This document shows, piece after piece, positions 1-64,000 of a stretch of DNA of 64,000 nucleotides (the first letter of the stretch is position 1; every line of letters begins with the position of its first letter). The stretch spans positions 2,790,001 to 2,854,000 of the forward strand of contig NZ_CP090370.1 in NCBI RefSeq assembly GCF_021431965.1, read 5' to 3'. The translations under genes were made by a program, and so were the position numbers. The stretch comes from Erythrobacter sp. SDW2 (GTDB lineage: Bacteria; Pseudomonadota; Alphaproteobacteria; Sphingomonadales; Sphingomonadaceae). Below the pieces are notes generated by a model. It saw nothing but the letters and a program-made list of their open reading frames with translations. It did no database searches and had not been told where the DNA came from.

Positions 1-606
1 ACAAGGGATGATGCGGCTATCGCGCCAATTGTCTTCATGCTGGAGATCGGTCTTGGCCAGCGCTCCGATCAGGCTGTCATCACCGATCAGGTCTTCGGGC
101 AAACGCAATCCACTGCCGCGCAGGCGGGCGACGAAATCGCCACTCAGTGCATAGAGATCGCCGAACATGCCATGCTGCTCGACAATGCTGCGCTGGTAGG
201 CCCGCGCCTGGCGGCCGTTGGCGGGCAAGCCCGAGGCCGCGTTGGCTCCCGGCGTGGCGAGGCCTTCGATCAGCGCTTCGATCGAGCCGGGAAGCACTTG
301 CGCATCGCCATCGACGAAGATGAAGGCATCGCCCCCGACCCCGGGCGTGTCGAACATGATGCGGTTCCAGCTGCGTGCCTTGCCACCCTGCTGCCAGTCA
401 TGCACTCTCGCCCCCGCAAAGCCACGGGCAATCTCCGCCGTGCGGTCGGTTGAGCCATTGACCACCACATGCACGGCCATGCCGGGCTCGGTGCAAGGAA
501 GGCTGGCAAGGCAGGCGCCGATCCGCGCTTGCTCGTTGTGTGCCATTACCACCACGCAGGCGCGCGGCTTTTCGGCGAGAGCAGGATCACGCGGTTGGTC
601 GGTCAC
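1..606 (-). CDS. Family 2 glycosyltransferase (partial, C-terminus beyond the window)
   Basis: The reverse strand is open from a GTG at 606 to base 1, 202 codons without a stop. The translation begins VTDQPRDPALAEKPR and then shows the GT-A nucleotide-binding start (ACVVVMAHNEQARIGACLASL), VVVNGSTDRTAEIARGF, a lysine-containing AGARVHDWQQGGKARSWN, and the metal-binding D-x-D as VDGDAQVLPGS. This pattern is typical of GT2 enzymes, which transfer a sugar from a nucleotide-sugar to a polysaccharide or lipid acceptor at the membrane. The acceptor cannot be told. The only start before the conserved block is the GTG, with a weak AAGGGC ahead of it. The gene is divergent from the aspartic protease gene. 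Confidence 0.75.
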   Translation of the reverse strand, partial: MTDQPRDPALAEKPRACVVVMAHNEQARIGACLASLPCTEPGMAVHVVVNGSTDRTAEIARGFAGARVHDWQQGGKARSWNRIMFDTPGVGGDAFIFVDGDAQVLPGSIEALIEGLATPGANAASGLPANGRQARAYQRSIVEQHGMFGDLYALSGDFVARLRGSGLRLPEDLIGDDSLIGALAKTDLQHEDNWRDSRIIPC

Positions 607-757
607 TCGGCGCCCTTACTCGATTCCCGCTGGAGCGAATATCGGATTAACCTTCCATGGTGTCACGAAATGTATCGGTTTGGTCCGCCGCGACGAAAGT
701 GATATTCTCGGGATCATGCGACGGCCACCACGGCAGGCCGCGCGGGAGAGGAACGCA

Positions 758-1732
758 ATGCGCAAACGGCTCCTTGGATGTGCAACCCTGTTGGCAGTCG
801 CTCCGCTCATGGCTGCAAACAGCGGGAATTTCCCGCCGGCTGCAGAAGCGCCCGCAACCGAAGTCGTCGCTCCTGACGTCTTGCAGGCCGAGCGCGATCG
901 CTACGAGCGTCTGACCGTGCCCGTCACCATCGACGGAAATGGGCCGTTTCGTTTCATGGTCGATACCGGTTCGCAGGCAACGGTTGTCAGCCGGACGCTA
1001 TCCGAGCAGCTCCAGCTGCCGCCCCTGGGCAAGGCCACGCTGGTGGCGATGGGCAGCCGGCGCCAGGTCGACATGGTCCAGCTCGACGGGCTCGAATTCG
1101 CCGGGCGGCTGTTCGACAATCTCGAGGCTCCGCTGCTGGAAGCCTACAATGTCGGTGCCGATGGTATCCTGGGCCTCAACTCGCTGCAGGATATGCGCGT
1201 GCTGATCGATTTCAAGGAAGACCGGCTGACGGTCGCCGATGCGGATTCGCTGGGTGGCAATCGCGGGTATCAAATCGTGGTCCGCGCCCGGCGGCGGTTG
1301 GGCCAGATGATCATCACCAATGCCAAGATCGATGGCGTCAAGGTCGCGGTCATCATCGACACCGGGGCGCAGAACACGGTCGGAAACATGGCGCTCAAGA
1401 GTAAGCTGCGGGCAAGGGGCGACGTGCTGGTCCAGTCGACCGACGTTAACGGGGTCAAGCTCTACGGCAACCTGGGGTACGCCAAAGAGATGACCATTGG
1501 CGGGCTGACCATGGCAGGAATACCGATCACCTTTGCCGACAGTCCGGCGTTCGAAGCGCTTGAGCTGGAAGACAAGCCGACGCTGATCATGGGTATGCGC
1601 AATCTGCAGAATTTCGAGCGGGTCGCGATCGATTTTTCGACCGGCCAGGTGCTGTTCGATTTGCCTTCGGGCTCGCACACCACACTGCCTTATCAGCGGC
1701 AGTTCTTCCCCACGCGCATTCCGGGGCAATAG
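758..1732 (+). CDS. Exported retropepsin-like aspartic protease with two DTG motifs
   Basis: 324 residues. The ATG at 758 follows GGAGAGGAA; the frame is open further upstream but has no comparable ribosome site. Residues 1-20 form a signal peptide (MRKRLLGCATLLAVAPLMAA), so the protein is probably periplasmic. Two aspartyl protease motifs are present, MVDTGSQATVV with Asp69 and VIIDTGAQNTV with Asp201. Each is followed by a hydrophobic-hydrophobic-Gly segment (GILGLNSL, LIMGMRNL). Two lobes in one chain suggest an intramolecular pseudodimer of the clan AA fold (Asp_protease_2 type) rather than a retroviral-style homodimer. The substrate is unknown. It reads alone, with the ABC exporter gene 45 bases downstream. 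Confidence 0.8.
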   Translation: MRKRLLGCATLLAVAPLMAANSGNFPPAAEAPATEVVAPDVLQAERDRYERLTVPVTIDGNGPFRFMVDTGSQATVVSRTLSEQLQLPPLGKATLVAMGSRRQVDMVQLDGLEFAGRLFDNLEAPLLEAYNVGADGILGLNSLQDMRVLIDFKEDRLTVADADSLGGNRGYQIVVRARRRLGQMIITNAKIDGVKVAVIIDTGAQNTVGNMALKSKLRARGDVLVQSTDVNGVKLYGNLGYAKEMTIGGLTMAGIPITFADSPAFEALELEDKPTLIMGMRNLQNFERVAIDFSTGQVLFDLPSGSHTTLPYQRQFFPTRIPGQ

Positions 1733-1777
1733 TGTGGCCATTGCGCCGGTGGGCGCAAGCGCCCATCTTGCGCGGCA

Positions 1778-3610
1778 ATGGCGCACCCGCTTCCCACATC
1801 CGACGATAAAGATCCGAGCCCCGGCGATGTCGATGGCTGGGGCACGATGCGCCGTTTCATCCCCTACCTCTGGTCCGAGGGTCGATCTGACCTGAAGCTG
1901 CGTATCGTGGGTGCGTTGGCGCTCGTGCTGCTGACGAAGGGCATCATCCTCGCGACCCCGCTCGCCATGAAGCGGGTGGTCGACACCATGGCTTCGCAAG
2001 GCGACGCGCTGCTGTGGGTGGCGCTAAGCTTCGTCATTGCCTTCACCGCCGGGCGTTTCCTCGGCGGGGCCTTCGACCAGGTCCGCAATATCGTGTTCGA
2101 GCGGGTCGGGCAGGAAGCGACACAGAACCTAGCCGAGGACACCTTCCAGCGGCTGCACAATCTGTCGCTCCGCTTCCACCTTTCGCGCCGCACGGGCGAG
2201 GTAACCAAGATCATCGAGCGCGGAACCAAGAGCATCGACACCATGCTCTATTTCCTGCTGTTCAACATCGTCCCGACGATCATCGAGCTGATCGCGCTGG
2301 GAGTGATCTTCTACACGCTGTTCGGGTTCGAGCTGGTGCTGGCGACCGCGCTGACGGTGGTGGTCTATATCGCCCTGACGCGCTGGATCACCGAATGGCG
2401 CACCGCGCTGCGCAAACGGATGAACGATCTCGACGGCACGGCGCTGGCCCGCGCGGTCGATTCGCTGCTCAATTACGAGACGGTCAAATACTTCGGCGCC
2501 GAGCGGCGCGAGCAGGAACGCTATTCGCAAAGCGCGAAGGCCTACGCCGAAGCCGCCATCAAGTCGGAGAACTCGCTCGGCTTGCTCAACATGACGCAGA
2601 GTTTCGTCATGAACGCGCTGATGCTGTTTGCGCTGGGTTTCACGGTCTACCAGTGGAGCCTCGGCAAGCTGACCGTCGGCGACCTGGTGGCGGTGCAGAC
2701 CTATCTCACCCAGCTGTTCCGTCCGCTCGACATGCTCGGCTTCGTCTACCGCACGATCCGGCAGGGGCTGATCGACATGGCGGCCATGTTCCGCCTGATG
2801 GATACCGCGGTCGAAGTCGAGGACGTGCCCGGCGCCCCCGCCCTCATCGCCAGCCCCCCGACCATCGCCTTCGAGGACGTGGTGTTCGGTTACGATCCTG
2901 ATCGCACCATCCTCCACGGGCTCAGCTTCGAAGTGCCCGCCGGGGCGCGGGTCGCCATCGTCGGGCCGAGCGGCGCGGGCAAAAGCACCATCGGACGGCT
3001 GCTGTTCCGGTTCTATGACCCGCAGGCCGGGCGCATCCTGATCGCCGGGCAGGATATCGCCAAGGTGACCCAGGAATCCCTGCGCGAGGCAATCGGGATT
3101 GTCCCGCAGGACAGCGTGCTGTTCAACGATACGCTGGGCTACAACATCGCCTACGGCCGGGACGGCGCCAGCCATGACGACGTCGTCGCCGCCGCCCGCG
3201 ATGCCGCGATCCTGCCTTTCATCGAGAAGCTGCCCGAGGGCTTCGAAACCCAGGTCGGCGAGCGCGGGCTGAAGCTCTCAGGGGGCGAGAAGCAGCGCGT
3301 CGCCATTGCCCGCACCCTGCTCAAGAACCCGCCGATCCTGCTGTTCGACGAGGCCACCAGCGCGCTCGATTCGCGCACCGAGCAGGATATCCTCGCCACG
3401 TTGCAACGTGTCAGCCGCGACCGGACGACGCTCGCCATCGCGCACCGGCTATCGACGATTGCCGATGCCGATACGATCCTGGTGCTCAACGAAGGGCGGC
3501 TGGAGGAACAGGGCCGCCACGCCGACCTGCTGCGTAAGGGCGGGCTCTATGCCGAAATGTGGGCGCGCCAGCAGGCCGAAGGCGACACGCTGGTGGAAGC
3601 GGCGGAGTAG
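1778..3610 (+). CDS. Atm1/HMT-type ABC exporter, fused permease and ATPase
   Basis: 610 residues with an N-terminal six-helix membrane domain (about residues 25-330) and a C-terminal ATPase domain. Walker A is GPSGAGKSTIGRL, the signature is LSGGEKQRVAIA, Walker B is ILLFDEATSALD, and the H-loop is AIAHRLSTI. The N-terminal region (TKGIILATPLAMKRVVD) and overall length fit the Atm1/HMT1 subfamily, which exports glutathione-bound sulfur or metal conjugates across the inner membrane. That substrate is known for the family and not visible here. It works as a homodimer. Its stop abuts the stop of the convergent GFA gene with no spacer. Confidence 0.87.
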   Translation: MAHPLPTSDDKDPSPGDVDGWGTMRRFIPYLWSEGRSDLKLRIVGALALVLLTKGIILATPLAMKRVVDTMASQGDALLWVALSFVIAFTAGRFLGGAFDQVRNIVFERVGQEATQNLAEDTFQRLHNLSLRFHLSRRTGEVTKIIERGTKSIDTMLYFLLFNIVPTIIELIALGVIFYTLFGFELVLATALTVVVYIALTRWITEWRTALRKRMNDLDGTALARAVDSLLNYETVKYFGAERREQERYSQSAKAYAEAAIKSENSLGLLNMTQSFVMNALMLFALGFTVYQWSLGKLTVGDLVAVQTYLTQLFRPLDMLGFVYRTIRQGLIDMAAMFRLMDTAVEVEDVPGAPALIASPPTIAFEDVVFGYDPDRTILHGLSFEVPAGARVAIVGPSGAGKSTIGRLLFRFYDPQAGRILIAGQDIAKVTQESLREAIGIVPQDSVLFNDTLGYNIAYGRDGASHDDVVAAARDAAILPFIEKLPEGFETQVGERGLKLSGGEKQRVAIARTLLKNPPILLFDEATSALDSRTEQDILATLQRVSRDRTTLAIAHRLSTIADADTILVLNEGRLEEQGRHADLLRKGGLYAEMWARQQAEGDTLVEAAE

Positions 3611-4012
3611 CTATCCGCTCGACGGGAATCGCTGGAATTGCGGTAAGGCGTGAAGGGTTGCCTCCCACTCGAGCGCATCGGCCATCTGGACGTGCTTGTC
3701 CGGCGGGTAAGATTCGGGCTCGTCGAGCGTGGCGGTCTGGATATCGACGGCACCGGGCGAGACGTTCTCGCTGACATACCAGAGCCCGGTGCCGCACCGG
3801 TCGCAGAAGTAGCGTTCGACATCGGGGGACGAGCGGTAAAGCGCGGGCTCACCCTGTTCGATGGCGAAATCGTCCGCCGCCACCCCGATCCACGCGACCC
3901 CGGTCGCGCCGGCGCAGCGGCGGCAATCCTCGCAGTGGCAGACCGACGAATGCCGCACCCCGCCCTGGAACTGGTACACGACCGCGCCGCAATGGCACCT
4001 GCCTGTGGGCAT
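3611..4012 (-). CDS. GFA-family zinc protein (glutathione-dependent formaldehyde-activating fold)
   Basis: 133 residues, the full length of a GFA domain. Zinc-binding cysteines appear as GRCHCGAV near residue 7, CHCEDCRRC near residues 26-34, and YFCDRCGTG near residue 70. The conserved tail includes the P-x-x-x-F-like PQFQRF. The family includes a glutathione-formaldehyde adduct-forming enzyme (Gfa), but most members, probably this one, have no proven substrate. It is the last gene of the leftward run hslV-hslU-ACT protein-GFA, 18 bases after the ACT gene, and may be cotranscribed. Confidence 0.8.
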   Translation of the reverse strand: MPTGRCHCGAVVYQFQGGVRHSSVCHCEDCRRCAGATGVAWIGVAADDFAIEQGEPALYRSSPDVERYFCDRCGTGLWYVSENVSPGAVDIQTATLDEPESYPPDKHVQMADALEWEATLHALPQFQRFPSSG

Positions 4013-4030
4013 TTCCTGTCCTCCACGCTG

Positions 4031-4438
4031 TCAGCGCAGAGAATGCTGCAATTCCTTGAGCAAGGCCAGCGCTTCGTCGGCCCGATCGGCCGGAACGAAG
4101 GCATGATCGTGGCGCAGCGCCGCGACCATGTTGCAGGCGATTCCGGCCCCTGCCAGCGCGCCGGAAACGGCCGCGGTCAGGCCGACGCCGTCGAGCGCGG
4201 AATGCACCCGCAAGGTGATGCGCGCATAGGGATCGGCCTCGATCTCGTTGGCGAGCGCGACCTCGTGAGGGACAATCAGCGACAGCCCCTCCTCCTCGCG
4301 GAAGGTGGCGAGCGCGTGGCCCATCAGCTGGAACACCACCTCGGGGTCCTCGCCACCGACGAAGCTCCAGAGCCGAGAATCGAGCACCGGGTCCATTCCG
4401 GCGATCATCGCAGCGGTATCGGCGACCGGTTCGCTCAC
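4031..4438 (-). CDS. ACT domain-containing protein
   Basis: 135 residues. The first 60 ([19 protein letters not shown]) resemble the ACT_7-type domain, and the second half ([23 protein letters not shown]) has the beta-alpha-beta layout of an ACT ligand-binding fold. Such small proteins bind amino acids or similar ligands, but no function is established. The start codon overlaps the hslU stop by four bases, so it is translationally coupled to the protease ATPase. Whether it modulates HslUV or merely shares the transcript cannot be told. Confidence 0.72.
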
Positions 4439-5736
4439 AGGATATACTTCGACAGGTCGGTGTCCTGCGCAAGGCCCGCCAGCCGCTCCTTCACGTAAGC
4501 GGCATCGATGACGATGGTCTCGCCCTGGTGATCCTCGGCCTCGAAGCTCAGTTCCTCGAGCAGGCGCTCCATCACGGTCTGCAGGCGGCGGGCACCGATG
4601 TTCTCGACGCTTTCGTTGACCTGCGCGGCAATGGTCGCGACCTCGCGGATGGCGTCTTCGGTAATCTCCACCGTGACGTTCTCCGTCCCCAACAGCGCGC
4701 CGTACTGCTCGACCAGGTTGGCGCGGGTCTCGCTGAGGATGCGAACGAAGTCCTCCACCTCGAGCGCGCGCAGTTCGACCCGGATCGGCAGGCGGCCTTG
4801 CAGTTCCGGCAGCATGTCGCTCGGCTTCGAAACATGGAACGCGCCGCTGGCGATGAACAGCACGTGATCGGTCTTCATCGGGCCGTATTTGGTCGCCACC
4901 GTGGTCCCTTCGATCAGCGGCAGCAAGTCACGCTGTACGCCTTCGCGGCTGACGGAGCCGCCGCGCACATCGCTGACCGCGATCTTGTCGATCTCGTCGA
5001 GGAAGACGATCCCGTTGGTCTCGGCATTTTCCAGCGCGACCCGGGCGACATCGTCCTGGTCCATGCGCTTCTCGGCTTCCTCGTCCACGAGGCGATCCCA
5101 TGCATCGGGGACCTTGAGCTTGCGCCGCTTCTTGGGCGGGCCGCCAAACGCCTTGCCCATCATTTCCGACAGGTTGATCATGGTCGCCCCGCCGCCCATA
5201 CCGGGGATGTCCATCTGCATATTGCCGACTTCGGCAACTTCTACCTCGACCTCGACATCGTTCATGGCGTTCTGGACGATCCGCTCACGGAAGCTTTCGC
5301 GGGTCGCCTCGCTCGCGTTTTCGCCCACGAGGGCATTGAGCAAGCGGTCCATCGCCGCCTTGCTCGCTGCATCGCGCACCGCCTCGCGGCGGCGGTCCTT
5401 CTCCAGCCGGATCGCTTCTTCGACCAGGTCGCGGGCGATCTGCTCGACATCGCGGCCGACATAGCCGACCTCGGTGAACTTGGTCGCCTCGACCTTGACG
5501 AAGGGCGCGTCGGCCAGCTTGGCCAGTCGCCTGCTGATCTCGGTCTTGCCGCAACCGGTCGGCCCGATCATCAGGATGTTCTTGGGAGTGACCTCGTCGC
5601 GCAGTTCGACGCCGAGCTGCATCCGCCGCCAGCGATTGCGCAGCGCCACGGCAACAGCACGCTTGGCGTCGCGCTGGCCGATGATATGCTCGTCGAGAGC
5701 GGCAACGATGGCTTTGGGGGTAAGTGCTTCGGTCAT
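4435..5736 (-). CDS. hslU: ATP-dependent protease ATPase subunit HslU
   Basis: 433 residues. HslU is the AAA+ unfoldase ring that feeds proteins into the HslV peptidase in the cytoplasm. Walker A is [10 protein letters not shown] with Lys64, followed by the pore loop GYVGRD and Walker [12 protein letters not shown]. The inserted I-domain lies about residues 110-230. The protein ends in the family-typical DLSKYIL tail that docks into HslV and activates it. It is second in an operon after hslV, from which it is separated by 94 bases holding a palindromic repeat. Confidence 0.97.
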
Positions 5737-5752
5737 ATGAAGAAGTACAATT

Positions 5753-5822
5753 CCGTTCGGTTCGAGCGAAGTCGAGAACCCTGCGCTTGCCGTGTCTCGA
5801 CTTCGCTCGACACGAACGGGTT
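5753..5822. repeat. REP-like inverted repeat between hslV and hslU
   Basis: The arms read CCGTTCGGTTCGAGCGAAGT on the left and, reversed and complemented, the matching CGAGCGAAGTCGAGACACGG from the right. A loop of about 15 bases (around CCCTGCGCTTGCC) lies between them. The outer ends CCGTTCG and CGAACGG also pair. Elements with a TCGACTTCGCTCGA core are frequent in intergenic regions of sphingomonads. Inside an operon it could act as an mRNA stabiliser or a partial attenuator between hslV and hslU. Confidence 0.75.
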
Positions 5823-5830
5823 TGGGGAGG

Positions 5831-6388
5831 CTACACGACTTCTAACGTCACCTGGTCATTGGTGAAAACGCAGATATCCGCCGCCACGGCCATGGCCTTG
5901 CGCGCTATCTGTTCGGCATCGGTTTCATAGTCCGCCAGGGCCTTGGCCGCAGCGAGCGCATAGTTGCCGCCGCTGCCGATCGCGGCAATCCCGCCTTCGG
6001 GTTCCAGCACGTCGCCATTGCCGGTCAGCACCAGCAGCACATCCTTGTCCGCGACGATCATCAGCGCTTCGAGGTTGCGGAGATACTTGTCGGTGCGCCA
6101 GTCCTTTGCCAGCTCCACCGCGGCCCGCATCAGCTGTCCATTGTACTGGTCGAGCTTCTTCTCGAGCCGTTCGAACAGGGTAAAGGCATCCGCCGTCGCG
6201 CCGGCGAACCCGGCGACAACCTTGCCGTCACCGATCCGCCTGACCTTGCGGGCATTGGGCTTCATCACCGTGTTGCCCATCGAGACCTGACCATCGCCCG
6301 CGACGACAGTCTTGTCGCCGCACTTGACGCCGATGATGGTGGTGCCGTGCCAGGGCGTCAGCCCGTGCGCATTGGGAGTATTGTCCAT
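5831..6388 (-). CDS. hslV: ATP-dependent protease peptidase subunit HslV
   Basis: 185 residues. HslV is the threonine peptidase that forms the dodecameric chamber of HslUV. The catalytic N-terminus is exposed after removal of about 15 residues, as seen in [13 protein letters not shown], where Thr16 becomes the nucleophile. The block [22 protein letters not shown] and the C-terminal ICVFTNDQ segment (VTLEVV end) are family-typical. It is the promoter-proximal gene of the run hslV-hslU-ACT-GFA. Heat-shock control is expected from the family, but I did not identify a sigma-32 promoter. Confidence 0.97.
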
Positions 6389-6442
6389 GCCGCGCGATAT
6401 GGGGCGCGGATATGGCGGGTCAAGTGAGCCCGGCCGGAAGCG

Positions 6443-6907
6443 TCAGCCGCCGCCCGGTGCCCCGGCACCGGGTGCACCAACGGTGCCGATGTTGCCGAAC
6501 AGGTCTTCCAGGAAGCTGCGCTCGCGGCCCAGCGTCGGGGTTTTGTCGCCATCGGGCGAAAGATAGACCACCTGGTCGATCCCCGTGGTATCGGCAGCGA
6601 TAACATTGCCCGCGGCATCGAACTTCACCGCCAGCACCTGATGGGTCTGGATCTTGGTCCGCACGAACGGCCTGCGGCCGGTCACGCTTGACACATAGTA
6701 CCAGGTCGGCTCGCCGAACTGACTGGTGAAGGTCGGACGGCCCAGCGTCGCTTCGACGGACTGCTGGTTGTCGATACCCGGCTGGACCGAATTGACCAGC
6801 AGCTGGTCGACGACATAGCCTTGGCTTTCGCGGATCGTGCCGCAACCGCTGGACGCAAATGCCAGCGAAAGCACCAGCGCCGCGCCTGCAACCTTGCCAA
6901 GAACCAT
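6443..6907 (-). CDS. bamE: BamE-like outer membrane lipoprotein (SmpA/OmlA domain)
   Basis: 154 residues from the ATG at 6907, preceded by AAGGAAGG; the frame extends upstream, but without a ribosome site. A signal peptide ends in a lipobox (ASSGC, Cys about 22). The SmpA/OmlA fold follows (VDQLLVNSVQPGIDNQQSVEATLGRPT, FGEPTWYYVSS). BamE assists assembly of beta-barrel proteins as part of the BAM complex at the outer membrane. The C-terminal 40 residues are Gly/Pro/Ala-rich and not part of the fold. Divergent from the UQCC gene. Confidence 0.82.
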   Translation of the reverse strand: MVLGKVAGAALVLSLAFASSGCGTIRESQGYVVDQLLVNSVQPGIDNQQSVEATLGRPTFTSQFGEPTWYYVSSVTGRRPFVRTKIQTHQVLAVKFDAAGNVIAADTTGIDQVVYLSPDGDKTPTLGRERSFLEDLFGNIGTVGAPGAGAPGGG

Positions 6908-7103
6908 CGAAAACCTTCCTTCGTATTCGCTTGGGAGCCAGCGCCTCTTTCGCTGCGCGGCGCTTTCCCTATATCGGCGGCAAGCCTTAGGGCGAAGCGC
7001 GGCGCACTGCAACGCCGCATCACCGATTGGCTGTGCGTGAGGTGTGCTTGCGCAGCGCGGCTTGAATTGTCGCTGAACGCAAGCGTCTGGATAGAGGGAT
7101 ACG

Positions 7104-7622
7104 ATGAAGCTGCTGAGCCGCCTGTTCCACCGCGAGCCCGACCCGAAAGAGGCGCTGCGCCCGTTGTGGCACGAGCTGGTCAAGGTCGCCCGCAGCCGCG
7201 AACTCTATGCCGAATGCGGCGTGGCCGACACGCTGGACGGACGGTTCGACATGCTTTCGACCGTGCTGGCGGTGGCGATGCTGCGGATGGAACGCGATGT
7301 CGAGACCCTGCCAGCGTCCGCCCGGCTGACCGAACTGTTCGTGGACGATATGGACGGCCAGCTGCGCGAGGCGGGCATCGGTGATCCGACCGTGGGCAAG
7401 CAGCTCGGCAAGCTGGTCAGCGCCCTGGGCGGCCGCTGCGGCGCGCTGCGCGAAGGGCTGGCGCAGGACGACGACGCGGCGCTGGTGGCGGCGATCGAGC
7501 GCAATGTTTCCTTCCGCGAAGGCGGTTCGGCTGCCTGTGTCGCGCCCAGGCTGCGCCGCTTTGCGGCAAGCCTCGATGCGCTCGACTACGAGCAATTACT
7601 GGCTGCGGAGCTGCGCCTGTGA
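7104..7622 (+). CDS. Ubiquinol-cytochrome c chaperone family protein (CBP3/UQCC1-like)
   Basis: 172 residues. The conserved start LFHREPDPKEALRPLWHELVKVARSRELYAECGVADTLDGRFDML matches the ubiquinol-cyt_C_chap family. In mitochondria this family helps cytochrome b synthesis and bc1 complex assembly, and the bacterial role is inferred. No signal peptide or membrane helix is seen. The stop overlaps the GTG start of the DUF177 gene by three bases, so the two are cotranslated, a pairing common in alphaproteobacteria. Confidence 0.8.
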   Translation: MKLLSRLFHREPDPKEALRPLWHELVKVARSRELYAECGVADTLDGRFDMLSTVLAVAMLRMERDVETLPASARLTELFVDDMDGQLREAGIGDPTVGKQLGKLVSALGGRCGALREGLAQDDDAALVAAIERNVSFREGGSAACVAPRLRRFAASLDALDYEQLLAAELRL

Positions 7623-8143
7623 GCGCGGCCGAACTGAGCCGCCCGATCAAGCTGCGGGCGATCAAGAATGATACCGTTCTGGTCGAAGCGGACGAAACCG
7701 AACGCGCAGCGCTGGCCACCCGGCTCGGCCTCACCAGCATCGAGTCGCTCCGGTCCGAAGTCACGCTCGATCCCGACGGGGCCAAGGTCGCTGCCACTGG
7801 CTGGCTTCACGCCGAGCTGACGCAGGCCTGCGCCATATCGTTCGAAGACTTCCCCGTCACCATAAACGAACCGCTGGCGTTGGTATTCGTCCCCGCGCAG
7901 GCCGAGACCGCCCCGGCCTATGACGAGGAAATCGAACTGGGGGCCGAAGATCTCGACCAGATCGAATATGAAGGGGACAGCTTCGACCTCGGCGAAGCAA
8001 TCGCACAAAGCCTCGCGCTGGCGATCGATCCCTATGCCGAAGGACCGAACGCCGATGCCACGCGCGCCAGGGCCGGGATCATCACCGACGATACGCCAGG
8101 GGGGCCGCTGGCCGATGCGCTGGCGGCGTTGAAGAAGAACTGA
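7619..8143 (+). CDS. DUF177 (YceD) domain protein
   Basis: 174 residues starting at a GTG that overlaps the previous stop. The core LTQACAISFEDFPVTINEPL and the acidic DLGEAIAQSLALAIDPYAEGP segment mark DUF177. In many bacteria the family lies next to rpmF and is tied to 23S rRNA accumulation. Here rpmF does not follow; the convergent ssb gene does. One of the four zinc-like cysteines sometimes found in the family is visible (Cys about 64) and the others are absent. Its last base is adjacent to the last base of ssb. Confidence 0.8.
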   Translation: MSAAELSRPIKLRAIKNDTVLVEADETERAALATRLGLTSIESLRSEVTLDPDGAKVAATGWLHAELTQACAISFEDFPVTINEPLALVFVPAQAETAPAYDEEIELGAEDLDQIEYEGDSFDLGEAIAQSLALAIDPYAEGPNADATRARAGIITDDTPGGPLADALAALKKN

Positions 8144-8656
8144 TCAGAACGGAATATCGTCGTCGAGATCGTCGTAGTTCGAGCCGCCGCCCGAACCGCC
8201 CGAACCGCCACCACCCTGGTTCCAGCCGCCGCCCTGGTCGCCGCCGCTGTAGTTGCCGCTGCCACCGCCGCCCGAGCGCTGGTAACCGCCACCACCGCCG
8301 CCCTGCGCTCCGTCCAGCATGGTCAGCGTGCCGTTCATGCCGCGTAGCACCACTTCGGTGGTGTAGCGGTCCTGACCGTTCTGGTCCTGCCATTTGCGGG
8401 TCTGCAGCTGGCCTTCGACATACACCTTGCTGCCCTTCTTGAGGAAACGTTCGACCACACCGACGAGACCTTCCGAGAAGATCGCGACGCTGTGCCACTC
8501 GGTCCGCTCCTGCCGCTCGCCGGTGTTGCGATCCTTCCACGTCTCGCTGGTGGCGATGCGCAGGTTGGCGACCTTGCCGCCGTTCTGGAAGCTGCGGATT
8601 TCCGGGTCGGCACCCAGGTTTCCGATCAGCATGACTTTGTTCAGAGACCCGGCCAT
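8144..8656 (-). CDS. ssb: Single-stranded DNA-binding protein
   Basis: 170 residues. The OB-fold occupies residues 1-112 ([53 protein letters not shown]). A Gly/Ser-rich linker with repeated GGGG runs covers residues 115-160, and the acidic tip DDDIPF at the end recruits replication and repair proteins. It binds single-stranded DNA as a tetramer in replication, recombination and repair. Monocistronic, convergent with DUF177; feoB ends 15 bases upstream of its start. Confidence 0.97.
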
Positions 8657-8671
8657 CGATATTCCTTCGCG

Positions 8672-10522
8672 TTACAGTCCGAGCGCCACCGCGCTCCAAT
8701 AGGTGATTCCCGCGAAGACATAGGCCAAGCCAAACAGGTAGGCCAACATGAACAAGGGCCATTTCCACCCATTCGTCTCGCGCCGGGCGACAGCGATGGT
8801 GGAGAGGCATTGCGGCGCGAAGACGAACCACGCCAGGAATGCCAGCGCGGTCGGCAGGCTCCAGCGCCCGGCCAGCGTTGCGGCGAGGCCTTCGGCAGCC
8901 TCCTCCTCGTCATCGGCATCGATGGCATAGGTCGTCGCGAGCGAGGCCACCGCCACTTCTCGGGCGGCCATGGCGGGAACGATGGCGAGGCTCATCTCGC
9001 GATTGAAGCCGATCGGTTCGAGCACGACATGCAGCCCGCTCGAAATCTGGCCGGCAAAACTCGCATCGAGCTGGCGCTCGCCTTCGCCCGCCCTTGGGAA
9101 AGTCAGCAACAGCCACAGGATCACCGTCGCAGCGAAGATGATGGTCCCGGCGCGGCGCAGGAACACCCAGGCCCGCTGCCACAGGCCGATCAACAGGTCC
9201 TTGAGCAGGGGCATCTGGTAGCGCGGCAGCTCCATGATGAAGCCCGAAGCGTCGCCCTTGGTGACCGAGCGGCGCAGCACCAGGGCCACTGCCAGAGCGC
9301 CGAGAATGCCCGCAACATAGAGCACGAACAGCACCAGCCCCTGCAGACCGATGACTGCGAATCCCTCGGGCCCTACGGTGGCCTTCGGAATAAAGGCGGC
9401 GATGATCACCGCATAGACCGGCAGCCGGGCCGAGCAGGTCATCAGCGGGGCGACGAGGATGGTCGTCAGCCGGTCCTTGGGATCGGCGATGCTGCGGGTC
9501 GCCATGATGCCCGGAATGGCGCAGGCGAAGCTGGACAGCAGCGGGATGAAGCTGCGGCCGGAGAGGCCGACGGTCGCCATCAGCCGGTCCATCAGGAAGG
9601 CTGCGCGGGCCATGTAGCCGCTCGCCTCCATCACCAGGATGAAGGCGAACAGGATCACGATCTGCGGCAGGAACACCACCACCGAGCCGACCCCGGCAAT
9701 CACGCCCTCGGTGATGAAGTCACGCAGCAGACCTTCGGGCAGCGAAGCGGTGACAAGGTCTGACACAGCGCCTGCCGCACCGTCGATGGCATCGGCGAAC
9801 GGCGTCGCCCAGGCGAACACGGCCTGGAAGATCAAGAACAGGATCGCGAACAGGATGACCGGGCCGATCCACGGATTGAGCAGGACCTTGTCGAGATTGC
9901 TCTCGATCACATGCCGCGCGGAGGAGGACAGAATCGTGCCCTTGGCGATATTCTTGGCCTCCAGTCGCCGCTCGGTCAGGTCGAGATGCGGGCGAGGATG
10001 GGGTTCCGATGCGCTGACGGCTGCGACCGCCGCGACAAGCTCGTCCAGCCCGCGGCGGCGCACCGCCACCGTCGGCACCACCGGAACGCCGAGTGCCTTG
10101 CCCAGCGCCTCGGGATCGAGCGTAAGGCCGTCCCGTTCCGCCAGGTCGATCATGTTGAGCGCCACCACCGTCGGGCGGCCAAGCGCAATCACTTCCTGTG
10201 CGAAGACGAGATGCTGTTCCAGGTTCGCAGCGTCGAGCACCACCACCAGCGCATCGGGCCGGCGCTGGCCCTCCTGCTCGCCGAACACGACCTTGCGGGT
10301 CACCTCCTCGTCGGGGCTGGCAGCATCGAACGCATAGCTGCCCGGCAGGTCGAGCAGTTCGACCGGCTCGCCCGAGGGGAGCACCAGCCGCCCGGCCTTC
10401 CGCTCGACAGTCACGCCCGGATAGTTGGCGATCTTCTGCCGCGCGCCGGTCAGCTTGTTGAACAGCGCGCTCTTGCCCGCATTGGGATTGCCGACGAGGG
10501 CGATGGTTCGCGGCGTTGTCAT
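8672..10522 (-). CDS. feoB: Ferrous iron transporter FeoB
   Basis: 616 residues from the ATG at 10522, seven bases after the feoA stop. The N-terminal G-domain has G1 GNPNAGKSALFN (Lys17), NYPGVTVE, G3 DLPGSYAF and G4 NMIDLAE. The C-terminal half is a polytopic membrane domain with two Gate-type repeats (for example CAIPGIMATRSI and APLMTCSARLPVY, whose cysteines are implicated in Fe(II) passage). It imports Fe(II) into the cytoplasm. It is shorter than the E. coli protein (773 residues) but normal for alphaproteobacteria. No feoC follows. Confidence 0.95.
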   Translation of the reverse strand: MTTPRTIALVGNPNAGKSALFNKLTGARQKIANYPGVTVERKAGRLVLPSGEPVELLDLPGSYAFDAASPDEEVTRKVVFGEQEGQRRPDALVVVLDAANLEQHLVFAQEVIALGRPTVVALNMIDLAERDGLTLDPEALGKALGVPVVPTVAVRRRGLDELVAAVAAVSASEPHPRPHLDLTERRLEAKNIAKGTILSSSARHVIESNLDKVLLNPWIGPVILFAILFLIFQAVFAWATPFADAIDGAAGAVSDLVTASLPEGLLRDFITEGVIAGVGSVVVFLPQIVILFAFILVMEASGYMARAAFLMDRLMATVGLSGRSFIPLLSSFACAIPGIMATRSIADPKDRLTTILVAPLMTCSARLPVYAVIIAAFIPKATVGPEGFAVIGLQGLVLFVLYVAGILGALAVALVLRRSVTKGDASGFIMELPRYQMPLLKDLLIGLWQRAWVFLRRAGTIIFAATVILWLLLTFPRAGEGERQLDASFAGQISSGLHVVLEPIGFNREMSLAIVPAMAAREVAVASLATTYAIDADDEEEAAEGLAATLAGRWSLPTALAFLAWFVFAPQCLSTIAVARRETNGWKWPLFMLAYLFGLAYVFAGITYWSAVALGL

Positions 10523-10529
10523 GGGGCGC

Positions 10530-10769
10530 TTAGTCCAGTTCGATCGAAACGGCGGCGGCATGCACCCGGCGCAGCGCCACGGTCATCCGGCCCAACTGCA
10601 CCGCCAGCGGATCACGCCCGCCGAACACCCCGCGATGGGCGACGGACACTTGCACCCCGGCATCGAAGCCCAAGGCACGCAGACGCTTCCCGTCATCTTC
10701 GGGAATCCCGACCCAATCGATCGAGGTAATGGTGGCACTGCGGCCCGGTTCGAGCGCTTCGAGAGTCAT
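10530..10769 (-). CDS. feoA: Ferrous iron transport protein A
   Basis: 79 residues forming one SH3-like FeoA domain. Key stretches are LEPGRSATITSIDW, RLRALGFDAGVQVSVAHRG and DPLAVQLGRMTVALRR. FeoA is a small cytoplasmic partner of FeoB. It leads the two-gene operon feoA-feoB. A Fur-like site lies 31-49 bases ahead of its start codon, consistent with iron-repressed expression. Confidence 0.93.
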   Translation of the reverse strand: MTLEALEPGRSATITSIDWVGIPEDDGKRLRALGFDAGVQVSVAHRGVFGGRDPLAVQLGRMTVALRRVHAAAVSIELD

Positions 10770-10799
10770 GTGCGACCCGCTGCCAGATGCGCGGCGTTA

Positions 10800-10818
10800 T
10801 TGCAACTAATTCTCAATA
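10800..10818 (-). promoter_or_regulatory. Fur-like operator ahead of feoAB
   Basis: On the reverse strand the 19 bases read TATTGAGAATTAGTTGCAA. ATTGAGAAT in the left half agrees with the alphaproteobacterial Fur/Irr-type half site, and the right half is a weaker inverted copy. It sits between the COQ9 and feoA genes and is 31 bases from the feoA start. Assignment rests on resemblance and context only. Confidence 0.5.
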
Positions 10819-10828
10819 GTGAGTCGGA

Positions 10829-11491
10829 TCACTGTGCGGGATAGCGCAACCGGCCGAGGAAACGCGTGACGCTGAAGGTCTCTCGTTCGCTGTTGAGCAG
10901 CTTCGCCTTGACCTGCTCGAACTTCATCACGCCTTCGATCCGGCGGTCGAGGAAGGCGCGCGTCTCGGCCTTGCCTTCGCTCTCGTCGTTGATGAATTGG
11001 GTCAGCGTCGCGGCGTAGATGCCGGCAAGGATCGTGCGCTTGGTGTAGTGGTTGTAGTCGGTCGCCGTGTCGCCGGCGAGCCGCCACATCAGGTCGGCGC
11101 TGCGCCAGCCGATCCGCAAGGCCTCGGCGGCGTTCTGTGGCATGGCCATGATCGCCATGGCGCGGCGCACGGCCTCTTCCTGCCCTGTCACCGCATCGAG
11201 CCGGAACTGCACCAGCGTGCGGATGCGCTCGCGAATCTTGAGCTGGCCCAGCTTTTCCCGCGGCCATTCCGCCGCCATCGTCGCATCGACGCCATCGATC
11301 CAGGCGCGGATCATCTCCATAGAGCCGCCCTTGAAGGCGAGCCGGGCGACATCGATATCGACGCCTTCGATCTCCGCAGCCATCACCAGCGCCGCGTCGC
11401 TCCACCCGTCGAACACGGCCGAATCGGCGATGGCCGGAGCGAGTGCGAGGCGCAGCTCGTCGAGCGTAAGGTCGGCCGCGTTTTCGATCAT
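10829..11491 (-). CDS. COQ9 family protein
   Basis: 220 residues from the ATG at 11491; the frame also has an ATG at 11512, but that would overlap the ankyrin gene. The core ARLAFKGGSMEMIRAWIDG, LGQLKIRERIRTLVQFRLDA and ADLMWRLAGDTATDYNHYTKRTILAGIY is the COQ9 signature. COQ9 proteins bind lipids and help COQ7-type hydroxylation in ubiquinone synthesis. The bacterial function is inferred from that. It follows the ankyrin gene by four bases and is probably cotranscribed with it. Confidence 0.85.
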   Translation of the reverse strand: MIENAADLTLDELRLALAPAIADSAVFDGWSDAALVMAAEIEGVDIDVARLAFKGGSMEMIRAWIDGVDATMAAEWPREKLGQLKIRERIRTLVQFRLDAVTGQEEAVRRAMAIMAMPQNAAEALRIGWRSADLMWRLAGDTATDYNHYTKRTILAGIYAATLTQFINDESEGKAETRAFLDRRIEGVMKFEQVKAKLLNSERETFSVTRFLGRLRYPAQ

Positions 11492-11495
11492 GCGA

Positions 11496-12113
11496 TCAGA
11501 GCCCCGGTCCATAGGTCGAGGCGGTCTGCCCCTTCCTCTTCTCGTCGGCGGCTTCCAGCTCGGCAGTCAGCCGCCGGTCAGCCATGATTTCGATATAGTC
11601 ACGCGCCGAGCGCCCCGAGTTGTCGTTGCGGTCAGGGTCGGCCCCATTGGAGAGCAACAGCTTGATCATCGCAAAATCGCGCCGGTGCGTAGCGGAGATC
11701 AGCGGGGTTTCCCCCAGGCTGTCCTGCTCGTCGATGCGCGCGCCGGCCTTGAGCAGCGCCTCGACCCCGTCGACATTGCCCTTGGCCGCGGCCAGCATCA
11801 GCGGCGTCACGCCCTTCTTGTTGGCGAGATTGGGGTTGGCACCATTCTGCAGCAGGAACTTGATCCATTGCGCATTGCTGTCACGCCCCGCGACGATGAT
11901 GAGCGCGGTGTCGCCGGTTACGAGATCCCGCGTGTTGATCAGCGTATTGCCCGGCTGCTGGACGAATTTGGTCACCAGCGTCCCGTCCTCGTCGCGCACG
12001 GCCTCGAGGAATTCATGGCTTTCCGTGTTGAACTGGGCCGAGGCAGGCGCAGCCAGCGCGGACACCATCAGGCCGAAGGCAAGAACCGATTTGCGAAAAA
12101 CAGGCTGCGACAC
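11496..12113 (-). CDS. Exported ankyrin-repeat protein
   Basis: 205 residues from a GTG at 12113 with GGAG 12 bases ahead; the open frame upstream of it overlaps the divergent SCO gene. A signal peptide (KSVLAFGLMVSALAAPASAQ) is followed by about four ankyrin repeats. The clearest are GDTALIIVAGRDSNAQWIKFLLQNGANPN, GVTPLMLAAAKGNVDGVEALLKAGARID and GETPLISATHRRDFAMIKLLLSNGADPD. Ankyrins bind proteins, and a periplasmic partner is likely but unknown. It is upstream of the COQ9 gene in the same direction. Confidence 0.83.
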   Translation of the reverse strand: MSQPVFRKSVLAFGLMVSALAAPASAQFNTESHEFLEAVRDEDGTLVTKFVQQPGNTLINTRDLVTGDTALIIVAGRDSNAQWIKFLLQNGANPNLANKKGVTPLMLAAAKGNVDGVEALLKAGARIDEQDSLGETPLISATHRRDFAMIKLLLSNGADPDRNDNSGRSARDYIEIMADRRLTAELEAADEKRKGQTASTYGPGL

Positions 12114-12198
12114 CTTTGCACACTCCGCTAGAATTCTATGTGAGGGGGTGACTCGCCCCTTGGACAAACCCTGATAGCAGAGGCTGAACGCTTTCGCC

Positions 12199-12804
12199 AT
12201 GCCCGCCCCCATTCGCTTTCTCGCCCTTCCCGCAGCGCTGGCGCTCGCCGCCTGTTCCTCCGCCCCGCCCCCTCCCGGCCCCACGACCGATGGCGTCGAC
12301 ATGCGCGACGGTACGATCGGCGGCGACTTCACCCTGACGGGCAGCAAGGGCCAGAAGGTCAACTGGGCGGATTTCAAGGGCAAGTACCGGATGGTCTATT
12401 TCGGCTTCACCAATTGTCCGGCGATCTGCCCGACCGACGTGCTCCGCATGTCGCAGGGGCTGGAATTGTTCGAGAAGGAGCATCCGGAGCTCGCCGCCAA
12501 GGTGCAGCCGATTTTCATCAGCATCGATCCCGAGCGTGACACGCCCGAAAAAGTCGGCGAGTTCGTCGGCAATTTCCATCCCCGCCTGGTCGGGCTGACC
12601 GGCTCGCCGGAAGACATCGCCGCTGTTGCCAAGGCCTTCGGTACGAGCGCACAGAAGGAATCGCCCGACGAGACCGGTTTCTACAATGTCGCCCATTCGA
12701 CCTTCGTTACCTTGTTCGGCCCCGATGGCGAGCCGCTCGGCATCCTCCCTACCGACAAAGGTCCGGAAGGCCTCGCCCGAGAACTGGAAGCATGGATTCG
12801 CTGA
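12199..12804 (+). CDS. SCO1/SenC family copper-thioredoxin protein (lipoprotein)
   Basis: 201 residues. The signal peptide ends in a lipobox (LALAAC, Cys about 19). The thioredoxin fold holds the SCO copper site, FTNCPAICPTDV (C-x3-C) with a distant His in VAHSTFVTLF. SCO proteins deliver copper to the CuA centre of cytochrome c oxidase or act as periplasmic thiol reductases. The gene overlaps the start of the YcgN gene by 13 bases, so YcgN is translationally coupled. Confidence 0.9.
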   Translation: MPAPIRFLALPAALALAACSSAPPPPGPTTDGVDMRDGTIGGDFTLTGSKGQKVNWADFKGKYRMVYFGFTNCPAICPTDVLRMSQGLELFEKEHPELAAKVQPIFISIDPERDTPEKVGEFVGNFHPRLVGLTGSPEDIAAVAKAFGTSAQKESPDETGFYNVAHSTFVTLFGPDGEPLGILPTDKGPEGLARELEAWIR

Positions 12805-13253
12805 GGGACCGCTTCTGGGAACTGCCGCTGGCGGCTCTCACCGAACCCGAATGGGAGGCGCTGTGCGACGGTTGCGGCCGCTGCTGCCTGCACAAGATCG
12901 AGGATGAGGATACCGGCGAGATCGCCGCCACCAATGTCGCCTGCAAGCTGCTCGACATACCGACGGCGCGGTGCAGCGACTATGCCAATCGCAAGGCCTT
13001 CGTGCCCGATTGCCTGCGGCTGACGCTCAGGATTGTCGAGGATGTGCAGTGGCTGCCGCGTACCTGCGCTTATCGCCTGCGCGCCGATGGCGACCTGCTG
13101 CCCAGCTGGCATTACCTGATCAGTGGCGACCCGATGGCAGTGCACACCCGCGGCGCCGGGATCGCCGGGCGCGCGGTGTGCGAGACCCGCGCCGGGCCGC
13201 TCGAACACCATATCGTCGAGTGGGACGAGACCGATTGGGACGAGGAGGAATGA
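12792..13253 (+). CDS. YcgN-family cysteine cluster protein (UPF0260)
   Basis: 153 residues. The N-terminal CDGCGRCCLHKIEDED (C-x2-C-x2-CC) and later CKLLD, ARCSDYANRK, DCLRLT and PRTCAYR segments are the family's conserved cysteines, which suggests metal or Fe-S binding. Function is unknown. It sits between the SCO gene (13-base overlap) and the metallopeptidase gene (four-base overlap). Confidence 0.88.
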   Translation: MDSLRDRFWELPLAALTEPEWEALCDGCGRCCLHKIEDEDTGEIAATNVACKLLDIPTARCSDYANRKAFVPDCLRLTLRIVEDVQWLPRTCAYRLRADGDLLPSWHYLISGDPMAVHTRGAGIAGRAVCETRAGPLEHHIVEWDETDWDEEE

Positions 13254-13972
13254 TCGACTGGCTCCGCCGCAATCCGGCCGATCTGACGGTGAGCGTGGGG
13301 GACGCCACGCTACCGGTCGAGATCCGCCGTCACCCGACCGCGCGGCGGATGGTTCTGCGGCTGGCCGACGATGGCGCGAGCGTGCGGGTCACCTTGCCGC
13401 GCTGGGGCCGCACCGTCGATGCCGTCGAATTTGCTGCAAGCCGCACCGATTGGCTCGCCTCGCAGCTGGCAGGACGTCCTCGGACCTGCGCGCCGCAGGC
13501 AGGGGGAACCTTGCCCTATCGGGGCCGGCACTTGCGGATCGCCTGGGAGCGCGCCCACCCGCGCAAACCGCGTGTCGAGCAGGGGCATGTCCTGCTCGGC
13601 GGACCGGAGGAAACCCTCGGGGCACGTCTCAAACGCTGGCTGCAGGCCGAGGCGCGCGAGGCTCTTTCCGACGATCTCGCCTGGTACGCCGGCCGCGCAA
13701 ACCTGCCCGCCCCGCCGCTGTCGCTCAGCAATGCACGGCGGCGCTGGGGCAGTTGCTCGGTGACCGGCCATATGCGGATCAACTGGCGGCTGATCATGGC
13801 CCCCGACCATGTCCGCCGCTCGGTCGCGGCGCATGAGACCGCGCACCGGCTCCATTTCGACCATTCCCCCGCTTTTCATGCGGCACTGGGCAAGCTGTTC
13901 GAAGGCGACCTCAAGGCCGCCGACCGCTGGTTGAAAGACCATGGCCGCAGCCTCTACGCGCCGTTCGGCTGA
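13250..13972 (+). CDS. YgjP-type zinc metallopeptidase (DUF45, SprT-like)
   Basis: 240 residues from the ATG at 13250, which follows AGGAGGA and overlaps the YcgN stop. The zinc motif AAHETAHRLHFDH gives His195, Glu196 and His199 plus His205. The family pattern RRRWGSCSVTGHMRINWRLI lies just before it. YgjP-like proteins are predicted cytosolic metallopeptidases of unknown substrate. The protein lacks a signal peptide. Confidence 0.87.
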   Translation: MIDWLRRNPADLTVSVGDATLPVEIRRHPTARRMVLRLADDGASVRVTLPRWGRTVDAVEFAASRTDWLASQLAGRPRTCAPQAGGTLPYRGRHLRIAWERAHPRKPRVEQGHVLLGGPEETLGARLKRWLQAEAREALSDDLAWYAGRANLPAPPLSLSNARRRWGSCSVTGHMRINWRLIMAPDHVRRSVAAHETAHRLHFDHSPAFHAALGKLFEGDLKAADRWLKDHGRSLYAPFG

Positions 13973-14017
13973 CGACTCCACTGGCATCACTGCGCTCCTG
14001 CCCCTATGTTGGCGCGC

Positions 14018-14482
14018 ATGAGCATGCTCACACGCTTCAACCCCACCGGCGGCATCGCCGATTTCTGGAACGAGTTCCGCAAACCCACGCCCTATCGCTG
14101 GCCGATCCTCTTCGTGTCCTTCGCGATCCCCCTGTGGGGTCTCTACATGCTGGCGCAGGAACGCCACCTCATCCCGCCCGAGCGACCGACCATCGAATAC
14201 ATCACCAGTTTCGAGCCGGGCCGCACCGACGAGGAAATCATCGCCTCCAATATCGAGAACCAGAAGCGCAAGGAGGCCGAGGCTGCCCGCATCGCTGCGC
14301 TGGAGGAAGAAGCCAAGGAAGCCTACCGCGCGCTGGGCCGCGCAACCGGCGTCGATGTCGACGCGATGGAGCGCAAGATCGCTGAAGAGAAGGCCCGCGA
14401 AGAAGCCGCGAAAGAGGCCCGCCGCAAGGCGGCCCAGGCGGCAGCGGAGAAGCGCGAAGCAGCACTGCAAGGCAGCGAATGA
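14018..14482 (+). CDS. Membrane-anchored coiled-coil protein of unknown function
   Basis: 154 residues from the ATG at 14018; an ATG at 14006 would add four. One transmembrane helix spans about residues 30-50 (WPILFVSFAIPLWGLYML). A long charged helix follows (residues 80-150), rich in Glu, Lys, Arg and Ala and predicted to form a coiled coil. I recognise no family. The gene stop overlaps ribD by four bases, so it is cotranslated with riboflavin genes, but no functional link is evident. Confidence 0.7.
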   Translation: MSMLTRFNPTGGIADFWNEFRKPTPYRWPILFVSFAIPLWGLYMLAQERHLIPPERPTIEYITSFEPGRTDEEIIASNIENQKRKEAEAARIAALEEEAKEAYRALGRATGVDVDAMERKIAEEKAREEAAKEARRKAAQAAAEKREAALQGSE

Positions 14483-15459
14483 GCCTAGCCGGGCGGGGGG
14501 ACAGCGACTGGCTCGCCGCCGCCGCACGGCTGGCTGCGCGTGCCCGCCCGCTCAGCCGCCCCAATCCCGCCGTCGGCTGCATCATCGTCAGGCACGGGAT
14601 CGTTGTCGGGCGCGGCTGGACCCAATCGGGCGGCCGCCCCCATGCCGAGGCTGTCGCCCTGGATCAGGCCGGAGAGAAGGCGCTGGGCGCGACCGTGTAT
14701 GTCACGCTGGAGCCCTGTGCCCACCGGTCCGAACGCGGGCCCTCGTGCGCCGACCTGCTGATTGAGGCCAAACCTGCCCGTATTGTCATAGCCGAGATCG
14801 ACCCCGACAGCCGCACTGACGGTGCTGGTGGCGAACGCCTGCGCAAGGCAGGTATCCGAGTCGATCACCTGCCCATCCCCGAAGCTCACGCCAGCCTTGC
14901 CGGTTTTCTGATCCGCCAGCGGCTCGGACGTCCGCATGTGACGCTCAAGCTGGCCATGTCGCTCGACGGCTGCATCGCGCTGGCGGACGGGACCAGCCAG
15001 TGGATCACCGGCGAGGAGGCCCGCGCCCACGTCCATTCGCGCCGGGCGATCGCCGATGCGATCCTGGTCGGCGGCGGCACTTGGCGGGCCGATCGACCGC
15101 GGCTCGACGTGCGACTGCCCGGTCTCGGACATCGCAGCCCCCATCGGATCGTGCTGACACGCGGCGACGTGCCGCCCGACGTCCGGCGCATTGCCGCGCC
15201 AGCGGACATCGCTGGGCTTGATAGCGTGCAGTATCTATATGTCGAAGGCGGGGCCAGGACTGCCGCGAGTTTCCTGGCCGAAGACCTCGCCGACCGAATC
15301 GAAATTTACCGCGCCCCGATCGTCATCGGCGATGGCTTGCGCGCCGTGGAAGCGCTTGCCGTCGCGGACCTCGCCTCGACCCATGGCCGCTGGCAACTCG
15401 CCGAGCGCCGCCAGCTTGGCAGCGATTGCTTCGAAGCCTATGCGCGGGCCAGGACTTAA
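14479..15459 (+). CDS. ribD: Bifunctional riboflavin deaminase/reductase RibD
   Basis: 326 residues. The deaminase domain (1-145) has HAEAVA with His55 and Glu57, and the zinc site in EPCAHRSERGPSC with Cys80 and Cys90. The reductase domain (150-320) has LKLAMSLDGCIAL, NAD(P)H-binding DAILVGGGTWRADRPRL and LYVEGGARTAASFL. It performs the deamination and reduction steps from GTP-derived pyrimidine to the ribityl-amino-uracil precursor of riboflavin. The zinc cysteines are one residue further apart than in PCSHxGRTPPC. The ribE gene follows nine bases later. Confidence 0.93.
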   Translation: MSLAGRGDSDWLAAAARLAARARPLSRPNPAVGCIIVRHGIVVGRGWTQSGGRPHAEAVALDQAGEKALGATVYVTLEPCAHRSERGPSCADLLIEAKPARIVIAEIDPDSRTDGAGGERLRKAGIRVDHLPIPEAHASLAGFLIRQRLGRPHVTLKLAMSLDGCIALADGTSQWITGEEARAHVHSRRAIADAILVGGGTWRADRPRLDVRLPGLGHRSPHRIVLTRGDVPPDVRRIAAPADIAGLDSVQYLYVEGGARTAASFLAEDLADRIEIYRAPIVIGDGLRAVEALAVADLASTHGRWQLAERRQLGSDCFEAYARART

Positions 15460-15468
15460 GGAGTTCCC

Positions 15469-16086
15469 ATGTTTACCGGCATCGTCACCGCCATCGGCAC
15501 CATCGCCAGCGTCGAGGAAAAGGGCGACCTGCATATCCGCATCGCCTGCCCCTATGACCCGCATAGCATGGCCATCGGCGCATCGATCGCCTGTTCGGGC
15601 GTGTGCCTGACGGTGGTCGAACGCGGCGGAGAGAAAGGCGATGCCTGGTTCGCGGTCGATGTCTCGGGCGAAACGGTGAGCCGCACGGCGCAGGACCAAT
15701 GGACCGAGGGCCGCAGGCTCAACCTCGAACAGGCGCTCAAGCTGGGTGACGAACTCGGTGGACACCTCGTTACGGGCCATATCGATGCCGTTGGCCGCGT
15801 GGCGAAAATGCAGGACGAAGGCGGCTCTATCCGCATCGACATCCGCGCGCCTCAAGCCATTGCGCCCTATGTGGCAGAGAAAGGCTCGATCACAGTCGAT
15901 GGCGTCTCGCTGACGGTCAACAGCGTGGCCGACCAGCCCGATGGCGATGTGATCTTCGCGCTCAACATCATCCCTCACACCGGCGAAGTGACCACGCTCG
16001 GCACGCTGGCAGAGGGCGACGCGGTCAATCTCGAGATCGACGTGCTGGCACGCTACCTGAAGCGGATGGAGAGTTTGCGGGGGTAG
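15469..16086 (+). CDS. ribE: Riboflavin synthase (alpha chain type)
   Basis: 205 residues, starting MFTGIVTAIGTIASVEE, the exact family start. It contains the two tandem lumazine-binding domains: first IGASIACSGVCLTVVERG, then EKGSITVDGVSLTVNSV. It dismutates two molecules of dimethylribityl-lumazine to riboflavin. It is downstream of ribD; the lumazine synthase ribH is not in this window. No FMN riboswitch is visible before ribD. Confidence 0.95.
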   Translation: MFTGIVTAIGTIASVEEKGDLHIRIACPYDPHSMAIGASIACSGVCLTVVERGGEKGDAWFAVDVSGETVSRTAQDQWTEGRRLNLEQALKLGDELGGHLVTGHIDAVGRVAKMQDEGGSIRIDIRAPQAIAPYVAEKGSITVDGVSLTVNSVADQPDGDVIFALNIIPHTGEVTTLGTLAEGDAVNLEIDVLARYLKRMESLRG

Positions 16087-16149
16087 CAAATCTCTCTCCG
16101 CTTGCAGGAGAGCTACGGAGACTTGCGAACTTTTTCGCCAGTCGAAGTT

Positions 16150-16227
16150 GAGAGGGGGCTGCGCCGCCTGAGGCGGGAGTTGCCCTGCCGAGCCCTCTCC
16201 CTACCCTCTCCCGCAACAGGAGAGGGC
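16150..16227. repeat. Palindromic CCCTCTCC-type dispersed repeat
   Basis: Between ribE and the GDT1 gene. The outer arms are GAGAGGGGGC at the left and CCCTCTCCC, repeated, at the right, with an inner hairpin GCCGCCTGAGGCGG. A related element with the same CCCTCTCC arms lies at 29039-29157. The arms are therefore a shared mobile or scattered palindrome, not local chance. Confidence 0.6.
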
Positions 16228-16275
16228 AAGTAGTTCGGCTCGCTTCTTTTTCCCTAATCCGTCACGGAACACAAA

Positions 16276-16848
16276 ATGGAACCCCTCCTCACCTCCACCG
16301 CCGTGGTCGCGCTGGCCGAGATCGGCGACAAGACCATGCTGCTGGCCATTGTGCTGGCGACGCGGTTCCGCAAGCCGCTGCCGATCATCCTCGGCATCCT
16401 GGTGGCGACACTGGCCAACCACGGCATCGCCGCCTTCCTCGGCCAGACGGTTGCCGGGCTGCTCGAAGGGGCATGGTTCCGCTATGCGGTGGGCGCGGGC
16501 TTCATCGCCATGGCGGCATGGACGCTGGTGCCCGACAAGCTGGATCATGACGAGGAGCCCGAGCCGCCCCGCTTCGGGGCTTTCCTGACCACCACCATCG
16601 CCTTCTTCATCGTCGAGATCGGCGACAAGACCCAGGTCGCGACCATTGCGCTGGCGGCGCAGTTCCGGGATGTGCTGCTGGTGACAGTCGGCACGACGGC
16701 GGGAATGATGCTGGCCAATGTGCCCGCGGTGTGGTTCGGGCAGAAGATCGTCGACGTCGTGCCGCTGAAGGTGGTGCGAACCATTGCGGCCGCACTCTTC
16801 CTTGCCATCGGTATCTGGGTGATCGCGGAGGCAGCGGGCTGGCTTTGA
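16276..16848 (+). CDS. TMEM165/GDT1 family cation transporter
   Basis: 190 residues, six to seven predicted membrane helices. Both hallmark motifs are present: EIGDKTMLLAIVLA (Glu15) and EIGDKTQVATIAL (Glu114). The family transports Mn2+ or Ca2+ with H+, and in bacteria mostly exports manganese. No yybP-ykoY manganese riboswitch is visible upstream. The upstream 190 bases hold the repeat instead. Confidence 0.87.
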   Translation: MEPLLTSTAVVALAEIGDKTMLLAIVLATRFRKPLPIILGILVATLANHGIAAFLGQTVAGLLEGAWFRYAVGAGFIAMAAWTLVPDKLDHDEEPEPPRFGAFLTTTIAFFIVEIGDKTQVATIALAAQFRDVLLVTVGTTAGMMLANVPAVWFGQKIVDVVPLKVVRTIAAALFLAIGIWVIAEAAGWL

Positions 16849-16855
16849 ACGAGAC

Positions 16856-17401
16856 CTAGTCCTGGGCCAAGGGGCCCGCGGCAAAACTGTCGCGGGTAAT
16901 TTCGTAGATCACATGGCGATGCGCCACCCCGGCCATCACGGTGATGTCCTCGCGGTCCGTCAGCACGCCGCCGATATTGGCCATGGCGCGGCGCGAGATG
17001 ACATTTGTTTCGCCGACACGAAAGTCGACCCGTTCGACAGATTGCAGGGCGTGCTCGAGCATCAACCGCTTCATCTCGGCATTGTAGCCCCCGCCCCACA
17101 GCCGCCGCGCAAGGAAGGTCCAGCCGATCTCGACGGAACCGCCATCAGCGGGGTCGTAGCCCTGAAAGCGCGAGGAGCCGACGATGGTGCCGCTGGACTT
17201 CTCGATCACCGTCAGCGCCCCGCCCTGCGCCAACGCATCGGCGAAGAAAGCGCGGAACACAGGTTCCTGCCACCGGTCATTTGCCGGATGCACCGCCCAA
17301 ACCTGCGGATCAGAGGCGACCGCGAAGAGCCCGTTCCAGTCCTCTTCGCCCAGAGGCCGAAGCAGCAGCCGCTCTCCTTCGAGGACCGGCTGCCGTTCCA
17401 T
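16856..17401 (-). CDS. GNAT acetyltransferase (RimJ/RimL type)
   Basis: 181 residues. The GNAT fold is recognisable from RLLLRPLGEEDWNGLFAVASDP, IVGSSRFQGYDPADGGSVEIGW and the acetyl-CoA-binding RLWGGGYNAEMKRLMLEHAL. The substrate is unknown. The start codon lies directly after the stop of the aminotransferase with no gap, so the two are cotranscribed. Confidence 0.83.
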   Translation of the reverse strand: MERQPVLEGERLLLRPLGEEDWNGLFAVASDPQVWAVHPANDRWQEPVFRAFFADALAQGGALTVIEKSSGTIVGSSRFQGYDPADGGSVEIGWTFLARRLWGGGYNAEMKRLMLEHALQSVERVDFRVGETNVISRRAMANIGGVLTDREDITVMAGVAHRHVIYEITRDSFAAGPLAQD

Positions 17402-18580
17402 TCAAGCGGTCACTTCTGCCAGGGCGGAAATGAACTTGTCGATATTGCCGACTGTCAGGCCAGCCACGTTGATGCGGCCCGAACCGGCCATGTAGACTGC
17501 GTGCTCGTCGCGCATGCGCTGGATCTGTTCCTTGCCCAGCGGCAGAATGGCGAACATTCCGCTCTGGCGGCCCAGTGCGGTCAGGTCGAGACCGGGCACT
17601 TCATTGTCGGCCTGGGTCAACCTTTCGCGCACCCAGCGCAGCCGCGCGCGCATGCTTGCGAGCTCGTCGAGCCAGATCCGGGTCATGTCCTCGTCGCGCA
17701 GGATCAGGCGGATTGCCGCACCACCGTGGTCAGGCGGCATCGACCAGTTGGCGCGCGCCAGCGCCGCAGCGTTCGACATCGCCACCGGCAAGTGATCCTT
17801 GGTGTCGCTCTTGACGTAGAAAGCACCCACCCGGTCGCGATAAACGCCGAAGTTCTTGTCGCAGCTATAGGCCACCAGCGCTTCGGGCACCCGGGCCAGC
17901 AGCCCGCGCATTCCGGCAGCATCCTCGTCCAGCCCGTAGCCGAGCCCGTGGTAGGCGAAGTCGACAATCGGCAGCACCGGGCTGGTCGCGAGCACGTCGG
18001 TAATGGCCGCCCAGTCATCCGCGCTGTAATCGACACCGGTGGGGTTGTGGCAGCAGCCATGGATCAGCACCGCGTCGCCCTCACCGGCATCGGCCAGCGC
18101 GCCGAGCAAGGCATCGAGATTGGCACTGCCGTCAGCGCTGGCGTGCTCGAACGCGACAACCTCCAGATCGAGATCGGCGAGGATCTGGGCATGGTTGGGC
18201 CAGCTCGGCACGCCCATCAGGACACGCTTGACGCCGCCCTTCTTGGCGAGCGCGAAGGCAAGGCGGCACGCGCCGGTCCCGCCCGGGGTCTGCATTCCCT
18301 CGATCCGTCCGCCCATGGTGGCATCGGCGCCGAAGATGTAGGGCATCAAGCCGTTGACGAAACCCAGGTCGCCTTCCGGGCCGAGGTAGCCCTTCGAATC
18401 CTGCTCATCGACCAGCTTCTGTTCGGCGAGCTTGATCGCCTTGAAAACGGGCGTCGCACCGTCGTCGGTGCGATAGACCCCGACACCGAGGTCGATCTTG
18501 TCCGCCCGCGTATCGGCGGCATAGAGCTTGATCAGCGCCAGCAGCGCGTCGGGGGCTTGGGTTTGGAGAGCGTCGAGCAT
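17402..18580 (-). CDS. Aromatic amino acid aminotransferase (class I, TyrB/AspC-type)
   Basis: 392 residues from the ATG at 18580. Fold-type I transaminase with HGCCHNPTGVDYSADDW (PLP pyrimidine-binding Asn), VDFAYHGLGYGLDEDA, and the PLP lysine in YSCDKNFGVYRDRVG (Lys242). It transaminates aromatic or dicarboxylic amino acids with 2-oxoglutarate; which one cannot be read from sequence. Upstream of the GNAT gene in the same direction. Confidence 0.87.
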   Translation of the reverse strand: MLDALQTQAPDALLALIKLYAADTRADKIDLGVGVYRTDDGATPVFKAIKLAEQKLVDEQDSKGYLGPEGDLGFVNGLMPYIFGADATMGGRIEGMQTPGGTGACRLAFALAKKGGVKRVLMGVPSWPNHAQILADLDLEVVAFEHASADGSANLDALLGALADAGEGDAVLIHGCCHNPTGVDYSADDWAAITDVLATSPVLPIVDFAYHGLGYGLDEDAAGMRGLLARVPEALVAYSCDKNFGVYRDRVGAFYVKSDTKDHLPVAMSNAAALARANWSMPPDHGGAAIRLILRDEDMTRIWLDELASMRARLRWVRERLTQADNEVPGLDLTALGRQSGMFAILPLGKEQIQRMRDEHAVYMAGSGRINVAGLTVGNIDKFISALAEVTA

Positions 18581-18691
18581 GGGCGGGCTATTGCCCGCGT
18601 GGGGCAAGGCTCGCAACCTGAATTCGTATCGATCCGGCCTTCGTCGGCCGCGATTTTTCTAGTGCGCCCAGAAGGCCCGATGCCCCGGCAT

Positions 18692-19495
18692 CTAGAACGG
18701 GAGCCAGCGCTGCTTCTTGGAAAACTTCATGTAACCGGCGTTGACGCCGAGCCGCAGCCCCGCGCCAACGCGGATCGGGATCAGCACCACGTCACCCTTG
18801 CGCAGGTAGCTCGCGGTGACCCCGCCAACCAGATAGGCCTGCCCCTCGCCCGCCGGGTAGCGTTCGTAGAGCTCTTCGGTGTCATAGAGGTTGTAGACCA
18901 GGACGAAGGTGTTGCCGGCGTTGGCCCCGACATCGAAACCGATCGAAGGGCCCGTCCAGTATACGGGTTTCTCGCCTTCGACCTTGTGGAACAGCGTACC
19001 CGAACCATAGCGGGCGCCGACGATGAATGCGCCGCCCGCCTCGCGTCCGACGATATAGCCGTTGGGTTCGCCCTGCTCGGCGAGCAATTTCTGGATCATC
19101 TTGGCGAGACCTTCGGCACCCTTGCCGAACACCCCCTCGGCTGCACCGATCAGGTCGTCCTCGCCATAGGTCGTCTTCTCGACCTGCTGCGCGCCGGCGG
19201 TGCTGGTCGGGTCGGTTACCGTCTGCGCGCTCCAGCCTTCCACTTCGCCGGGGTTGGACCAGCTGGGCGCAACCGGAGCTTCGTCTTCCGGTACCCGGTT
19301 TTCGAACGTCGGACCAGCATCGGCGGGCGCGGCATAGACCGAAGGCTCGCCCGGCTGTTCGGCCAGATCGCCATCGATCGCGCTGTTGGGATCGATCGTC
19401 TCGACCGGCTGCGCGGCCAGCGGAGCCGCTGCCATGGCCAGGCAGGCCGCAACGGCGGCGATGGTCGAGCGGATGGAGCGCATCAGCGTAGTCAT
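18692..19495 (-). CDS. EipA-like envelope protein (DUF1134)
   Basis: 267 residues with a signal peptide (AAVAACLAMAAAPLAAQ), a Pro/Glu-rich low-complexity stretch to about residue 105, and the DUF1134 domain from TTYGEDDLIGAAEGVFGKGAEGL to the C-terminus (IGFDVGANAGNTFVLVYNL, YLVGGVTASYLRKGDVVLIPIRVGAGLRLG). In Brucella the DUF1134 protein EipA is a periplasmic barrel needed for envelope integrity, and its gene is essential when O-polysaccharide is lost. That function is inferred here. Confidence 0.85.
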   Translation of the reverse strand: MTTLMRSIRSTIAAVAACLAMAAAPLAAQPVETIDPNSAIDGDLAEQPGEPSVYAAPADAGPTFENRVPEDEAPVAPSWSNPGEVEGWSAQTVTDPTSTAGAQQVEKTTYGEDDLIGAAEGVFGKGAEGLAKMIQKLLAEQGEPNGYIVGREAGGAFIVGARYGSGTLFHKVEGEKPVYWTGPSIGFDVGANAGNTFVLVYNLYDTEELYERYPAGEGQAYLVGGVTASYLRKGDVVLIPIRVGAGLRLGVNAGYMKFSKKQRWLPF

Positions 19496-19734
19496 TTTCG
19501 ATCCTGGTTCGGAGCTGCATGCCCCTCGCGCGTCAAAAGAATCCTTCTGCCCTTACGCAGCAATGAACGAACGACGAAGCGAATCGAAAATGCGGCAAGG
19601 CGAGTCGATTTCACGGCCATTCCATCGAATTCGGCCTGCTTTGCCCCTGGCGCATTGTTCCCCTTGCCCCGCGCCAGACCCCTAGCTATAGCGCGCCCCT
19701 CGCAGCCGCCCGTTGGCAGGGCCAGCGCGCATGC

Positions 19735-19825
19735 GGAGACGTGGGTGAGTGGCTGAAACCAGTTCCCTGCTAAGGAACCGTACTCGAACTGGGTACCGAG
19801 GGTTCGAATCCCTCCGTCTCCGCCA
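19735..19825 (+). tRNA. tRNA-Ser(GCT)
   Basis: 91 bases with the CCA tail encoded. The acceptor stem GGAGACG pairs with CGTCTCC. The anticodon loop CTGCTAA gives GCT, reading AGC/AGU. There is a long class II variable arm (GTACTCGAACTGGGTAC) and a T-arm GGGTTCGAATCCC. A degenerate promoter (TTGCCC and TAGCTATAG) lies 30-70 bases upstream. The HMG-CoA lyase remnant begins 29 bases after it. Confidence 0.97.
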
Positions 19826-19853
19826 TTTCTTTCCCGCTTGGAAAGCGTGAAAC

Positions 19854-20125
19854 ATGGCCCGCTCCATCGAGATCGTCGAAGTCGGCCCGCGAGACGGTTT
19901 GCAGAACGAAGCAGCGACTGTCTCGACTTCGGACAAGGTCGAGCTTATCCGCCGCGCCACCGGCTATGGCGCGAGGCGGATCGAGTTGGCGAGCTTCGTC
20001 AATCCCAGGCGCGTGCCGCAGATGGCCGACGCCGAAGACGTGGTGGCCGCGCTCGGCATGACCGAGGGCGTGACGCGGATCGGACTGGCACTCAATGAGC
20101 GCGGCGCAGAGCGGGCCCTGGCCTG
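19854..20125 (+). pseudogene. Hydroxymethylglutaryl-CoA lyase, N-terminal remnant
   Basis: The frame starts ATG at 19854 with MARSIEIVEVGPRDGLQNE, the exact N-terminal signature of HMG-CoA lyase, and continues with IRRATGYGARRIELASFVNP and TRIGLALNERGAERALA. After about 90 residues family similarity stops and the frame runs on as Arg/Trp-rich shadow sequence to 20291. The rest of the 300-residue enzyme, including the C-terminal catalytic loop, is missing. The fragment cannot cleave HMG-CoA. The break is at about 20125-20147, where CoA-transferase sequence begins in another frame. Confidence 0.85.
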
Positions 20126-20149
20126 CAGGATCGACCAACTGGGCGCAGT

Positions 20150-20598
20150 GGCAATGGCGATGCGATCTTCGCCCGGCTGGCAGAGGCGATGGGCGAACCG
20201 GAGCTGGCGCGCGATCCGCGCTATGCCACCCATGCCGCGCGCGGCCAAAATCAGGCTGAACTGGACGAACGGATCGAACGCTGGACGCTGACGCTCACGG
20301 TCGACCAGCTCGAAGCGCTGATGATCGAGTATTCGGTCCCCGCCGGGCGGGTTTACACCGGCAAGGAAATGTTGGCCGAGCCTCACTTCGCCGAACGCGA
20401 CGCACTGATATCGGTCGAACACCCGCAACACGGCAGCAACCGGATGCAGGCGCCGATGCCCAAGCTGTCCGACACGCCGTCCGGCTTGCGCCGCCGCGCT
20501 CCGGATTTCCCGGGCCAGCACAATACGGAGGTCTAGGCGAACTGCTGGGCCTCGGTCCCGATGCGCTTGACGAACTGCGACTTCGCGGGATTATCTGA
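20150..20598 (+). pseudogene. CaiB/BaiF-type CoA-transferase, C-terminal remnant with frameshift
   Basis: From about 20150 a different frame reads GNGDAIFARLAEAMGEPELA, DPRYATHAARGQNQAELDE and SVPAGRVYTGKEMLAEPHFAERDAL, the C-terminal third of a CaiB/BaiF CoA-transferase. The frame stops at 20536 after HNTEV. One missing base near 20533 would restore a run reading LGELLGLGPDALDELRLRGII and then a stop at 20596-20598, a typical ending for this family. Both the start and the reading frame of the gene are therefore lost. The open stretch 20189-20536 should not be taken as a gene. Confidence 0.85.
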
Positions 20599-22662
<2,064 letters not shown>

Positions 22663-22797
22663 GCACACGCCAGCCCAACCGACGGATGCGCACGGATGCG
22701 TGATTGCATCGAGGCTGGTATCACCTCTGCCATTGGATTCGCGGCCAGGCATCGCTAGAGCGCGCGCGACACGATCGAATATCGGAGAGGAATAATC

Positions 22798-24303
22798 ATG
22801 CGCCAGGTCGATCACTTTATCGCCAAGGGACCTGGGGGTGAGAGCCCTGCCCCCACTCGCAAGCACCGGATCTGGAACCCGTCGACCGGCGAAGTGCAGG
22901 CCGAAGTGGCGCTGGGCAATGCAGCGCTGTTGGCGCAGGCAGTCGAGGCCGCGAAGAAGGTCCAGCCCGAATGGGCCGCGACCAACCCGCAGAAGCGCGC
23001 CCGGGTGATGTTCGAGTTCAAGCGGCTGGTCGAACTGCACAAGCAGGAGCTGGCCGAGCTGTTGTCCAGCGAACACGGCAAAGTGGTCGATGACGCCCAT
23101 GGCGACGTGCAGCGCGGGCTTGAAGTGATCGAATTCGCTTGCGGCATCCCCCAGGCGCTCAAGGGTGAATACACGCAAGGCGCAGGTCCCGGCATCGACG
23201 TCTATTCGATGCGCCAGCCGCTCGGTATCGGTGCGGGGATCACCCCGTTCAACTTCCCGGCGATGATCCCGATGTGGATGTTCGGCATGGCGATCGCGGC
23301 GGGCAACGCCTTCATCCTCAAGCCCAGCGAGCGCGATCCCAGCGTGCCGGTGCGGCTGGCCGAACTGTTCCTGGAGGCTGGCGCGCCCGAGGGGCTGTTG
23401 CAGGTGGTGCACGGTGACAAGGAAATGGTCGACGCCATTATCGACCATCCCGATATCGCCGCCATCAGTTTCGTCGGTTCGAGCGATATCGCGCAGTATA
23501 TCTACGCCCGCGGCACCGCCAATGCAAAGCGCGTGCAGGCCTTCGGTGGGGCCAAGAACCACGGCGTGGTGATGCCCGATGCCGATCTCGACCAGGTGGT
23601 GAACGACCTTGCCGGGGCCGCATTCGGCTCGGCTGGCGAGCGTTGCATGGCGCTGCCGGTTGTCGTCCCTGTCGGCGAGGACACGGCCGACCGCCTGCGC
23701 GAAAAGCTGATTCCGGCAATCCGCGCGCTGCGGGTCGGCATCTCGACCGACAAGGACGCGCATTACGGCCCTGTCGTCACCCCCGAACACAAGGCGCGGG
23801 TCGAAGGTTGGATCGACACCGCTGAAAAAGAAGGTGCCGAGGTCGTCATCGACGGGCGCGGTTTCACCTTGCAAGGCTACGAGAAGGGCTTCTTCGTCGG
23901 TCCGACCCTGCTCGACCGGGTGACGCCCGCCATGACCAGCTACCAGGAGGAAATCTTCGGCCCGGTCCTCCAGATCGTCCGCGCCCATGATTTCGAGGAA
24001 GCGCTGCGGCTGCCGAGCGCGCATCAGTATGGCAACGGCGTCGCCATCTTCACCCGCAACGGCCACGCCGCGCGCGAATTCGCCAGCCGCGTCAATGTCG
24101 GCATGGTCGGGATCAATGTGCCGATCCCGGTCCCCGTCAGCTATCACAGCTTCGGCGGGTGGAAGCGCTCGGGCTTCGGCGATATCGACCAGTACGGGAT
24201 GGAGGGCCTGCGCTTCTGGACCAAGACCAAGAAGGTCACCCAGCGCTGGCCAGACGGCGGCGGGGACGGTAGCAATGCGTTCGTCATTCCGACGATGGGA
24301 TAG
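22798..24303 (+). CDS. mmsA: CoA-acylating methylmalonate-semialdehyde dehydrogenase
   Basis: 501 residues. It has the ALDH fold with the cofactor-binding TPFNFPAMIPMWMFGMAIAAGNAFILKPSERDPS, GSSDIAQYIYARGTANAKRVQAFGGAKN, and the catalytic cysteine in AGERCMALPVVVP (Cys283). GWKRSGFGDIDQYG at the C-terminus is typical of MmsA. It converts methylmalonate semialdehyde with CoA and NAD to propionyl-CoA in valine breakdown. It begins the valine cluster and is preceded by GGAGAGGAA. Confidence 0.93.
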   Translation: MRQVDHFIAKGPGGESPAPTRKHRIWNPSTGEVQAEVALGNAALLAQAVEAAKKVQPEWAATNPQKRARVMFEFKRLVELHKQELAELLSSEHGKVVDDAHGDVQRGLEVIEFACGIPQALKGEYTQGAGPGIDVYSMRQPLGIGAGITPFNFPAMIPMWMFGMAIAAGNAFILKPSERDPSVPVRLAELFLEAGAPEGLLQVVHGDKEMVDAIIDHPDIAAISFVGSSDIAQYIYARGTANAKRVQAFGGAKNHGVVMPDADLDQVVNDLAGAAFGSAGERCMALPVVVPVGEDTADRLREKLIPAIRALRVGISTDKDAHYGPVVTPEHKARVEGWIDTAEKEGAEVVIDGRGFTLQGYEKGFFVGPTLLDRVTPAMTSYQEEIFGPVLQIVRAHDFEEALRLPSAHQYGNGVAIFTRNGHAAREFASRVNVGMVGINVPIPVPVSYHSFGGWKRSGFGDIDQYGMEGLRFWTKTKKVTQRWPDGGGDGSNAFVIPTMG

Positions 24304-24308
24304 AGCCG

Positions 24309-24806
24309 ATGGGTCGCCATTTCCTGATCGCCGCCAGTTTGTTGGCCCTCGCCGCCTGCTCTTCCGAGCCGGAGCCGCAAGAGACGGCGGATGATTTTGC
24401 CGACCGCATCGGCACCGGCCAGCCGCTGGCACCTGACGCGACGCCGACCAGTTCGCTCAAGCCCGGCCCCAAGGCCCCGATGGCGAAGCTCGGCGCGCCC
24501 AAGCCCGTTCCGGCCAAGTTCCAGGGCACGTGGGATTTCGTCGACGGCGATTGCAGCGCGCAGTCCGATCTGCGCATCCGCGTCGGCACCAACAGCGTGC
24601 AGTTCTACGAATCGACCGGCGTGGTGAACGGCTTCGAGCAGCCGGACGAGAACACCGTCATCCTCAACCTCTCGATGGAAGGCGAAGGCGAGAAGTGGGA
24701 GGAACGCTTCCGGCTGGCGCTGGTTGATGGAGGCAAGTTCCTCGAGGCGAGCGAACAGAGCGGCTATGGCGCGGGGCAGGCGATGCGGCGCAAGCGCTGC
24801 GGATGA
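24309..24806 (+). CDS. Small lipoprotein of unknown function
   Basis: 165 residues, starting five bases after mmsA. The signal peptide ends with the lipobox LAACSS (Cys about 18), then a Pro/Glu-rich linker, then a compact beta-rich domain, FQGTWDFVDGDCSAQSDLRIRVGTNSVQFYESTG. The domain resembles the META/lipocalin-like small barrels that bind hydrophobic ligands, though I do not recognise a named family. Two cysteines near the ends (GDCS and KRCG) may form a disulfide. Cotranscribed with mmsA by position. Confidence 0.75.
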   Translation: MGRHFLIAASLLALAACSSEPEPQETADDFADRIGTGQPLAPDATPTSSLKPGPKAPMAKLGAPKPVPAKFQGTWDFVDGDCSAQSDLRIRVGTNSVQFYESTGVVNGFEQPDENTVILNLSMEGEGEKWEERFRLALVDGGKFLEASEQSGYGAGQAMRRKRCG

Positions 24807-24817
24807 TGGAGGCAATC

Positions 24818-25129
24818 ATGAAGCATCTGGCAATTCTCCCGTTCGCGGCGCTGGCGATGGCCTGCGTACCCGTGGCTGAACCGGGCGAACCGGCCCCGCC
24901 GACCGAGCAGATGCCGGGCGACGATGGCGCCTGCAATGCCGATGGCGCGCAGCAGTACATCGGCCAATACGCCAGCAAGACGGTGGGCGAGCAGATCGTC
25001 GCCGCGACCGGTGCGCGCATGTTCCAGTGGGTTGGGCCGGGCATGGCGGTGACGATGGATTATCGCCCGGACCGTGTGCGCGTCAGCTACGACGAGCAGT
25101 ACAACATCACGTCGATCCGCTGCGGCTGA
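24818..25129 (+). CDS. I78-family peptidase inhibitor-like lipoprotein
   Basis: 103 residues from the ATG at 24818, eight bases after GGAGG; an ATG at 24803 would overlap the previous gene but lacks a better ribosome site. The lipobox ALAMAC gives lipid Cys16. The Inhibitor_I78 domain is visible in DGACNADGAQQYIGQ, ATGARMFQWVGPGMAVTMDYRPDRV and the final ITSIRCG. The family contains proteinase inhibitors of fungal origin, while bacterial members are mostly uncharacterised. Disulfide between Cys of DGAC and IRCG is likely. Confidence 0.8.
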   Translation: MKHLAILPFAALAMACVPVAEPGEPAPPTEQMPGDDGACNADGAQQYIGQYASKTVGEQIVAATGARMFQWVGPGMAVTMDYRPDRVRVSYDEQYNITSIRCG

Positions 25130-25131
25130 CG

Positions 25132-25515
25132 ATGCGCCAGCGTGCCAAATCCGGCTCGCCCTATGAGGAACAGTTCGGCTTTTCCCGCGCGGTTCGCGAG
25201 GGCAACCGGATCGTGGTTGCCGGAACAGGACCGATCGAGGATGACGGTTCCACAACCCGTGGCGATGCCGCCGATCAGGCTGCGCGGTGCTGCACACTGA
25301 TCGTGCGGGCCATAGAGCAGCTGGGCGGCACCGCGGCGAATGTGGTGCGCACGCGAATGCTGCTGACCGACTCATCCGATCAGGACGCCGTCGGCGCGGT
25401 CCATGCGCGCTTTTTCGGCGAGGCCGCGCCGGCCGCAACAATGCTAGGCGTGGCATGGCTTTGCCGACCGGAATGGAAAGTCGAAATCGAGGCCGAAGCA
25501 ATCGTTCCGGACTAG
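25132..25515 (+). CDS. RidA/YjgF-family protein
   Basis: 127 residues from the ATG at 25132, two bases after the I78 stop. The Rid fold is recognised from FSRAVREGNRIVVAGTGPIEDDG, AARCCTLIVRAIEQLGGTAANVVRTRMLLTD and FFGEAAPAATMLGVAWLCRPEWKVEIEAEA. The Arg of the canonical RidA active site (in the last third) is in RTRMLL or CRPEW; the family deaminates reactive enamines, and many YjgF subgroups have other ligands. Same direction as its neighbours. Confidence 0.82.
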   Translation: MRQRAKSGSPYEEQFGFSRAVREGNRIVVAGTGPIEDDGSTTRGDAADQAARCCTLIVRAIEQLGGTAANVVRTRMLLTDSSDQDAVGAVHARFFGEAAPAATMLGVAWLCRPEWKVEIEAEAIVPD

Positions 25516-25563
25516 ACCGCACAGCCCTTCCCTCGCCCTTTTTGCGGCGCTAGAGCCAAGGTC

Positions 25564-26709
25564 ATGACCGGACAATTCCAGCTCACCGACGACCAGCTCG
25601 CGATCCAGGAAATGGCGCAGCGGTTCACTGCCGACAACATCACCCCCTTCGCCGCCGAATGGGACGAGCAGCACCACTTCCCGCGCGACGTGATCAAGCA
25701 GACCGCCGAACTCGGCTTCGGCGCGATCTACGTCAGCGAGGAAAGCGGCGGCATCGGCCTCGGCCGGCTGGAGGCGGCGCTGATCATGGAGGCGATGGCC
25801 TATGGCTGCCCCGCGACCAGCGCCTTTATCTCGATCCACAATATGGCCGCGTGGATGATCGACGCTTTCGGCGGGGCCGAGGTCAAGGCGAAGTACCTGC
25901 CCGACCTCGTCACCATGGAGAAGATCGCCAGCTATGCCCTGACCGAGCCGGGCAGCGGCTCCGATGCGGCGGCGCTCAAGACCAGCGCAAAGCTGGACGG
26001 CGACCACTATGTGCTCAACGGCACCAAGCAGTTCATTTCGGGCAGCGGCGTCAACGACGTCTATGTCTGCATGGTCCGCACCGGCGACCACAAGTCGAAA
26101 GGCATCACCTGCCTGGTGGTGGACAAGGACACCCCTGGCGTCAGCTTTGGAGCGCCCGAGCGCAAGCTCGGCTGGAACGCCTCCCCCACCGCGCAGCTGA
26201 TCTTCGAGGACGCGCGGGTGCCGGTCGCCAACCGTGTCGGCGACGAAGGCGAAGGCTTCCGCTTCGCCATGATGGGGCTCGATGGCGGACGGCTCAATAT
26301 CGGCGCCTGTTCGCTCGGCGGGGCGCAGCGCTGCCTCGACGAAGCCATCGCCTACACCAAGGAGCGCCAGCAGTTCGGCCAGCCGGTGGCCGATTTCCAG
26401 AACACCCAGTTCATGCTGGCCGACATGGCGACCGAGCTGGAGGCGGCCCGCGCCCTGCTCTATCTCGCCGCTGCCAAGGTCACCGACGGCGCGCCCGACA
26501 AGAGCCGCTTCTCCGCCATGGCCAAGCGGCTGGCGACCGACAGCGGGAGCAAGATCGTCAACGACGCGCTGCAGCTGTTCGGCGGCTATGGCTATCTCAA
26601 GGATTATCCGATCGAACGCTTCTGGCGCGACCTCAGGGTCCATTCGATCCTCGAAGGCACCAACCAGGTGATGCGGATGATCGTCGGGCGGGACCTGCTG
26701 CGGCAATGA
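25564..26709 (+). CDS. Acyl-CoA dehydrogenase, probably isobutyryl-CoA dehydrogenase
   Basis: 381 residues. Typical ACAD blocks are YALTEPGSGSDAAALKT, IGLGRLEAAL, FNTQF-like QNTQFMLADMA, QLFGGYGYLKDYPIERFWRDLRV, and the C-terminal catalytic glutamate in ILEGTNQVMRMIVGRDLL (Glu364). The catalytic Glu position and context in the valine cluster favour isobutyryl-CoA as substrate, forming methacrylyl-CoA with FAD. It could also serve 2-methylbutyryl-CoA. The stop overlaps the VOC gene by four bases. Confidence 0.88.
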   Translation: MTGQFQLTDDQLAIQEMAQRFTADNITPFAAEWDEQHHFPRDVIKQTAELGFGAIYVSEESGGIGLGRLEAALIMEAMAYGCPATSAFISIHNMAAWMIDAFGGAEVKAKYLPDLVTMEKIASYALTEPGSGSDAAALKTSAKLDGDHYVLNGTKQFISGSGVNDVYVCMVRTGDHKSKGITCLVVDKDTPGVSFGAPERKLGWNASPTAQLIFEDARVPVANRVGDEGEGFRFAMMGLDGGRLNIGACSLGGAQRCLDEAIAYTKERQQFGQPVADFQNTQFMLADMATELEAARALLYLAAAKVTDGAPDKSRFSAMAKRLATDSGSKIVNDALQLFGGYGYLKDYPIERFWRDLRVHSILEGTNQVMRMIVGRDLLRQ

Positions 26710-27110
26710 CCTGCCCCCCAAGAACCTGCCTCGCGATGACCGCGCTGGTGGTGCCGGACTATGACGAGGCCATCGCCTTCTTCACCGGCGCGCTGGGCTT
26801 CACGCTGGAGGAAGACAGCGACATGGGCGGCGGCAAGCGCTGGGTCGTGGTCAGCGGCGATGGCGGCGGCAAGCTGCTGCTCGCCCGCGCGGCCAATGAC
26901 GCACAGCGTGCTGCCGTGGGCAGCCAGACCGGCGGGCGCGTGGGCTGGTTTCTCAACACCGAAGATTTCGCCGCTGCCCATGCGCGGCTGATCGAACATG
27001 GCGTGGCATTTAGCGATGGCCCGCGCCACGAATCCTATGGCACAGTGGGAGTCTTCAGCGATCCATGGGGGAATCGCTGGGACCTGATCCAACCGAGCAA
27101 GGCGGCATGA
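26706..27110 (+). CDS. VOC (glyoxalase/dioxygenase fold) family protein
   Basis: 134 residues, a single VOC unit pair: MTALVVPDYDEAIAFFTGALGFTLEEDS in the first half and VFSDPWGNRWDLIQ in the second. These are the metal-binding beta-alpha-beta modules of glyoxalase-like enzymes. Substrate unknown. The gene overlaps its neighbours on both sides by four bases, so it is embedded in the valine operon and translated with it. Confidence 0.82.
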   Translation: MTCPPRTCLAMTALVVPDYDEAIAFFTGALGFTLEEDSDMGGGKRWVVVSGDGGGKLLLARAANDAQRAAVGSQTGGRVGWFLNTEDFAAAHARLIEHGVAFSDGPRHESYGTVGVFSDPWGNRWDLIQPSKAA

Positions 27111-28156
27111 CCGAAGACGTCCTGATCCACAAACACGGCCGCGTCGGCCATATCAGCCTCAACCGGCCCAAGGCACTGCACGCGCTGACGCTGGAGATGT
27201 GTCACGCCATGAGCGCGGCGCTGACGGCCTGGGCCGATGACGACGAAGTCGAAGCGGTCATCCTCGACCATTCCGAAGGGCGCGGTTTCTGCGCCGGGGG
27301 AGATATCGCTTTCCTGCGCAGCTCGGCCCTCAACGATGGCGGCGCGAGCGGGCGCCGGTTCTTCCACGACGAGTACCAGCTCAACCACCAGATGTTCACC
27401 TATGCCAAGCCCATCGTGGCCTTCATGGACGGCATCACCATGGGCGGCGGCGTGGGCATTTCGCAGCCGTGCAAATTCCGCGTCGCAACCGAACACACCC
27501 GCTTTGCCATGCCCGAAACTGGCATCGGTCTGTTCCCCGATGTCGGCGGCGGCTGGTATCTTTCCCGGCTCGGCGGGCGTCTGGGGCAATTCCTCGCCCT
27601 GACCGGCGCGCGACTCGACGGAGCGGAATGCCTGTGGACCGGCCTCGCGACCCATTACGTGCCGAGCGAGATGCTGGCCGAGATCAAGGCCCGCATCGTC
27701 GAGCATCCGGACCGCATCTCCGGCATCCTTTCCGAGCCGGTCGGCACCCCGCCCAAGGCCCGGATCGAAGGCAATGCCGACAAAATCGCCAAGCTGTTCG
27801 CCTCCGATCGCTATGAGGACATTCTCCTCGCGCTGGAAAAGGACGACAGCGACTGGGCCCGGACCGAGCGCGATACGCTGGGCACCAAGAGCCCGCAGAC
27901 CTGCAAGGTCGCCTTGCGTCAACTGGCGACAAGCGCGCAGCTGACCGATTTCGCCGACAACATGCGAATGGAATATCGCATCGCCAGCCGCGTGCTGGTC
28001 CGCCCCGACTTTGCCGAGGGCGTCCGCGCGGTGATCGTCGACAAGACCGGCGACCCCAAATGGGACCCGGCGACACCCGAAGGCGTGACTGACGAACTGC
28101 TCGACAGCATTTTCGCGCCGCTTCCCGCCGAGGAAGAATGGGTGCCGCTGCAGTAG
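27107..28156 (+). CDS. 3-hydroxyisobutyryl-CoA hydrolase
   Basis: 349 residues from the ATG at 27107, which overlaps the VOC stop; the frame also has an ATG at 27065 inside the VOC gene. Crotonase fold with HGRVGHISLNRPKALHALTLEM, SEGRGFCAGGDIAFL, MDGITMGGGVGIS and PETGIGLFPDVGGGWYLSRLGG. The long C-terminal region (residues 230-349) and the glutamate-containing blocks fit HIBCH rather than ordinary enoyl-CoA hydratase. It releases CoA from 3-hydroxyisobutyryl-CoA in valine catabolism. Confidence 0.87.
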   Translation: MTEDVLIHKHGRVGHISLNRPKALHALTLEMCHAMSAALTAWADDDEVEAVILDHSEGRGFCAGGDIAFLRSSALNDGGASGRRFFHDEYQLNHQMFTYAKPIVAFMDGITMGGGVGISQPCKFRVATEHTRFAMPETGIGLFPDVGGGWYLSRLGGRLGQFLALTGARLDGAECLWTGLATHYVPSEMLAEIKARIVEHPDRISGILSEPVGTPPKARIEGNADKIAKLFASDRYEDILLALEKDDSDWARTERDTLGTKSPQTCKVALRQLATSAQLTDFADNMRMEYRIASRVLVRPDFAEGVRAVIVDKTGDPKWDPATPEGVTDELLDSIFAPLPAEEEWVPLQ

Positions 28157-28158
28157 TC

Positions 28159-28237
28159 GTCATCCCAGCGAAGGCTGGGATCGCTGTCCGCCTGGTCGGA
28201 CATGATCTGAAACGACCCCGGCCTTCGCTGGGGTGAC
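28159..28237. repeat. Inverted repeat with CCCAGCGAAGGCTGGG arms
   Basis: Left arm 28159-28182 and right arm 28214-28237 match as inverted copies with four mismatches in 24 bases. Each arm is also palindromic around CGAAG. Elements of this type (GTCATCCCAGCGAAGGCTGG) are scattered in intergenic spaces of many alphaproteobacteria. Its place between two valine catabolic genes may form a stable mRNA hairpin between the hydrolase and hydratase. Confidence 0.75.
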
Positions 28238-28247
28238 GGAGTAAAGA

Positions 28248-29030
28248 ATGGCTTACGAAACGATCCTCACCGAAACCGACGGTGCCGTGACGATCATCAC
28301 GCTCAACCGGCCGCAGGCGTTGAATGCGCTGTCGAGCGTGGTGCTGGAGGAACTGATCGACGCTTTCGCCGCCTATCAGGCCGACGACAGCCAGCGTTGC
28401 GCGATCCTGACCGGCAGCGGCGACAAGGCGTTCGCCGCCGGGGCCGACATCAAGGAGATGGCGGACAAGGCGGCGGCTGACTTCTTCCTGCAGGATTTCT
28501 TCGCCCGCTGGACCAGCCATCTGGTCAAGACCACGCGCAAGCCGTGGATCGCGGCCGTCAACGGCTTTGCCCTGGGCGGCGGCTGCGAGCTCGCCATGAT
28601 GGCCGATTTCATCATCGCCAGCGACAATGCCAAGTTCGGCCAGCCCGAGATCAAGCTGGGAGTCGCTCCCGGCATGGGCGGCAGCCAGCGGCTGACCCGC
28701 GCCGTGGGCAAGGCCAAGGCGATGGAGATGTGCCTGACCGGCCGCATGATGGGCGCGGAGGAAGCCGAGCGCAGCAATCTCGTCGCCCGCGTCGTGCCCC
28801 ATGCCGAACTGATGACCGAAGCGAAGAAGACCGCTGCCCTCATCGCATCGATGCCGCCGATGGCCGCGATCGCGAACAAGGAAATGGTCAACGCGGCCTA
28901 TGAGATGACGCTGGACCAGGGCCTGCTCCACGAACGCCGCCTGTTCCAGATTCTGACCGCCAGCGAGGACAAGACCGAAGGCATGGCCGCCTTCATCGAG
29001 AAGCGCGAAGGCGTGTGGAAGGGGCGGTAG
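28248..29030 (+). CDS. Enoyl-CoA hydratase (probable methacrylyl-CoA hydratase)
   Basis: 260 residues. Crotonase fold with the conserved [16 protein letters not shown] (oxyanion hole), [21 protein letters not shown], the catalytic Glu in [34 protein letters not shown], and the Glu in a second conserved position. ECHS1-type enzymes hydrate short enoyl-CoAs. Its place between the HIB-CoA hydrolase and mmsB suggests methacrylyl-CoA to 3-hydroxyisobutyryl-CoA. Confidence 0.88.
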
Positions 29031-29038
29031 CCATCTTT

Positions 29039-29157
29039 CCCTCTCCCCTTCAGGGGAGAGGAGGGAGCGCCGAAGGCGCGGAAGGAGAGGGGCCAGTGGC
29101 GCGAAAGCTCGCTGCGCTCGCCCCCTCTCCCAACCCTCTCCCCTGAAGGGGAGAGGG
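29039..29157. repeat. Large palindromic CCCTCTCCCC-type element
   Basis: The left arm is CCTCTCCCCTTCAGGGGAGA (part of 29039-29061) and the right arm is 29132-29157, each itself a hairpin (CTCTCCCC TTCA GGGGAGAG). Inner parts include GAGCGCCGAAGGCGC. The arms share the CCCTCTCC core seen at 16150-16227. The element fills the space between the hydratase and mmsB, where it would fold in the mRNA. Confidence 0.7.
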
Positions 29158-29174
29158 CTCAAGAGGAGAGTGAC

Positions 29175-30044
29175 ATGAAAATCGCCTTTATCGGCCTCGG
29201 CAATATGGGCGGCGGAATGGCCGCCAACCTTGTGAAGGCAGGCCATGACGTTCGCGCCTTCGACCTCAGCGAGAGCGCAGTGGCCAAGGCGCAGCAAGCG
29301 GGCTGCGCCACATTCGACAGTGCCACGGAAGCGGTGCAAGGGGTCGATGCAGTCGTCTCGATGCTGCCCAACGGCCAGATCGTCAAAGGCGTCTACACCA
29401 GCGAAGTGATCGGTCACGCACCGACCGGTGCGATCCTGCTCGATTGTTCGACCATCGACGTCGCCACCGCGCGCGAAGTTATCGCGGCCGCCGAAGGTGC
29501 AGGTTACGACATGGTCGATGCCCCTGTCAGCGGCGGGATCGCGGCGGCCAATGGCGGCACGCTCACCTTCATGGTCGGTGGAACCGACGCCGCATTCGGG
29601 CGCGCCAAGCCGATCCTCGAAGCCATGGGTAAGGCGGTCATCCACGCCGGGGCGGCGGGCAACGGGCAGGCGGCCAAGATCTGCAACAACATGCTGCTCG
29701 GCATCCATATGATAGGCACCTGCGAGGCCTTTGCCATGGCCCAGAAGCTCGGGCTCGATGCGCAGACGTTCTACGACATTTCGTCTGTCTCCAGCGGCCA
29801 GTGCTGGTCCATGACGAGCTATTGCCCGGTCCCCGGCGTGGGCCCGGCAACCCCGGCCGACAATGACTATGAGGGCGGTTTTGCCACCGCACTGATGCTC
29901 AAGGACCTGCGGCTGGCGATGGAGGCAGCAGAATCCTCCGGTGCGGCGACGCCGATGGGGGCACGGGCGACCTCGATTTACGAGGACTTCGCCGGTGCAG
30001 GCCACGGCGGGCTCGATTTCTCGGCCATCATCAAGATTTTGTGA
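29175..30044 (+). CDS. mmsB: 3-hydroxyisobutyrate dehydrogenase
   Basis: 289 residues. NAD-binding GLGNMGGGMAANLVKAGHDV, substrate-binding DAPVSGGIAAANGGTLTFMVGG, and the catalytic lysine in GNGQAAKICNNMLLGIH are hallmarks of the beta-hydroxyacid dehydrogenases. It oxidises 3-hydroxyisobutyrate to methylmalonate semialdehyde, the substrate of MmsA, which is encoded at the other end of this cluster. A palindromic repeat separates it from the upstream hydratase gene; AGAGGAGAG precedes the ATG. Confidence 0.93.
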   Translation: MKIAFIGLGNMGGGMAANLVKAGHDVRAFDLSESAVAKAQQAGCATFDSATEAVQGVDAVVSMLPNGQIVKGVYTSEVIGHAPTGAILLDCSTIDVATAREVIAAAEGAGYDMVDAPVSGGIAAANGGTLTFMVGGTDAAFGRAKPILEAMGKAVIHAGAAGNGQAAKICNNMLLGIHMIGTCEAFAMAQKLGLDAQTFYDISSVSSGQCWSMTSYCPVPGVGPATPADNDYEGGFATALMLKDLRLAMEAAESSGAATPMGARATSIYEDFAGAGHGGLDFSAIIKIL

Positions 30045-30048
30045 TTGG

Positions 30049-30140
30049 GGAATGGTTGCACCGCGACTGCAACTGCGCTTGGGGTGGGCGACCTGAAGGG
30101 CGCGAGGCAGCCGCGGTGCAGCTCAGTCTGTAACCATTCC
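30049..30140. other. Unassigned inverted-repeat element between convergent genes
   Basis: GGAATGGTT (30049-30057) pairs with AACCATTCC (30132-30140), and GCACCGCG (30058-30065) pairs with CGCGGTGC (30112-30119). That is 17 paired bases interrupted only by a 12-base bulge (30120-30131) and closed by a 46-base loop. It starts four bases after the mmsB stop and lies ahead of the convergent Nmad3-type gene. It lacks the run of T expected of an intrinsic terminator. It could be a bidirectional transcript end or a structured RNA. Confidence 0.5.
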
Positions 30141-30163
30141 ATCCCTCGATTGACAGTATTAAC

Positions 30164-30922
30164 TCAGGGTTCGACGCGACTATCCCCCGCTTTGACGCAA
30201 ATCTCGTCGATCACCCTGTTCAGCCACACCCGTGGCGCCTCGCGCCTTCCGAGCGGAGCGACGAACTCCTGTCCCCTGGCGACGCTTTGCAGTCGCCCGT
30301 CGGAGAGCCAACGGTCGGTGCGGTCATGGTAGGTAAGCTCGCCGCGCCGGAGCCAGGCGGGGCGTTGCCACAGGCTGGGCGGACCATCCGGCACCGTCAG
30401 CCGAAGCTGGTCGCTAGCACGCGATGCGGTGCGTCCCTCGCCGCGGTAGATGACATCGTTGGAAGCGTGCATCCCCAGCGCATGGGGATGGCCGAGCGCC
30501 GATAATTCGGCGCGCCGCCGGCCGTCGCAGCGGGCAAGGTCGATGATCTCCTCGATCCGCAAATAACCGAAGATCCGATGGTGCGGCTCGCCCCTGGCCT
30601 CTTCGCGGAACAGGCCGAAGAACAGGAACACGTCGCCTTTGCGAACGCCCTGATTGGCAAGATGCGTCTGTGCCGCGCCGCACTGGCCGAACAGGCAGGT
30701 GCCATCGGGCAGGAACATCGGGTCATGGTGGCAAGGATCGTCTGCCCGAACCTTGCCCCGGCTGGCGTGCTCGACAGCATTGCCCAGCCCCAGATCCGCA
30801 TAGCTGGTCTGCGACCAGCCACCGCTGGGGATGGGCAGGGTGACCGGGCGGCCATTGACTATCGGCGAAGCGCCCCCACCTGCGGCGCTGTCGAACCCCT
30901 TGCGGCTAAAAATGATACGCAT
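30164..30922 (-). CDS. Nmad3-like protein (predicted nucleotide modification-associated)
   Basis: 252 residues. The N-terminus MRIIFSRKGFDSAAGGGASP and the following PIVNGRPVTLPIP, SYADLGLG, DDPCHHDPMFLPDGTCLFGQCGAA and GDVFLFFGLFREEARGEPHHRIFGYLRIEEI resemble the Nmad3 domain. That domain was predicted by comparative genomics to act in DNA or nucleotide modification and has not, to my knowledge, been tested. The Cys, His and Asp residues in DPCHHD are possible catalytic or metal sites. No other modification gene adjoins it. The gene is transcribed toward mmsB and seems monocistronic. Confidence 0.6.
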   Translation of the reverse strand: MRIIFSRKGFDSAAGGGASPIVNGRPVTLPIPSGGWSQTSYADLGLGNAVEHASRGKVRADDPCHHDPMFLPDGTCLFGQCGAAQTHLANQGVRKGDVFLFFGLFREEARGEPHHRIFGYLRIEEIIDLARCDGRRRAELSALGHPHALGMHASNDVIYRGEGRTASRASDQLRLTVPDGPPSLWQRPAWLRRGELTYHDRTDRWLSDGRLQSVARGQEFVAPLGRREAPRVWLNRVIDEICVKAGDSRVEP

Positions 30923-31068
30923 CTGTGAAACGATGTTTCCGGTGTAAAGCTAACCGCGCTTGCCTCGCGGCAAACTTACGATAGGAAGCCGCTCAATGAC
31001 CAGGCAAGCCCTCCCGATCAAGTCCGCTAGTCCGTTTGCCGAGCCGCGCGGCTGAGCGGAAGCGGGCT

Positions 31069-32337
31069 ATGCGGCGTATCTTCCAGAACATGGGCTGGCT
31101 GCTCGGCGGGCGCGGCCTCAACGCGGTCTTGAGTCTGGTCTACCTCGCGCTGGCGACACGGACGCTGGGCCTGGCCGAATTCGGGCATTTCGCCATCATC
31201 GTGGCGCTCGGCCAGACGGTCACCGGCCTGGTCAATTTCCAGACCTGGCAGTTCGTGGTGCGCTGGGGTGCCGGGGCCGACGGTCCGGCCCGTGCGGCAG
31301 GCTTCGCCGTCGCGCTCGATCTGCTGTCGGCCACAGTCGGCACCCTTGTCGCGGCAGGCCTGGTTGCCAGCGCCCCGCTGTGGCTGCCCTTGCCGGAGGA
31401 ACTGCTGTGGGTCGCCTTCGGCTATTGCGCCATTTCGCTGCTCTCGATCCGCTCGACCCCGACAGGCTTGCTGCGGCTGCGATTCGAGTATCGCAGGGCG
31501 ACCACAGCAGAGGCGGTTCAACCGATTGTGCGCGTCACCGGGGCCATTCTGGCATGGTTGTTCATGCCCACCGTGACCGGCTTCATCCTCGCCTGGGCAG
31601 CGGCGGAGGTGGCGGTTTCGATCTCCTTGTGGATCGCCGCGCTGAAAGGACACAAGCCCGATTTCAGCCAAGTCAGCCTCACCACCATCCCCCGCGCCAA
31701 TCCCGGCGCGTGGCGGTTTGTGCTCTCCACCAACGCCCTTGGTAGCCTGCAGGTCGCGGGCAAGCAGGTCATGATCCTGCTCGTCGGAGCCATCGGCGGC
31801 GAGGCCTTTGCCGGGGGATTCCGCGTCGCCAGCCAGCTGGGCCAGGCGCTGGTGCAGCTGGCGCAGACCGTGTCCAAGGCGATCTATCCCGAACTGGTCC
31901 ATGCGCAGGACCGCGCGCTGCAGATTGCCCGGCGGATGGCCAATATCGCGCTGATTGGAGGTGCCTTGGCGGTGCTGGTCGCGATCTTCGTCGGACGCGA
32001 GGCGCTGGTGCTGATCGCGGGCGAGGAATTCCGCATCGTTTACTGGGCCATGGTCATCCTCGCCGTCGGCGGCGCGGTTGAGCTGGTCGGGGCGAGCCTT
32101 GAATCGCTGCTCGTCAGCGCCGGGCGCGCCGGGACGGCCTTCCTTGTCCGCGCGGTGCCGATGGCGATTGCTTTCGCCGTGCTGGAGACCGCAATGGGCT
32201 GGCAAGGCCTCAAAGGCGCAGCGCTGTGCATGCTCGGCGCCAGCGCATTGGCGGTGATCGGCTTCTGGGTCGCGATCCTCGACCAGGCCAGGATCAGCAT
32301 CGAATTCGACGGGGAAGAGAAGAGGCCGGCGGAGTAA
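31069..32337 (+). CDS. Oligosaccharide flippase family protein (Wzx-like)
   Basis: 422 residues from the ATG at 31069, which has AAGCGGG ahead; the frame opens earlier at 31036. It has 12 or more predicted membrane helices, starting with MGWLLGGRGLNAVLSLVYLALATRTLGLAEFG, the usual start of the MATE/MOP-superfamily polysaccharide flippases. It probably moves a lipid-linked oligosaccharide or similar across the inner membrane. No glycosyltransferases or polymerase are beside it, so its pathway is not evident. Convergent with gcvPB. Confidence 0.8.
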   Translation: MRRIFQNMGWLLGGRGLNAVLSLVYLALATRTLGLAEFGHFAIIVALGQTVTGLVNFQTWQFVVRWGAGADGPARAAGFAVALDLLSATVGTLVAAGLVASAPLWLPLPEELLWVAFGYCAISLLSIRSTPTGLLRLRFEYRRATTAEAVQPIVRVTGAILAWLFMPTVTGFILAWAAAEVAVSISLWIAALKGHKPDFSQVSLTTIPRANPGAWRFVLSTNALGSLQVAGKQVMILLVGAIGGEAFAGGFRVASQLGQALVQLAQTVSKAIYPELVHAQDRALQIARRMANIALIGGALAVLVAIFVGREALVLIAGEEFRIVYWAMVILAVGGAVELVGASLESLLVSAGRAGTAFLVRAVPMAIAFAVLETAMGWQGLKGAALCMLGASALAVIGFWVAILDQARISIEFDGEEKRPAE

Positions 32338-32356
32338 TCCCCGCCGGCCCAATAGC

Positions 32357-33943
32357 CTATTCGCCCTCGCTCCACGCCAGCACCGGCTTGCGTGCTGCGG
32401 CTGTCTCGTCGAGGCGGCGACGCGGGGCATAATAGGGCGCCTGCTTCAGGCTCTCGTCGCCGGCCCTGGCCCGCTCTGCCACACTGCGGAAGGCACCGAT
32501 GAACTGGTCGAGCGCGGCCTTGCTCTCGGTCTCGGTCGGTTCGACCAGCATGGCGCCGTGCACCACCAGCGGGAAATAGACCGTCATCGGGTGGTACCCT
32601 TCGTCGATCATTCCCTTGGCCAGGTCGAGCGTGGAGAGGCCGTTCTCGAACCCGCGATCGCTGAACAGCGCCTCATGCATGCAAGGCCCACTGGCGGCGA
32701 AAGGCGCGTCGAGTACGTCCTCGAGACTGCGCAGGATGTAGTTGGCGTTGAGCACCGCGTCTTCCGCTACCTGCCGCAATCCGTCTGCTCCGTGGCTGAG
32801 GATATAGGCGAGCGCGCGGGTGAACATGCCCATCTGTCCATGGAAGGCAGTCATGCGGCCGAACGACTGTAGCGGCCTGCCAAAGTGCTCACGCGCAAAG
32901 GCATCGGCTTGCTCTTCCTCGACCAGATGCACCACGCCGTCCTTGGTCCGCGCGGTATAGGGCAGCGGGCCGAACGGGCTGAGCGCTTCGCTGAGTACCA
33001 CCGGGCCGGAACCCGGGCCGCCTCCGCCATGCGGGGTGGAGAAGGTCTTGTGCAAATTGATGTGCATGGCATCGACGCCGAGATCGCCCGGGCGCACCTT
33101 GCCGACAATGGCGTTGAAATTCGCCCCGTCGCAATAGACGAAGCCGCCGACGGCATGGACCGCGTCGGAAATCGCCTTGAGGTCGCGTTCGAACAGGCCG
33201 CAGGTGTTGGGGTTTGTGATCATTACCCCGGCGACATCGGGGCCCAGCCGGGCCTTCAGGGCTTCCAGGTCCACGCGGCCTTCGGGCGTGGCAGGGATAT
33301 CCTCAACACGGTAGCCAGCGAAGGCAGCGGTGGCAGGATTGGTGCCATGCGCACTTTCAGGGACGAGGATGACCTCGCGGGCATCGCCGCGCGCTTCGAG
33401 CGCGGCGCGGATGCACAGGATGCCGCACAGCTCGCCGTGAGCCCCGGCCTTGGGGCTCATCGCCACGCCATGCATGCCGGTCAGCTCGATCAGCCAGTGC
33501 GCCAGCTCGTTCATCACCTCCAGCGCGCCCTGCACGGTCGAGACCGGCTGGAGCGGGTGGACATCGGCAAAGCCGGGCATCCGCGCGACCTTCTCGTTGA
33601 GGCGCGGGTTGTGCTTCATGGTGCAACTGCCGAGCGGGAACAGGCCCAGATCTATGGCATAGTTCTGGCGGCTGAGGCGGGTGTAGTGCCGCACCGCCTC
33701 AGGCTCGTGCAGGCCCATGAGGCCGATCGTTTCCGTTCGCTCGAACCCGCCGAGACGGTTCGGGCCGGGCTGGATTTCGGGCAGGTCGACGCCGGTCTCG
33801 TCGGCATGGCCGATTTCGAACAGCAGCGGCTCTTCCAGCATCAGCGCGCGGTTGCCGGTGGTCGTCGCCGGGCCGGAGTGCATGCCGTCAGAGCTGGCCG
33901 GGGTCATTTCGGGCTTCCACCCGGATGCGTTGGGAGCGTTCAT
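32357..33943 (-). CDS. gcvPB: Glycine dehydrogenase (decarboxylating) subunit 2, P-protein
   Basis: 528 residues. It contains the PLP lysine in [22 protein letters not shown] (Lys299) and [10 protein letters not shown]-like [18 protein letters not shown]. It pairs with GcvPA to form the P-protein that decarboxylates glycine and passes the methylamine group to lipoyl-GcvH. The split of the P-protein in two genes is normal in this group. The start overlaps the gcvPA stop by four bases, and this is the last gene of the gcv operon. Confidence 0.95.
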
Positions 33944-35301
33944 GCCAGCACCTCCTCAAGAGCTGCACCGAGGGCTTCGATATCCTCCTCGGTGGTGGTT
34001 TCGGTGGTGGCGACGACCAGCGCTTCCGCCAGCCCGTCGACACCGGGGAACAACCGCCCGAGCGACACGCCAGCGAGCACGCCCTTGTCGGCCAGCTTGC
34101 GCACGACTGCGCGAGCATCCTGCCCCAGCGTCACCGTGAATTCGTTGAAGAAGCTGGCGTTGAGCACCTTCACCCCGGGCACCTTTGCCAAGCGATCGGC
34201 GGTGAGGCAGGCCAGGCGATGGTTCTCCGCCGCCAGTTGCCGCAAGCCCTTCTCGCCCAGCAGCGACATGTGGACGCTGAAGGCCAGCGCGCACAGGCCG
34301 GAGTTGGTGCAGATGTTGCTGGTCGCCTTCTCGCGGCGGATATGCTGCTCCCGAGTCGAGAGGGTGAGGACGAAGCCGCGCTTGCCCTCGGCATCGACGG
34401 TCTCGCCGCACAGCCGCCCCGGCATCTGGCGCACATGCTTCTTGTCACGCACCGCGAACAGGCCGAGGTAGGGCCCGCCGAATTGCAGGCCGACCCCGAT
34501 CGACTGGCCCTCGCCGACGACGATATCCGCACCCAGCTCGCCGGGCGACTTGATCGCGCCCAGGGCGACCGGTTCGGTGTTGACGGCAATCAGCAGCGCG
34601 CCATTGGCATGCGCCGCTTCGGCCACCGCCGAAAGGTCGGAGATGCGGCCGAGGATATCGGGATATTGCACCACAACGCAGCTGGTCGTCTCGTCGATCC
34701 GCGCGATCAGGCCTTTGAGGTCGGCCTCGGGCTGGATCGAAGGCTGCGCGTCGGCAATCTCGTCCTTGGTGAACTTGGCCATGGTCCTGACGACCTCGGC
34801 ATAGTGGGGGTGAAGCGCGCCCGACAGAACGACGCGGTTGCGCTTGGTCACCCGGCTCGCCATCGCCACCGCTTCCCAGCACGCGGTCGAGCCGTCGTAC
34901 ATCGAGGCATTGGCGACTTCGCAGCCATAGAGCCGCGCGACCTGCGTCTGGAACTCGAACAACATCTGCAGCGTGCCCTGGGCGATTTCCGGCTGGTAGG
35001 GCGTGTAGGCGGTCAGGAACTCGCCGCGCTGGATGATATGATCGACCGTTGCCGGGACATGGTGGCGATAGGCCCCTGCCCCGAGGAAGAACGGCGCATC
35101 GGCGGCGGCAAGGTTCTTCTTGCTGAGCGCGCGCATGTGCTTCTCGACCGCCATCTCGCTGGCGTGCATCGGCAGGCCAGCGATGGGGCCGCTGAGGCGC
35201 GCTTCCTCGGGCACGTCGACGAACAGGTCGTCGATCGAGGACGCGCCGATTTTGGCGAGCATATCGCCACGGTCGGTATCGGTCAGGGGTAGGTAACGCA
35301 T
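33940..35301 (-). CDS. gcvPA: Glycine dehydrogenase (decarboxylating) subunit 1, P-protein
   Basis: 453 residues beginning [19 protein letters not shown], which is a family-typical start. Further blocks include [40 protein letters not shown] and [20 protein letters not shown]. It provides the N-terminal half of the P-protein and overlaps gcvPB by four bases. AGGAAG in the tail of the lipoprotein gene provides its ribosome site. A second exact copy of its first 32 bases lies at 35739-35770. Confidence 0.95.
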
Positions 35302-35311
35302 GATAGCTTGG

Positions 35312-35704
35312 TCACTTCCTAAACAGTGATGCCAGTCCCAGGATCTTCGGATCAGCCAAGGTTTCTGACCGATCAGTACAAACGGCGATAATTTCTGCTT
35401 TGGGATCGCTTACGCACTTCCCGGTGAATGTCGCTGCGACGACAACTTCTTGGCCACGGAACCGTTCGGCTGCGTAATCAAACTCATCCGACTTACCGAT
35501 GCTCAGCCAATAGCCATCAGCAGCCCTCAAACTACAGCTAAGCGGTTGGCAATCAGAGAGGGTGCCGATGACGTTGATACGTTGCCCTTCCAGCTCTGAA
35601 GAATGGTCGACGACTTCGGAAACGGTAAAGGTATTTTCAGCCCGACCCGGCGCGATGCACCCGGCAAGCGCCAAAGAGGCAAGGAGAACCACCCCGTCCC
35701 GCAT
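35312..35704 (-). CDS. Small lipoprotein B inserted in the gcv operon
   Basis: 130 residues from the ATG at 35704, directly overlapping a remnant stop (TAATG). The lipobox LALAGC gives lipid Cys16. The mature part runs [26 protein letters not shown] and ends [14 protein letters not shown], matching lipoprotein A at L-(D/E)-G-Q-x-I-x-V-x-G, the paired cysteines and C-x-D-R. It looks like a small beta-barrel (OB-like) envelope protein. G+C is about 50% by hand, lower than flanking genes. An in-frame ATG at 35770 would add 22 residues encoded by the gcvPA and gcvH remnants, and I do not believe that start is used. Confidence 0.7.
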
Positions 35705-35707
35705 TAC

Positions 35708-35770
35708 AGCTCGTCGCAGAACGCCTTGTAGGCCGCCGCGGTCGGTATCGGTCAGGGGTAGGTAACGCAT
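35708..35770 (-). repeat. Duplicated ends of gcvPA and gcvH (cassette scar)
   Basis: 35739-35770 is an exact 32-base copy of the gcvPA start at 35270-35301, and 35708-35734 is an exact 27-base copy of the gcvH end at 36167-36193. They are fused back to back (ACCGCGGCGGCC at the join). Read leftward, the copy starts ATGCGTTACC right after the stop of lipoprotein A and then ends GACGAGCTGTAATG at the start of lipoprotein B. This is the footprint of a tandem duplication or insertion whose unit was gcvH end-lipoprotein-gcvPA start. Confidence 0.88.
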
Positions 35771-36163
35771 CTAAATTCCCTCAAATTTGACTATTATTGG
35801 TTCCAAATAGCCAACTCGATCAACACATATTGTGTTTTTGTCATTCCTACATGTCACAACAACCTTCGCTTTCAAAAGTATTTTACCTTCTTCTGGCAAA
35901 TGAACACCCTTGTCTGTTTTGATTGCATGAGCCGAATTATTGATAACGCCTCTTTTAGCTTGTGATCTATGCGCAAAAAGACCGCAGACTTGATATTCAA
36001 TCTCGCATCCGCCTACCCAACCGCGCACCCAGATTTCTTGCCCGTCCAATACCTCAAAACGAGCAAGCAGACTGGGAACCGTAAGTGCGCGCGCAGTCAG
36101 GCCGAGATCAGTGGTTTGGCATGCCCCCAAAAGTGCCACCAGAGAAAGAGCACCCCCGCGCAT
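35771..36163 (-). CDS. Small lipoprotein A inserted in the gcv operon
   Basis: 130 residues from the ATG at 36163, which overlaps the gcvH stop (TGATG). The lipobox LLGAC gives lipid Cys15. The mature part TVPSLLARFEVLDGQEIWVRGWVGGC and ICVDRVGYLEP aligns weakly with lipoprotein B, and the two genes have the same length of 393 bases. G+C is about 47% by hand count, and below 40% in the 230 bases nearest its stop, so the gene looks acquired. GAGGGA before the stop would have served as the ribosome site of the gcvPA copy that follows. Confidence 0.72.
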   Translation of the reverse strand: MRGGALSLVALLGACQTTDLGLTARALTVPSLLARFEVLDGQEIWVRGWVGGCEIEYQVCGLFAHRSQAKRGVINNSAHAIKTDKGVHLPEEGKILLKAKVVVTCRNDKNTICVDRVGYLEPIIVKFEGI

Positions 36164-36534
36164 CAAAGCTCGTCGCAGAACGCCTTGTAGGCCTTGGCGT
36201 CCATCAGCCCTTCGAGCTCGGCCTTGTCGGCCACGGTCATGCGGAAGAACCAGCCGTCCTCTTCGGGCGAGGTATTCACCAGCGCCGGATCTTCCTCGAG
36301 CGCGGCGTTGGCTTCCATCACTTCGCCGGTGATCGGGGCGTAGACGTCGCTCGCGGCCTTGACGCTTTCGACCACGGCAGCCTCGCCGCCCTTTTCGACC
36401 GTGGTGCCGACTTCGGGCAGTTCGACGAAGACGATATCGCCCAGCTGGCCCTGCGCGTAATCGGTGATGCCGACCGTGGCGAGATCGCCTTCAAGGTCGA
36501 TCCATTCGTGTTCGTCGGTGAAATAACGGGCCAT
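36163..36534 (-). CDS. gcvH: Glycine cleavage system H protein
   Basis: 123 residues: [17 protein letters not shown], then the lipoyl-lysine in [19 protein letters not shown] (Lys59). GcvH carries the aminomethyl group between the P, T and L proteins. Starts two bases after the gcvT stop. Its final KAFCDEL and TGATG overlap with lipoprotein A is repeated in the scar ahead of lipoprotein B. Confidence 0.97.
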
Positions 36535-36536
36535 GC

Positions 36537-37679
36537 CTACTTGCTCCCTCGATAGTAGCGGTGGGGTACGAACGGCGTCGGCACCACCGTGGCGGCGAGA
36601 CGCTTGTTCCTGACTTCGATTTCCAGCGCGGTGCCCGGTGCGGCGTGTTCGCTCGCGATAGTGGCCATGGCGATGGGATAGCCGAGCGAGGGCGAAAAGC
36701 CGCCGCTGGTGACGATACCGACCTTGGCCTCGCCCGCATAGACCTCTGCGCCTTCGCGCGCGGGCATGCGGCCCTCGACCTTGAGGCCGACCCATTTGCG
36801 CGCCGTGCCTTCCGCGATCTCGCGGTTGATTCGCTCTGCCCCTGGATAGCCGCCTTCGGTCCGGCGGCGCTTGTTGATCCCGAAGATGAGCCCCGCCTCG
36901 ATCGGTGACGTCTCGGGCGAAAGATCGTGGCCGTATAACGGCAGACCCGCCTCCAGCCGCAGACTATCGCGCGCGCCCAGTCCGATGGGCTTCACTTCAG
37001 GCTCGCCGCACAGCAGCGTGGCGATCTCCTCGGCCGCCTCTGCGGGCAGCGAAATCTCGAACCCGTCCTCGCCGGTGTAGCCAGCGCGGGCGATGGTCAC
37101 ATCGTGCCCGGCGATGGTAAAGCGGCCAAACTTCATGAAGGTCAGCACCGAGAGCGGATATTCCCCCTCGGCATGGCGCGCCAGCGCGTCCGCCGCCTTG
37201 GGCCCCTGCAGCGCCAGCAGGGCGCGATCGTCCAGATGGTTGAGGGTGATCTCGTCGGGCAGAAACTCGCGCAGATGGCCGATATCGTCCCACTTGGTCG
37301 CACCGTTGACGACGAGGTAGAGCGCCTCGGGCCAGCGCGAGACCATCAGGTCGTCGAGCACGCCGCCGTCCTCGTCAAGCAGCAGCGAGTAGCGCTGCTG
37401 GCCGAGCTTCAGCGTTGAAAGGTCGATCGGCAGCACCGCCTCGACCGCCGCATCGAGATCCGGCCCCGACAGCAGCAGCTGGCCCATGTGGCTGACGTCG
37501 AACAAGCCTGCGCTCGTGCGGGTCCATTCGTGCTCGGCGACAATCCCTTCATACTGGATCGGCATTTCATAGCCGGCGAAGGGCACCATTCGCGCGCCTT
37601 GCGCGCGGTGCCAGGCATCGAGCGGCAGCTTGCCCGGCTCGATCACTTCATCGTCGGAATCGATATCGATATCGCTCAT
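36537..37679 (-). CDS. gcvT: Glycine cleavage system T protein (aminomethyltransferase)
   Basis: 380 residues from the ATG at 37679; the frame extends upstream but crosses the riboswitch. Motifs include [30 protein letters not shown]-type [12 protein letters not shown], and the folate-binding [12 protein letters not shown]. It transfers the methylene group from lipoyl-GcvH to tetrahydrofolate and releases ammonia. First gene of the glycine-induced operon. It carries an unusual acidic start of about 14 residues ([14 protein letters not shown]). Confidence 0.93.
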
Positions 37680-38042
37680 TACAGTCCCCGAACCAGCGCC
37701 ATCCCGGGATCGAGACACCGCACCGCCCCCTCTGTCGGGAAACCTGAGAGCTTCATGCCGCGCGAACGCCGCACTTCTTCCTTCGGTGGCCGCTACGCTT
37801 GGCAGCAACGCTTTCCAGAGTGTCAGCCGGTCCAGCGGTCCTTTGGCCTGAGAGATTCCGGGGCGGTTGCTCCTTCGGCGCCCTGCCCGAAAGGCAAGGT
37901 CTCTCCCGCTGGTCCGTCCGGCAGAATCGCTCCTGCCGGAAGACGATTTGCGCATGGGCGATTGCAATCGCTGCGTCAATCGCACAGCCGTGTCGATAGC
38001 GAAGAAATTGCGCAGCGAAAGGTGTGCCGCTAGAGGGCCGAT
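37680..38042. other. Intergenic leader between gcvT and the MFS gene
   Basis: The 363 bases without a gene hold the tandem glycine riboswitch of the gcv operon at 37725-37920. The remaining part, 37921-38042, contains the presumed promoters of the divergent MFS gene and of the gcv operon, but I see no clear consensus boxes. Confidence 0.7.
37725..37920 (-). promoter_or_regulatory. Tandem glycine riboswitch of the gcv operon
   Basis: On the reverse strand two aptamers follow each other. Aptamer 1 (about 37827-37920) shows GCGGGAGAGACC, then GCGCCGAAGGAGCAA and AATCTCTCAGGCCAAAGGAC. Aptamer 2 (about 37725-37822) shows ACACTCTGGAAAGCG, CCACCGAAGGAAGAAG and GCTCTCAGGTTTCCCGACAG. These GCCGAAGGAGCAA/CTCTCAGG blocks are the class signature. 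Tandem aptamers bind glycine and switch on cleavage genes. Forty-five bases remain to the gcvT start, so the switch probably acts on translation or a nearby terminator. Confidence 0.93.
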
Positions 38043-39596
38043 ATGACAACGACCACGGCGCCTGCGCGGCACTCCATTGTCGGTGAGCGGGCGATCTGGT
38101 TCTGGGCCGGATGTGCCGCCATCAGTGCGGGCATCGTGCTCCATCTGCCGATGCTGGTTCACGCGCACCACATGATGGGCAACCGGCTGGTCGGCATGCC
38201 GATGGACCCTTGGATGCATCTGGGTATGGCGCTGATCCTGCTGGGTGTGCCGCTGGCTTGCTGGGGCGCGCTGCCGAGGCATCGTGCGCCCCATGGCAGC
38301 GAGGCCGGTACCAGTTACGAGGCGCCCGATACGACCCAGCTCAACCGGTGGCACGCGGGGGTTCTTGCGGTGCTGACGCTCGGCCTCGTCATCGATGTAA
38401 TGAAGCCTGCCACGCTTGGATTTGTGCTGCCGGGACTGCGCAACGAGTATGGCATCGACCCGTCGACAGCCGCCTTGCTCCCGCTGGTTGCGCTGACGGG
38501 GACAACGGTCGGCTCGTTCGTTTGGGGCTGGCTGGCCGACGTCTACGGCCGCCGCGTATCGATCCTGCTCTCGACCATCCTGTTCGCCTCGACCGCCATC
38601 TGCGGGGCCATGCCCTCGTTCGAGTGGAACCTAGTCATGTGCTTCCTGATGGGCTGTTCGGCCGGGGGCATGTTGCCGGTAGTCTATACGCTGCTGGCAG
38701 AGGTCATGCCGCCGCGCCATCGATCCTGGGTGCTGGTGCTGGTTGGCGGGACGGGGCTGATCGGCGGCTACCTGGCGGCGAGCGCGGCCGCCCACGCCTT
38801 CGAGCCCCAATTCGGCTGGCGGGTGCTGTGGCTGCAAGGCTTTCCGAGCGCGCTGCTGCTCCTGGCGCTGGCCCGTTTGATCCCGGAATCGCCGCGCTTC
38901 CTGGCCGAACAGGGCCGCGATGCGGAACTGGCTCAGATGCAGCAGCGATTCGGTATCGTTCCCCGGCCCCGGGTCGATGCACCAGCTGATGCCGATATCG
39001 CGCATCACCGTCACGGCCGATTGACCGCTGCCCTCTCAATTGCGGCGCTGGCCTGGAGCTTCGTCAATTTCGGGCTGCTGCTGTGGCTGCCGAGCGATCT
39101 GCAGGAACGCGGTTACAGCGCCGAGCTAGCCAGCGGTATCCTTGCCAGCTCGGCATTGCTAGCCCTGCCGACGATCGTGCTGGCCGCTTGGCTATACAGC
39201 CGCTGGAGCAGCAAGTGGACGCTGGTCGGCACGGTGCTGCTGACGCTGGCCGGGCTCGTCGGCGCGCTGCTGCCGGCGCCTGTGCTGGCATCGCCGCCGG
39301 TGCTGATCGCGGTGATCGCCACGTTGATCGTCGGCACCAACGGGATGATCGCCGTGCTGCTGCCGTATACGGCGGAGAACTACCCGCTGGGTGTCCGCGG
39401 GCGGGCGACCGGGTTGGTGGCAGGGGCGAGCAAGTTCGGCGGCGTGGCCGTACAGGGTTTTGCCTTGATGGGCCTGATCCCGACGTTGGGCGGCGCAGCC
39501 GTGGCCTTGCTGGCACCCATGGGGGTTTCGGCGGCGCTGATCGCCTGGGCGGGCCGCGAGACCCGCGGGCGCAGCTTGCGCGAACTGGAAGCCTGA
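38043..39596 (+). CDS. MFS transporter with an N-terminal two-helix extension
   Basis: 517 residues. After about 90 N-terminal residues with two predicted membrane helices and many histidines (VHAHHMMGN and PWMHLGMAL), an MFS core of 12 helices begins. It has the loop motif GWLADVYGRRVSILLS, the family G-x3-D-x2-GRR signature. The C-terminal half also has helices with the GVRGRATGLVAGASKFGG loop. The class is close to the AAHS/sugar-porter branch; no substrate can be read. Divergent from the gcv operon. Confidence 0.8.
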   Translation: MTTTTAPARHSIVGERAIWFWAGCAAISAGIVLHLPMLVHAHHMMGNRLVGMPMDPWMHLGMALILLGVPLACWGALPRHRAPHGSEAGTSYEAPDTTQLNRWHAGVLAVLTLGLVIDVMKPATLGFVLPGLRNEYGIDPSTAALLPLVALTGTTVGSFVWGWLADVYGRRVSILLSTILFASTAICGAMPSFEWNLVMCFLMGCSAGGMLPVVYTLLAEVMPPRHRSWVLVLVGGTGLIGGYLAASAAAHAFEPQFGWRVLWLQGFPSALLLLALARLIPESPRFLAEQGRDAELAQMQQRFGIVPRPRVDAPADADIAHHRHGRLTAALSIAALAWSFVNFGLLLWLPSDLQERGYSAELASGILASSALLALPTIVLAAWLYSRWSSKWTLVGTVLLTLAGLVGALLPAPVLASPPVLIAVIATLIVGTNGMIAVLLPYTAENYPLGVRGRATGLVAGASKFGGVAVQGFALMGLIPTLGGAAVALLAPMGVSAALIAWAGRETRGRSLRELEA

Positions 39597-39603
39597 TCCA
39601 CGC

Positions 39604-42234
<2,631 letters not shown>

Positions 42235-42235
42235 G

Positions 42236-43282
42236 TCAGGCAGCAATCGTAAAGGGTTCGAGCCCCGCTAGCCGCATGTCGCGTGCGACCCTGGGCACGC
42301 GGCGGGGGCTGAGGTCCTTCACCGCATTGGCGATCCGGGCGATGTGATCGGGGGTGGAACCGCAGCAGCCGCCGAGGATGTTGACCTGCTCGTTCTCCGC
42401 CCATTGCCGCACCAGCCCCGCGGTCGTCTCGGGTGCCTCGTCATATTCGCCGAGCTCGTTGGGCAGCCCAGCATTGGGATAGGCCAGGATCAGCGTATCG
42501 GCGATGCGCGAGAGCAGCTGGACATGCGGGCGCAACTGCTCCGCGCCGAAGCTGCAATTGAGCCCGATGGTCACGGGCTGCGCATGGCGCACCGCGTTCC
42601 AGAAGGCCTCGACCGTGTGCCCGGAGAGGTTGCGACCAGACAGGTCGGTCAGCGTCATCGACAGCATCAGCGGCACTTCGCGGCCCAGTTCGCGCTCCAG
42701 CCGCTTGACCGCGAAGATGCCGGCCTTGGCGTTGAGCGTATCGAAGATCGTCTCGATCAGGATGAAGTCCACCCCGCCCTCGACGAGCGCGGCAGCCTGT
42801 TCGTGATAGACGTCGGCCAGCCCGTCGAAGTCGATCTCGCGGAAACCGGGATCCTCGACATCGGGGCTGAGCGAGAGGGTCTTGTTGGTCGGCCCGATCG
42901 CGCCCGCGACGAAGCGGAGCCTGCCGTCGAGCTTCTCGTATTGGTCGGCCAGCTCGCGTGCGATGCGGGCCGAGGCGCGGTTGATGTCGCCCACCAGCCC
43001 TTCAGCCGCATAATCGGCCTGGCTGATGCGGTTGGCGGAGAAGGTGTTGGTCGAAACCACGTCCGATCCGGCATCGAGATAGGCACGGGTGATGTCCTCG
43101 ATCACATCGGGCCGCGTCAGCGCGAGGATGTCGTTGTTGCCCTTCTGGTCGGACTTGAGGCCTAGATCGCCGGCATAGTCCTCTTCCGACAACTTGCGAT
43201 TCTGGATCTGCGTACCGAACGCGCCATCGAACACCAGCACGCGCTTGGCGGCTTCGGCCTGCAATTTTTGGCGCGGGGTCAT
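42236..43282 (-). CDS. Methionine synthase, homocysteine-binding domain (N part of MetH)
   Basis: 348 residues from the ATG at 43282, overlapping the metF stop. The zinc-binding residues are in [12 protein letters not shown] and [13 protein letters not shown], and the start [17 protein letters not shown] is typical for the homocysteine-binding barrel of MetH. The remaining MetH domains are encoded by the next gene, and the two proteins together equal one E. coli MetH of about 1230 residues. The split arrangement is common in sphingomonads. Confidence 0.93.
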
Positions 43283-44208
43283 GCGGCATCTCCCTTGGGC
43301 CGCATGCCGAGCATGTGGCAGATGGCATAGCTTAACTCGGCCCGGTTGAGGGTGTAGAAGTGGAACTGGCGCACGCCGCCGGCATAGAGGCGACGACACA
43401 GCTCGGCAGCGATGGTCGCGCTGACCAGCTGGCGCGCCTCGGGGCGCTCGTCGAGCCCCTCGAACAGGCCTTCCATCCATCCAGGGATGGCCGTTCCGCA
43501 CAGGCCCGACATGCGCTGCACAGCGGCGAAGCTTATCACCGGCATGATCCCCGGAACGATTTCGCCCTTGATCCCGGCCGCCGCAGCGCGGTCGCGGAAA
43601 TCGAAGAAGCAGCGGGTGTTGAAGAAGAACTGGGTAATCGCCCGCGTCGCCCCGGCATCGAACTTGGCCTTGAGGTTGTCGATATCGGCCTGTGCATCGG
43701 GGCTGTCCGGGTGGACTTCGGGGTAAGCGGCCACGGAGATCTCGAAATCGGCCACCTGCTTGAGACCGGCGATGAGTTCCACCGCATTGCCATAGCCGCC
43801 GGGATGCGGAGTGTACTTGCCCGAACCGTCAGGCGCATCGCCGCGCAGGGCAACAATGTGCCGAATGCCCTCTGCCCAGTAATGGCTCGCGACTTCATCG
43901 ACTTCCTCGCGGCTCGCACCCACGCAGGTAAGATGCGCCGCCGCCGGAATGCCCGCCTCGTTCTGGATCCGCACGACCTGCTGGTGGGTGCGCTCGCGCG
44001 TGGTCCCGCCCGCGCCATAGGTGACCGAGGCGAAGCGCGGCCCGAGGGGCTTGAGCGTTTCGACGCTCTGCCACAGCGTTTCCCCCATCTTCTCGGTCTT
44101 GGGCGGAAAGAATTCGAAGCTGACCTCTATATCCCCCGGCAGGCCGGAGAACAGGGGAGCCTCGAGCGCGAGCTGGCCCTCGCGCATCTGCTGGACGGTC
44201 GGGCTCAT
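43279..44208 (-). CDS. metF: Methylenetetrahydrofolate reductase
   Basis: 309 residues. Motifs include VSFEFFPPKTEKMGETLW (catalytic Glu), YGAGGTTRERTHQ, HLTCVGASREEVDE, ALRGDAPDGSGKY (FAD/substrate) and QFFFNTRCFFDF. It makes 5-methyltetrahydrofolate, the methyl donor for MetH encoded next. It follows the regulator gene with a one-base overlap (TGATG) and overlaps the metH N part by four bases. Confidence 0.95.
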   Translation of the reverse strand: MSPTVQQMREGQLALEAPLFSGLPGDIEVSFEFFPPKTEKMGETLWQSVETLKPLGPRFASVTYGAGGTTRERTHQQVVRIQNEAGIPAAAHLTCVGASREEVDEVASHYWAEGIRHIVALRGDAPDGSGKYTPHPGGYGNAVELIAGLKQVADFEISVAAYPEVHPDSPDAQADIDNLKAKFDAGATRAITQFFFNTRCFFDFRDRAAAAGIKGEIVPGIMPVISFAAVQRMSGLCGTAIPGWMEGLFEGLDERPEARQLVSATIAAELCRRLYAGGVRQFHFYTLNRAELSYAICHMLGMRPKGDAA

Positions 44209-45191
44209 CAGGCCGGTTCCTTGCGGGGTGAGGGGATGGTTTGCGTGGCGCGGGTGCCGAGCCAGACCTTGACGATCAGCTCGCCGCCCTCGAGCGCCAT
44301 CGGCTTGGCAGGCGTGAAACCAGCATGCTGCAGCAGCTCGCGCATCTGCCTGTCGGCAAAGCCGAGGCGGACATGCTGGTACCGCTCGCGCAGTTCCTCG
44401 CGGGTGTGGGCGGCGAAATCGACGATGGCGATGCGGCCGCCGGGTTTGAGCACCCGTGCCGCTTCGGCCAGCGCCCGCTCGGGCTCGGCGGTGAAGTGGA
44501 GCACCTGGTGCAGCAGCACGGTGTCGAAGCGCGCATGGGCAAAGGGCAGGCCGAGGAAATCGCCCTGCACCAGCTCGACCCGGTCGGGCGGCAGGTGCTG
44601 CAACTTGGCGCGGGCGACGCGCAGCATCTCGAGGCTCTTGTCGAGCGCGACGATATGATCGGCGCTGGCGCCGAACAGTTCGGCCATGCGCCCGGTGCCG
44701 GTCCCGATGTCGAGCAGCTCGCCGAGCGGGGCCTTGCCCAATGCCGCGACCAGCGCCTGCTCCACCGCATCGTCCGGCGTGTGCAGGCGGCGCAGCTCGT
44801 CCCAGCTCTCGGCATTGGCGGCGAACCAATCGGCAGCGCCTGCCTCGCGCGCCTGCCGGATCGCCGCGAGGTGGCGCCGGTCCTGCGCACATTGGCGCTC
44901 GAATTCCTCGTCGTCGGCCTCGGCTGCCACCAGCACGCGCGCCACCGCCTCACCCAGCGCACCGCTCTCGGCATCGGCCAGCCGCGAACGCAGGAACACC
45001 CAGCTGCCCTCGCGTCGCCGCTCGGCGAGGCTGGCATCGCACAGGATGGCGACATGGCGAGAGACACGCGGCTGGCTTTGTCCTAGAACCTGCGCCAGCT
45101 CGCCCACGGCAAGCTCCATCGTGCCCAGCAGCTGCATGATCCGCAGCCGGGTCTGGTCCGCCAGAGCGCGCATGGTGGCTTCGAGCTTCAT
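44208..45191 (-). CDS. ArsR-family regulator fused to a SAM-dependent methyltransferase domain (SahR-like)
   Basis: 327 residues from the ATG at 45191 with GCAGGT ahead; an ATG at 45203 falls inside the operator. Residues 1-90 are an ArsR winged helix (LADQTRLRIMQLL, LGQSQPRVSRHVAIL), without the metal-binding cysteines of ArsR. Residues 145-320 form a class I methyltransferase-like fold (LLDIGTGTGRMAELFG, VLHFTAEPERALAEAARVLKPGGRIAIVDF). Such fusions include SahR, which senses S-adenosylhomocysteine and represses methionine cycle genes. First gene of the operon with metF and split metH. Confidence 0.88.
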   Translation of the reverse strand: MKLEATMRALADQTRLRIMQLLGTMELAVGELAQVLGQSQPRVSRHVAILCDASLAERRREGSWVFLRSRLADAESGALGEAVARVLVAAEADDEEFERQCAQDRRHLAAIRQAREAGAADWFAANAESWDELRRLHTPDDAVEQALVAALGKAPLGELLDIGTGTGRMAELFGASADHIVALDKSLEMLRVARAKLQHLPPDRVELVQGDFLGLPFAHARFDTVLLHQVLHFTAEPERALAEAARVLKPGGRIAIVDFAAHTREELRERYQHVRLGFADRQMRELLQHAGFTPAKPMALEGGELIVKVWLGTRATQTIPSPRKEPA

Positions 45192-45200
45192 CGCTACCTG

Positions 45201-45222
45201 CATATAAAGATATCGTTATATG
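45201..45222. promoter_or_regulatory. Palindromic operator ahead of the methionine cycle operon
   Basis: CATATAA (45201-45207) and TTATATG (45216-45222) are perfect inverted copies around AGATATCG. It is 10-31 bases upstream of the regulator start and 74 bases from the divergent aldo/keto reductase gene. A symmetric 22-base site is what an ArsR-type dimer would bind, so autoregulation is likely. Confidence 0.72.
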
Positions 45223-45295
45223 TGCAAGTCCGCTTCGCACTTGTTCGCGCTGACGCAGCAATGTTACGTCTTGGCCCGTCCCAAGGAGAGGTTTC

Positions 45296-46315
45296 ATGCA
45301 ATACGCCCAATTCGGCCGCTCGGGCCTCACCGTCTCGCGGCTGTGCCTCGGCTGCATGAGCTTCGGCGATGCTGCCGCCGAGGGACATGACTGGACACTG
45401 GGCGAGAACGAGGCCCGCCCCTTCTTCCGCCAGGCGCTCGAGGCCGGGATCAATTTCTTCGACACCGCCAACATGTATTCGGGAGGCACGAGCGAGGAGA
45501 TCACCGGGCGAATCCTCAAGGACATGGCCCGCCGCGACGAAATCGTGATCGCGACCAAGGCGCATTTCCGCTGGCGCAACGCGCCCAACACCGGAGGCCT
45601 CTCCGCCAAGGCGTTGATGCATGCGGTGGACGACAGCCTGCGCCGGCTCGGCACCGACTATATCGACCTCTACCAGATCCACCGGCTCGACCCGCTGACC
45701 CCGATGGATGAGATCGTCGAGACGCTCGATGCCATCGTGCGCAGCGGCAAGGTCCGCTACCTCGGCGCCTCCAGCATGCATGCGTGGCAGTTCCAGAAGC
45801 TGCTGCACATCGCCGACAAGGCGGGCCTGAAGAAATTCATCTCGATGCAGAATTACGTCAACCTGCTCTACCGCGAGGAAGAGCGCGAGATGCTGCCGCT
45901 GTGCCGCGACTACGGAATTGCGGTGATGCCATGGAGCCCGCTCGCCCGCGGCAAGCTCGCCCGGCCTGCTGACGCCGAAAGCACGGCGCGTTCCGAAACC
46001 GACCGTATCCAGTCGCTGCTCTACAGCCGCACGGAGGAGGCCGACCGCAAGGTGATCGACGCGGTCGAGGCCATCGCCAGCGAGCGCGGCGTGCCAATGG
46101 CGCAGGTGGCGCTGGCGTGGGTGCTGCAGGTGCCGGGCGTCACCAGCCCGATCATCGGCGCGACCAAGCAAAGCCACATCGGCGATGCGGTGGCGGCGCT
46201 CGACATCGAATTGACGGAAGCCGAGTTGAAGGCGCTGGAAAGCCCCTATGTGCCGCACGCAGTGGTGGGGATGTTCGACCTGCCGGGGCCGGAGTTGAAG
46301 GTGAGCCTGGTGTAA
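45296..46315 (+). CDS. Aldo/keto reductase
   Basis: 339 residues. MQYAQFGRSGLTVSRLCLGCMSFGD start, INFFDTANMYSGG with the catalytic Asp and Tyr, VIATKAHFRW (Lys), YIDLYQIHRLDPLTPM and the C-terminal NADPH-binding region (ITSPIIGATK-like VTSPIIGATKQSHIGDA). It reduces aldehydes or ketones with NADPH; the substrate is unknown. AAGGAGAGG precedes the start. Divergent from the methionine operon, so it may share the operator. Confidence 0.88.
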   Translation: MQYAQFGRSGLTVSRLCLGCMSFGDAAAEGHDWTLGENEARPFFRQALEAGINFFDTANMYSGGTSEEITGRILKDMARRDEIVIATKAHFRWRNAPNTGGLSAKALMHAVDDSLRRLGTDYIDLYQIHRLDPLTPMDEIVETLDAIVRSGKVRYLGASSMHAWQFQKLLHIADKAGLKKFISMQNYVNLLYREEEREMLPLCRDYGIAVMPWSPLARGKLARPADAESTARSETDRIQSLLYSRTEEADRKVIDAVEAIASERGVPMAQVALAWVLQVPGVTSPIIGATKQSHIGDAVAALDIELTEAELKALESPYVPHAVVGMFDLPGPELKVSLV

Positions 46316-46321
46316 AGGAAA

Positions 46322-46397
46322 TGGTGCCGCTTACGTGACTCGAACACGTGACCCCATCATTACGAATGATGTGCTCTACCAACTGAGCTAAAGCGGC
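46322..46397 (-). tRNA. tRNA-Thr(CGT)
   Basis: 76 bases on the reverse strand, with CCA encoded. The acceptor stem GCCGCTT pairs with AAGCGGC, the D-arm is GCTCAGTTGGTAGAGC, the anticodon loop TTCGTAA gives CGT, and the T-arm is CACGTGTTCGAGTCACGTG-like with TTCGAGT. Ends seven bases from the aldo/keto reductase stop. Confidence 0.97.
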
Positions 46398-46416
46398 ACT
46401 CTTGCAGTGCTGAAGG

Positions 46417-46490
46417 TGGAGGCCCGAGCCGGAATCGAACCGGCGTGCAAGGATTTGCAGTCCTCTGCGTAACCACTCCGCCATCGGGCC
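46417..46490 (-). tRNA. tRNA-Cys(GCA)
   Basis: 74 bases on the reverse strand, CCA encoded. The acceptor stem is GGCCCGA with TCGGGCC. The anticodon arm GAGGACTGCAAATCCT gives GCA, and the T-arm GCCGGTTCGATTCCGGC is standard. It lies 19 bases upstream of tRNA-Thr in the same direction, so both probably come from one transcript. Confidence 0.97.
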
Positions 46491-46634
46491 GAGCCCGCGC
46501 CTGCCACTGCCGCAGCGCGCGGGAAGCGGCCCCCTAGCGCCCTTCACGCGCCAGTTCAATGGCCATTCCGCGCCCGGGCGCCGTTGGCGAAGGAAGGGTG
46601 GCGATTTGCAATCCCTTCGCTATGGACCGTGGCC

Positions 46635-47408
46635 ATGTCGATTGCCGCACTGCTTGCCCCGATCACTGCCGAAGGCGGTCCCGTCACTCTCCCGGCCGAG
46701 GGCTGGATGCAAGGGCGCACGCTCTATGGCGGGGCGGGTGCCCTGGTCGCCTATACGGCCGCGACGCGGGCCTTCCCCGATCTGCCGCCGCTGCGTTCGG
46801 CCCAGGTCGGCTTTGTCGGGCCGGTCGGGACAGAGATAGCCACGCGGGTCGAGATGGTGCGGCAGGGACGCAATGTCGCGATCGTGCGCAGCGAGCTGCT
46901 GGTCGAAGGCAGCGTCGGGCTGACGGCGCTGTGGGTGTTCGGGACGGAGCGCGAGCCCAATGCGGTGCATCCTGCGCCAAAGGTCGAGCCCTGGCCGGGC
47001 GCTCCGGAGGAATACGAATCGCTCCCCGTGCCGCCGGGCAACCACTTCATCGCGCGCTATGACATCCGCCGGGCGCAGGACACCAGCGGCCCCGGTGCGC
47101 CGCTGGTGCGCCGATGGTTCCGCCTGCGCGAGCCGGAGGCGCTCGATCCGGTCTCGACCATGATCCTGATGGGCGACACGCTGCCGCCGGGCTCGATGCG
47201 GGCGATGCAGCGGCAAGGGCCGTTCAGCTCGATCAACTGGTCGTTCAACGTGCTCGACCCTGTGGCGACTACGCGCGACGGGTGGTGGCTGGCCGAGACC
47301 GCCAGCGACCATGCCGACCACGGCTATTCAAGCGAGCGGCTGCGGCTATGGAATGCCGGGGGCCAGCAGGTGCTGGCCGGACAACAGGCGATGGCGATCT
47401 TCGGTTGA
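46635..47408 (+). CDS. Thioesterase family protein (TesB-like double hotdog)
   Basis: 257 residues from the ATG at 46635; the frame opens at 46584 with a poorer start. Two hotdog units are visible: GRTLYGGAGALVAYTAATRAFPDLPPLRSAQVGFVGPVG in the N half and SSINWSFNVLDPVATTRDGWWLAETASDHADHGYSSERLRLWN in the C half. This is the acyl-CoA thioesterase II-like fold that hydrolyses acyl-CoAs. The chain length preference is not visible. Convergent with the crotonase gene. Confidence 0.8.
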   Translation: MSIAALLAPITAEGGPVTLPAEGWMQGRTLYGGAGALVAYTAATRAFPDLPPLRSAQVGFVGPVGTEIATRVEMVRQGRNVAIVRSELLVEGSVGLTALWVFGTEREPNAVHPAPKVEPWPGAPEEYESLPVPPGNHFIARYDIRRAQDTSGPGAPLVRRWFRLREPEALDPVSTMILMGDTLPPGSMRAMQRQGPFSSINWSFNVLDPVATTRDGWWLAETASDHADHGYSSERLRLWNAGGQQVLAGQQAMAIFG

Positions 47409-47411
47409 GCC

Positions 47412-48227
47412 CTAGACGTCGGCGTAGCTGGCCTTGCGCTTCTGCATCCCGGCTATCACGGCCTCGATCTGGTTGGGCTTGCGGATGACGGCGTCCTGCT
47501 CGACGCTTTCGGCCATCAGCAACTCGGCGCCGCTGGCATCATACATCATGTTCGTGATGCGCTTTGCCGCCTGCATGGCGTGGGGATTCCGGTCGGCGAT
47601 CACGCGCGCGAGATCGATCGCCTTGCCGAGCGGATCGTCGCTGACGTGCGTCGCAAGGCCCAGGGCTTGGGCTTCCTGGCCCGTAAATTCGCGATTGGTG
47701 TAGATCAGCTCGCGCAGCACATCGTCGCGCACCAGCCCGCGCCACAGCGGATAGCCGCCCATGTCCGGCACCAGCCCCCATTTCATCTCCATGATGGCCA
47801 TGCGAGTGGCGGGGTGGACCACGCGGATGTCGGCCCCGCTGGCGATCTGCAGCCCGCCGCCGAAGCACACGCCGTGGATGGCGGCGATCACCGGCACCTT
47901 GAGCTTGCGCCACTGGGTCGCGACCTGCTGCGCGCGGTTGGAATCGCCATGCGTACGGTCCGCCAGCGTGCCGCCGGCGGGGCTGTTGCCCGAATTGGCA
48001 TTGCCGAAGTTCGACAGGTCGAGCCCGGCGCAGAACGCCCGCCCCTCGCCCGAAAGCACCACCGCGCGCACGCCGGGCTGGGCCTGCAAGGCGTCGCCCG
48101 CCGCGATCATGGTTTCGAACATCGCAGCGTCGAGCGCGTTCATCTTGTCGGCGCGGATGAAGCGCACCTGCGCGACACCGTCATCCTCGAGCGTGATCGA
48201 GACGCGATCGTTGGTCTGGAAGTCCAT
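47412..48227 (-). CDS. Crotonase/enoyl-CoA hydratase family protein
   Basis: 271 residues from the ATG at 48227, preceded by AGGAGAG; a TTG six codons upstream is less likely. Typical ECH fold: FIRADKMNALDAAMFETMIAAG, SGEGRAFCAGLDLSNFG, IHGVCFGGGLQIASGADIRVVHPATRMAIMEMKWGLVPDMGG. The second catalytic acid expected in true hydratases is less clear, so it could be an isomerase or another crotonase. No pathway neighbours. Confidence 0.82.
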   Translation of the reverse strand: MDFQTNDRVSITLEDDGVAQVRFIRADKMNALDAAMFETMIAAGDALQAQPGVRAVVLSGEGRAFCAGLDLSNFGNANSGNSPAGGTLADRTHGDSNRAQQVATQWRKLKVPVIAAIHGVCFGGGLQIASGADIRVVHPATRMAIMEMKWGLVPDMGGYPLWRGLVRDDVLRELIYTNREFTGQEAQALGLATHVSDDPLGKAIDLARVIADRNPHAMQAAKRITNMMYDASGAELLMAESVEQDAVIRKPNQIEAVIAGMQKRKASYADV

Positions 48228-48301
48228 GGAAATTCTCTCCTGCAACTGCTTGTGCGGAAGAGTTGCCGATCAGGACTGGTCTGTCCAGCCTCTACCTAGG
48301 T

Positions 48302-48751
48302 TCAGGCGAGCATTCCCGCGGCAGCCATGCTGAAGAAGCGGGTGCGGGTGAAGATAAGGTGGTCGATCAGCGTCAGCTCCAGAGCCTCGCCCAGTTCCTG
48401 CAGCCGGCGGGTCGCCCGGATATCCTGCGGGCTGGGATGGCATTTGCCGGACAGGTGATTGTGCGCCATGATCAGGCCCCCTGCACCGATGGTCAGGGCG
48501 CGAAGAACCAGCGGTCGCGCCTTGAGCACCAGCTGGTGCTCGCTGCCGATGATCAGCGTTTCGTCATGCAGGTAGCGCTGCTCGCTATCGCAATAGACGA
48601 TGTGCAGGCGCTCTTCTGCTGCGGTATCGAACCGGCTATGCAGGTAGTTCAGGAACAGCGGGTCGGCCAGCGACGAGGGCATGCCCTGCAGCTTGTCGGC
48701 GATGACGCCGGCAAAGGCGCTCTCGGCCACGACGGGTGCCTGCATGCCCAT
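48302..48751 (-). CDS. JAB/RadC-like protein lacking the N-terminal domain
   Basis: 149 residues. The JAMM metal motif is HNHLSGKCHPSPQD (His97, His99, Ser107, Asp110) with the later TLIDHLIFT typical of RadC. RadC proteins of about 220 residues carry an N-terminal helix-hairpin-helix-like domain that is mostly absent here; only about 45 residues precede the domain. The role of RadC-type JAB domains is unsettled. Last gene of the four-gene leftward operon, starting one base after the membrane protein stop. Confidence 0.82.
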   Translation of the reverse strand: MGMQAPVVAESAFAGVIADKLQGMPSSLADPLFLNYLHSRFDTAAEERLHIVYCDSEQRYLHDETLIIGSEHQLVLKARPLVLRALTIGAGGLIMAHNHLSGKCHPSPQDIRATRRLQELGEALELTLIDHLIFTRTRFFSMAAAGMLA

Positions 48752-49248
48752 CACGAATACCTTGCCTGCCGCGTTGCCGGGGCGACGGGGCGCCAATCGC
48801 GATAGCGACCGAGAATGCCGGCCCGCTTGCCGTGCCGGGCGATCCCGATCGCGAGGATGATCAGCTGGAACCAGAACGGGATGGTGAAGAGCAGATAATA
48901 CGAAAGGCTCGACACCGGTTCCGCAACGCCCCTGACGATGTGCGAGGTAAAGGCCACCAGCTGCGCCGCGGCGATCGCCAGCGGATAGAACCGGTTGGCT
49001 CGCAGCGCGATCGTCACCAGCACGACCAGGCCCGCCGTATCGAGCGTGAAATGCCACAGGTCGAAATGGTGGAACGAGCGCGACGGGCCGAACCACGCAT
49101 GGTAGCCGAGTTCCGCCGCGATCATCCCCACCAGAGTGCCGGCGCAGGCCCGCTCCGGGCCGCCTCCCTTCCACAAGGCAGCTACCAGCAGCAGCACGGC
49201 AAAGGCGTTCTGGATCGAAGTCCTGTTGTCTAGGAACAGTTCGAACAT
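48751..49248 (-). CDS. Five-helix membrane protein of unknown function
   Basis: 165 residues from the ATG at 49248. Predicted helices run across AFAVLLLVAALW, GTLVGMIAAELGYHAWF, TAGLVVLVTIALRA, LAIAAAQLVAFTSHIV and YYLLFTIPFWFQLIILAIGIA. Histidines in YHAWFGPSRSFHHFDLWHF might bind metal. I recognise no named family. Third gene in the operon, 22 bases after the helical protein and overlapping the JAB gene start by one base. Confidence 0.75.
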   Translation of the reverse strand: MFELFLDNRTSIQNAFAVLLLVAALWKGGGPERACAGTLVGMIAAELGYHAWFGPSRSFHHFDLWHFTLDTAGLVVLVTIALRANRFYPLAIAAAQLVAFTSHIVRGVAEPVSSLSYYLLFTIPFWFQLIILAIGIARHGKRAGILGRYRDWRPVAPATRQARYS

Positions 49249-49270
49249 CGACCTTGCAGGCTCGCTCCCG

Positions 49271-49609
49271 TCAGGCAGTGACGGGAACGGCCGGCTCCTC
49301 GATCGCGCTCGGGGCAATATAGGTCTCGCCCTCTTCCTGGCCCGGCCCCATGTATTCCCGGCTGACCTTGTTCAGTTCCTCATGGACGCGCAGGAGGTTG
49401 GTCGACATGGCCAGGGCCTGCTGTTCGGCCTGCATCAGGCGCAGCATGGCCTTCTGCGCGGCATCGACACCGACTTCCGGGTTCTGGCGAGCCCTGAGAA
49501 TGACCTGCTTCAGCTTTGAGCAGGCGATCATGGCCTCGTCGGTGACGGCTTCCGCTTCGCGGATGTGCTTGCGGATCAGTTGGGCATCTTCAAGAATGCG
49601 TTCGGACAT
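49271..49609 (-). CDS. Small helical protein of unknown function
   Basis: 112 residues, mostly amphipathic helix from residue 1 to about 85, with Glu/Ala/Lys-rich stretches (IRKHIREAEAVTDEAMIACSKLKQVILRAR) and an acidic unstructured end. There is one cysteine. It resembles cytoplasmic adaptor or bundle proteins, but no family is recognised. It starts 14 bases after the stop of the HTH-membrane gene. Confidence 0.7.
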   Translation of the reverse strand: MSERILEDAQLIRKHIREAEAVTDEAMIACSKLKQVILRARQNPEVGVDAAQKAMLRLMQAEQQALAMSTNLLRVHEELNKVSREYMGPGQEEGETYIAPSAIEEPAVPVTA

Positions 49610-49623
49610 GACAGTGGCTCCGG

Positions 49624-50196
49624 TCAGAGAGGCGGCCTGCTCGTCTCCGCCTGGACAGCTTGTTCACGGGTTCCGAACTGTTTGCCGCCCGACGCCTCAC
49701 TCACGGAGAGTGCCGCCGTCACCACCAGAATGACCAATACGATGAACGCAAAGGCCAAACCGATGATGACGGCTAGGCGATAGAGGACAGCATGATCGCC
49801 GTCGAGCACCCCGGGGACGACCCGGGGCTCGTTTCTGACCATCCATGGCGCCTCGATCGCAAGTGGCGCCACATCGGCCAGGACGAACTCCCCGGGTGCG
49901 ACCCGGTCTTCTGGTTCGTCGATTCTTTGCCTTTGCGGCACTTCAGAATTTATCGATGCAGTTTTTCTGTAGGGTGCAGCTTCGCCCGCAGCCTCTGTTT
50001 CAGCCCTGTAGGAATCGCACAGGTCGTTGAGGTTGGAGACCTGGTAGACATCCTTAAGTGCACGGATATGCTGGTTTACCCGGCTTTCGGAAACGTCGAG
50101 TTCAGCCGCGATCAGCTTGATCGGCATCCGCCGGTCGAGCCTGACCAGAACATCCTTTTGCCTATCCGTAAGGGAACGGAAGCGGGGCGACCCCAT
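49624..50196 (-). CDS. Membrane-tethered LuxR-type HTH regulator
   Basis: 190 residues. The LuxR-type helix-turn-helix is at the N-terminus (residues 9-64: LTDRQKDVLVRLDRRMPIKLIAAELDVSESRVNQHIRALKD). A variable linker follows (65-137), then a single transmembrane helix at about 139-165 (LYRLAVIIGLAFAFIVLVILVV), and about 25 residues outside. This is the reverse of usual LuxR proteins, in which the HTH is C-terminal. It leads the four-gene operon. Whether the outer tail senses something or the regulator is cut free is not known. Confidence 0.82.
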   Translation of the reverse strand: MGSPRFRSLTDRQKDVLVRLDRRMPIKLIAAELDVSESRVNQHIRALKDVYQVSNLNDLCDSYRAETEAAGEAAPYRKTASINSEVPQRQRIDEPEDRVAPGEFVLADVAPLAIEAPWMVRNEPRVVPGVLDGDHAVLYRLAVIIGLAFAFIVLVILVVTAALSVSEASGGKQFGTREQAVQAETSRPPL

Positions 50197-50313
50197 GGCA
50201 GCACACTCCTAACTACAGCCTGTCGTTAAGCGAATTCCGCCGAATCGGCAAACGAATCGCTAACATTGAAGAGGCGGAACCGGGCCTAATCCGGTCCGCT
50301 GAGGCGCGCGCGG

Positions 50314-51513
50314 TCAGACGGCGCCGGCGTTGACGCCCTTGTTGGCGAGATAGCGCTTAATGTTGCGCGCCGCCTGGCGCAACCGCTGCTCATTCTCGAC
50401 CATGGCAATTCGGACGAAACCTTCACCCTCTTCGCCATAGCCAACGCCGGGCGCCACGGCGACTTTGGCGTGGGTCAGCAGTTCTTTGGAGAACTCCAGG
50501 CTGCCCATATGTGCCAGCGCCGGCGGTAGCGGGGCCCAGGCGAACATGCTGGCCGGGGGCGGCGGGATATCCCACCCGGCCCGGGCGAAGGATTCGACCA
50601 TCACATCGCGCCGCTTGTGGTAGATCAGCCGGTTCTCCTCGACCACGTCCTGCGGCCCGTTGAGCGCCGCGCAAGCCGCAGCCTGGATCGGGGTGAAGGC
50701 GCCGTAGTCGAGATAGCTTTTCACCCGCGTCATGGCGGCGATCAGCTGCTGATTGCCAACGGCAAAGCCCATCCGCCAGCCGGCCATGCTGTAGGTTTTC
50801 GACATGGAGGTAAACTCCACCGCTACGTCCTTCGCGCCCTTTACCTGCATGATCGAGGGGGTCGGCTTGCCGTCGAACCACAGCTCGGAATAGGCGAGGT
50901 CGGAAAGGATCCAGACCTGGTTCTCCTGCGCCCAGGCGACCAGCCGTTCGTAGAATGCCAGATCGACCGTCTCGGCCGTCGGGTTGGAGGGATAGTTGAC
51001 CACCAGCACGCTGGGCCGCGGGACGGTGAAGGCCATCGCCTTGTCGAGGCTGCGCCAGTAATTCTCGTCAGGCGTGGTCGGCACGCTGCGGATCGTCGCT
51101 CCGGCAATAATGAAGCCGAAGGTGTGGATCGGATAGCTCGGGTTCGGGGCCAGCACCACGTCGCCAGGCGCGGTGATCGCGGTGGCGAGGCTGGCGAGTC
51201 CTTCCTTCGAGCCCATGGTGACGACCACTTCGCGCTCCGGATCGAGCTCCACCCCGAAGCGGCGGGCATAGTAATTGGCCTGTGCCTTGCGCAGCCCGGG
51301 AATGCCCTTGGACTGCGAATAGCCATGTGCATCGGGCTTGGCCGCGACTTCGCACAGCTTGTCGATCACATGCTGCGGCGGCGGACGGTCGGGATTGCCC
51401 ATGCCGAGATCGATGATGTCCTCACCCGCCGATCGCGCCGCATGCCGCATCGAATTGACTTCTGCGATGACATAGGGTGGCAAGCGCTTGATGCGGTAGA
51501 AGTCGGTATTCAT
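50314..51513 (-). CDS. Class I aminotransferase, alanine/LL-DAP type
   Basis: 399 residues from the ATG at 51513, after an open frame with no good ribosome site. Fold-type I with DLGMGNPDRPPPQHVIDKL, VVNYPSNPTAETVDLAFYERLV and the PLP lysine in EFTSMSKTYSMAGWRMGFAVG (Lys239). Closest in style to the AlaC-type glutamate-pyruvate aminotransferases. It moves amino groups between glutamate and pyruvate or similar acids. Divergent from phaC. Confidence 0.88.
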   Translation of the reverse strand: MNTDFYRIKRLPPYVIAEVNSMRHAARSAGEDIIDLGMGNPDRPPPQHVIDKLCEVAAKPDAHGYSQSKGIPGLRKAQANYYARRFGVELDPEREVVVTMGSKEGLASLATAITAPGDVVLAPNPSYPIHTFGFIIAGATIRSVPTTPDENYWRSLDKAMAFTVPRPSVLVVNYPSNPTAETVDLAFYERLVAWAQENQVWILSDLAYSELWFDGKPTPSIMQVKGAKDVAVEFTSMSKTYSMAGWRMGFAVGNQQLIAAMTRVKSYLDYGAFTPIQAAACAALNGPQDVVEENRLIYHKRRDVMVESFARAGWDIPPPPASMFAWAPLPPALAHMGSLEFSKELLTHAKVAVAPGVGYGEEGEGFVRIAMVENEQRLRQAARNIKRYLANKGVNAGAV

Positions 51514-51672
51514 GGGATCCCTGTGTGTTCCTCGCGCCCTGCAGTCTTGCAGGAAAGCCCTAGTGACGCAAAGCTGAAGGGCGCGCAATCGAATGCGCGG
51601 TTGGGCGCAACAAAGTGCCACTTGCGGGCAGGGTCACGAACGCGCAAGAATCGCAGGGCAGGAGAATCTCGC

Positions 51673-53550
51673 ATGAGCGAAACGAATGATCCCACCGGTG
51701 CCTTCTCGAAACTGTTCGACCTGCAGGACGAGGCTGCCCGCTCGATCTTCGGGCAAATGATGCCCGGTGCCATGCCGACCGGCCTGCCAAGCCTCGCCAG
51801 CCTCGGCGAGGCCGGCGAATGGGCCAAGAACGCCAGCACCATGCAGGCGATGTGGCTCTCGTTCCAGGCCGAGCAGGCCGCCAAGCTCAGCAAGGAACTG
51901 CCTGACCCGACGCGCTGGATGGCCTATCTCGACAGCTTCCACAAGCGGATGCCGATGGTCGATCTGTCGGCGCAGAAGGCGTTCTGGGGAGAAGCCCTGC
52001 AGATGTGGCAGGGCGTGCTGGGCCAGTTCGGCGGGCGGTTCGGTGACAATTCCGAGGCCAGGCCCGAGCTCCCCCGCAAGGACAAGCGCTTCCGCGACGA
52101 GCGCTGGAGCAGCAACCCGGTCTTCGCCCTGATCCACCAGTCCTACCTGCTGATGGCCGAGCAGCTGGAGGGCATGGTCGACCAGATCGACGGAGTGGAC
52201 AAGGACAAGCGCGAACAGCTGCGCTTTGCGGTCAAGGCGGTGATCGATGCGCTGAGCCCGGCCAATTTCGCCGCCACCAACCCGGTGGTGCTGGAACGCA
52301 CGCTGGAAACCAGGGGCGAGAACCTGGTCAAGGGCATGCAGCACATGCTCGACGACATGCGCCGCGGCCAGCTGACCCATACCGACCCCGACGCCTTCAA
52401 GCTGGGCGAGAATATCGCGGTGACACCGGGCAAGGTCGTGCACGAAACCCCGCTCTACCAGCTGATCCAGTATTCGCCTTCCACCGACAAGGTGATCGAG
52501 ACACCGCTGGTGATTTTCCCGCCGTGGATCAACCGGTTCTACATTCTCGACCTCAACCCGAAGAAGAGCTTCATCCGCTGGGCCGTCGAGCAGGGGCTGA
52601 CCGTCTTCGTAGCCAGCTGGAAGTCGGCCGATGCCTCGATGAAGGACGTGGTGTGGGACGACTACATCCGCGCCCAGATGGATGCGATCGATCATATCCG
52701 CGCGCGGCTCGACGTGCTGAGCGTCCACACCATCGGTTATTGCGTGGCCGGCACCACCCTCGCCGCGACACTGGCGATTCTGGCCCGGCGCGGCGAGCAG
52801 GACAAGGCGAAGAGCGCGACCTTCTTCACCGCGCAGGTCGATTTCTCCAAGGCCGGCGAGCTGCTGCACTTCATCGACGACAAGCAGTTCGCCGCGATCG
52901 AGGCGCTGTCGGGCGGAGGCTATCTCGACGGGCGCTACATGGCGGCAACCTTCAACCTGCTGCGCGGGACGGATCTGATCTGGAACTACGTCGTCAACAA
53001 CTACCTGCTGGGCGAGGACTATCCGGCGTTCGACCTGCTGCACTGGAACGGCGACGTCACCAACCTGCCGGCCAAGTGGCACAAGGCCTATCTTGAGCAG
53101 CTCTATCGCGACAATCTGCTGGTCCAGCCGGACGCGCTGAGCGCCGACGGGACGCCGATCAACCTGTCGCTGGTCTCGGTCCCGACCTATGTCCAAGCCG
53201 GCAAGGAAGACCACATCGCGCCCGCCGAGAGCGTATGGAAGATCCGCGACCACTTCACCGGACCCATCCGTTTCGTGCTGGCAGGCTCCGGCCATATCGC
53301 CGGGGTGGTCAACCCGCCCGACAGCGGCAAGTACCAGTACTGGATCAACGAGGACTCCAACGTCGAATCGCTCGAGCAATTCCGCGAAGGTGCGGTCGAG
53401 CATCCCGGCAGCTGGTGGCCCGACTGGATCGAATGGATCCGCGCCCAGGGCGGCAAGACCGTCAAGGCTGATGGCAAGCGCAAGCCGGGTGAAAGCAAGG
53501 GCGATATGGTGATCGAGGACGCGCCCGGGCGCTATGTCATGAGCCGCTGA
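51673..53550 (+). CDS. phaC: Class I poly-beta-hydroxyalkanoate synthase
   Basis: 625 residues from the ATG at 51673; the open frame further upstream has no ribosome site. The lipase-like box TIGYCVAGTTLA contains the catalytic Cys357, and the Asp and His are in QAGKEDHIAPAES and GSGHIAGVVNPP. It polymerises (R)-3-hydroxyacyl-CoA into PHA granules. It is longer than the about 590-residue typical class I enzyme by an N-terminal extension. GGAGAATCTCGC precedes the start. The phasin gene follows. Confidence 0.95.
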   Translation: MSETNDPTGAFSKLFDLQDEAARSIFGQMMPGAMPTGLPSLASLGEAGEWAKNASTMQAMWLSFQAEQAAKLSKELPDPTRWMAYLDSFHKRMPMVDLSAQKAFWGEALQMWQGVLGQFGGRFGDNSEARPELPRKDKRFRDERWSSNPVFALIHQSYLLMAEQLEGMVDQIDGVDKDKREQLRFAVKAVIDALSPANFAATNPVVLERTLETRGENLVKGMQHMLDDMRRGQLTHTDPDAFKLGENIAVTPGKVVHETPLYQLIQYSPSTDKVIETPLVIFPPWINRFYILDLNPKKSFIRWAVEQGLTVFVASWKSADASMKDVVWDDYIRAQMDAIDHIRARLDVLSVHTIGYCVAGTTLAATLAILARRGEQDKAKSATFFTAQVDFSKAGELLHFIDDKQFAAIEALSGGGYLDGRYMAATFNLLRGTDLIWNYVVNNYLLGEDYPAFDLLHWNGDVTNLPAKWHKAYLEQLYRDNLLVQPDALSADGTPINLSLVSVPTYVQAGKEDHIAPAESVWKIRDHFTGPIRFVLAGSGHIAGVVNPPDSGKYQYWINEDSNVESLEQFREGAVEHPGSWWPDWIEWIRAQGGKTVKADGKRKPGESKGDMVIEDAPGRYVMSR

Positions 53551-53590
53551 TCGCCATTACAGCTTTGCTTTTCCATACCTTTTCGGTTTA

Positions 53591-53653
53591 TTGTGCACTG
53601 CACAAAAAATCCTTGACTTCGCAGCCGCAATGCCTATTTTGTGCACTGCAACA
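53591..53653 (+). promoter_or_regulatory. Phasin promoter with two PhaR-like sites
   Basis: TTGTGCACTGCACAA at 53591-53605 and TTTGTGCACTGCAACA at 53638-53653 are near-copies of the alphaproteobacterial PhaR pattern of TGCA-containing inverted repeats. Between them lie TTGACT (53613-53618) and TATTTT (53635-53640) with 16 bases between, a plausible sigma-70-type promoter. The sites flank and overlap that promoter, so a repressor bound there would block it until PHA sequesters PhaR. Confidence 0.75.
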
Positions 53654-53686
53654 TAGAACTGCAGACCAAATTTCAAGGATACCGCC

Positions 53687-54472
53687 ATGGCCGATAACGC
53701 CACCAGCAAGATCGATGCCGCTGCCGAGAAGGCCTTTGCCGAAGCAGCTGCCAAGAATGTCAGCGCCGCGAAGGTCGAGAAGGCTGTCGAGGCAGATCCC
53801 AAGCCTCCGGTGAAGACCGACGCTGTTGCCAAGGCCGTCGCCACCCCGGCGAAGAAGGCTCCGGCCAAGAAAGTTGCTGCCAAGAAGCCGGCAGCGAAGA
53901 AAGCTGCGACCAAGCCTGCCGCCAAGAAGGCGCCGGCAAAGAAAGTCGCTGCCAAGACCGCTCCAAAGAAGGCTGTCGCCGCCAGTAAGGCTGCGCCGGT
54001 CACCTCCACCGTTTCCAAGATCAAGGACACCATCATGGCTACCGACACCACCAAGATCACTGAAGCTGCCAAGACCTTTGCTGCCGACGCGCAGACCCGC
54101 CTCAAGGGCGCCTACACCAAGGGCTCCGAGCTGGCCGGCGAAGTCGTCGAATTCAACAAGGCGAACCTCGAAGCCGTCGTCGCTTCGGGCAAGGTCCTGG
54201 CCGCCGGCATGCAGACCATGGCCCGCGAAGGCTTCGAAGAGAGCAAGAAGGCTGCTGAAGTCGTGACCGCCGACGTCAAGGCGCTGACCGCCGTCAAGTC
54301 GCCGACCGAGCTGGTCAAGCTGCAGGGCGAACTGGCCCGCCGCAACTTCGACGCTGCCGTCGCTTTCGGCTCGAAGAGCACCGAAGCCTGGCTGAAGCTC
54401 GCCAATGAAGCTTTCGCCCCGATCTCGACCCGCTACAGCGAAGCCGCCGAGAAGTTCTCGAAGGCCGCCTAA
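53687..54472 (+). CDS. Phasin with histone H1-like N-terminal tail
   Basis: 261 residues. Residues 1-30 are acidic/Ala. Residues 35-105 are Lys/Ala/Pro-rich with repeated AAKK/APAKK, similar to histone H1 tails. Residues 117-255 form a phasin-type amphipathic domain (MATDTTKITEAAKTF, EVVEFNKANLEAVVASGKVLAAGMQTM, ELVKLQGELARRNFDAAVAFGS). Phasins coat PHA granules, and H1-like tails in other phasins (PhaM, PhaF) bind DNA to attach or partition granules. An internal ATG at 54035 with AAGGA ahead would give a 145-residue tail-less form. Confidence 0.92.
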   Translation: MADNATSKIDAAAEKAFAEAAAKNVSAAKVEKAVEADPKPPVKTDAVAKAVATPAKKAPAKKVAAKKPAAKKAATKPAAKKAPAKKVAAKTAPKKAVAASKAAPVTSTVSKIKDTIMATDTTKITEAAKTFAADAQTRLKGAYTKGSELAGEVVEFNKANLEAVVASGKVLAAGMQTMAREGFEESKKAAEVVTADVKALTAVKSPTELVKLQGELARRNFDAAVAFGSKSTEAWLKLANEAFAPISTRYSEAAEKFSKAA

Positions 54473-54548
54473 GCGTCGCAAGAACAGCTTGCCAAGAAAC
54501 AGCTAGACAGCCGGGTAACCTCTCCTCTCCCACCCGGCTGGATACTGG

Positions 54549-54586
54549 AAGGGCTGGATAGCGAAAGCTGTCCGGCCCTTTTCTAT
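54549..54586 (+). terminator. Intrinsic terminator after the phasin gene
   Basis: GAAGGGCTGGATAGC and GCTGTCCGGCCCTTTTCT pair around a GAAA tetraloop, a 13-14 bp stem ending in TTTTCT. It lies about 75 bases after the phasin stop. Confidence 0.8.
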
Positions 54587-54637
54587 GTCCGGTGCCGCAA
54601 CCGCTCCCGCCGGTCAGTCTTCCTTAAGCACCAGCCG

Positions 54638-54663
54638 CCATCTTGCATCACCATCTTGCATCA
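54638..54663 (+). repeat. Tandem 13-base direct repeat ahead of clpS
   Basis: CCATCTTGCATCA occurs twice in succession (54638-54650 and 54651-54663) without a mismatch, 30 bases ahead of the clpS start. It overlaps the likely clpS leader and could be a slipped-strand site or a regulatory repeat. Confidence 0.7.
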
Positions 54664-54692
54664 GCGCGCACCGATACGATATTGCAGACCCG

Positions 54693-55082
54693 ATGACCGA
54701 ACACCCCGCCCTGCCCCTGGACCTTGTCTCCGCCGCCATCCGCATGGCCGGCGCGGACGACGCACAGGGCGGCGACGGTGACGGCGACAGCCAGGTCGGC
54801 ATCGCCACCAAGACCCGGGCCAAACCCAAGAAGCCGAGCCAGTACAAGGTGCTGATGCTCAATGACGACTACACCCCGATGGAATTCGTGGTGATGGTGC
54901 TCAAGCGTTTCTTCCGCATGGATCTCGACCAGGCCACGCGGGTCATGCTGCATGTCCACCAGAAGGGCGTCGGCGTCTGCGGGATCTTCCCTTACGAAGT
55001 GGCCGAAACCAAGGTGAACCAGGTGATGGACTTCGCCCGCCAGAACCAGCACCCGCTGCAGTGCACGCTCGAGAAGGCCTGA
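54693..55082 (+). CDS. clpS: ATP-dependent Clp protease adaptor ClpS
   Basis: 129 residues from the ATG at 54693; the frame also opens at 54585. The first 45 residues are a low-complexity leader ([13 protein letters not shown]). The ClpS core is [25 protein letters not shown], the substrate pocket is in this segment, then [25 protein letters not shown]. It delivers N-end rule substrates to ClpAP. Followed 96 bases later by lptF; clpA is not in the window. Confidence 0.93.
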
Positions 55083-55178
55083 TCGATCTTCCTGCACGAC
55101 AGGGCATGACCTTGCCGGGATTTGTCGCTAGAGCCACTGGTATAGCCACCTGAACCACGCGAGCGACGAACCTTTCCG

Positions 55179-56420
55179 GTGTTCAAATTCCTTCCTTCCA
55201 TCGACCGGTACATCCTGCGGCTGACCATCGTGCCGATGATGTCGGTGTTCGTGCTGGCGGCCTCGCTGCTGCTGCTCGACAAGATGCTGCGGCTGTTCGA
55301 TTTCGTCGCGGTCGAAGGCGGCCCGATCGGCGTCGTGTTCAAGATGCTCGGCGCGCTGATCCCCGAATATGCCAGCCTCGCCATCCCGCTCGGCCTGCTG
55401 CTCGGCATCCTGTTCGCTTTCCGCAAGCTGGCAACGACCAGCGAGCTCGACGTGCTGCGCGCCGTCGGCATGAGCTATGGCCGGCTCCTGCGGGTACCCT
55501 ATGTCATCACCGCCATCCTGATCGCGGTCAACGTGGCGCTGGTGTTCTATATCCAGCCGGTCAGCCGCTACACCTACGAGCAACTCGAATACGAGTTGCG
55601 CTCGGGCGCCTTGGGCGCGTCTATCAAGGTCGGCGAGTTCACCGGCCTCGCCGACCGCATGGCGCTGCGGATCGAGGAAAGCGAAGACAACGGCCGCCAG
55701 CTCAAGGGAATCTTCGCCCGCGTCGCCAACAGCAAGGGGCAAGTGCTGTCGATCAGTGCCCGGCAAGGCCAGTTCCTCTCCACCAGCGACAGCCCCGACA
55801 CGATTGTCCTGCGGCTGACCGACGGCACCATCATCCAGGACAGCGGTGAAGAGACGCCGCGCGTGCTCAGTTTCACCCGCCACGATTTGCCGATCGACCT
55901 CCCCAAGATCGACGAATTTCGCCAGCGCGGCGATGCCGAGCGGGAATACATCCTGCCCGAACTGCTCAGTATCGGCTGGGACAGCGGCGAAACCCCGATC
56001 AAGCGCGACGCCAGCCAGGCCAGCTTCCATTTCCGGCTGGTCGAGGTCGTCATGATGCTGCTGATGCCGCTGCTTGCGGTGGCACTGGCGGTTCCGCCCA
56101 AACGATCGAGCAGCGCGCTCGGCGTGTTCATCTCCATCGTGATGGTGGTCGCCTATCACAAGGTGAACCAGTACGCGGAAGATATCGCTGCTCTGGGGCG
56201 GGTCGATCCGATCCCCGCGCTGTGGGGGCCATTCGTGGTCTTCGCCGCCCTCATCCTGTGGATGTACTGGACGCTGGCGCACAAACCAGGCGGACAGCCG
56301 ATCGGCGCGCTCGAGAACGTCTTCGCCAAGCTGTCCAAGCGGATCGGCAAGCTGTTCCGCCGCCGTCGCCACCGGGCCGACGATTTCGCCTCGCCCGCCG
56401 CGCCAGAACCAGCCGAGTAG
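55179..56420 (+). CDS. lptF: LPS export ABC permease LptF
   Basis: 413 residues from the GTG at 55179. LptF/LptG family with six membrane helices: YILRLTIVPMMSVFVLAASLLLLDKM and YASLAIPLGLLLGILFAFRKLATTSELDVLRAVGMSYGRL early, and MLLMPLLAVALAVPPKRSSS late. The periplasmic beta-jellyroll domain is in residues 120-280. With LptG and the LptB ATPase it pulls LPS out of the inner membrane. The Pro/Ala-rich C-tail is basic. Directly ahead of lptG. Confidence 0.93.
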   Translation: MFKFLPSIDRYILRLTIVPMMSVFVLAASLLLLDKMLRLFDFVAVEGGPIGVVFKMLGALIPEYASLAIPLGLLLGILFAFRKLATTSELDVLRAVGMSYGRLLRVPYVITAILIAVNVALVFYIQPVSRYTYEQLEYELRSGALGASIKVGEFTGLADRMALRIEESEDNGRQLKGIFARVANSKGQVLSISARQGQFLSTSDSPDTIVLRLTDGTIIQDSGEETPRVLSFTRHDLPIDLPKIDEFRQRGDAEREYILPELLSIGWDSGETPIKRDASQASFHFRLVEVVMMLLMPLLAVALAVPPKRSSSALGVFISIVMVVAYHKVNQYAEDIAALGRVDPIPALWGPFVVFAALILWMYWTLAHKPGGQPIGALENVFAKLSKRIGKLFRRRRHRADDFASPAAPEPAE

Positions 56421-56426
56421 GTCCGG

Positions 56427-57524
56427 ATGCATCTCGACTTCTTTCCGTCGCGCACGCTGACGCTGTACCTCGCCAAGATGTTCATCGTCCGCATTCTGGC
56501 GGTGCTGGTGATGCTGGTGCTGGTACTGATGATGCTCGACCTGCTGTCGACCAGCGGCGACATTCTGAAGGTACCCGGCAACGGCCAGGGCGAGCTGTGG
56601 ACCTATGCCACCCTGCGCATCCCGCAGCTGATCCAGCGATTCCTGCCCTATTCGGTGCTGCTGGCGACGATTATTGCGCTGATCACCCTGAACCAGAACA
56701 GCGAAGTCATCGCCATGAAGGCGGCCGGGCTTTCGGCCCATCAGGTCCTTGCCCCGCTGCTGCTGACGGCGCTGCTCGTTTCGGTGAGCAGCTTCGTCTT
56801 CAACGAGCGGGTCGTGACCCGTGCGACCGCGACGCTCAAGGCGTGGGAGGCGACCGAATACGGGGCCTTGCCGCAGGAGGCCAAGGTCAAGGCCAATGTC
56901 TATCTGACCGACGGGACCAATATCCTCACCGCCAGGACCGTGACCGGCAGGGGCAATGCCATCAGGCTGGGCGATGTGACCTGGTACCGGCGCGGCCCCG
57001 GTGGCAGCATCGAGCAGCAGATCCGTGCCCCGCGCGCCAGTTTCGTCAATCCCGGCTGGCGGCTCGAAGAGGCCGAGCAGTTCGATGTCACGACGGCCGC
57101 GACAAAGCAGGTCGAAACCATCGTGGTCGGCAAGGCGCTGAGCCCGGCCCAGATCGAGCTGGAAACGATCGACCCCGATGCGGAGCCGTTCTGGAACCTC
57201 GGCGGTGCCATCGATGCCTATGAGGCGACCGGCCGCCGGACCAGCGAATTGCGCGCCAAGTGGTGGCACAAGCTGGCGGGGCCACTGAGCGCTTTCCTGA
57301 TGCCCTTGCTCGGAGCGGTCGCGGCGTTCGGCCTTGCCCGCTCGGGCCAGCTGTTCGTCCGCGCGGTGATCGGCATGGCGCTGGGCTTCGCCTATTTCGT
57401 GGTCGACAATGCCGCGCTCGCCATGGGCAGCTTCGGTGGCTACCCGCCGTTGCTCGCCGCCTGGGCGCCGTTTTTCCTGTTCCTGCTGGTGGGCGAAACG
57501 GTGTTGATCCGGACCGAGGAATGA
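56427..57524 (+). CDS. lptG: LPS export ABC permease LptG
   Basis: 365 residues. YLAKMFIVRILAVLVMLVLVLMMLDLL, FLPYSVLLATIIALITLNQNSEVIAMKAAGLS and ending helices LSAFLMPLLGAVAAFGLARSGQLFVRAVIGMALGFAYFVVDNAALAMG identify LptG. It forms the transmembrane pair with LptF. Starts six bases after lptF; its stop overlaps the acetyltransferase gene by four bases. Confidence 0.94.
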   Translation: MHLDFFPSRTLTLYLAKMFIVRILAVLVMLVLVLMMLDLLSTSGDILKVPGNGQGELWTYATLRIPQLIQRFLPYSVLLATIIALITLNQNSEVIAMKAAGLSAHQVLAPLLLTALLVSVSSFVFNERVVTRATATLKAWEATEYGALPQEAKVKANVYLTDGTNILTARTVTGRGNAIRLGDVTWYRRGPGGSIEQQIRAPRASFVNPGWRLEEAEQFDVTTAATKQVETIVVGKALSPAQIELETIDPDAEPFWNLGGAIDAYEATGRRTSELRAKWWHKLAGPLSAFLMPLLGAVAAFGLARSGQLFVRAVIGMALGFAYFVVDNAALAMGSFGGYPPLLAAWAPFFLFLLVGETVLIRTEE

Positions 57525-58039
57525 GCGACTTCACGCTGCGGCTGGCGCTGCCGGGCGATGCCGAGGCGTTCCACCGGGTCGAGGATGATGCCGCCGGCCT
57601 GCTGCGCGAAGAGCCCTCGCTTTCCGGTGTGCCGATCCCGCCAACCGCATCGGTGGCGGATCACGCCAAGGTGATCGCCAAGGGACGTTCGCTGACCGCA
57701 TTGGTGGGCGACGAAGTGGTCGGTTTTGCTGCCGCCGCCCCGGTGGGGCGGGAACTGCACTTGCACGAGCTGAGCGTCGCCCGGGCACACCAGGGCCGCA
57801 AGATCGGTGCGACCCTGCTCGAGGCGCTTGCCGTCGATGCCCGCAATTCGGGCTACCGGGCGATCACGCTCAACACCTTTCGCGACATTGCGTGGAACGC
57901 GCCCTTCTATGCCCGTCATGGCTTCGTCGAGGTCGAGAATTTCGAGGGCCGGCCGCATCTGGCGGAGTCGCTGGCCAGCGCCACCGCAGTCGGCCTCCCG
58001 GCGGAGCGGCGTTGCGCGATGATCCGGTTTCTGGAGTAG
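57521..58039 (+). CDS. GNAT acetyltransferase
   Basis: 172 residues from the ATG at 57521, overlapping the lptG stop. The GNAT core is VGRELHLHELSVARAHQGRKIGATLLEALAVDARNSGY, with the acetyl-CoA pyrophosphate loop QGRKIG, and NTFRDIAWNAPFYARHGFVEVE. Substrate unknown. Translationally coupled to lptFG, convergent with the desaturase gene. Confidence 0.86.
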   Translation: MSDFTLRLALPGDAEAFHRVEDDAAGLLREEPSLSGVPIPPTASVADHAKVIAKGRSLTALVGDEVVGFAAAAPVGRELHLHELSVARAHQGRKIGATLLEALAVDARNSGYRAITLNTFRDIAWNAPFYARHGFVEVENFEGRPHLAESLASATAVGLPAERRCAMIRFLE

Positions 58040-58042
58040 AAT

Positions 58043-59131
58043 CTAGCGCGCGGTCATGGTGCTGCGGGCGATCCGGCTCACCAGATGCAGCATGCCGGGA
58101 TGGTTCGCCCCTTCGTAGGCCGAACCCCGCCCGAGCTCCCGACGCAGGCGGCGATGCGCCTCGGGCAGGTCGTGATAGGGCATCGAGGGCATCAGGTGAT
58201 GCAGCGCATGGTAACGCAGGCCCACCGGTGCCCAGATCTCGGCCGCAATGCCGGGCGGCGGCACGTTGACGCTGTCGAGGAACTGTGCGGTGACGGTCAT
58301 GGCTTCGCCATCGTTCTCCCACAGATGCGCCACCAGCGTACGCAGTTGGTTGAGCACGGCGGTAAGCGAAAGGACCGCTCCAGCGGTGAGCAGCGGCGCC
58401 CAGCCGAAAGCGAAGATGCTGCTAATCAGCGCCCATGACCACAACATGCCGCCGACTTCCTGCCACATTACCCGGCCGCGGAAATCCCCTTCGGGCGGGC
58501 GGCGGCGGAAGTCGGGGTTGATCGACAAGGCGCTGGCGCGCTCCCACACCAGCTTGCGGATCGGCGGCACAATGAAACCGAGCGGCACGAGCACGGCGAA
58601 GCGGATGATGAGGCCGACCGGTGCCAGCAGCGCCACCAGCACGAACACCGGCAGACTCCATGGCTTCATCAGCGCCAGCGGCAGGTACTCGGGGTCCTCG
58701 ATCGTGCCGTACTGGGTGCGCTTGTGGTGCAGCGTGTGGACGTTCTCGTACATGAAGGACGGCACCAGCAGCGGGATGCCGACCAGCAGGTTCCAGCCCA
58801 GCCGGAAGCCGGGCAGTGCGTCGCGGTGGATATGGGTCAGTTCATGGATGAACATCAGCGCACGATAGAACGCCAGCGCACCGATCAGGCCAAAGGCCAG
58901 CTTCAGCGCCATACCGCTGGCCAGGATCGCACCGGCAACGCCGGCATATCCGACGACGGCAGAGGCAATCATGTCGGGCCAGTAGATTGCACCCTTCGCT
59001 TCTCCCAGGTCCTTGGTCAGGTCGCGGGCGGCACGCAGCATGTCCTTGTCGTCGGGCAGCTGGGCGTGCCAGCTGCCGGCTGCAGCCTTGAGCGCGGGTT
59101 GCGCAGGGTCGAGAGTCTGTTCGATGCTCAT
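58043..59131 (-). CDS. Fatty acid desaturase family protein
   Basis: 362 residues from the ATG at 59131. Three histidine boxes are present: FIHELTHIHRD, ENVHTLHHKRTQ, and YHALHHLMPSMPYHDLPEAH near the C-terminus. These bind the di-iron centre. About four to five membrane helices. The family desaturates acyl chains or hydroxylates lipids (it includes beta-carotene hydroxylase-like and acyl-lipid desaturases). Its own substrate is not evident. Confidence 0.87.
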   Translation of the reverse strand: MSIEQTLDPAQPALKAAAGSWHAQLPDDKDMLRAARDLTKDLGEAKGAIYWPDMIASAVVGYAGVAGAILASGMALKLAFGLIGALAFYRALMFIHELTHIHRDALPGFRLGWNLLVGIPLLVPSFMYENVHTLHHKRTQYGTIEDPEYLPLALMKPWSLPVFVLVALLAPVGLIIRFAVLVPLGFIVPPIRKLVWERASALSINPDFRRRPPEGDFRGRVMWQEVGGMLWSWALISSIFAFGWAPLLTAGAVLSLTAVLNQLRTLVAHLWENDGEAMTVTAQFLDSVNVPPPGIAAEIWAPVGLRYHALHHLMPSMPYHDLPEAHRRLRRELGRGSAYEGANHPGMLHLVSRIARSTMTAR

Positions 59132-59273
59132 GGTATCTGTCTCGTGGGGGCCATACCGCAATCTGCGGACAAAGGACAACGCGGCGTTCCTACCAGAGTA
59201 ATCGACGCCGTCGCTTGACTTGGAGCAAATAGCGCACACAGGGAAACCACAAGCTGAACGAGGTTGCGCGACT

Positions 59274-60431
59274 GTGAGCACCAGCCAGATAGATATTCAC
59301 CCCGTCACCGACAAGGCCGGGCGCAAGGCCTTCGTCAGACTGGGCCGGGCCTTTGCCGCGCGCGAGCCGCATGCCGTGCCGCAGCTGTTCTCCGAGATGA
59401 TGGAGTTGATCGACCCGGACACCAACCCGTTTTTCGGCCATGCCACGGCGCAGCTCTTCATTGCTTATCGCGACGGGCAGCCGGTCGGGCGCATTTCGGC
59501 CCATATCGACCATCTCGCCCTCGAAATCCCGCCGGAACAGGGGATGGGTCCGGGCACCGGCATGTTCGGCTATTTCGATGCCGAGGATGCCGCCGTCGCG
59601 GCCGCCCTGCTGGCCCACGCCGAGCAATGGAACCGGGACCAGGGCATGACCAGGGTGCTTGGTCCGATCTCGATGTCGATCTGGGAAGAGCCGGGCCTGC
59701 TGGTGCGCGGCCAGGACCATTCGCCGATGATCATGATGGGGCACCACCCGGTCCACTACAAGGGATGGATCGAGGCCGCCGGTTTCACCAAGGTCAAGGC
59801 GCTGCAGACCTATGACCTGGACGTCACCCACGGCTTCCCGCCGCTGATCCAGCGTATAGTCCAGTCGGGCGAGCGCAATCCGCGGATCAATATCCGCCCG
59901 GTCGATCTCGACCAGTTCGAGCGCGAGATCGAAATCGTGCTCCGGATCCTCAACGATGCCTGGTCGAAAAACTGGGGCTTCATCCCTTTCACGCCGGAAG
60001 AAGTCGCCTATGCCGGCAAGAAGTTGAGGCAGATCATCCACCCGGAAATCAATCGCATCGCCGAGCTGGACGGCAAGCCGGTCGCCTTCATGCTGACCTT
60101 CCCGGACATCAACGGCGTGCTGAAGAAAGTGGACGGCAAGCTGCTGCCATTCGGCTGGTTCCACCTCCTGCGCTGGCTGCGCAAGCCGGTCAACGCGGGC
60201 ATGCGGGTGCCGCTGATGGGAGTGGTCAAGGAGCTGCAGAATTCGCGGCTCGCCAGCCAGCTCGCCTTCATGATGATCGAGGACATCCGCCGCGTGGCTA
60301 TCAGCGCATATAATACACAGCGGGCCGAGATCGGCTGGATTCTCGACGACAACCAGGGGATGGTCGCCATCGCCGACGCCATTGGCAGCAAGGTCAACCG
60401 CGAGTACTGGATTTTCGAAAAGGCACTTTGA
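59274..60431 (+). CDS. YghO-like acyltransferase (GNAT-fold)
   Basis: 385 residues from the GTG at 59274, with GAGG ten bases ahead; the ATG at 59220 has no such site. Conserved text includes RLGRAFAAREPHAVPQLFSEMMELIDPDTNPFFGHATAQLFIAYRDGQPVGRISAHID and MGHHPVHYKGWIEAAGFTKVKALQTYDLD, close to E. coli YghO and other uncharacterised GNAT-fold proteins. It ends AEIGWILDDNQGMVAIADAIG. Function unknown. A terminator-like hairpin follows. Confidence 0.78.
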   Translation: MSTSQIDIHPVTDKAGRKAFVRLGRAFAAREPHAVPQLFSEMMELIDPDTNPFFGHATAQLFIAYRDGQPVGRISAHIDHLALEIPPEQGMGPGTGMFGYFDAEDAAVAAALLAHAEQWNRDQGMTRVLGPISMSIWEEPGLLVRGQDHSPMIMMGHHPVHYKGWIEAAGFTKVKALQTYDLDVTHGFPPLIQRIVQSGERNPRINIRPVDLDQFEREIEIVLRILNDAWSKNWGFIPFTPEEVAYAGKKLRQIIHPEINRIAELDGKPVAFMLTFPDINGVLKKVDGKLLPFGWFHLLRWLRKPVNAGMRVPLMGVVKELQNSRLASQLAFMMIEDIRRVAISAYNTQRAEIGWILDDNQGMVAIADAIGSKVNREYWIFEKAL

Positions 60432-60448
60432 AAGCCGCCCTAAAGGTG

Positions 60449-60482
60449 AAGGCCCCCGCTCCGGGTCGGGAGCGAGGGCCTT
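60449..60482 (+). terminator. Terminator-like hairpin after the YghO-like gene
   Basis: AAGGCCCCCGCTCC and GGAGCGAGGGCCTT form a 14-base stem with one mismatch and a six-base loop. It lacks a following T-run, so its strength is uncertain. Confidence 0.6.
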
Positions 60483-60617
60483 ACGGGATCGTATCACTGC
60501 CGTTTGGACGGGAGGGGGGTCGCGGCGGTGATAACAGGAAAATGCACCGCTGTGCCGCTGGTTCCCGAAGTGCGAAAAAAATTCTCCCGTGCTCTCGCGA
60601 ATTCGCGGGCCGCTGGC

Positions 60618-60642
60618 GGAACCGACCGCCGTACGGTTCGTT
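60618..60642 (+). promoter_or_regulatory. EcfG-type promoter of phyR
   Basis: GGAAC at 60618-60622 and CGTT at 60639-60642 with 16 bases between match the alphaproteobacterial general stress sigma factor promoter exactly. It lies 31 bases ahead of the phyR ATG. Confidence 0.9.
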
Positions 60643-60673
60643 TGATGTCCAAATCTTCAAGGGAAGGGAATCC

Positions 60674-61465
60674 ATGTCAGTATCGCAATTGGTCGCCAGC
60701 CATCTCCCGCTGTTGCGTCGCTATGCCCGCGCCCTCAGCGGATCGCAGCAAACCGGCGACACCTATGTCCGTGCCACTCTGGAAGCGGCGCTGGCCGACG
60801 ATGGCCTGCGCGGGGAAATCGCCGAGGGTCGCGTAGCGCTCTATCGCGCCTTCACCGCACTGTGGTCGAGCAGCGCGCTGGAAATCGAACCCGTCGGCGG
60901 CCAAGCAGGCGGTCACGAGGCTGCTGCCAGCGAGCGTCTGGCGTCAGTCACCCCGCTGTGTCGCCAGGCGTTGCTGCTGACGACCCTGGAGGACTTCTCG
61001 GTCGAAGAAACCGCGACCATTCTCGACATGTCACCCGAGCAGGTCGAAGATCTCGTCCGCGAGGCCGTGGCGGAAATCGACCGCGAGTCCACCACGCGCG
61101 TCCTGATCATCGAAGACGAGCCGCTGATTGCGATGCAGCTGGAAGACCTTGTGCGCGGTCTTGGCCACGACATCGCCGGGACGGCTGCGACCCGCACGCA
61201 AGCAGTCGATGCGGTAGGCGAAGTGACGCCCGGCCTTGTCCTCGCCGATATCCAGCTTGCCGATGGCTCCTCCGGTCTCGACGCGGTCGACGATATCCTG
61301 CAGCAGTTCGATGTGCCGGTGATTTTCATCACCGCCTACCCGGAACGTCTCCTGACGGGTGACCGGCCCGAGCCGACCTACCTCGTTACCAAGCCGTTCC
61401 AGGAAGCCAGCGTCCGCGCGGCGATCAGCCAGGCGCTGTTCTTCAACTCGAGCAAGCCGCTCTGA
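60674..61465 (+). CDS. phyR: General stress response anti-anti-sigma response regulator PhyR
   Basis: 263 residues from the ATG at 60674, preceded by AAGGGAAGGGAA. The N-terminal 140 residues form a sigma-like domain (HLPLLRRYARALSGSQQTGDTYVRATLEAAL and ALLLTTLEDFSVEETATILDM). The C-terminal receiver has the phospho-acceptor LADIQLADGSSG (Asp192) and the switch Lys in LVTKPF. When phosphorylated it binds NepR and frees EcfG. A small hairpin (GGCGCC AAACCG GGCGCC) follows, between it and the kinase gene. Confidence 0.97.
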   Translation: MSVSQLVASHLPLLRRYARALSGSQQTGDTYVRATLEAALADDGLRGEIAEGRVALYRAFTALWSSSALEIEPVGGQAGGHEAAASERLASVTPLCRQALLLTTLEDFSVEETATILDMSPEQVEDLVREAVAEIDRESTTRVLIIEDEPLIAMQLEDLVRGLGHDIAGTAATRTQAVDAVGEVTPGLVLADIQLADGSSGLDAVDDILQQFDVPVIFITAYPERLLTGDRPEPTYLVTKPFQEASVRAAISQALFFNSSKPL

Positions 61466-61516
61466 TCATCCGGCTGTATTAAGGCCGGCGCCAAACCGGG
61501 CGCCTGACCGGTCCGA

Positions 61517-63181
61517 TCAAGCCTGGCGAGGTGCGCGGATTGCGAACTCGCTGGGCTTGCGGACCGGAACGCGCAGCACGCAGCGCACACCCTCTTCTGC
61601 AAAATCCAGTTCGACGGGGTGGCGCAGCTCATGTGCCACGATCCGTTCGATCAGCTCGGTGCCGAAGCCACGCGGCCGCTCGGTCGGCACCCTGGGTCCA
61701 CCGCTCTCGCGCCACTCGACACGCACGGTATCGTTGTTCTCGCGCTGCCAGTTTATCGAAACCATGCCGCCCTCAGCGCTCAGGGCGCCATACTTGGCGG
61801 CATTGGTCGCCAGTTCGTGGATCGCCAGCCCGAACGACAGCGCATCGTTGGGCGCCAGTTCGACGTCCGGCCCGTCGAGCTCGATCATGCTTGCATCGCT
61901 GCTGGCATAGGGCGCCATTTCCGCGACCACCACCTGGCGCAGGGGCGTGGTCCCCCATTCGGACTGGGTCAGCAGGTCATGGGTCGCCGACAGCGCCCGG
62001 ATGCGCCCGTCGAGACCCTGGGCGAAATCGTCGAGATTGTCGGTCCGGCGCCGCGTCAGGGCGATGATCGAGAGGACATTGGCAAGCGTGTTCTTGACCC
62101 GGTGATTGAGCTCGCGGGTCAGCGAATTGCGGATCGAGTTCTGCTCCGCGTAATATTCGATGGCTGCGAGATCTTCCTGCGCCTGCTGGGTCAGCAGCCG
62201 CGCCACCAGCATCGACAGGCTGGCCACCGCGAGCCCGAACAGCAGCGTCAGCATCGACATGGAAGTCAGCGAGTTGCCATCGGCCGATTGCACTTGCACG
62301 GTCATTGGCCGGTTGCCGACCATGATCCGCACTTCGCTCGTCTGCCCGACGCCGTTGGCCTCCTGATGTGTCGCGATGAGATTGGCACCAACCCGGGGAC
62401 CATCGAACAGCCGCACGGTGCGCTGCCCGATCAGCCCCGAATACATGGCGCCGTTGAGAAATTCCTGCCCGTCGAAAGGGCTGTAGATGAAGCCGCGCAG
62501 GGCGCGCTCGTCGCCGGCCTGGCCGTAAACCGGCATGAAGATCACGAACCCCGGACGCGGTCCGTCTCCGCCACTGACAAGGATGACCTTGCGCGATGCG
62601 ATCGGCTCCTGATTGCGCGCGGCTGTCTCCATCGCTTCCCGGCGCACGGGCTCCGAATACATATCGAAGCCGATCGCGCGCTGGACCCGTTCGGAATCGG
62701 GCAGGCTGTAGGCAACCGGAACGAAACTCGGCAGCTTCGGCGCGGCAGGCATGCGGTAGACCCGGACCTTGCGGCCCAGTTGCCGCCCGATCCTGGCCTC
62801 GAACTCGGGGGCCGATTCCGGCGCGATAACCTCCGCCCAGCCGATCCCGCCGGAGAGCCGGTACTGGTCATCCAGTCGCAGTTCTTCCGCAAAACGGCTG
62901 AAGAGGGCGAGCGGAACGGCATCGACGGTGGCGAACAGGGCGGCTCCGGCGCGCAGATAGGCGCTGGAGGTGCTGGCGCGACGTTCCAGCGTCGCACCGA
63001 TGGTTCCGGCAACCTGGTCGATCTGGACCTGTTCGCGCCGACTTTCGCCCCGCTCGATGGCGAAGACGCTCAGCAGGGTCACGCTGGCGACGAGCAGGAA
63101 AATCGCCACCGGCACTGCGCGCGGATATTGTAGCAGCCAGCGGCCCGAGCGACCGACAGTGGCAGGTGCCGTCGAGGCCAA
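61517..63181 (-). CDS. CHASE-domain HWE/HisKA_2 histidine kinase (PhyR kinase candidate)
   Basis: 554 residues from a TTG at 63181, which has AAGGGAAG six bases ahead; no ATG or GTG in a suitable place upstream has a ribosome site. A membrane helix (VPVAIFLLVASVTLLSVFAIE) is followed by the periplasmic CHASE domain (residues about 70-300, RRLDDQYRLSGGIGWAEVI-like text), a second helix (LTLLFGLAVASLSMLVARLL) and the kinase with phospho-His360 in RELNHRVKNTLANVLSII. The ATP-binding HELATNAAKYGALS and FGTELI follow. It probably phosphorylates PhyR. It lies on the opposite strand between phyR and nepR. Confidence 0.93.
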   Translation of the reverse strand: MASTAPATVGRSGRWLLQYPRAVPVAIFLLVASVTLLSVFAIERGESRREQVQIDQVAGTIGATLERRASTSSAYLRAGAALFATVDAVPLALFSRFAEELRLDDQYRLSGGIGWAEVIAPESAPEFEARIGRQLGRKVRVYRMPAAPKLPSFVPVAYSLPDSERVQRAIGFDMYSEPVRREAMETAARNQEPIASRKVILVSGGDGPRPGFVIFMPVYGQAGDERALRGFIYSPFDGQEFLNGAMYSGLIGQRTVRLFDGPRVGANLIATHQEANGVGQTSEVRIMVGNRPMTVQVQSADGNSLTSMSMLTLLFGLAVASLSMLVARLLTQQAQEDLAAIEYYAEQNSIRNSLTRELNHRVKNTLANVLSIIALTRRRTDNLDDFAQGLDGRIRALSATHDLLTQSEWGTTPLRQVVVAEMAPYASSDASMIELDGPDVELAPNDALSFGLAIHELATNAAKYGALSAEGGMVSINWQRENNDTVRVEWRESGGPRVPTERPRGFGTELIERIVAHELRHPVELDFAEEGVRCVLRVPVRKPSEFAIRAPRQA

Positions 63182-63226
63182 ACTAGCTTCCCTTTTCTGT
63201 ATCGTGGGCGAACCACCCTCAATGTG

Positions 63227-63251
63227 GGAACCAAGCACGTTGCGTTTCGTT
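63227..63251 (+). promoter_or_regulatory. EcfG-type promoter of nepR-ecfG
   Basis: GGAAC at 63227-63231 and CGTT at 63248-63251, with 16 bases between. It lies 68 bases ahead of nepR. The motif continues CGTTCC, so on the reverse strand GGAAC (63253-63249) reads toward GGTT (63232-63229), also 16 bases away. The site may therefore also serve the kinase gene. Confidence 0.88.
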
Positions 63252-63318
63252 CCGATACCCGAGATGACAATAATCCACCGTGCGCGGATCGGTACGGGCA
63301 AGGACGATCAGAAAACCT

Positions 63319-63516
63319 ATGAGTTCACAACCACCTGAAAAGCCCGGAGCAGTTGCCGGACGCAAAGCCGGCAAGCCGGAGTGGGCCGACGGCCTGCGCC
63401 AGCTGTACGATGCCGTGGTGGACGAGCCGCTTCCCGACAGCTTCAAGGACCTGCTGGCGCAATTCGACAAGCCCGCCAAGGGACGAACTCCCGATGGCGG
63501 GAGCGACGCACGATGA
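63319..63516 (+). CDS. nepR: Anti-sigma factor NepR
   Basis: 65 residues from the ATG at 63319; a GTG at 63280 would add 13. The NepR core WADGLRQLYDAVVDEPLPDSFKDLLAQFD is conserved, with short flexible ends. NepR holds EcfG inactive until phosphorylated PhyR takes it away. The stop overlaps the ecfG start by four bases. Confidence 0.95.
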   Translation: MSSQPPEKPGAVAGRKAGKPEWADGLRQLYDAVVDEPLPDSFKDLLAQFDKPAKGRTPDGGSDAR

Positions 63517-64000
63517 CAGAGCCAAAACGCACCGCGACAGAGCGGGCGGACTTCAAGCGCGAACTCGAAGACGTTATCCCGCACCTGCGCGCGTTTGCGC
63601 GCGGCCTGTGCGGACGGCCGGACATGGCCGACGATCTCGTCCAGGAAGCGCTGATGAAGGCCTGGGCCGCCCAGGACCGGTTCCAGCCGGGTACCAGCAT
63701 GCGGGCCTGGACCTTCGTGATCCTGCGCAACGCCTATCTGACCGACATGCGCCGCAACCGTTTCCGCGGCGAGTATGACGAGGGCGTGGCCGAACGCATC
63801 CTGACGGCCCCTGCCGGACAGGAAGAGCCGATCCACCTCAGCGACATGCACCGTGCGCTGCTGACCTTGCCGGCGGAACGGCGCGAAGCGCTGTTGCTGG
63901 TCGGCGCGGGCGGGTTTTCCTACGAGGAAGCCGCCGAAATCTGCGGCTGTGCGGTCGGCACGATCAAGAGCCGGGTCGGGCGCGCCCGCGCTGCCCTGAC
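63513..64000 (+). CDS. ecfG: RNA polymerase sigma factor EcfG (partial, runs off the right edge)
   Basis: 162 codons are visible from the ATG at 63513. Region 2 includes VIPHLRAFARGLCGRPDMADDLVQEALMKAWAAQDRF and region 4 LTLPAERREALLLVGAGGFSYEEAAEICGCAVGTIKSRVGRARAAL, the ECF15/EcfG signature. It transcribes general stress genes including, by their promoters, phyR and nepR. The last residues are beyond the window. Confidence 0.95.
   Translation, partial: MTEPKRTATERADFKRELEDVIPHLRAFARGLCGRPDMADDLVQEALMKAWAAQDRFQPGTSMRAWTFVILRNAYLTDMRRNRFRGEYDEGVAERILTAPAGQEEPIHLSDMHRALLTLPAERREALLLVGAGGFSYEEAAEICGCAVGTIKSRVGRARAAL

Follow-up and report, generated by a model that had tools for sequence, protein, structure and literature searches.

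A conserved sphingomonad gene cassette encoding a membrane-anchored HTH protein, a helical hairpin, a membrane protein and a JAB protein, and its possible role in membrane-to-DNA signalling

The window analysed here is a 64 000-nucleotide stretch of contig NZ_CP090370.1 from Erythrobacter sp. SDW2. Four open reading frames lie on its minus strand at the place given in the initial annotation, with the gaps of 14, 22 and −1 bases reported there. They encode an HTH protein (49624..50196; 190 residues), a helical protein, HEL (49271..49609; 112 residues), a membrane protein, MEM (48751..49248; 165 residues), and a JAB protein (48302..48751; 149 residues counted from the ATG at 48751). Cotranscription of the four genes is plausible, since a pattern scan of the minus strand from 47900 to 50700 found neither a terminator-like nor a sigma-70-like promoter site. 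The direct repeat CGATTCG-TTTGC-CGATTCG upstream of HTH (50241..50259, minus strand) may be an operator; with up to three mismatches allowed it occurs once, as an exact site, across the 2.92-Mb genome, and the same search with the pattern reversed, as a control, likewise gave a single match. Similar repeats ahead of HTH can be discerned by eye in congeners.

For comparison, each of the four proteins was searched against 199 genomes of the same family and 60 stretches around the matches were fetched; together with the window these make up 61 loci, which were searched with iterated profiles. The HTH protein consists of a LuxR/sigma-region-4-type domain (approximately residues 7–59), a linker, a C-terminal transmembrane helix (residues 141–159) and a short tail. 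Its Pfam matches are Sigma70_r4 (1.5e-5, just above the cut-off) and GerE (4.7e-5, just below the cut-off). The single hydrophobic segment at residues 141–159 agrees with the anchoring by one C-terminal helix that had been proposed for this protein. Such a segment is present in all 61 cassette HTH proteins (one is predicted in 52 and two in nine), and only 4–31 residues follow the last one. Among the PADLOC 2023 models the HTH protein matches CARF/CasR, weakly only, and HEL, MEM and JAB have no match.

In scans with Pfam, NCBIfam, PADLOC and PHROGs no hit to HEL or MEM passed a curated cut-off or had a convincing E-value. The AlphaFold2 model of HEL is a hairpin (mean pLDDT of 88.6) of two helices of about 40 residues each (3–41 and 48–87), in keeping with its earlier description as a small helical soluble protein. 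Residues E20 and H76 are invariant in 58 sequences, and the PDB sequence matches are coiled-coil-like (best E of 0.0055). For MEM the AlphaFold2 model has five long helices and a short N-terminal one (mean pLDDT of 94.4), so that the proposed five-helix membrane protein stands; the His-rich loop does not stand as a family feature, as most of its His residues are missing from the loops of congeners. A simple hydropathy count on MEM relatives gave 2–7 segments (mode 4), and the five-helix assignment therefore rests on the model. In 58 MEM sequences G28 and E32 are invariant and D70, R86, H103 and Y117 are nearly so. From the helix limits in the model and the positive-inside rule we infer an N-out, C-in topology, which would place D70, H103 and Y117 near the outer face of the membrane, with E32 and R86 lying at the inner one. 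Foldseek gave no match to the MEM fold at E ≤ 0.001. The matches from VIA-align were read as unrelated helical bundles (the best Z of 10.0 means little for helical models); the best row is a designed binder, at 3.0 Å over 127 residues. A rhombosortase assignment was rejected, the single NCBIfam match scoring 18.7 bits against a cut-off of 84. Among congeners MEM diverges faster than HTH and HEL.

The JAB protein has intact JAMM residues and no N-terminal RadC domain, as had been noted. It matches PF04002 at 4.9e-28 (97.9 bits against a gathering cut-off of 22.1 bits), and the site residues are E48, H98, H100, S108 and D111, numbered as in P0004, whose first codon is the one just ahead of the ATG. 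PF04002 is the only match above a cut-off, so that JAB is not a peptidase of the PF06114 type, that of ImmA/IrrE; the RadC family cut-offs are not reached (TIGR00608, 92.2 against 133.85 bits; PRK00024, 90.2 against 180 bits). At the JAMM site E, H, H and D are intact in all 50 cassette JABs and S in 48, with C in its place in the other two, in accord with the motif E-xn-HxH-x7-S-x2-D of JAMM metalloproteases. The second Glu typical of RadC, that of its PREVF motif, is kept in 11 of the 50 and is Pro81 in the window JAB. This missing Glu was first taken as the catalytic one, which would have made the JAMM site degenerate; that assignment was rejected on the alignment with structure 2QLC, to which JAB has a sequence match, and on the motif of AfJAMM. 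The 2QLC match and the motif as described in PMC300881 (E22, H67, H69, S77 and D80 in AfJAMM) point to E48 as the equivalent of the catalytic Glu.

A separate, longer radC homologue lies in the same genome (1475230–1475580; its JAB part is 33% identical and the open frame has 406 residues), and the operon JAB is therefore an extra copy. JAB is an optional member, present in 49 of the 61 loci and missing in 12, a share that is biased upward because the third batch of loci was chosen for MEM and mostly has JAB. Locus L163, counted as JAB-less, does have a JAB some 6 kb farther along, next to a different HTH. In bacterial ubiquitin-like conjugation operons JAB is accompanied by ubiquitin-like, E1 and E2 partners; no match to any of these was found among the four products of the operon.

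The order HTH–HEL–MEM–(JAB) on one strand holds in all 61 loci compared, and the pairing of the genes thus extends to other sphingomonads. The iterated profiles find MEM and HTH in 61 of 61 loci and HEL in 60, no HEL being found between HTH and MEM in L157; L161, L163 and L169 have extra MEM genes. Per-locus counts use the best match at each locus; six HTH matches away from any MEM were left out. Since the stretches were picked around matches, a profile census of the 199 genomes (E ≤ 1e-5) is the fairer figure: it finds MEM in 115 genomes and HEL in 106. Among the matches listed, MEM lies directly downstream on the same strand for 127 of 137 HEL genes, and HEL lies directly upstream for 127 of 150 MEM genes. 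The ten HEL exceptions comprise one on a different contig from MEM (G116), five in genomes with MEM matches beyond those listed (G013, G064, G095, G157 and G187) and four true exceptions in genus g45 (G045, G125 twice and G183), where no HEL separates HTH from MEM and HEL is located at another place. The 23 MEM exceptions among the matches listed include five later tandem copies and three g45 genomes; more than one MEM row was found in 30 of 112 genomes, again among the matches listed. The constant order and strand and the HEL–MEM adjacency rule out independent scattering of the four genes.

One chromosomal place is common to 26 of the 61 loci, spread over 11 genera, and the remaining loci lie elsewhere. 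The neighbours at this fixed place, by our reading of their sequences, appear to include PHA-synthase-like, phasin-like and enoyl-CoA-hydratase-like genes. The four proteins diverge together, with correlations of 0.52–0.91 over the 49 loci that have all four, against 0.15–0.21 for the highest of 500 permutations; part of this correlation is shared species history. Among four congeners dN/dS is 0.08–0.44 wherever dS is unsaturated, and the cassette genes are thus under purifying selection. Judged by these sequence comparisons, the four-gene operon is a genuine, long-conserved cassette. It is rare outside the family: class-wide, the module was found in four of 240 genomes, three of which belong to the same family (the window's own included), while the one from another family (G260) has two HEL genes and MEM, with HTH and JAB not recognised.

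The set of four genes is incomplete as a description of the cassette, since many relatives have a fifth, winged-helix gene that is missing at the window locus. This gene comes next in 37 of the 61 loci. In the fixed-copy group it is of the OmpR-C-terminal type (PF00486, two of two scanned); in the remaining loci it is a MarR-like winged helix, for which the two scanned gave weak Pfam matches below the curated cut-offs. JAB and the MarR-like profile share a single open frame in chromosomal loci L164, L175, L176 and L177 and in plasmid loci L182, L185, L188, L191 and L192; the four chromosomal fusions are at loci other than the 37 with an adjacent winged-helix gene. This fusion hints at a DNA-side role for JAB. 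The partner that it suggests for JAB is the winged-helix protein and not, as in the earlier pairing, the membrane protein. The window and congeners L123 and L124 are without the winged-helix gene, and congener L122 has it. The best winged-helix matches elsewhere in the window's genome are stretches of 29–34% identity in open frames of 232–282 residues, which by their length are probably full response regulators. One of these frames has an internal stop.

Copies of the cassette are also found on plasmids and phages. Plasmid matches, all from sphingomonads, number 15 records for the window MEM and 21 for the MEM of pMC4. We viewed 16 plasmid regions, one of them without annotation. Conjugation genes are close to the cassette in five of the 15 annotated regions, and none were found in the viewed stretch of the other ten. 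In pMC4 and pBSY18_2 the cassette lies between a divergent trb operon and mobF; in Spl, MBES04p1 and MBES04p2 it lies just upstream of a virB-type operon, and HEL was not found on these three plasmids. By layout these five plasmids are two lineages and not five independent cases. Seven viral contigs, a prophage-like stretch of plasmid YK209 unnamed4 and phage record MT835592 carry HEL–MEM–winged helix. HTH is present in eight of these nine phage loci (MT835592 is cut at that side), and JAB was found in none of the nine. In all eight loci with that side present the gene immediately upstream, on the same strand, encodes a CI-like repressor, and a YdaS/Cro-like gene is divergent (named by Pfam for L213 and L202); tail genes on the opposite strand follow downstream in L213 and, as annotated, in L202. 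Neither the 61 chromosomal loci nor the plasmid and other stretches L182–L198 yielded these CI and Cro-like proteins. Viral contigs gave no relative when queried with P0002 or the MEM of pMC4, and P0002 had no match among phages.

Within the HTH gene, 156 nucleotides in the part that encodes the linker and the start of the transmembrane helix (49765..49920, minus strand) combine constrained synonymous sites with a conserved predicted fold. Between congeners dS is 0.39–0.49 for HTH against 0.83–3.3 for HEL, MEM and JAB; eight neighbouring gene clusters gave 0.45–1.75, cluster 4 (0.45–0.75) being nearly as low as HTH. Within HTH, dS falls to 0.00–0.11 at codons 121–144 (the linker end and helix start), against 0.56–2.65 at codons 1–24. 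Fourfold-degenerate sites are identical among the congeners at 171 of 187 positions in the linker, 225 of 306 in the rest of HTH and 357 of 830 in HEL, MEM and JAB. Over seven genera the linker counts are 171/187, 79/91, 50/66, 73/80, 48/63, 34/64 and 29/30, and the identical fractions are 0.42–0.74 in the rest of HTH and 0.32–0.50 in HEL, MEM and JAB; the difference is small in g41 (0.53 against 0.42), and an eighth genus, g47, has the same fraction in the linker (17/25) as in the remainder of HTH.

The folding z-score of the stretch against synonymous shuffles is −3.3 in the window. Predicted folding beats the synonymous-shuffle mean in all 26 fixed copies (mean z of −2.45), 21 of them at or below the 5% level with 60 shuffles, and it is weaker in the 35 other copies (mean z of −0.87; 7/35). 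Mean z-scores of control windows were 0.14 for a crotonase-like gene (41 windows), −0.14 for JAB (16), −0.06 for HEL (16), −0.92 for MEM (24) and −1.52 for the start of HTH (8), with single windows down to −4.83. The stretch was chosen for looking structured in congeners, so that the congener z-scores are not independent; the z-scores from other genera come nearer to testing the fold. RNAalifold, run on two separate subgroups, paired the same two arms round an inner hairpin followed by a third hairpin, in a register that differs by 1–2 bases between the subgroups. In each of the three alignments none of 500 shuffles reaches the number of paired cells or the covariation score. The count of pairs changed on both sides is reached by one of 500 shuffles in the joint alignment and by 225 and 69 of 500 in the subgroups, and support from covariation is moderate because the subgroup double changes are matched by shuffles and by three-column slides. 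Searching the 199 genomes with a covariance model gave 46 places, spread over 43 genomes, 33 of them in cassette HTH genes and the other 13 elsewhere and weak (about 30 bits or less); the model largely follows coding homology and is therefore no independent proof of structure. Rfam gave nothing near a gathering score for the stretch. An antisense gene in the plus-strand open frame 49792–50229 was rejected as the cause of the constraint: in a codon-aligned comparison of that frame by eye, a stop interrupts it in L122, L126 and L127, and L125 and L131 have no start. Our guess is that the stretch times the synthesis or the membrane insertion of the HTH protein.

In keeping with the initial annotation, which knew of no such system, searches of open-access full text brought up no account of this cassette. 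Going by sequence features, the closest described kind would be the co-component signal transduction system, two of whose features fail here. As set out by Kinch et al. (2022; PMC9214523), such systems include VtrA/VtrC and ToxR/ToxS and have in common with the cassette a cytoplasmic DNA-binding domain on one transmembrane helix, an adjacent gene for a membrane partner and fast evolution. The cassette HTH protein, unlike those systems, is of the LuxR/sigma4 type and lacks a periplasmic domain for pairing with a partner (its tail is 4–31 residues); MEM has five transmembrane helices and no soluble domain in the model, whereas the partner described there has a lipocalin-like sensor domain; and the cassette adds the helical hairpin, JAB and winged-helix proteins. 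JAB shares its domain, by sequence, and its JAMM residues with the RadC family (PF04002; 2QLC) but lacks the N-terminal domain, falls under the RadC cut-offs and has the PREVF-type Glu replaced. Like ImmA–ImmR and IrrE–DdrO, the cassette brings to mobile elements a metallopeptidase that forms a pair or a fusion with a DNA-binding protein, but here the enzyme is a JAB/JAMM protein and not a PF06114 peptidase, the DNA-binding protein is a winged helix and not XRE, a membrane arm is added, and cleavage is a prediction. Lambda RexA–RexB is likewise a membrane protein with a DNA-binding-type partner directly behind the CI gene, but the family scans gave no RexAB match, the cassette has three to five components, and it also occupies a fixed chromosomal locus.

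We put a probability of about 0.5 on the cassette being a membrane-signal input module for transcription; the initial annotation's reading of a sensing pathway was a fair inference, whereas the processing that it offered as an alternative would be a putative role of JAB, which 12 of the 61 loci do without. MEM, with its five transmembrane helices and conserved polar residues, would be the sensor, and HEL, as a soluble helical hairpin, would relay its state. HEL was not found between HTH and MEM in L157 nor on Spl, MBES04p1 and MBES04p2, and such a relay is therefore not always present. The first output would be the HTH protein, a LuxR-type DNA-binding protein held to the membrane by one helix. 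The winged helix, where present, as it is in many copies, would be a second DNA-binding protein and work with the JAB metalloprotease, sometimes within one polypeptide, and JAB probably sets or clears the winged-helix regulator by cleaving it or a partner. The window, having no winged-helix gene, would keep the tethered output only. On some plasmids and phages the cassette may let a membrane signal govern whether the element moves. We count in favour of the signalling reading the gene order and adjacency, the correlated divergence, the anchor in 61 of 61 loci, the adjacency or fusion of the winged helix, the JAMM site in 50 of 50 JABs, the conjugation-gene and CI-like contexts and the purifying selection. 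Against it we count a MEM without a recognisable fold relative, the JAB-less loci, the gaps in the relay, the conjugation-free plasmid regions, the MarR-like matches below cut-offs and the place behind CI, which is that of exclusion genes. A fuller version is tentative and on balance doubtful: a new class of transmembrane signalling, in which a five-helix receptor uses a cytosolic helical hairpin to act on a LuxR-type regulator tethered to the membrane, JAB metalloprotease and winged helix form a proteolytically set second output, phages and conjugative plasmids have adopted the module to couple lysogeny or transfer with a signal at the membrane, and, in the chromosomal copy, an RNA structure within the coding sequence of the regulator controls the regulator's synthesis or membrane insertion.

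Phage exclusion genes sit behind the CI gene, as rexAB does in lambda, and the position of the phage copies (8/8 loci) is the same. By analogy, the cassette might be an exclusion or abortive-infection module in which MEM, as an ion channel or surface-exclusion protein, is gated by the DNA-binding and helical proteins and shields the host element from related phages or plasmids. We regard this as unlikely, but it stays alive because placement behind CI and on the conjugation side (beside trb/virB and mobF on five plasmids) fits exclusion genes equally well; the genomes with more than one MEM and the faster divergence of MEM also speak for it. It is at odds with the lack of a defence-model match for MEM, HEL and JAB in PADLOC or PHROGs, with the one to two further DNA-binding components and with the one chromosomal place kept across 11 genera, which would be unusual for defence genes.

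Less likely again is a protease-relieved repressor switch on the model of ImmA–ImmR or IrrE–DdrO, with JAB at the centre cleaving the winged-helix protein or the tethered HTH protein and so freeing promoters. JAB proteins fused to or adjoining a winged helix, with an intact JAMM site throughout, are what such a switch would show, but JAB is missing from 12 of the 61 cassettes and was not found in the nine phage loci, the window has JAB with no winged-helix gene after it, and no cleavage site was identified. The least probable of the explanations that we weighed, and a distinctly improbable one, is a horizontally spread cluster with some other membrane or stress function, whose DNA-binding proteins regulate only themselves. 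The diverse contexts of the copies fit it, as does the repeat before HTH, the only such site found in the genome (although the control pattern is equally rare); the fixed place in 11 genera, the purifying selection and the synonymous constraint in HTH argue against it, and none of them excludes it.

Should the signalling reading prove correct, a membrane-to-DNA signalling module would be common to cells, plasmids and phages in a bacterial family frequent in soil and water, a JAB metalloprotease would gain a place in bacterial gene control, and the triggers of transfer or lysogeny in sphingomonads would become testable. The constrained stretch in the HTH coding region is a separate and directly testable puzzle. 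A 30-base pattern taken from it, with two positions open, occurs on three contigs of the genome collection (G016, G054 and G176), in each case in the same gene.

The coding region of HTH, the gene for the tethered LuxR/sigma4-type regulator that opens the cassette, contains a stretch (positions 49765-49920, minus strand) in which synonymous sites are strongly constrained and the predicted fold is conserved in seven of the eight genera tested, the signal being weak in one of those seven. In front of HTH, on the same strand, lies a CGATTCG direct repeat (50241-50259). This repeat has one exact site genome-wide, and a control pattern likewise gave one match within three mismatches. Inspection by eye picked out resembling repeats in congeners and in genus g37.

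Two chromosomal arrangements vary the usual set of HTH, HEL (the helical hairpin), MEM (the five-helix membrane protein) and the optional JAB gene. At one locus (L163) a single HTH-HEL pair is followed by four MEM genes in tandem, with a second HTH and a JAB gene approximately 6 kb downstream. In genus g45 (locus L157; genomes G125 and G183) HTH and MEM are found together with no HEL between them, and a good HEL match is present at another place in the same genome. A locus from another alphaproteobacterial family (L198) carries two HEL genes and one MEM gene, and neither HTH nor JAB was recognized there; the gene after MEM reads, from its sequence, like a LexA/S24-type regulator.

The cassette also occurs on plasmids. 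On pHR1a (L204) the membrane tether may have been split off from HTH, because the annotated HTH ahead of HEL-MEM is only 90 residues long and is followed by a separate 73-residue hypothetical protein. On three other plasmids (L182, L188 and L203) the cassette is adjoined by AbrB-type, VapC or nucleotidyltransferase genes, and on a Sphingopyxis plasmid (L186) a cassette lacking JAB adjoins a lasso-peptide cluster with an isopeptidase.

In the seven viral contigs (L207-L213) and in a prophage-like stretch of plasmid YK209 unnamed4 (L202), a gene for a CI-like repressor directly precedes the cassette. A DUF2939 protein follows the cassette in L202, according to the annotation, and in the viral contig L208, as judged by a Pfam match. 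A cassette of the sphingomonad type also stands at the end of a phage record (L206; MT835592.1), the source label of which is human faeces.
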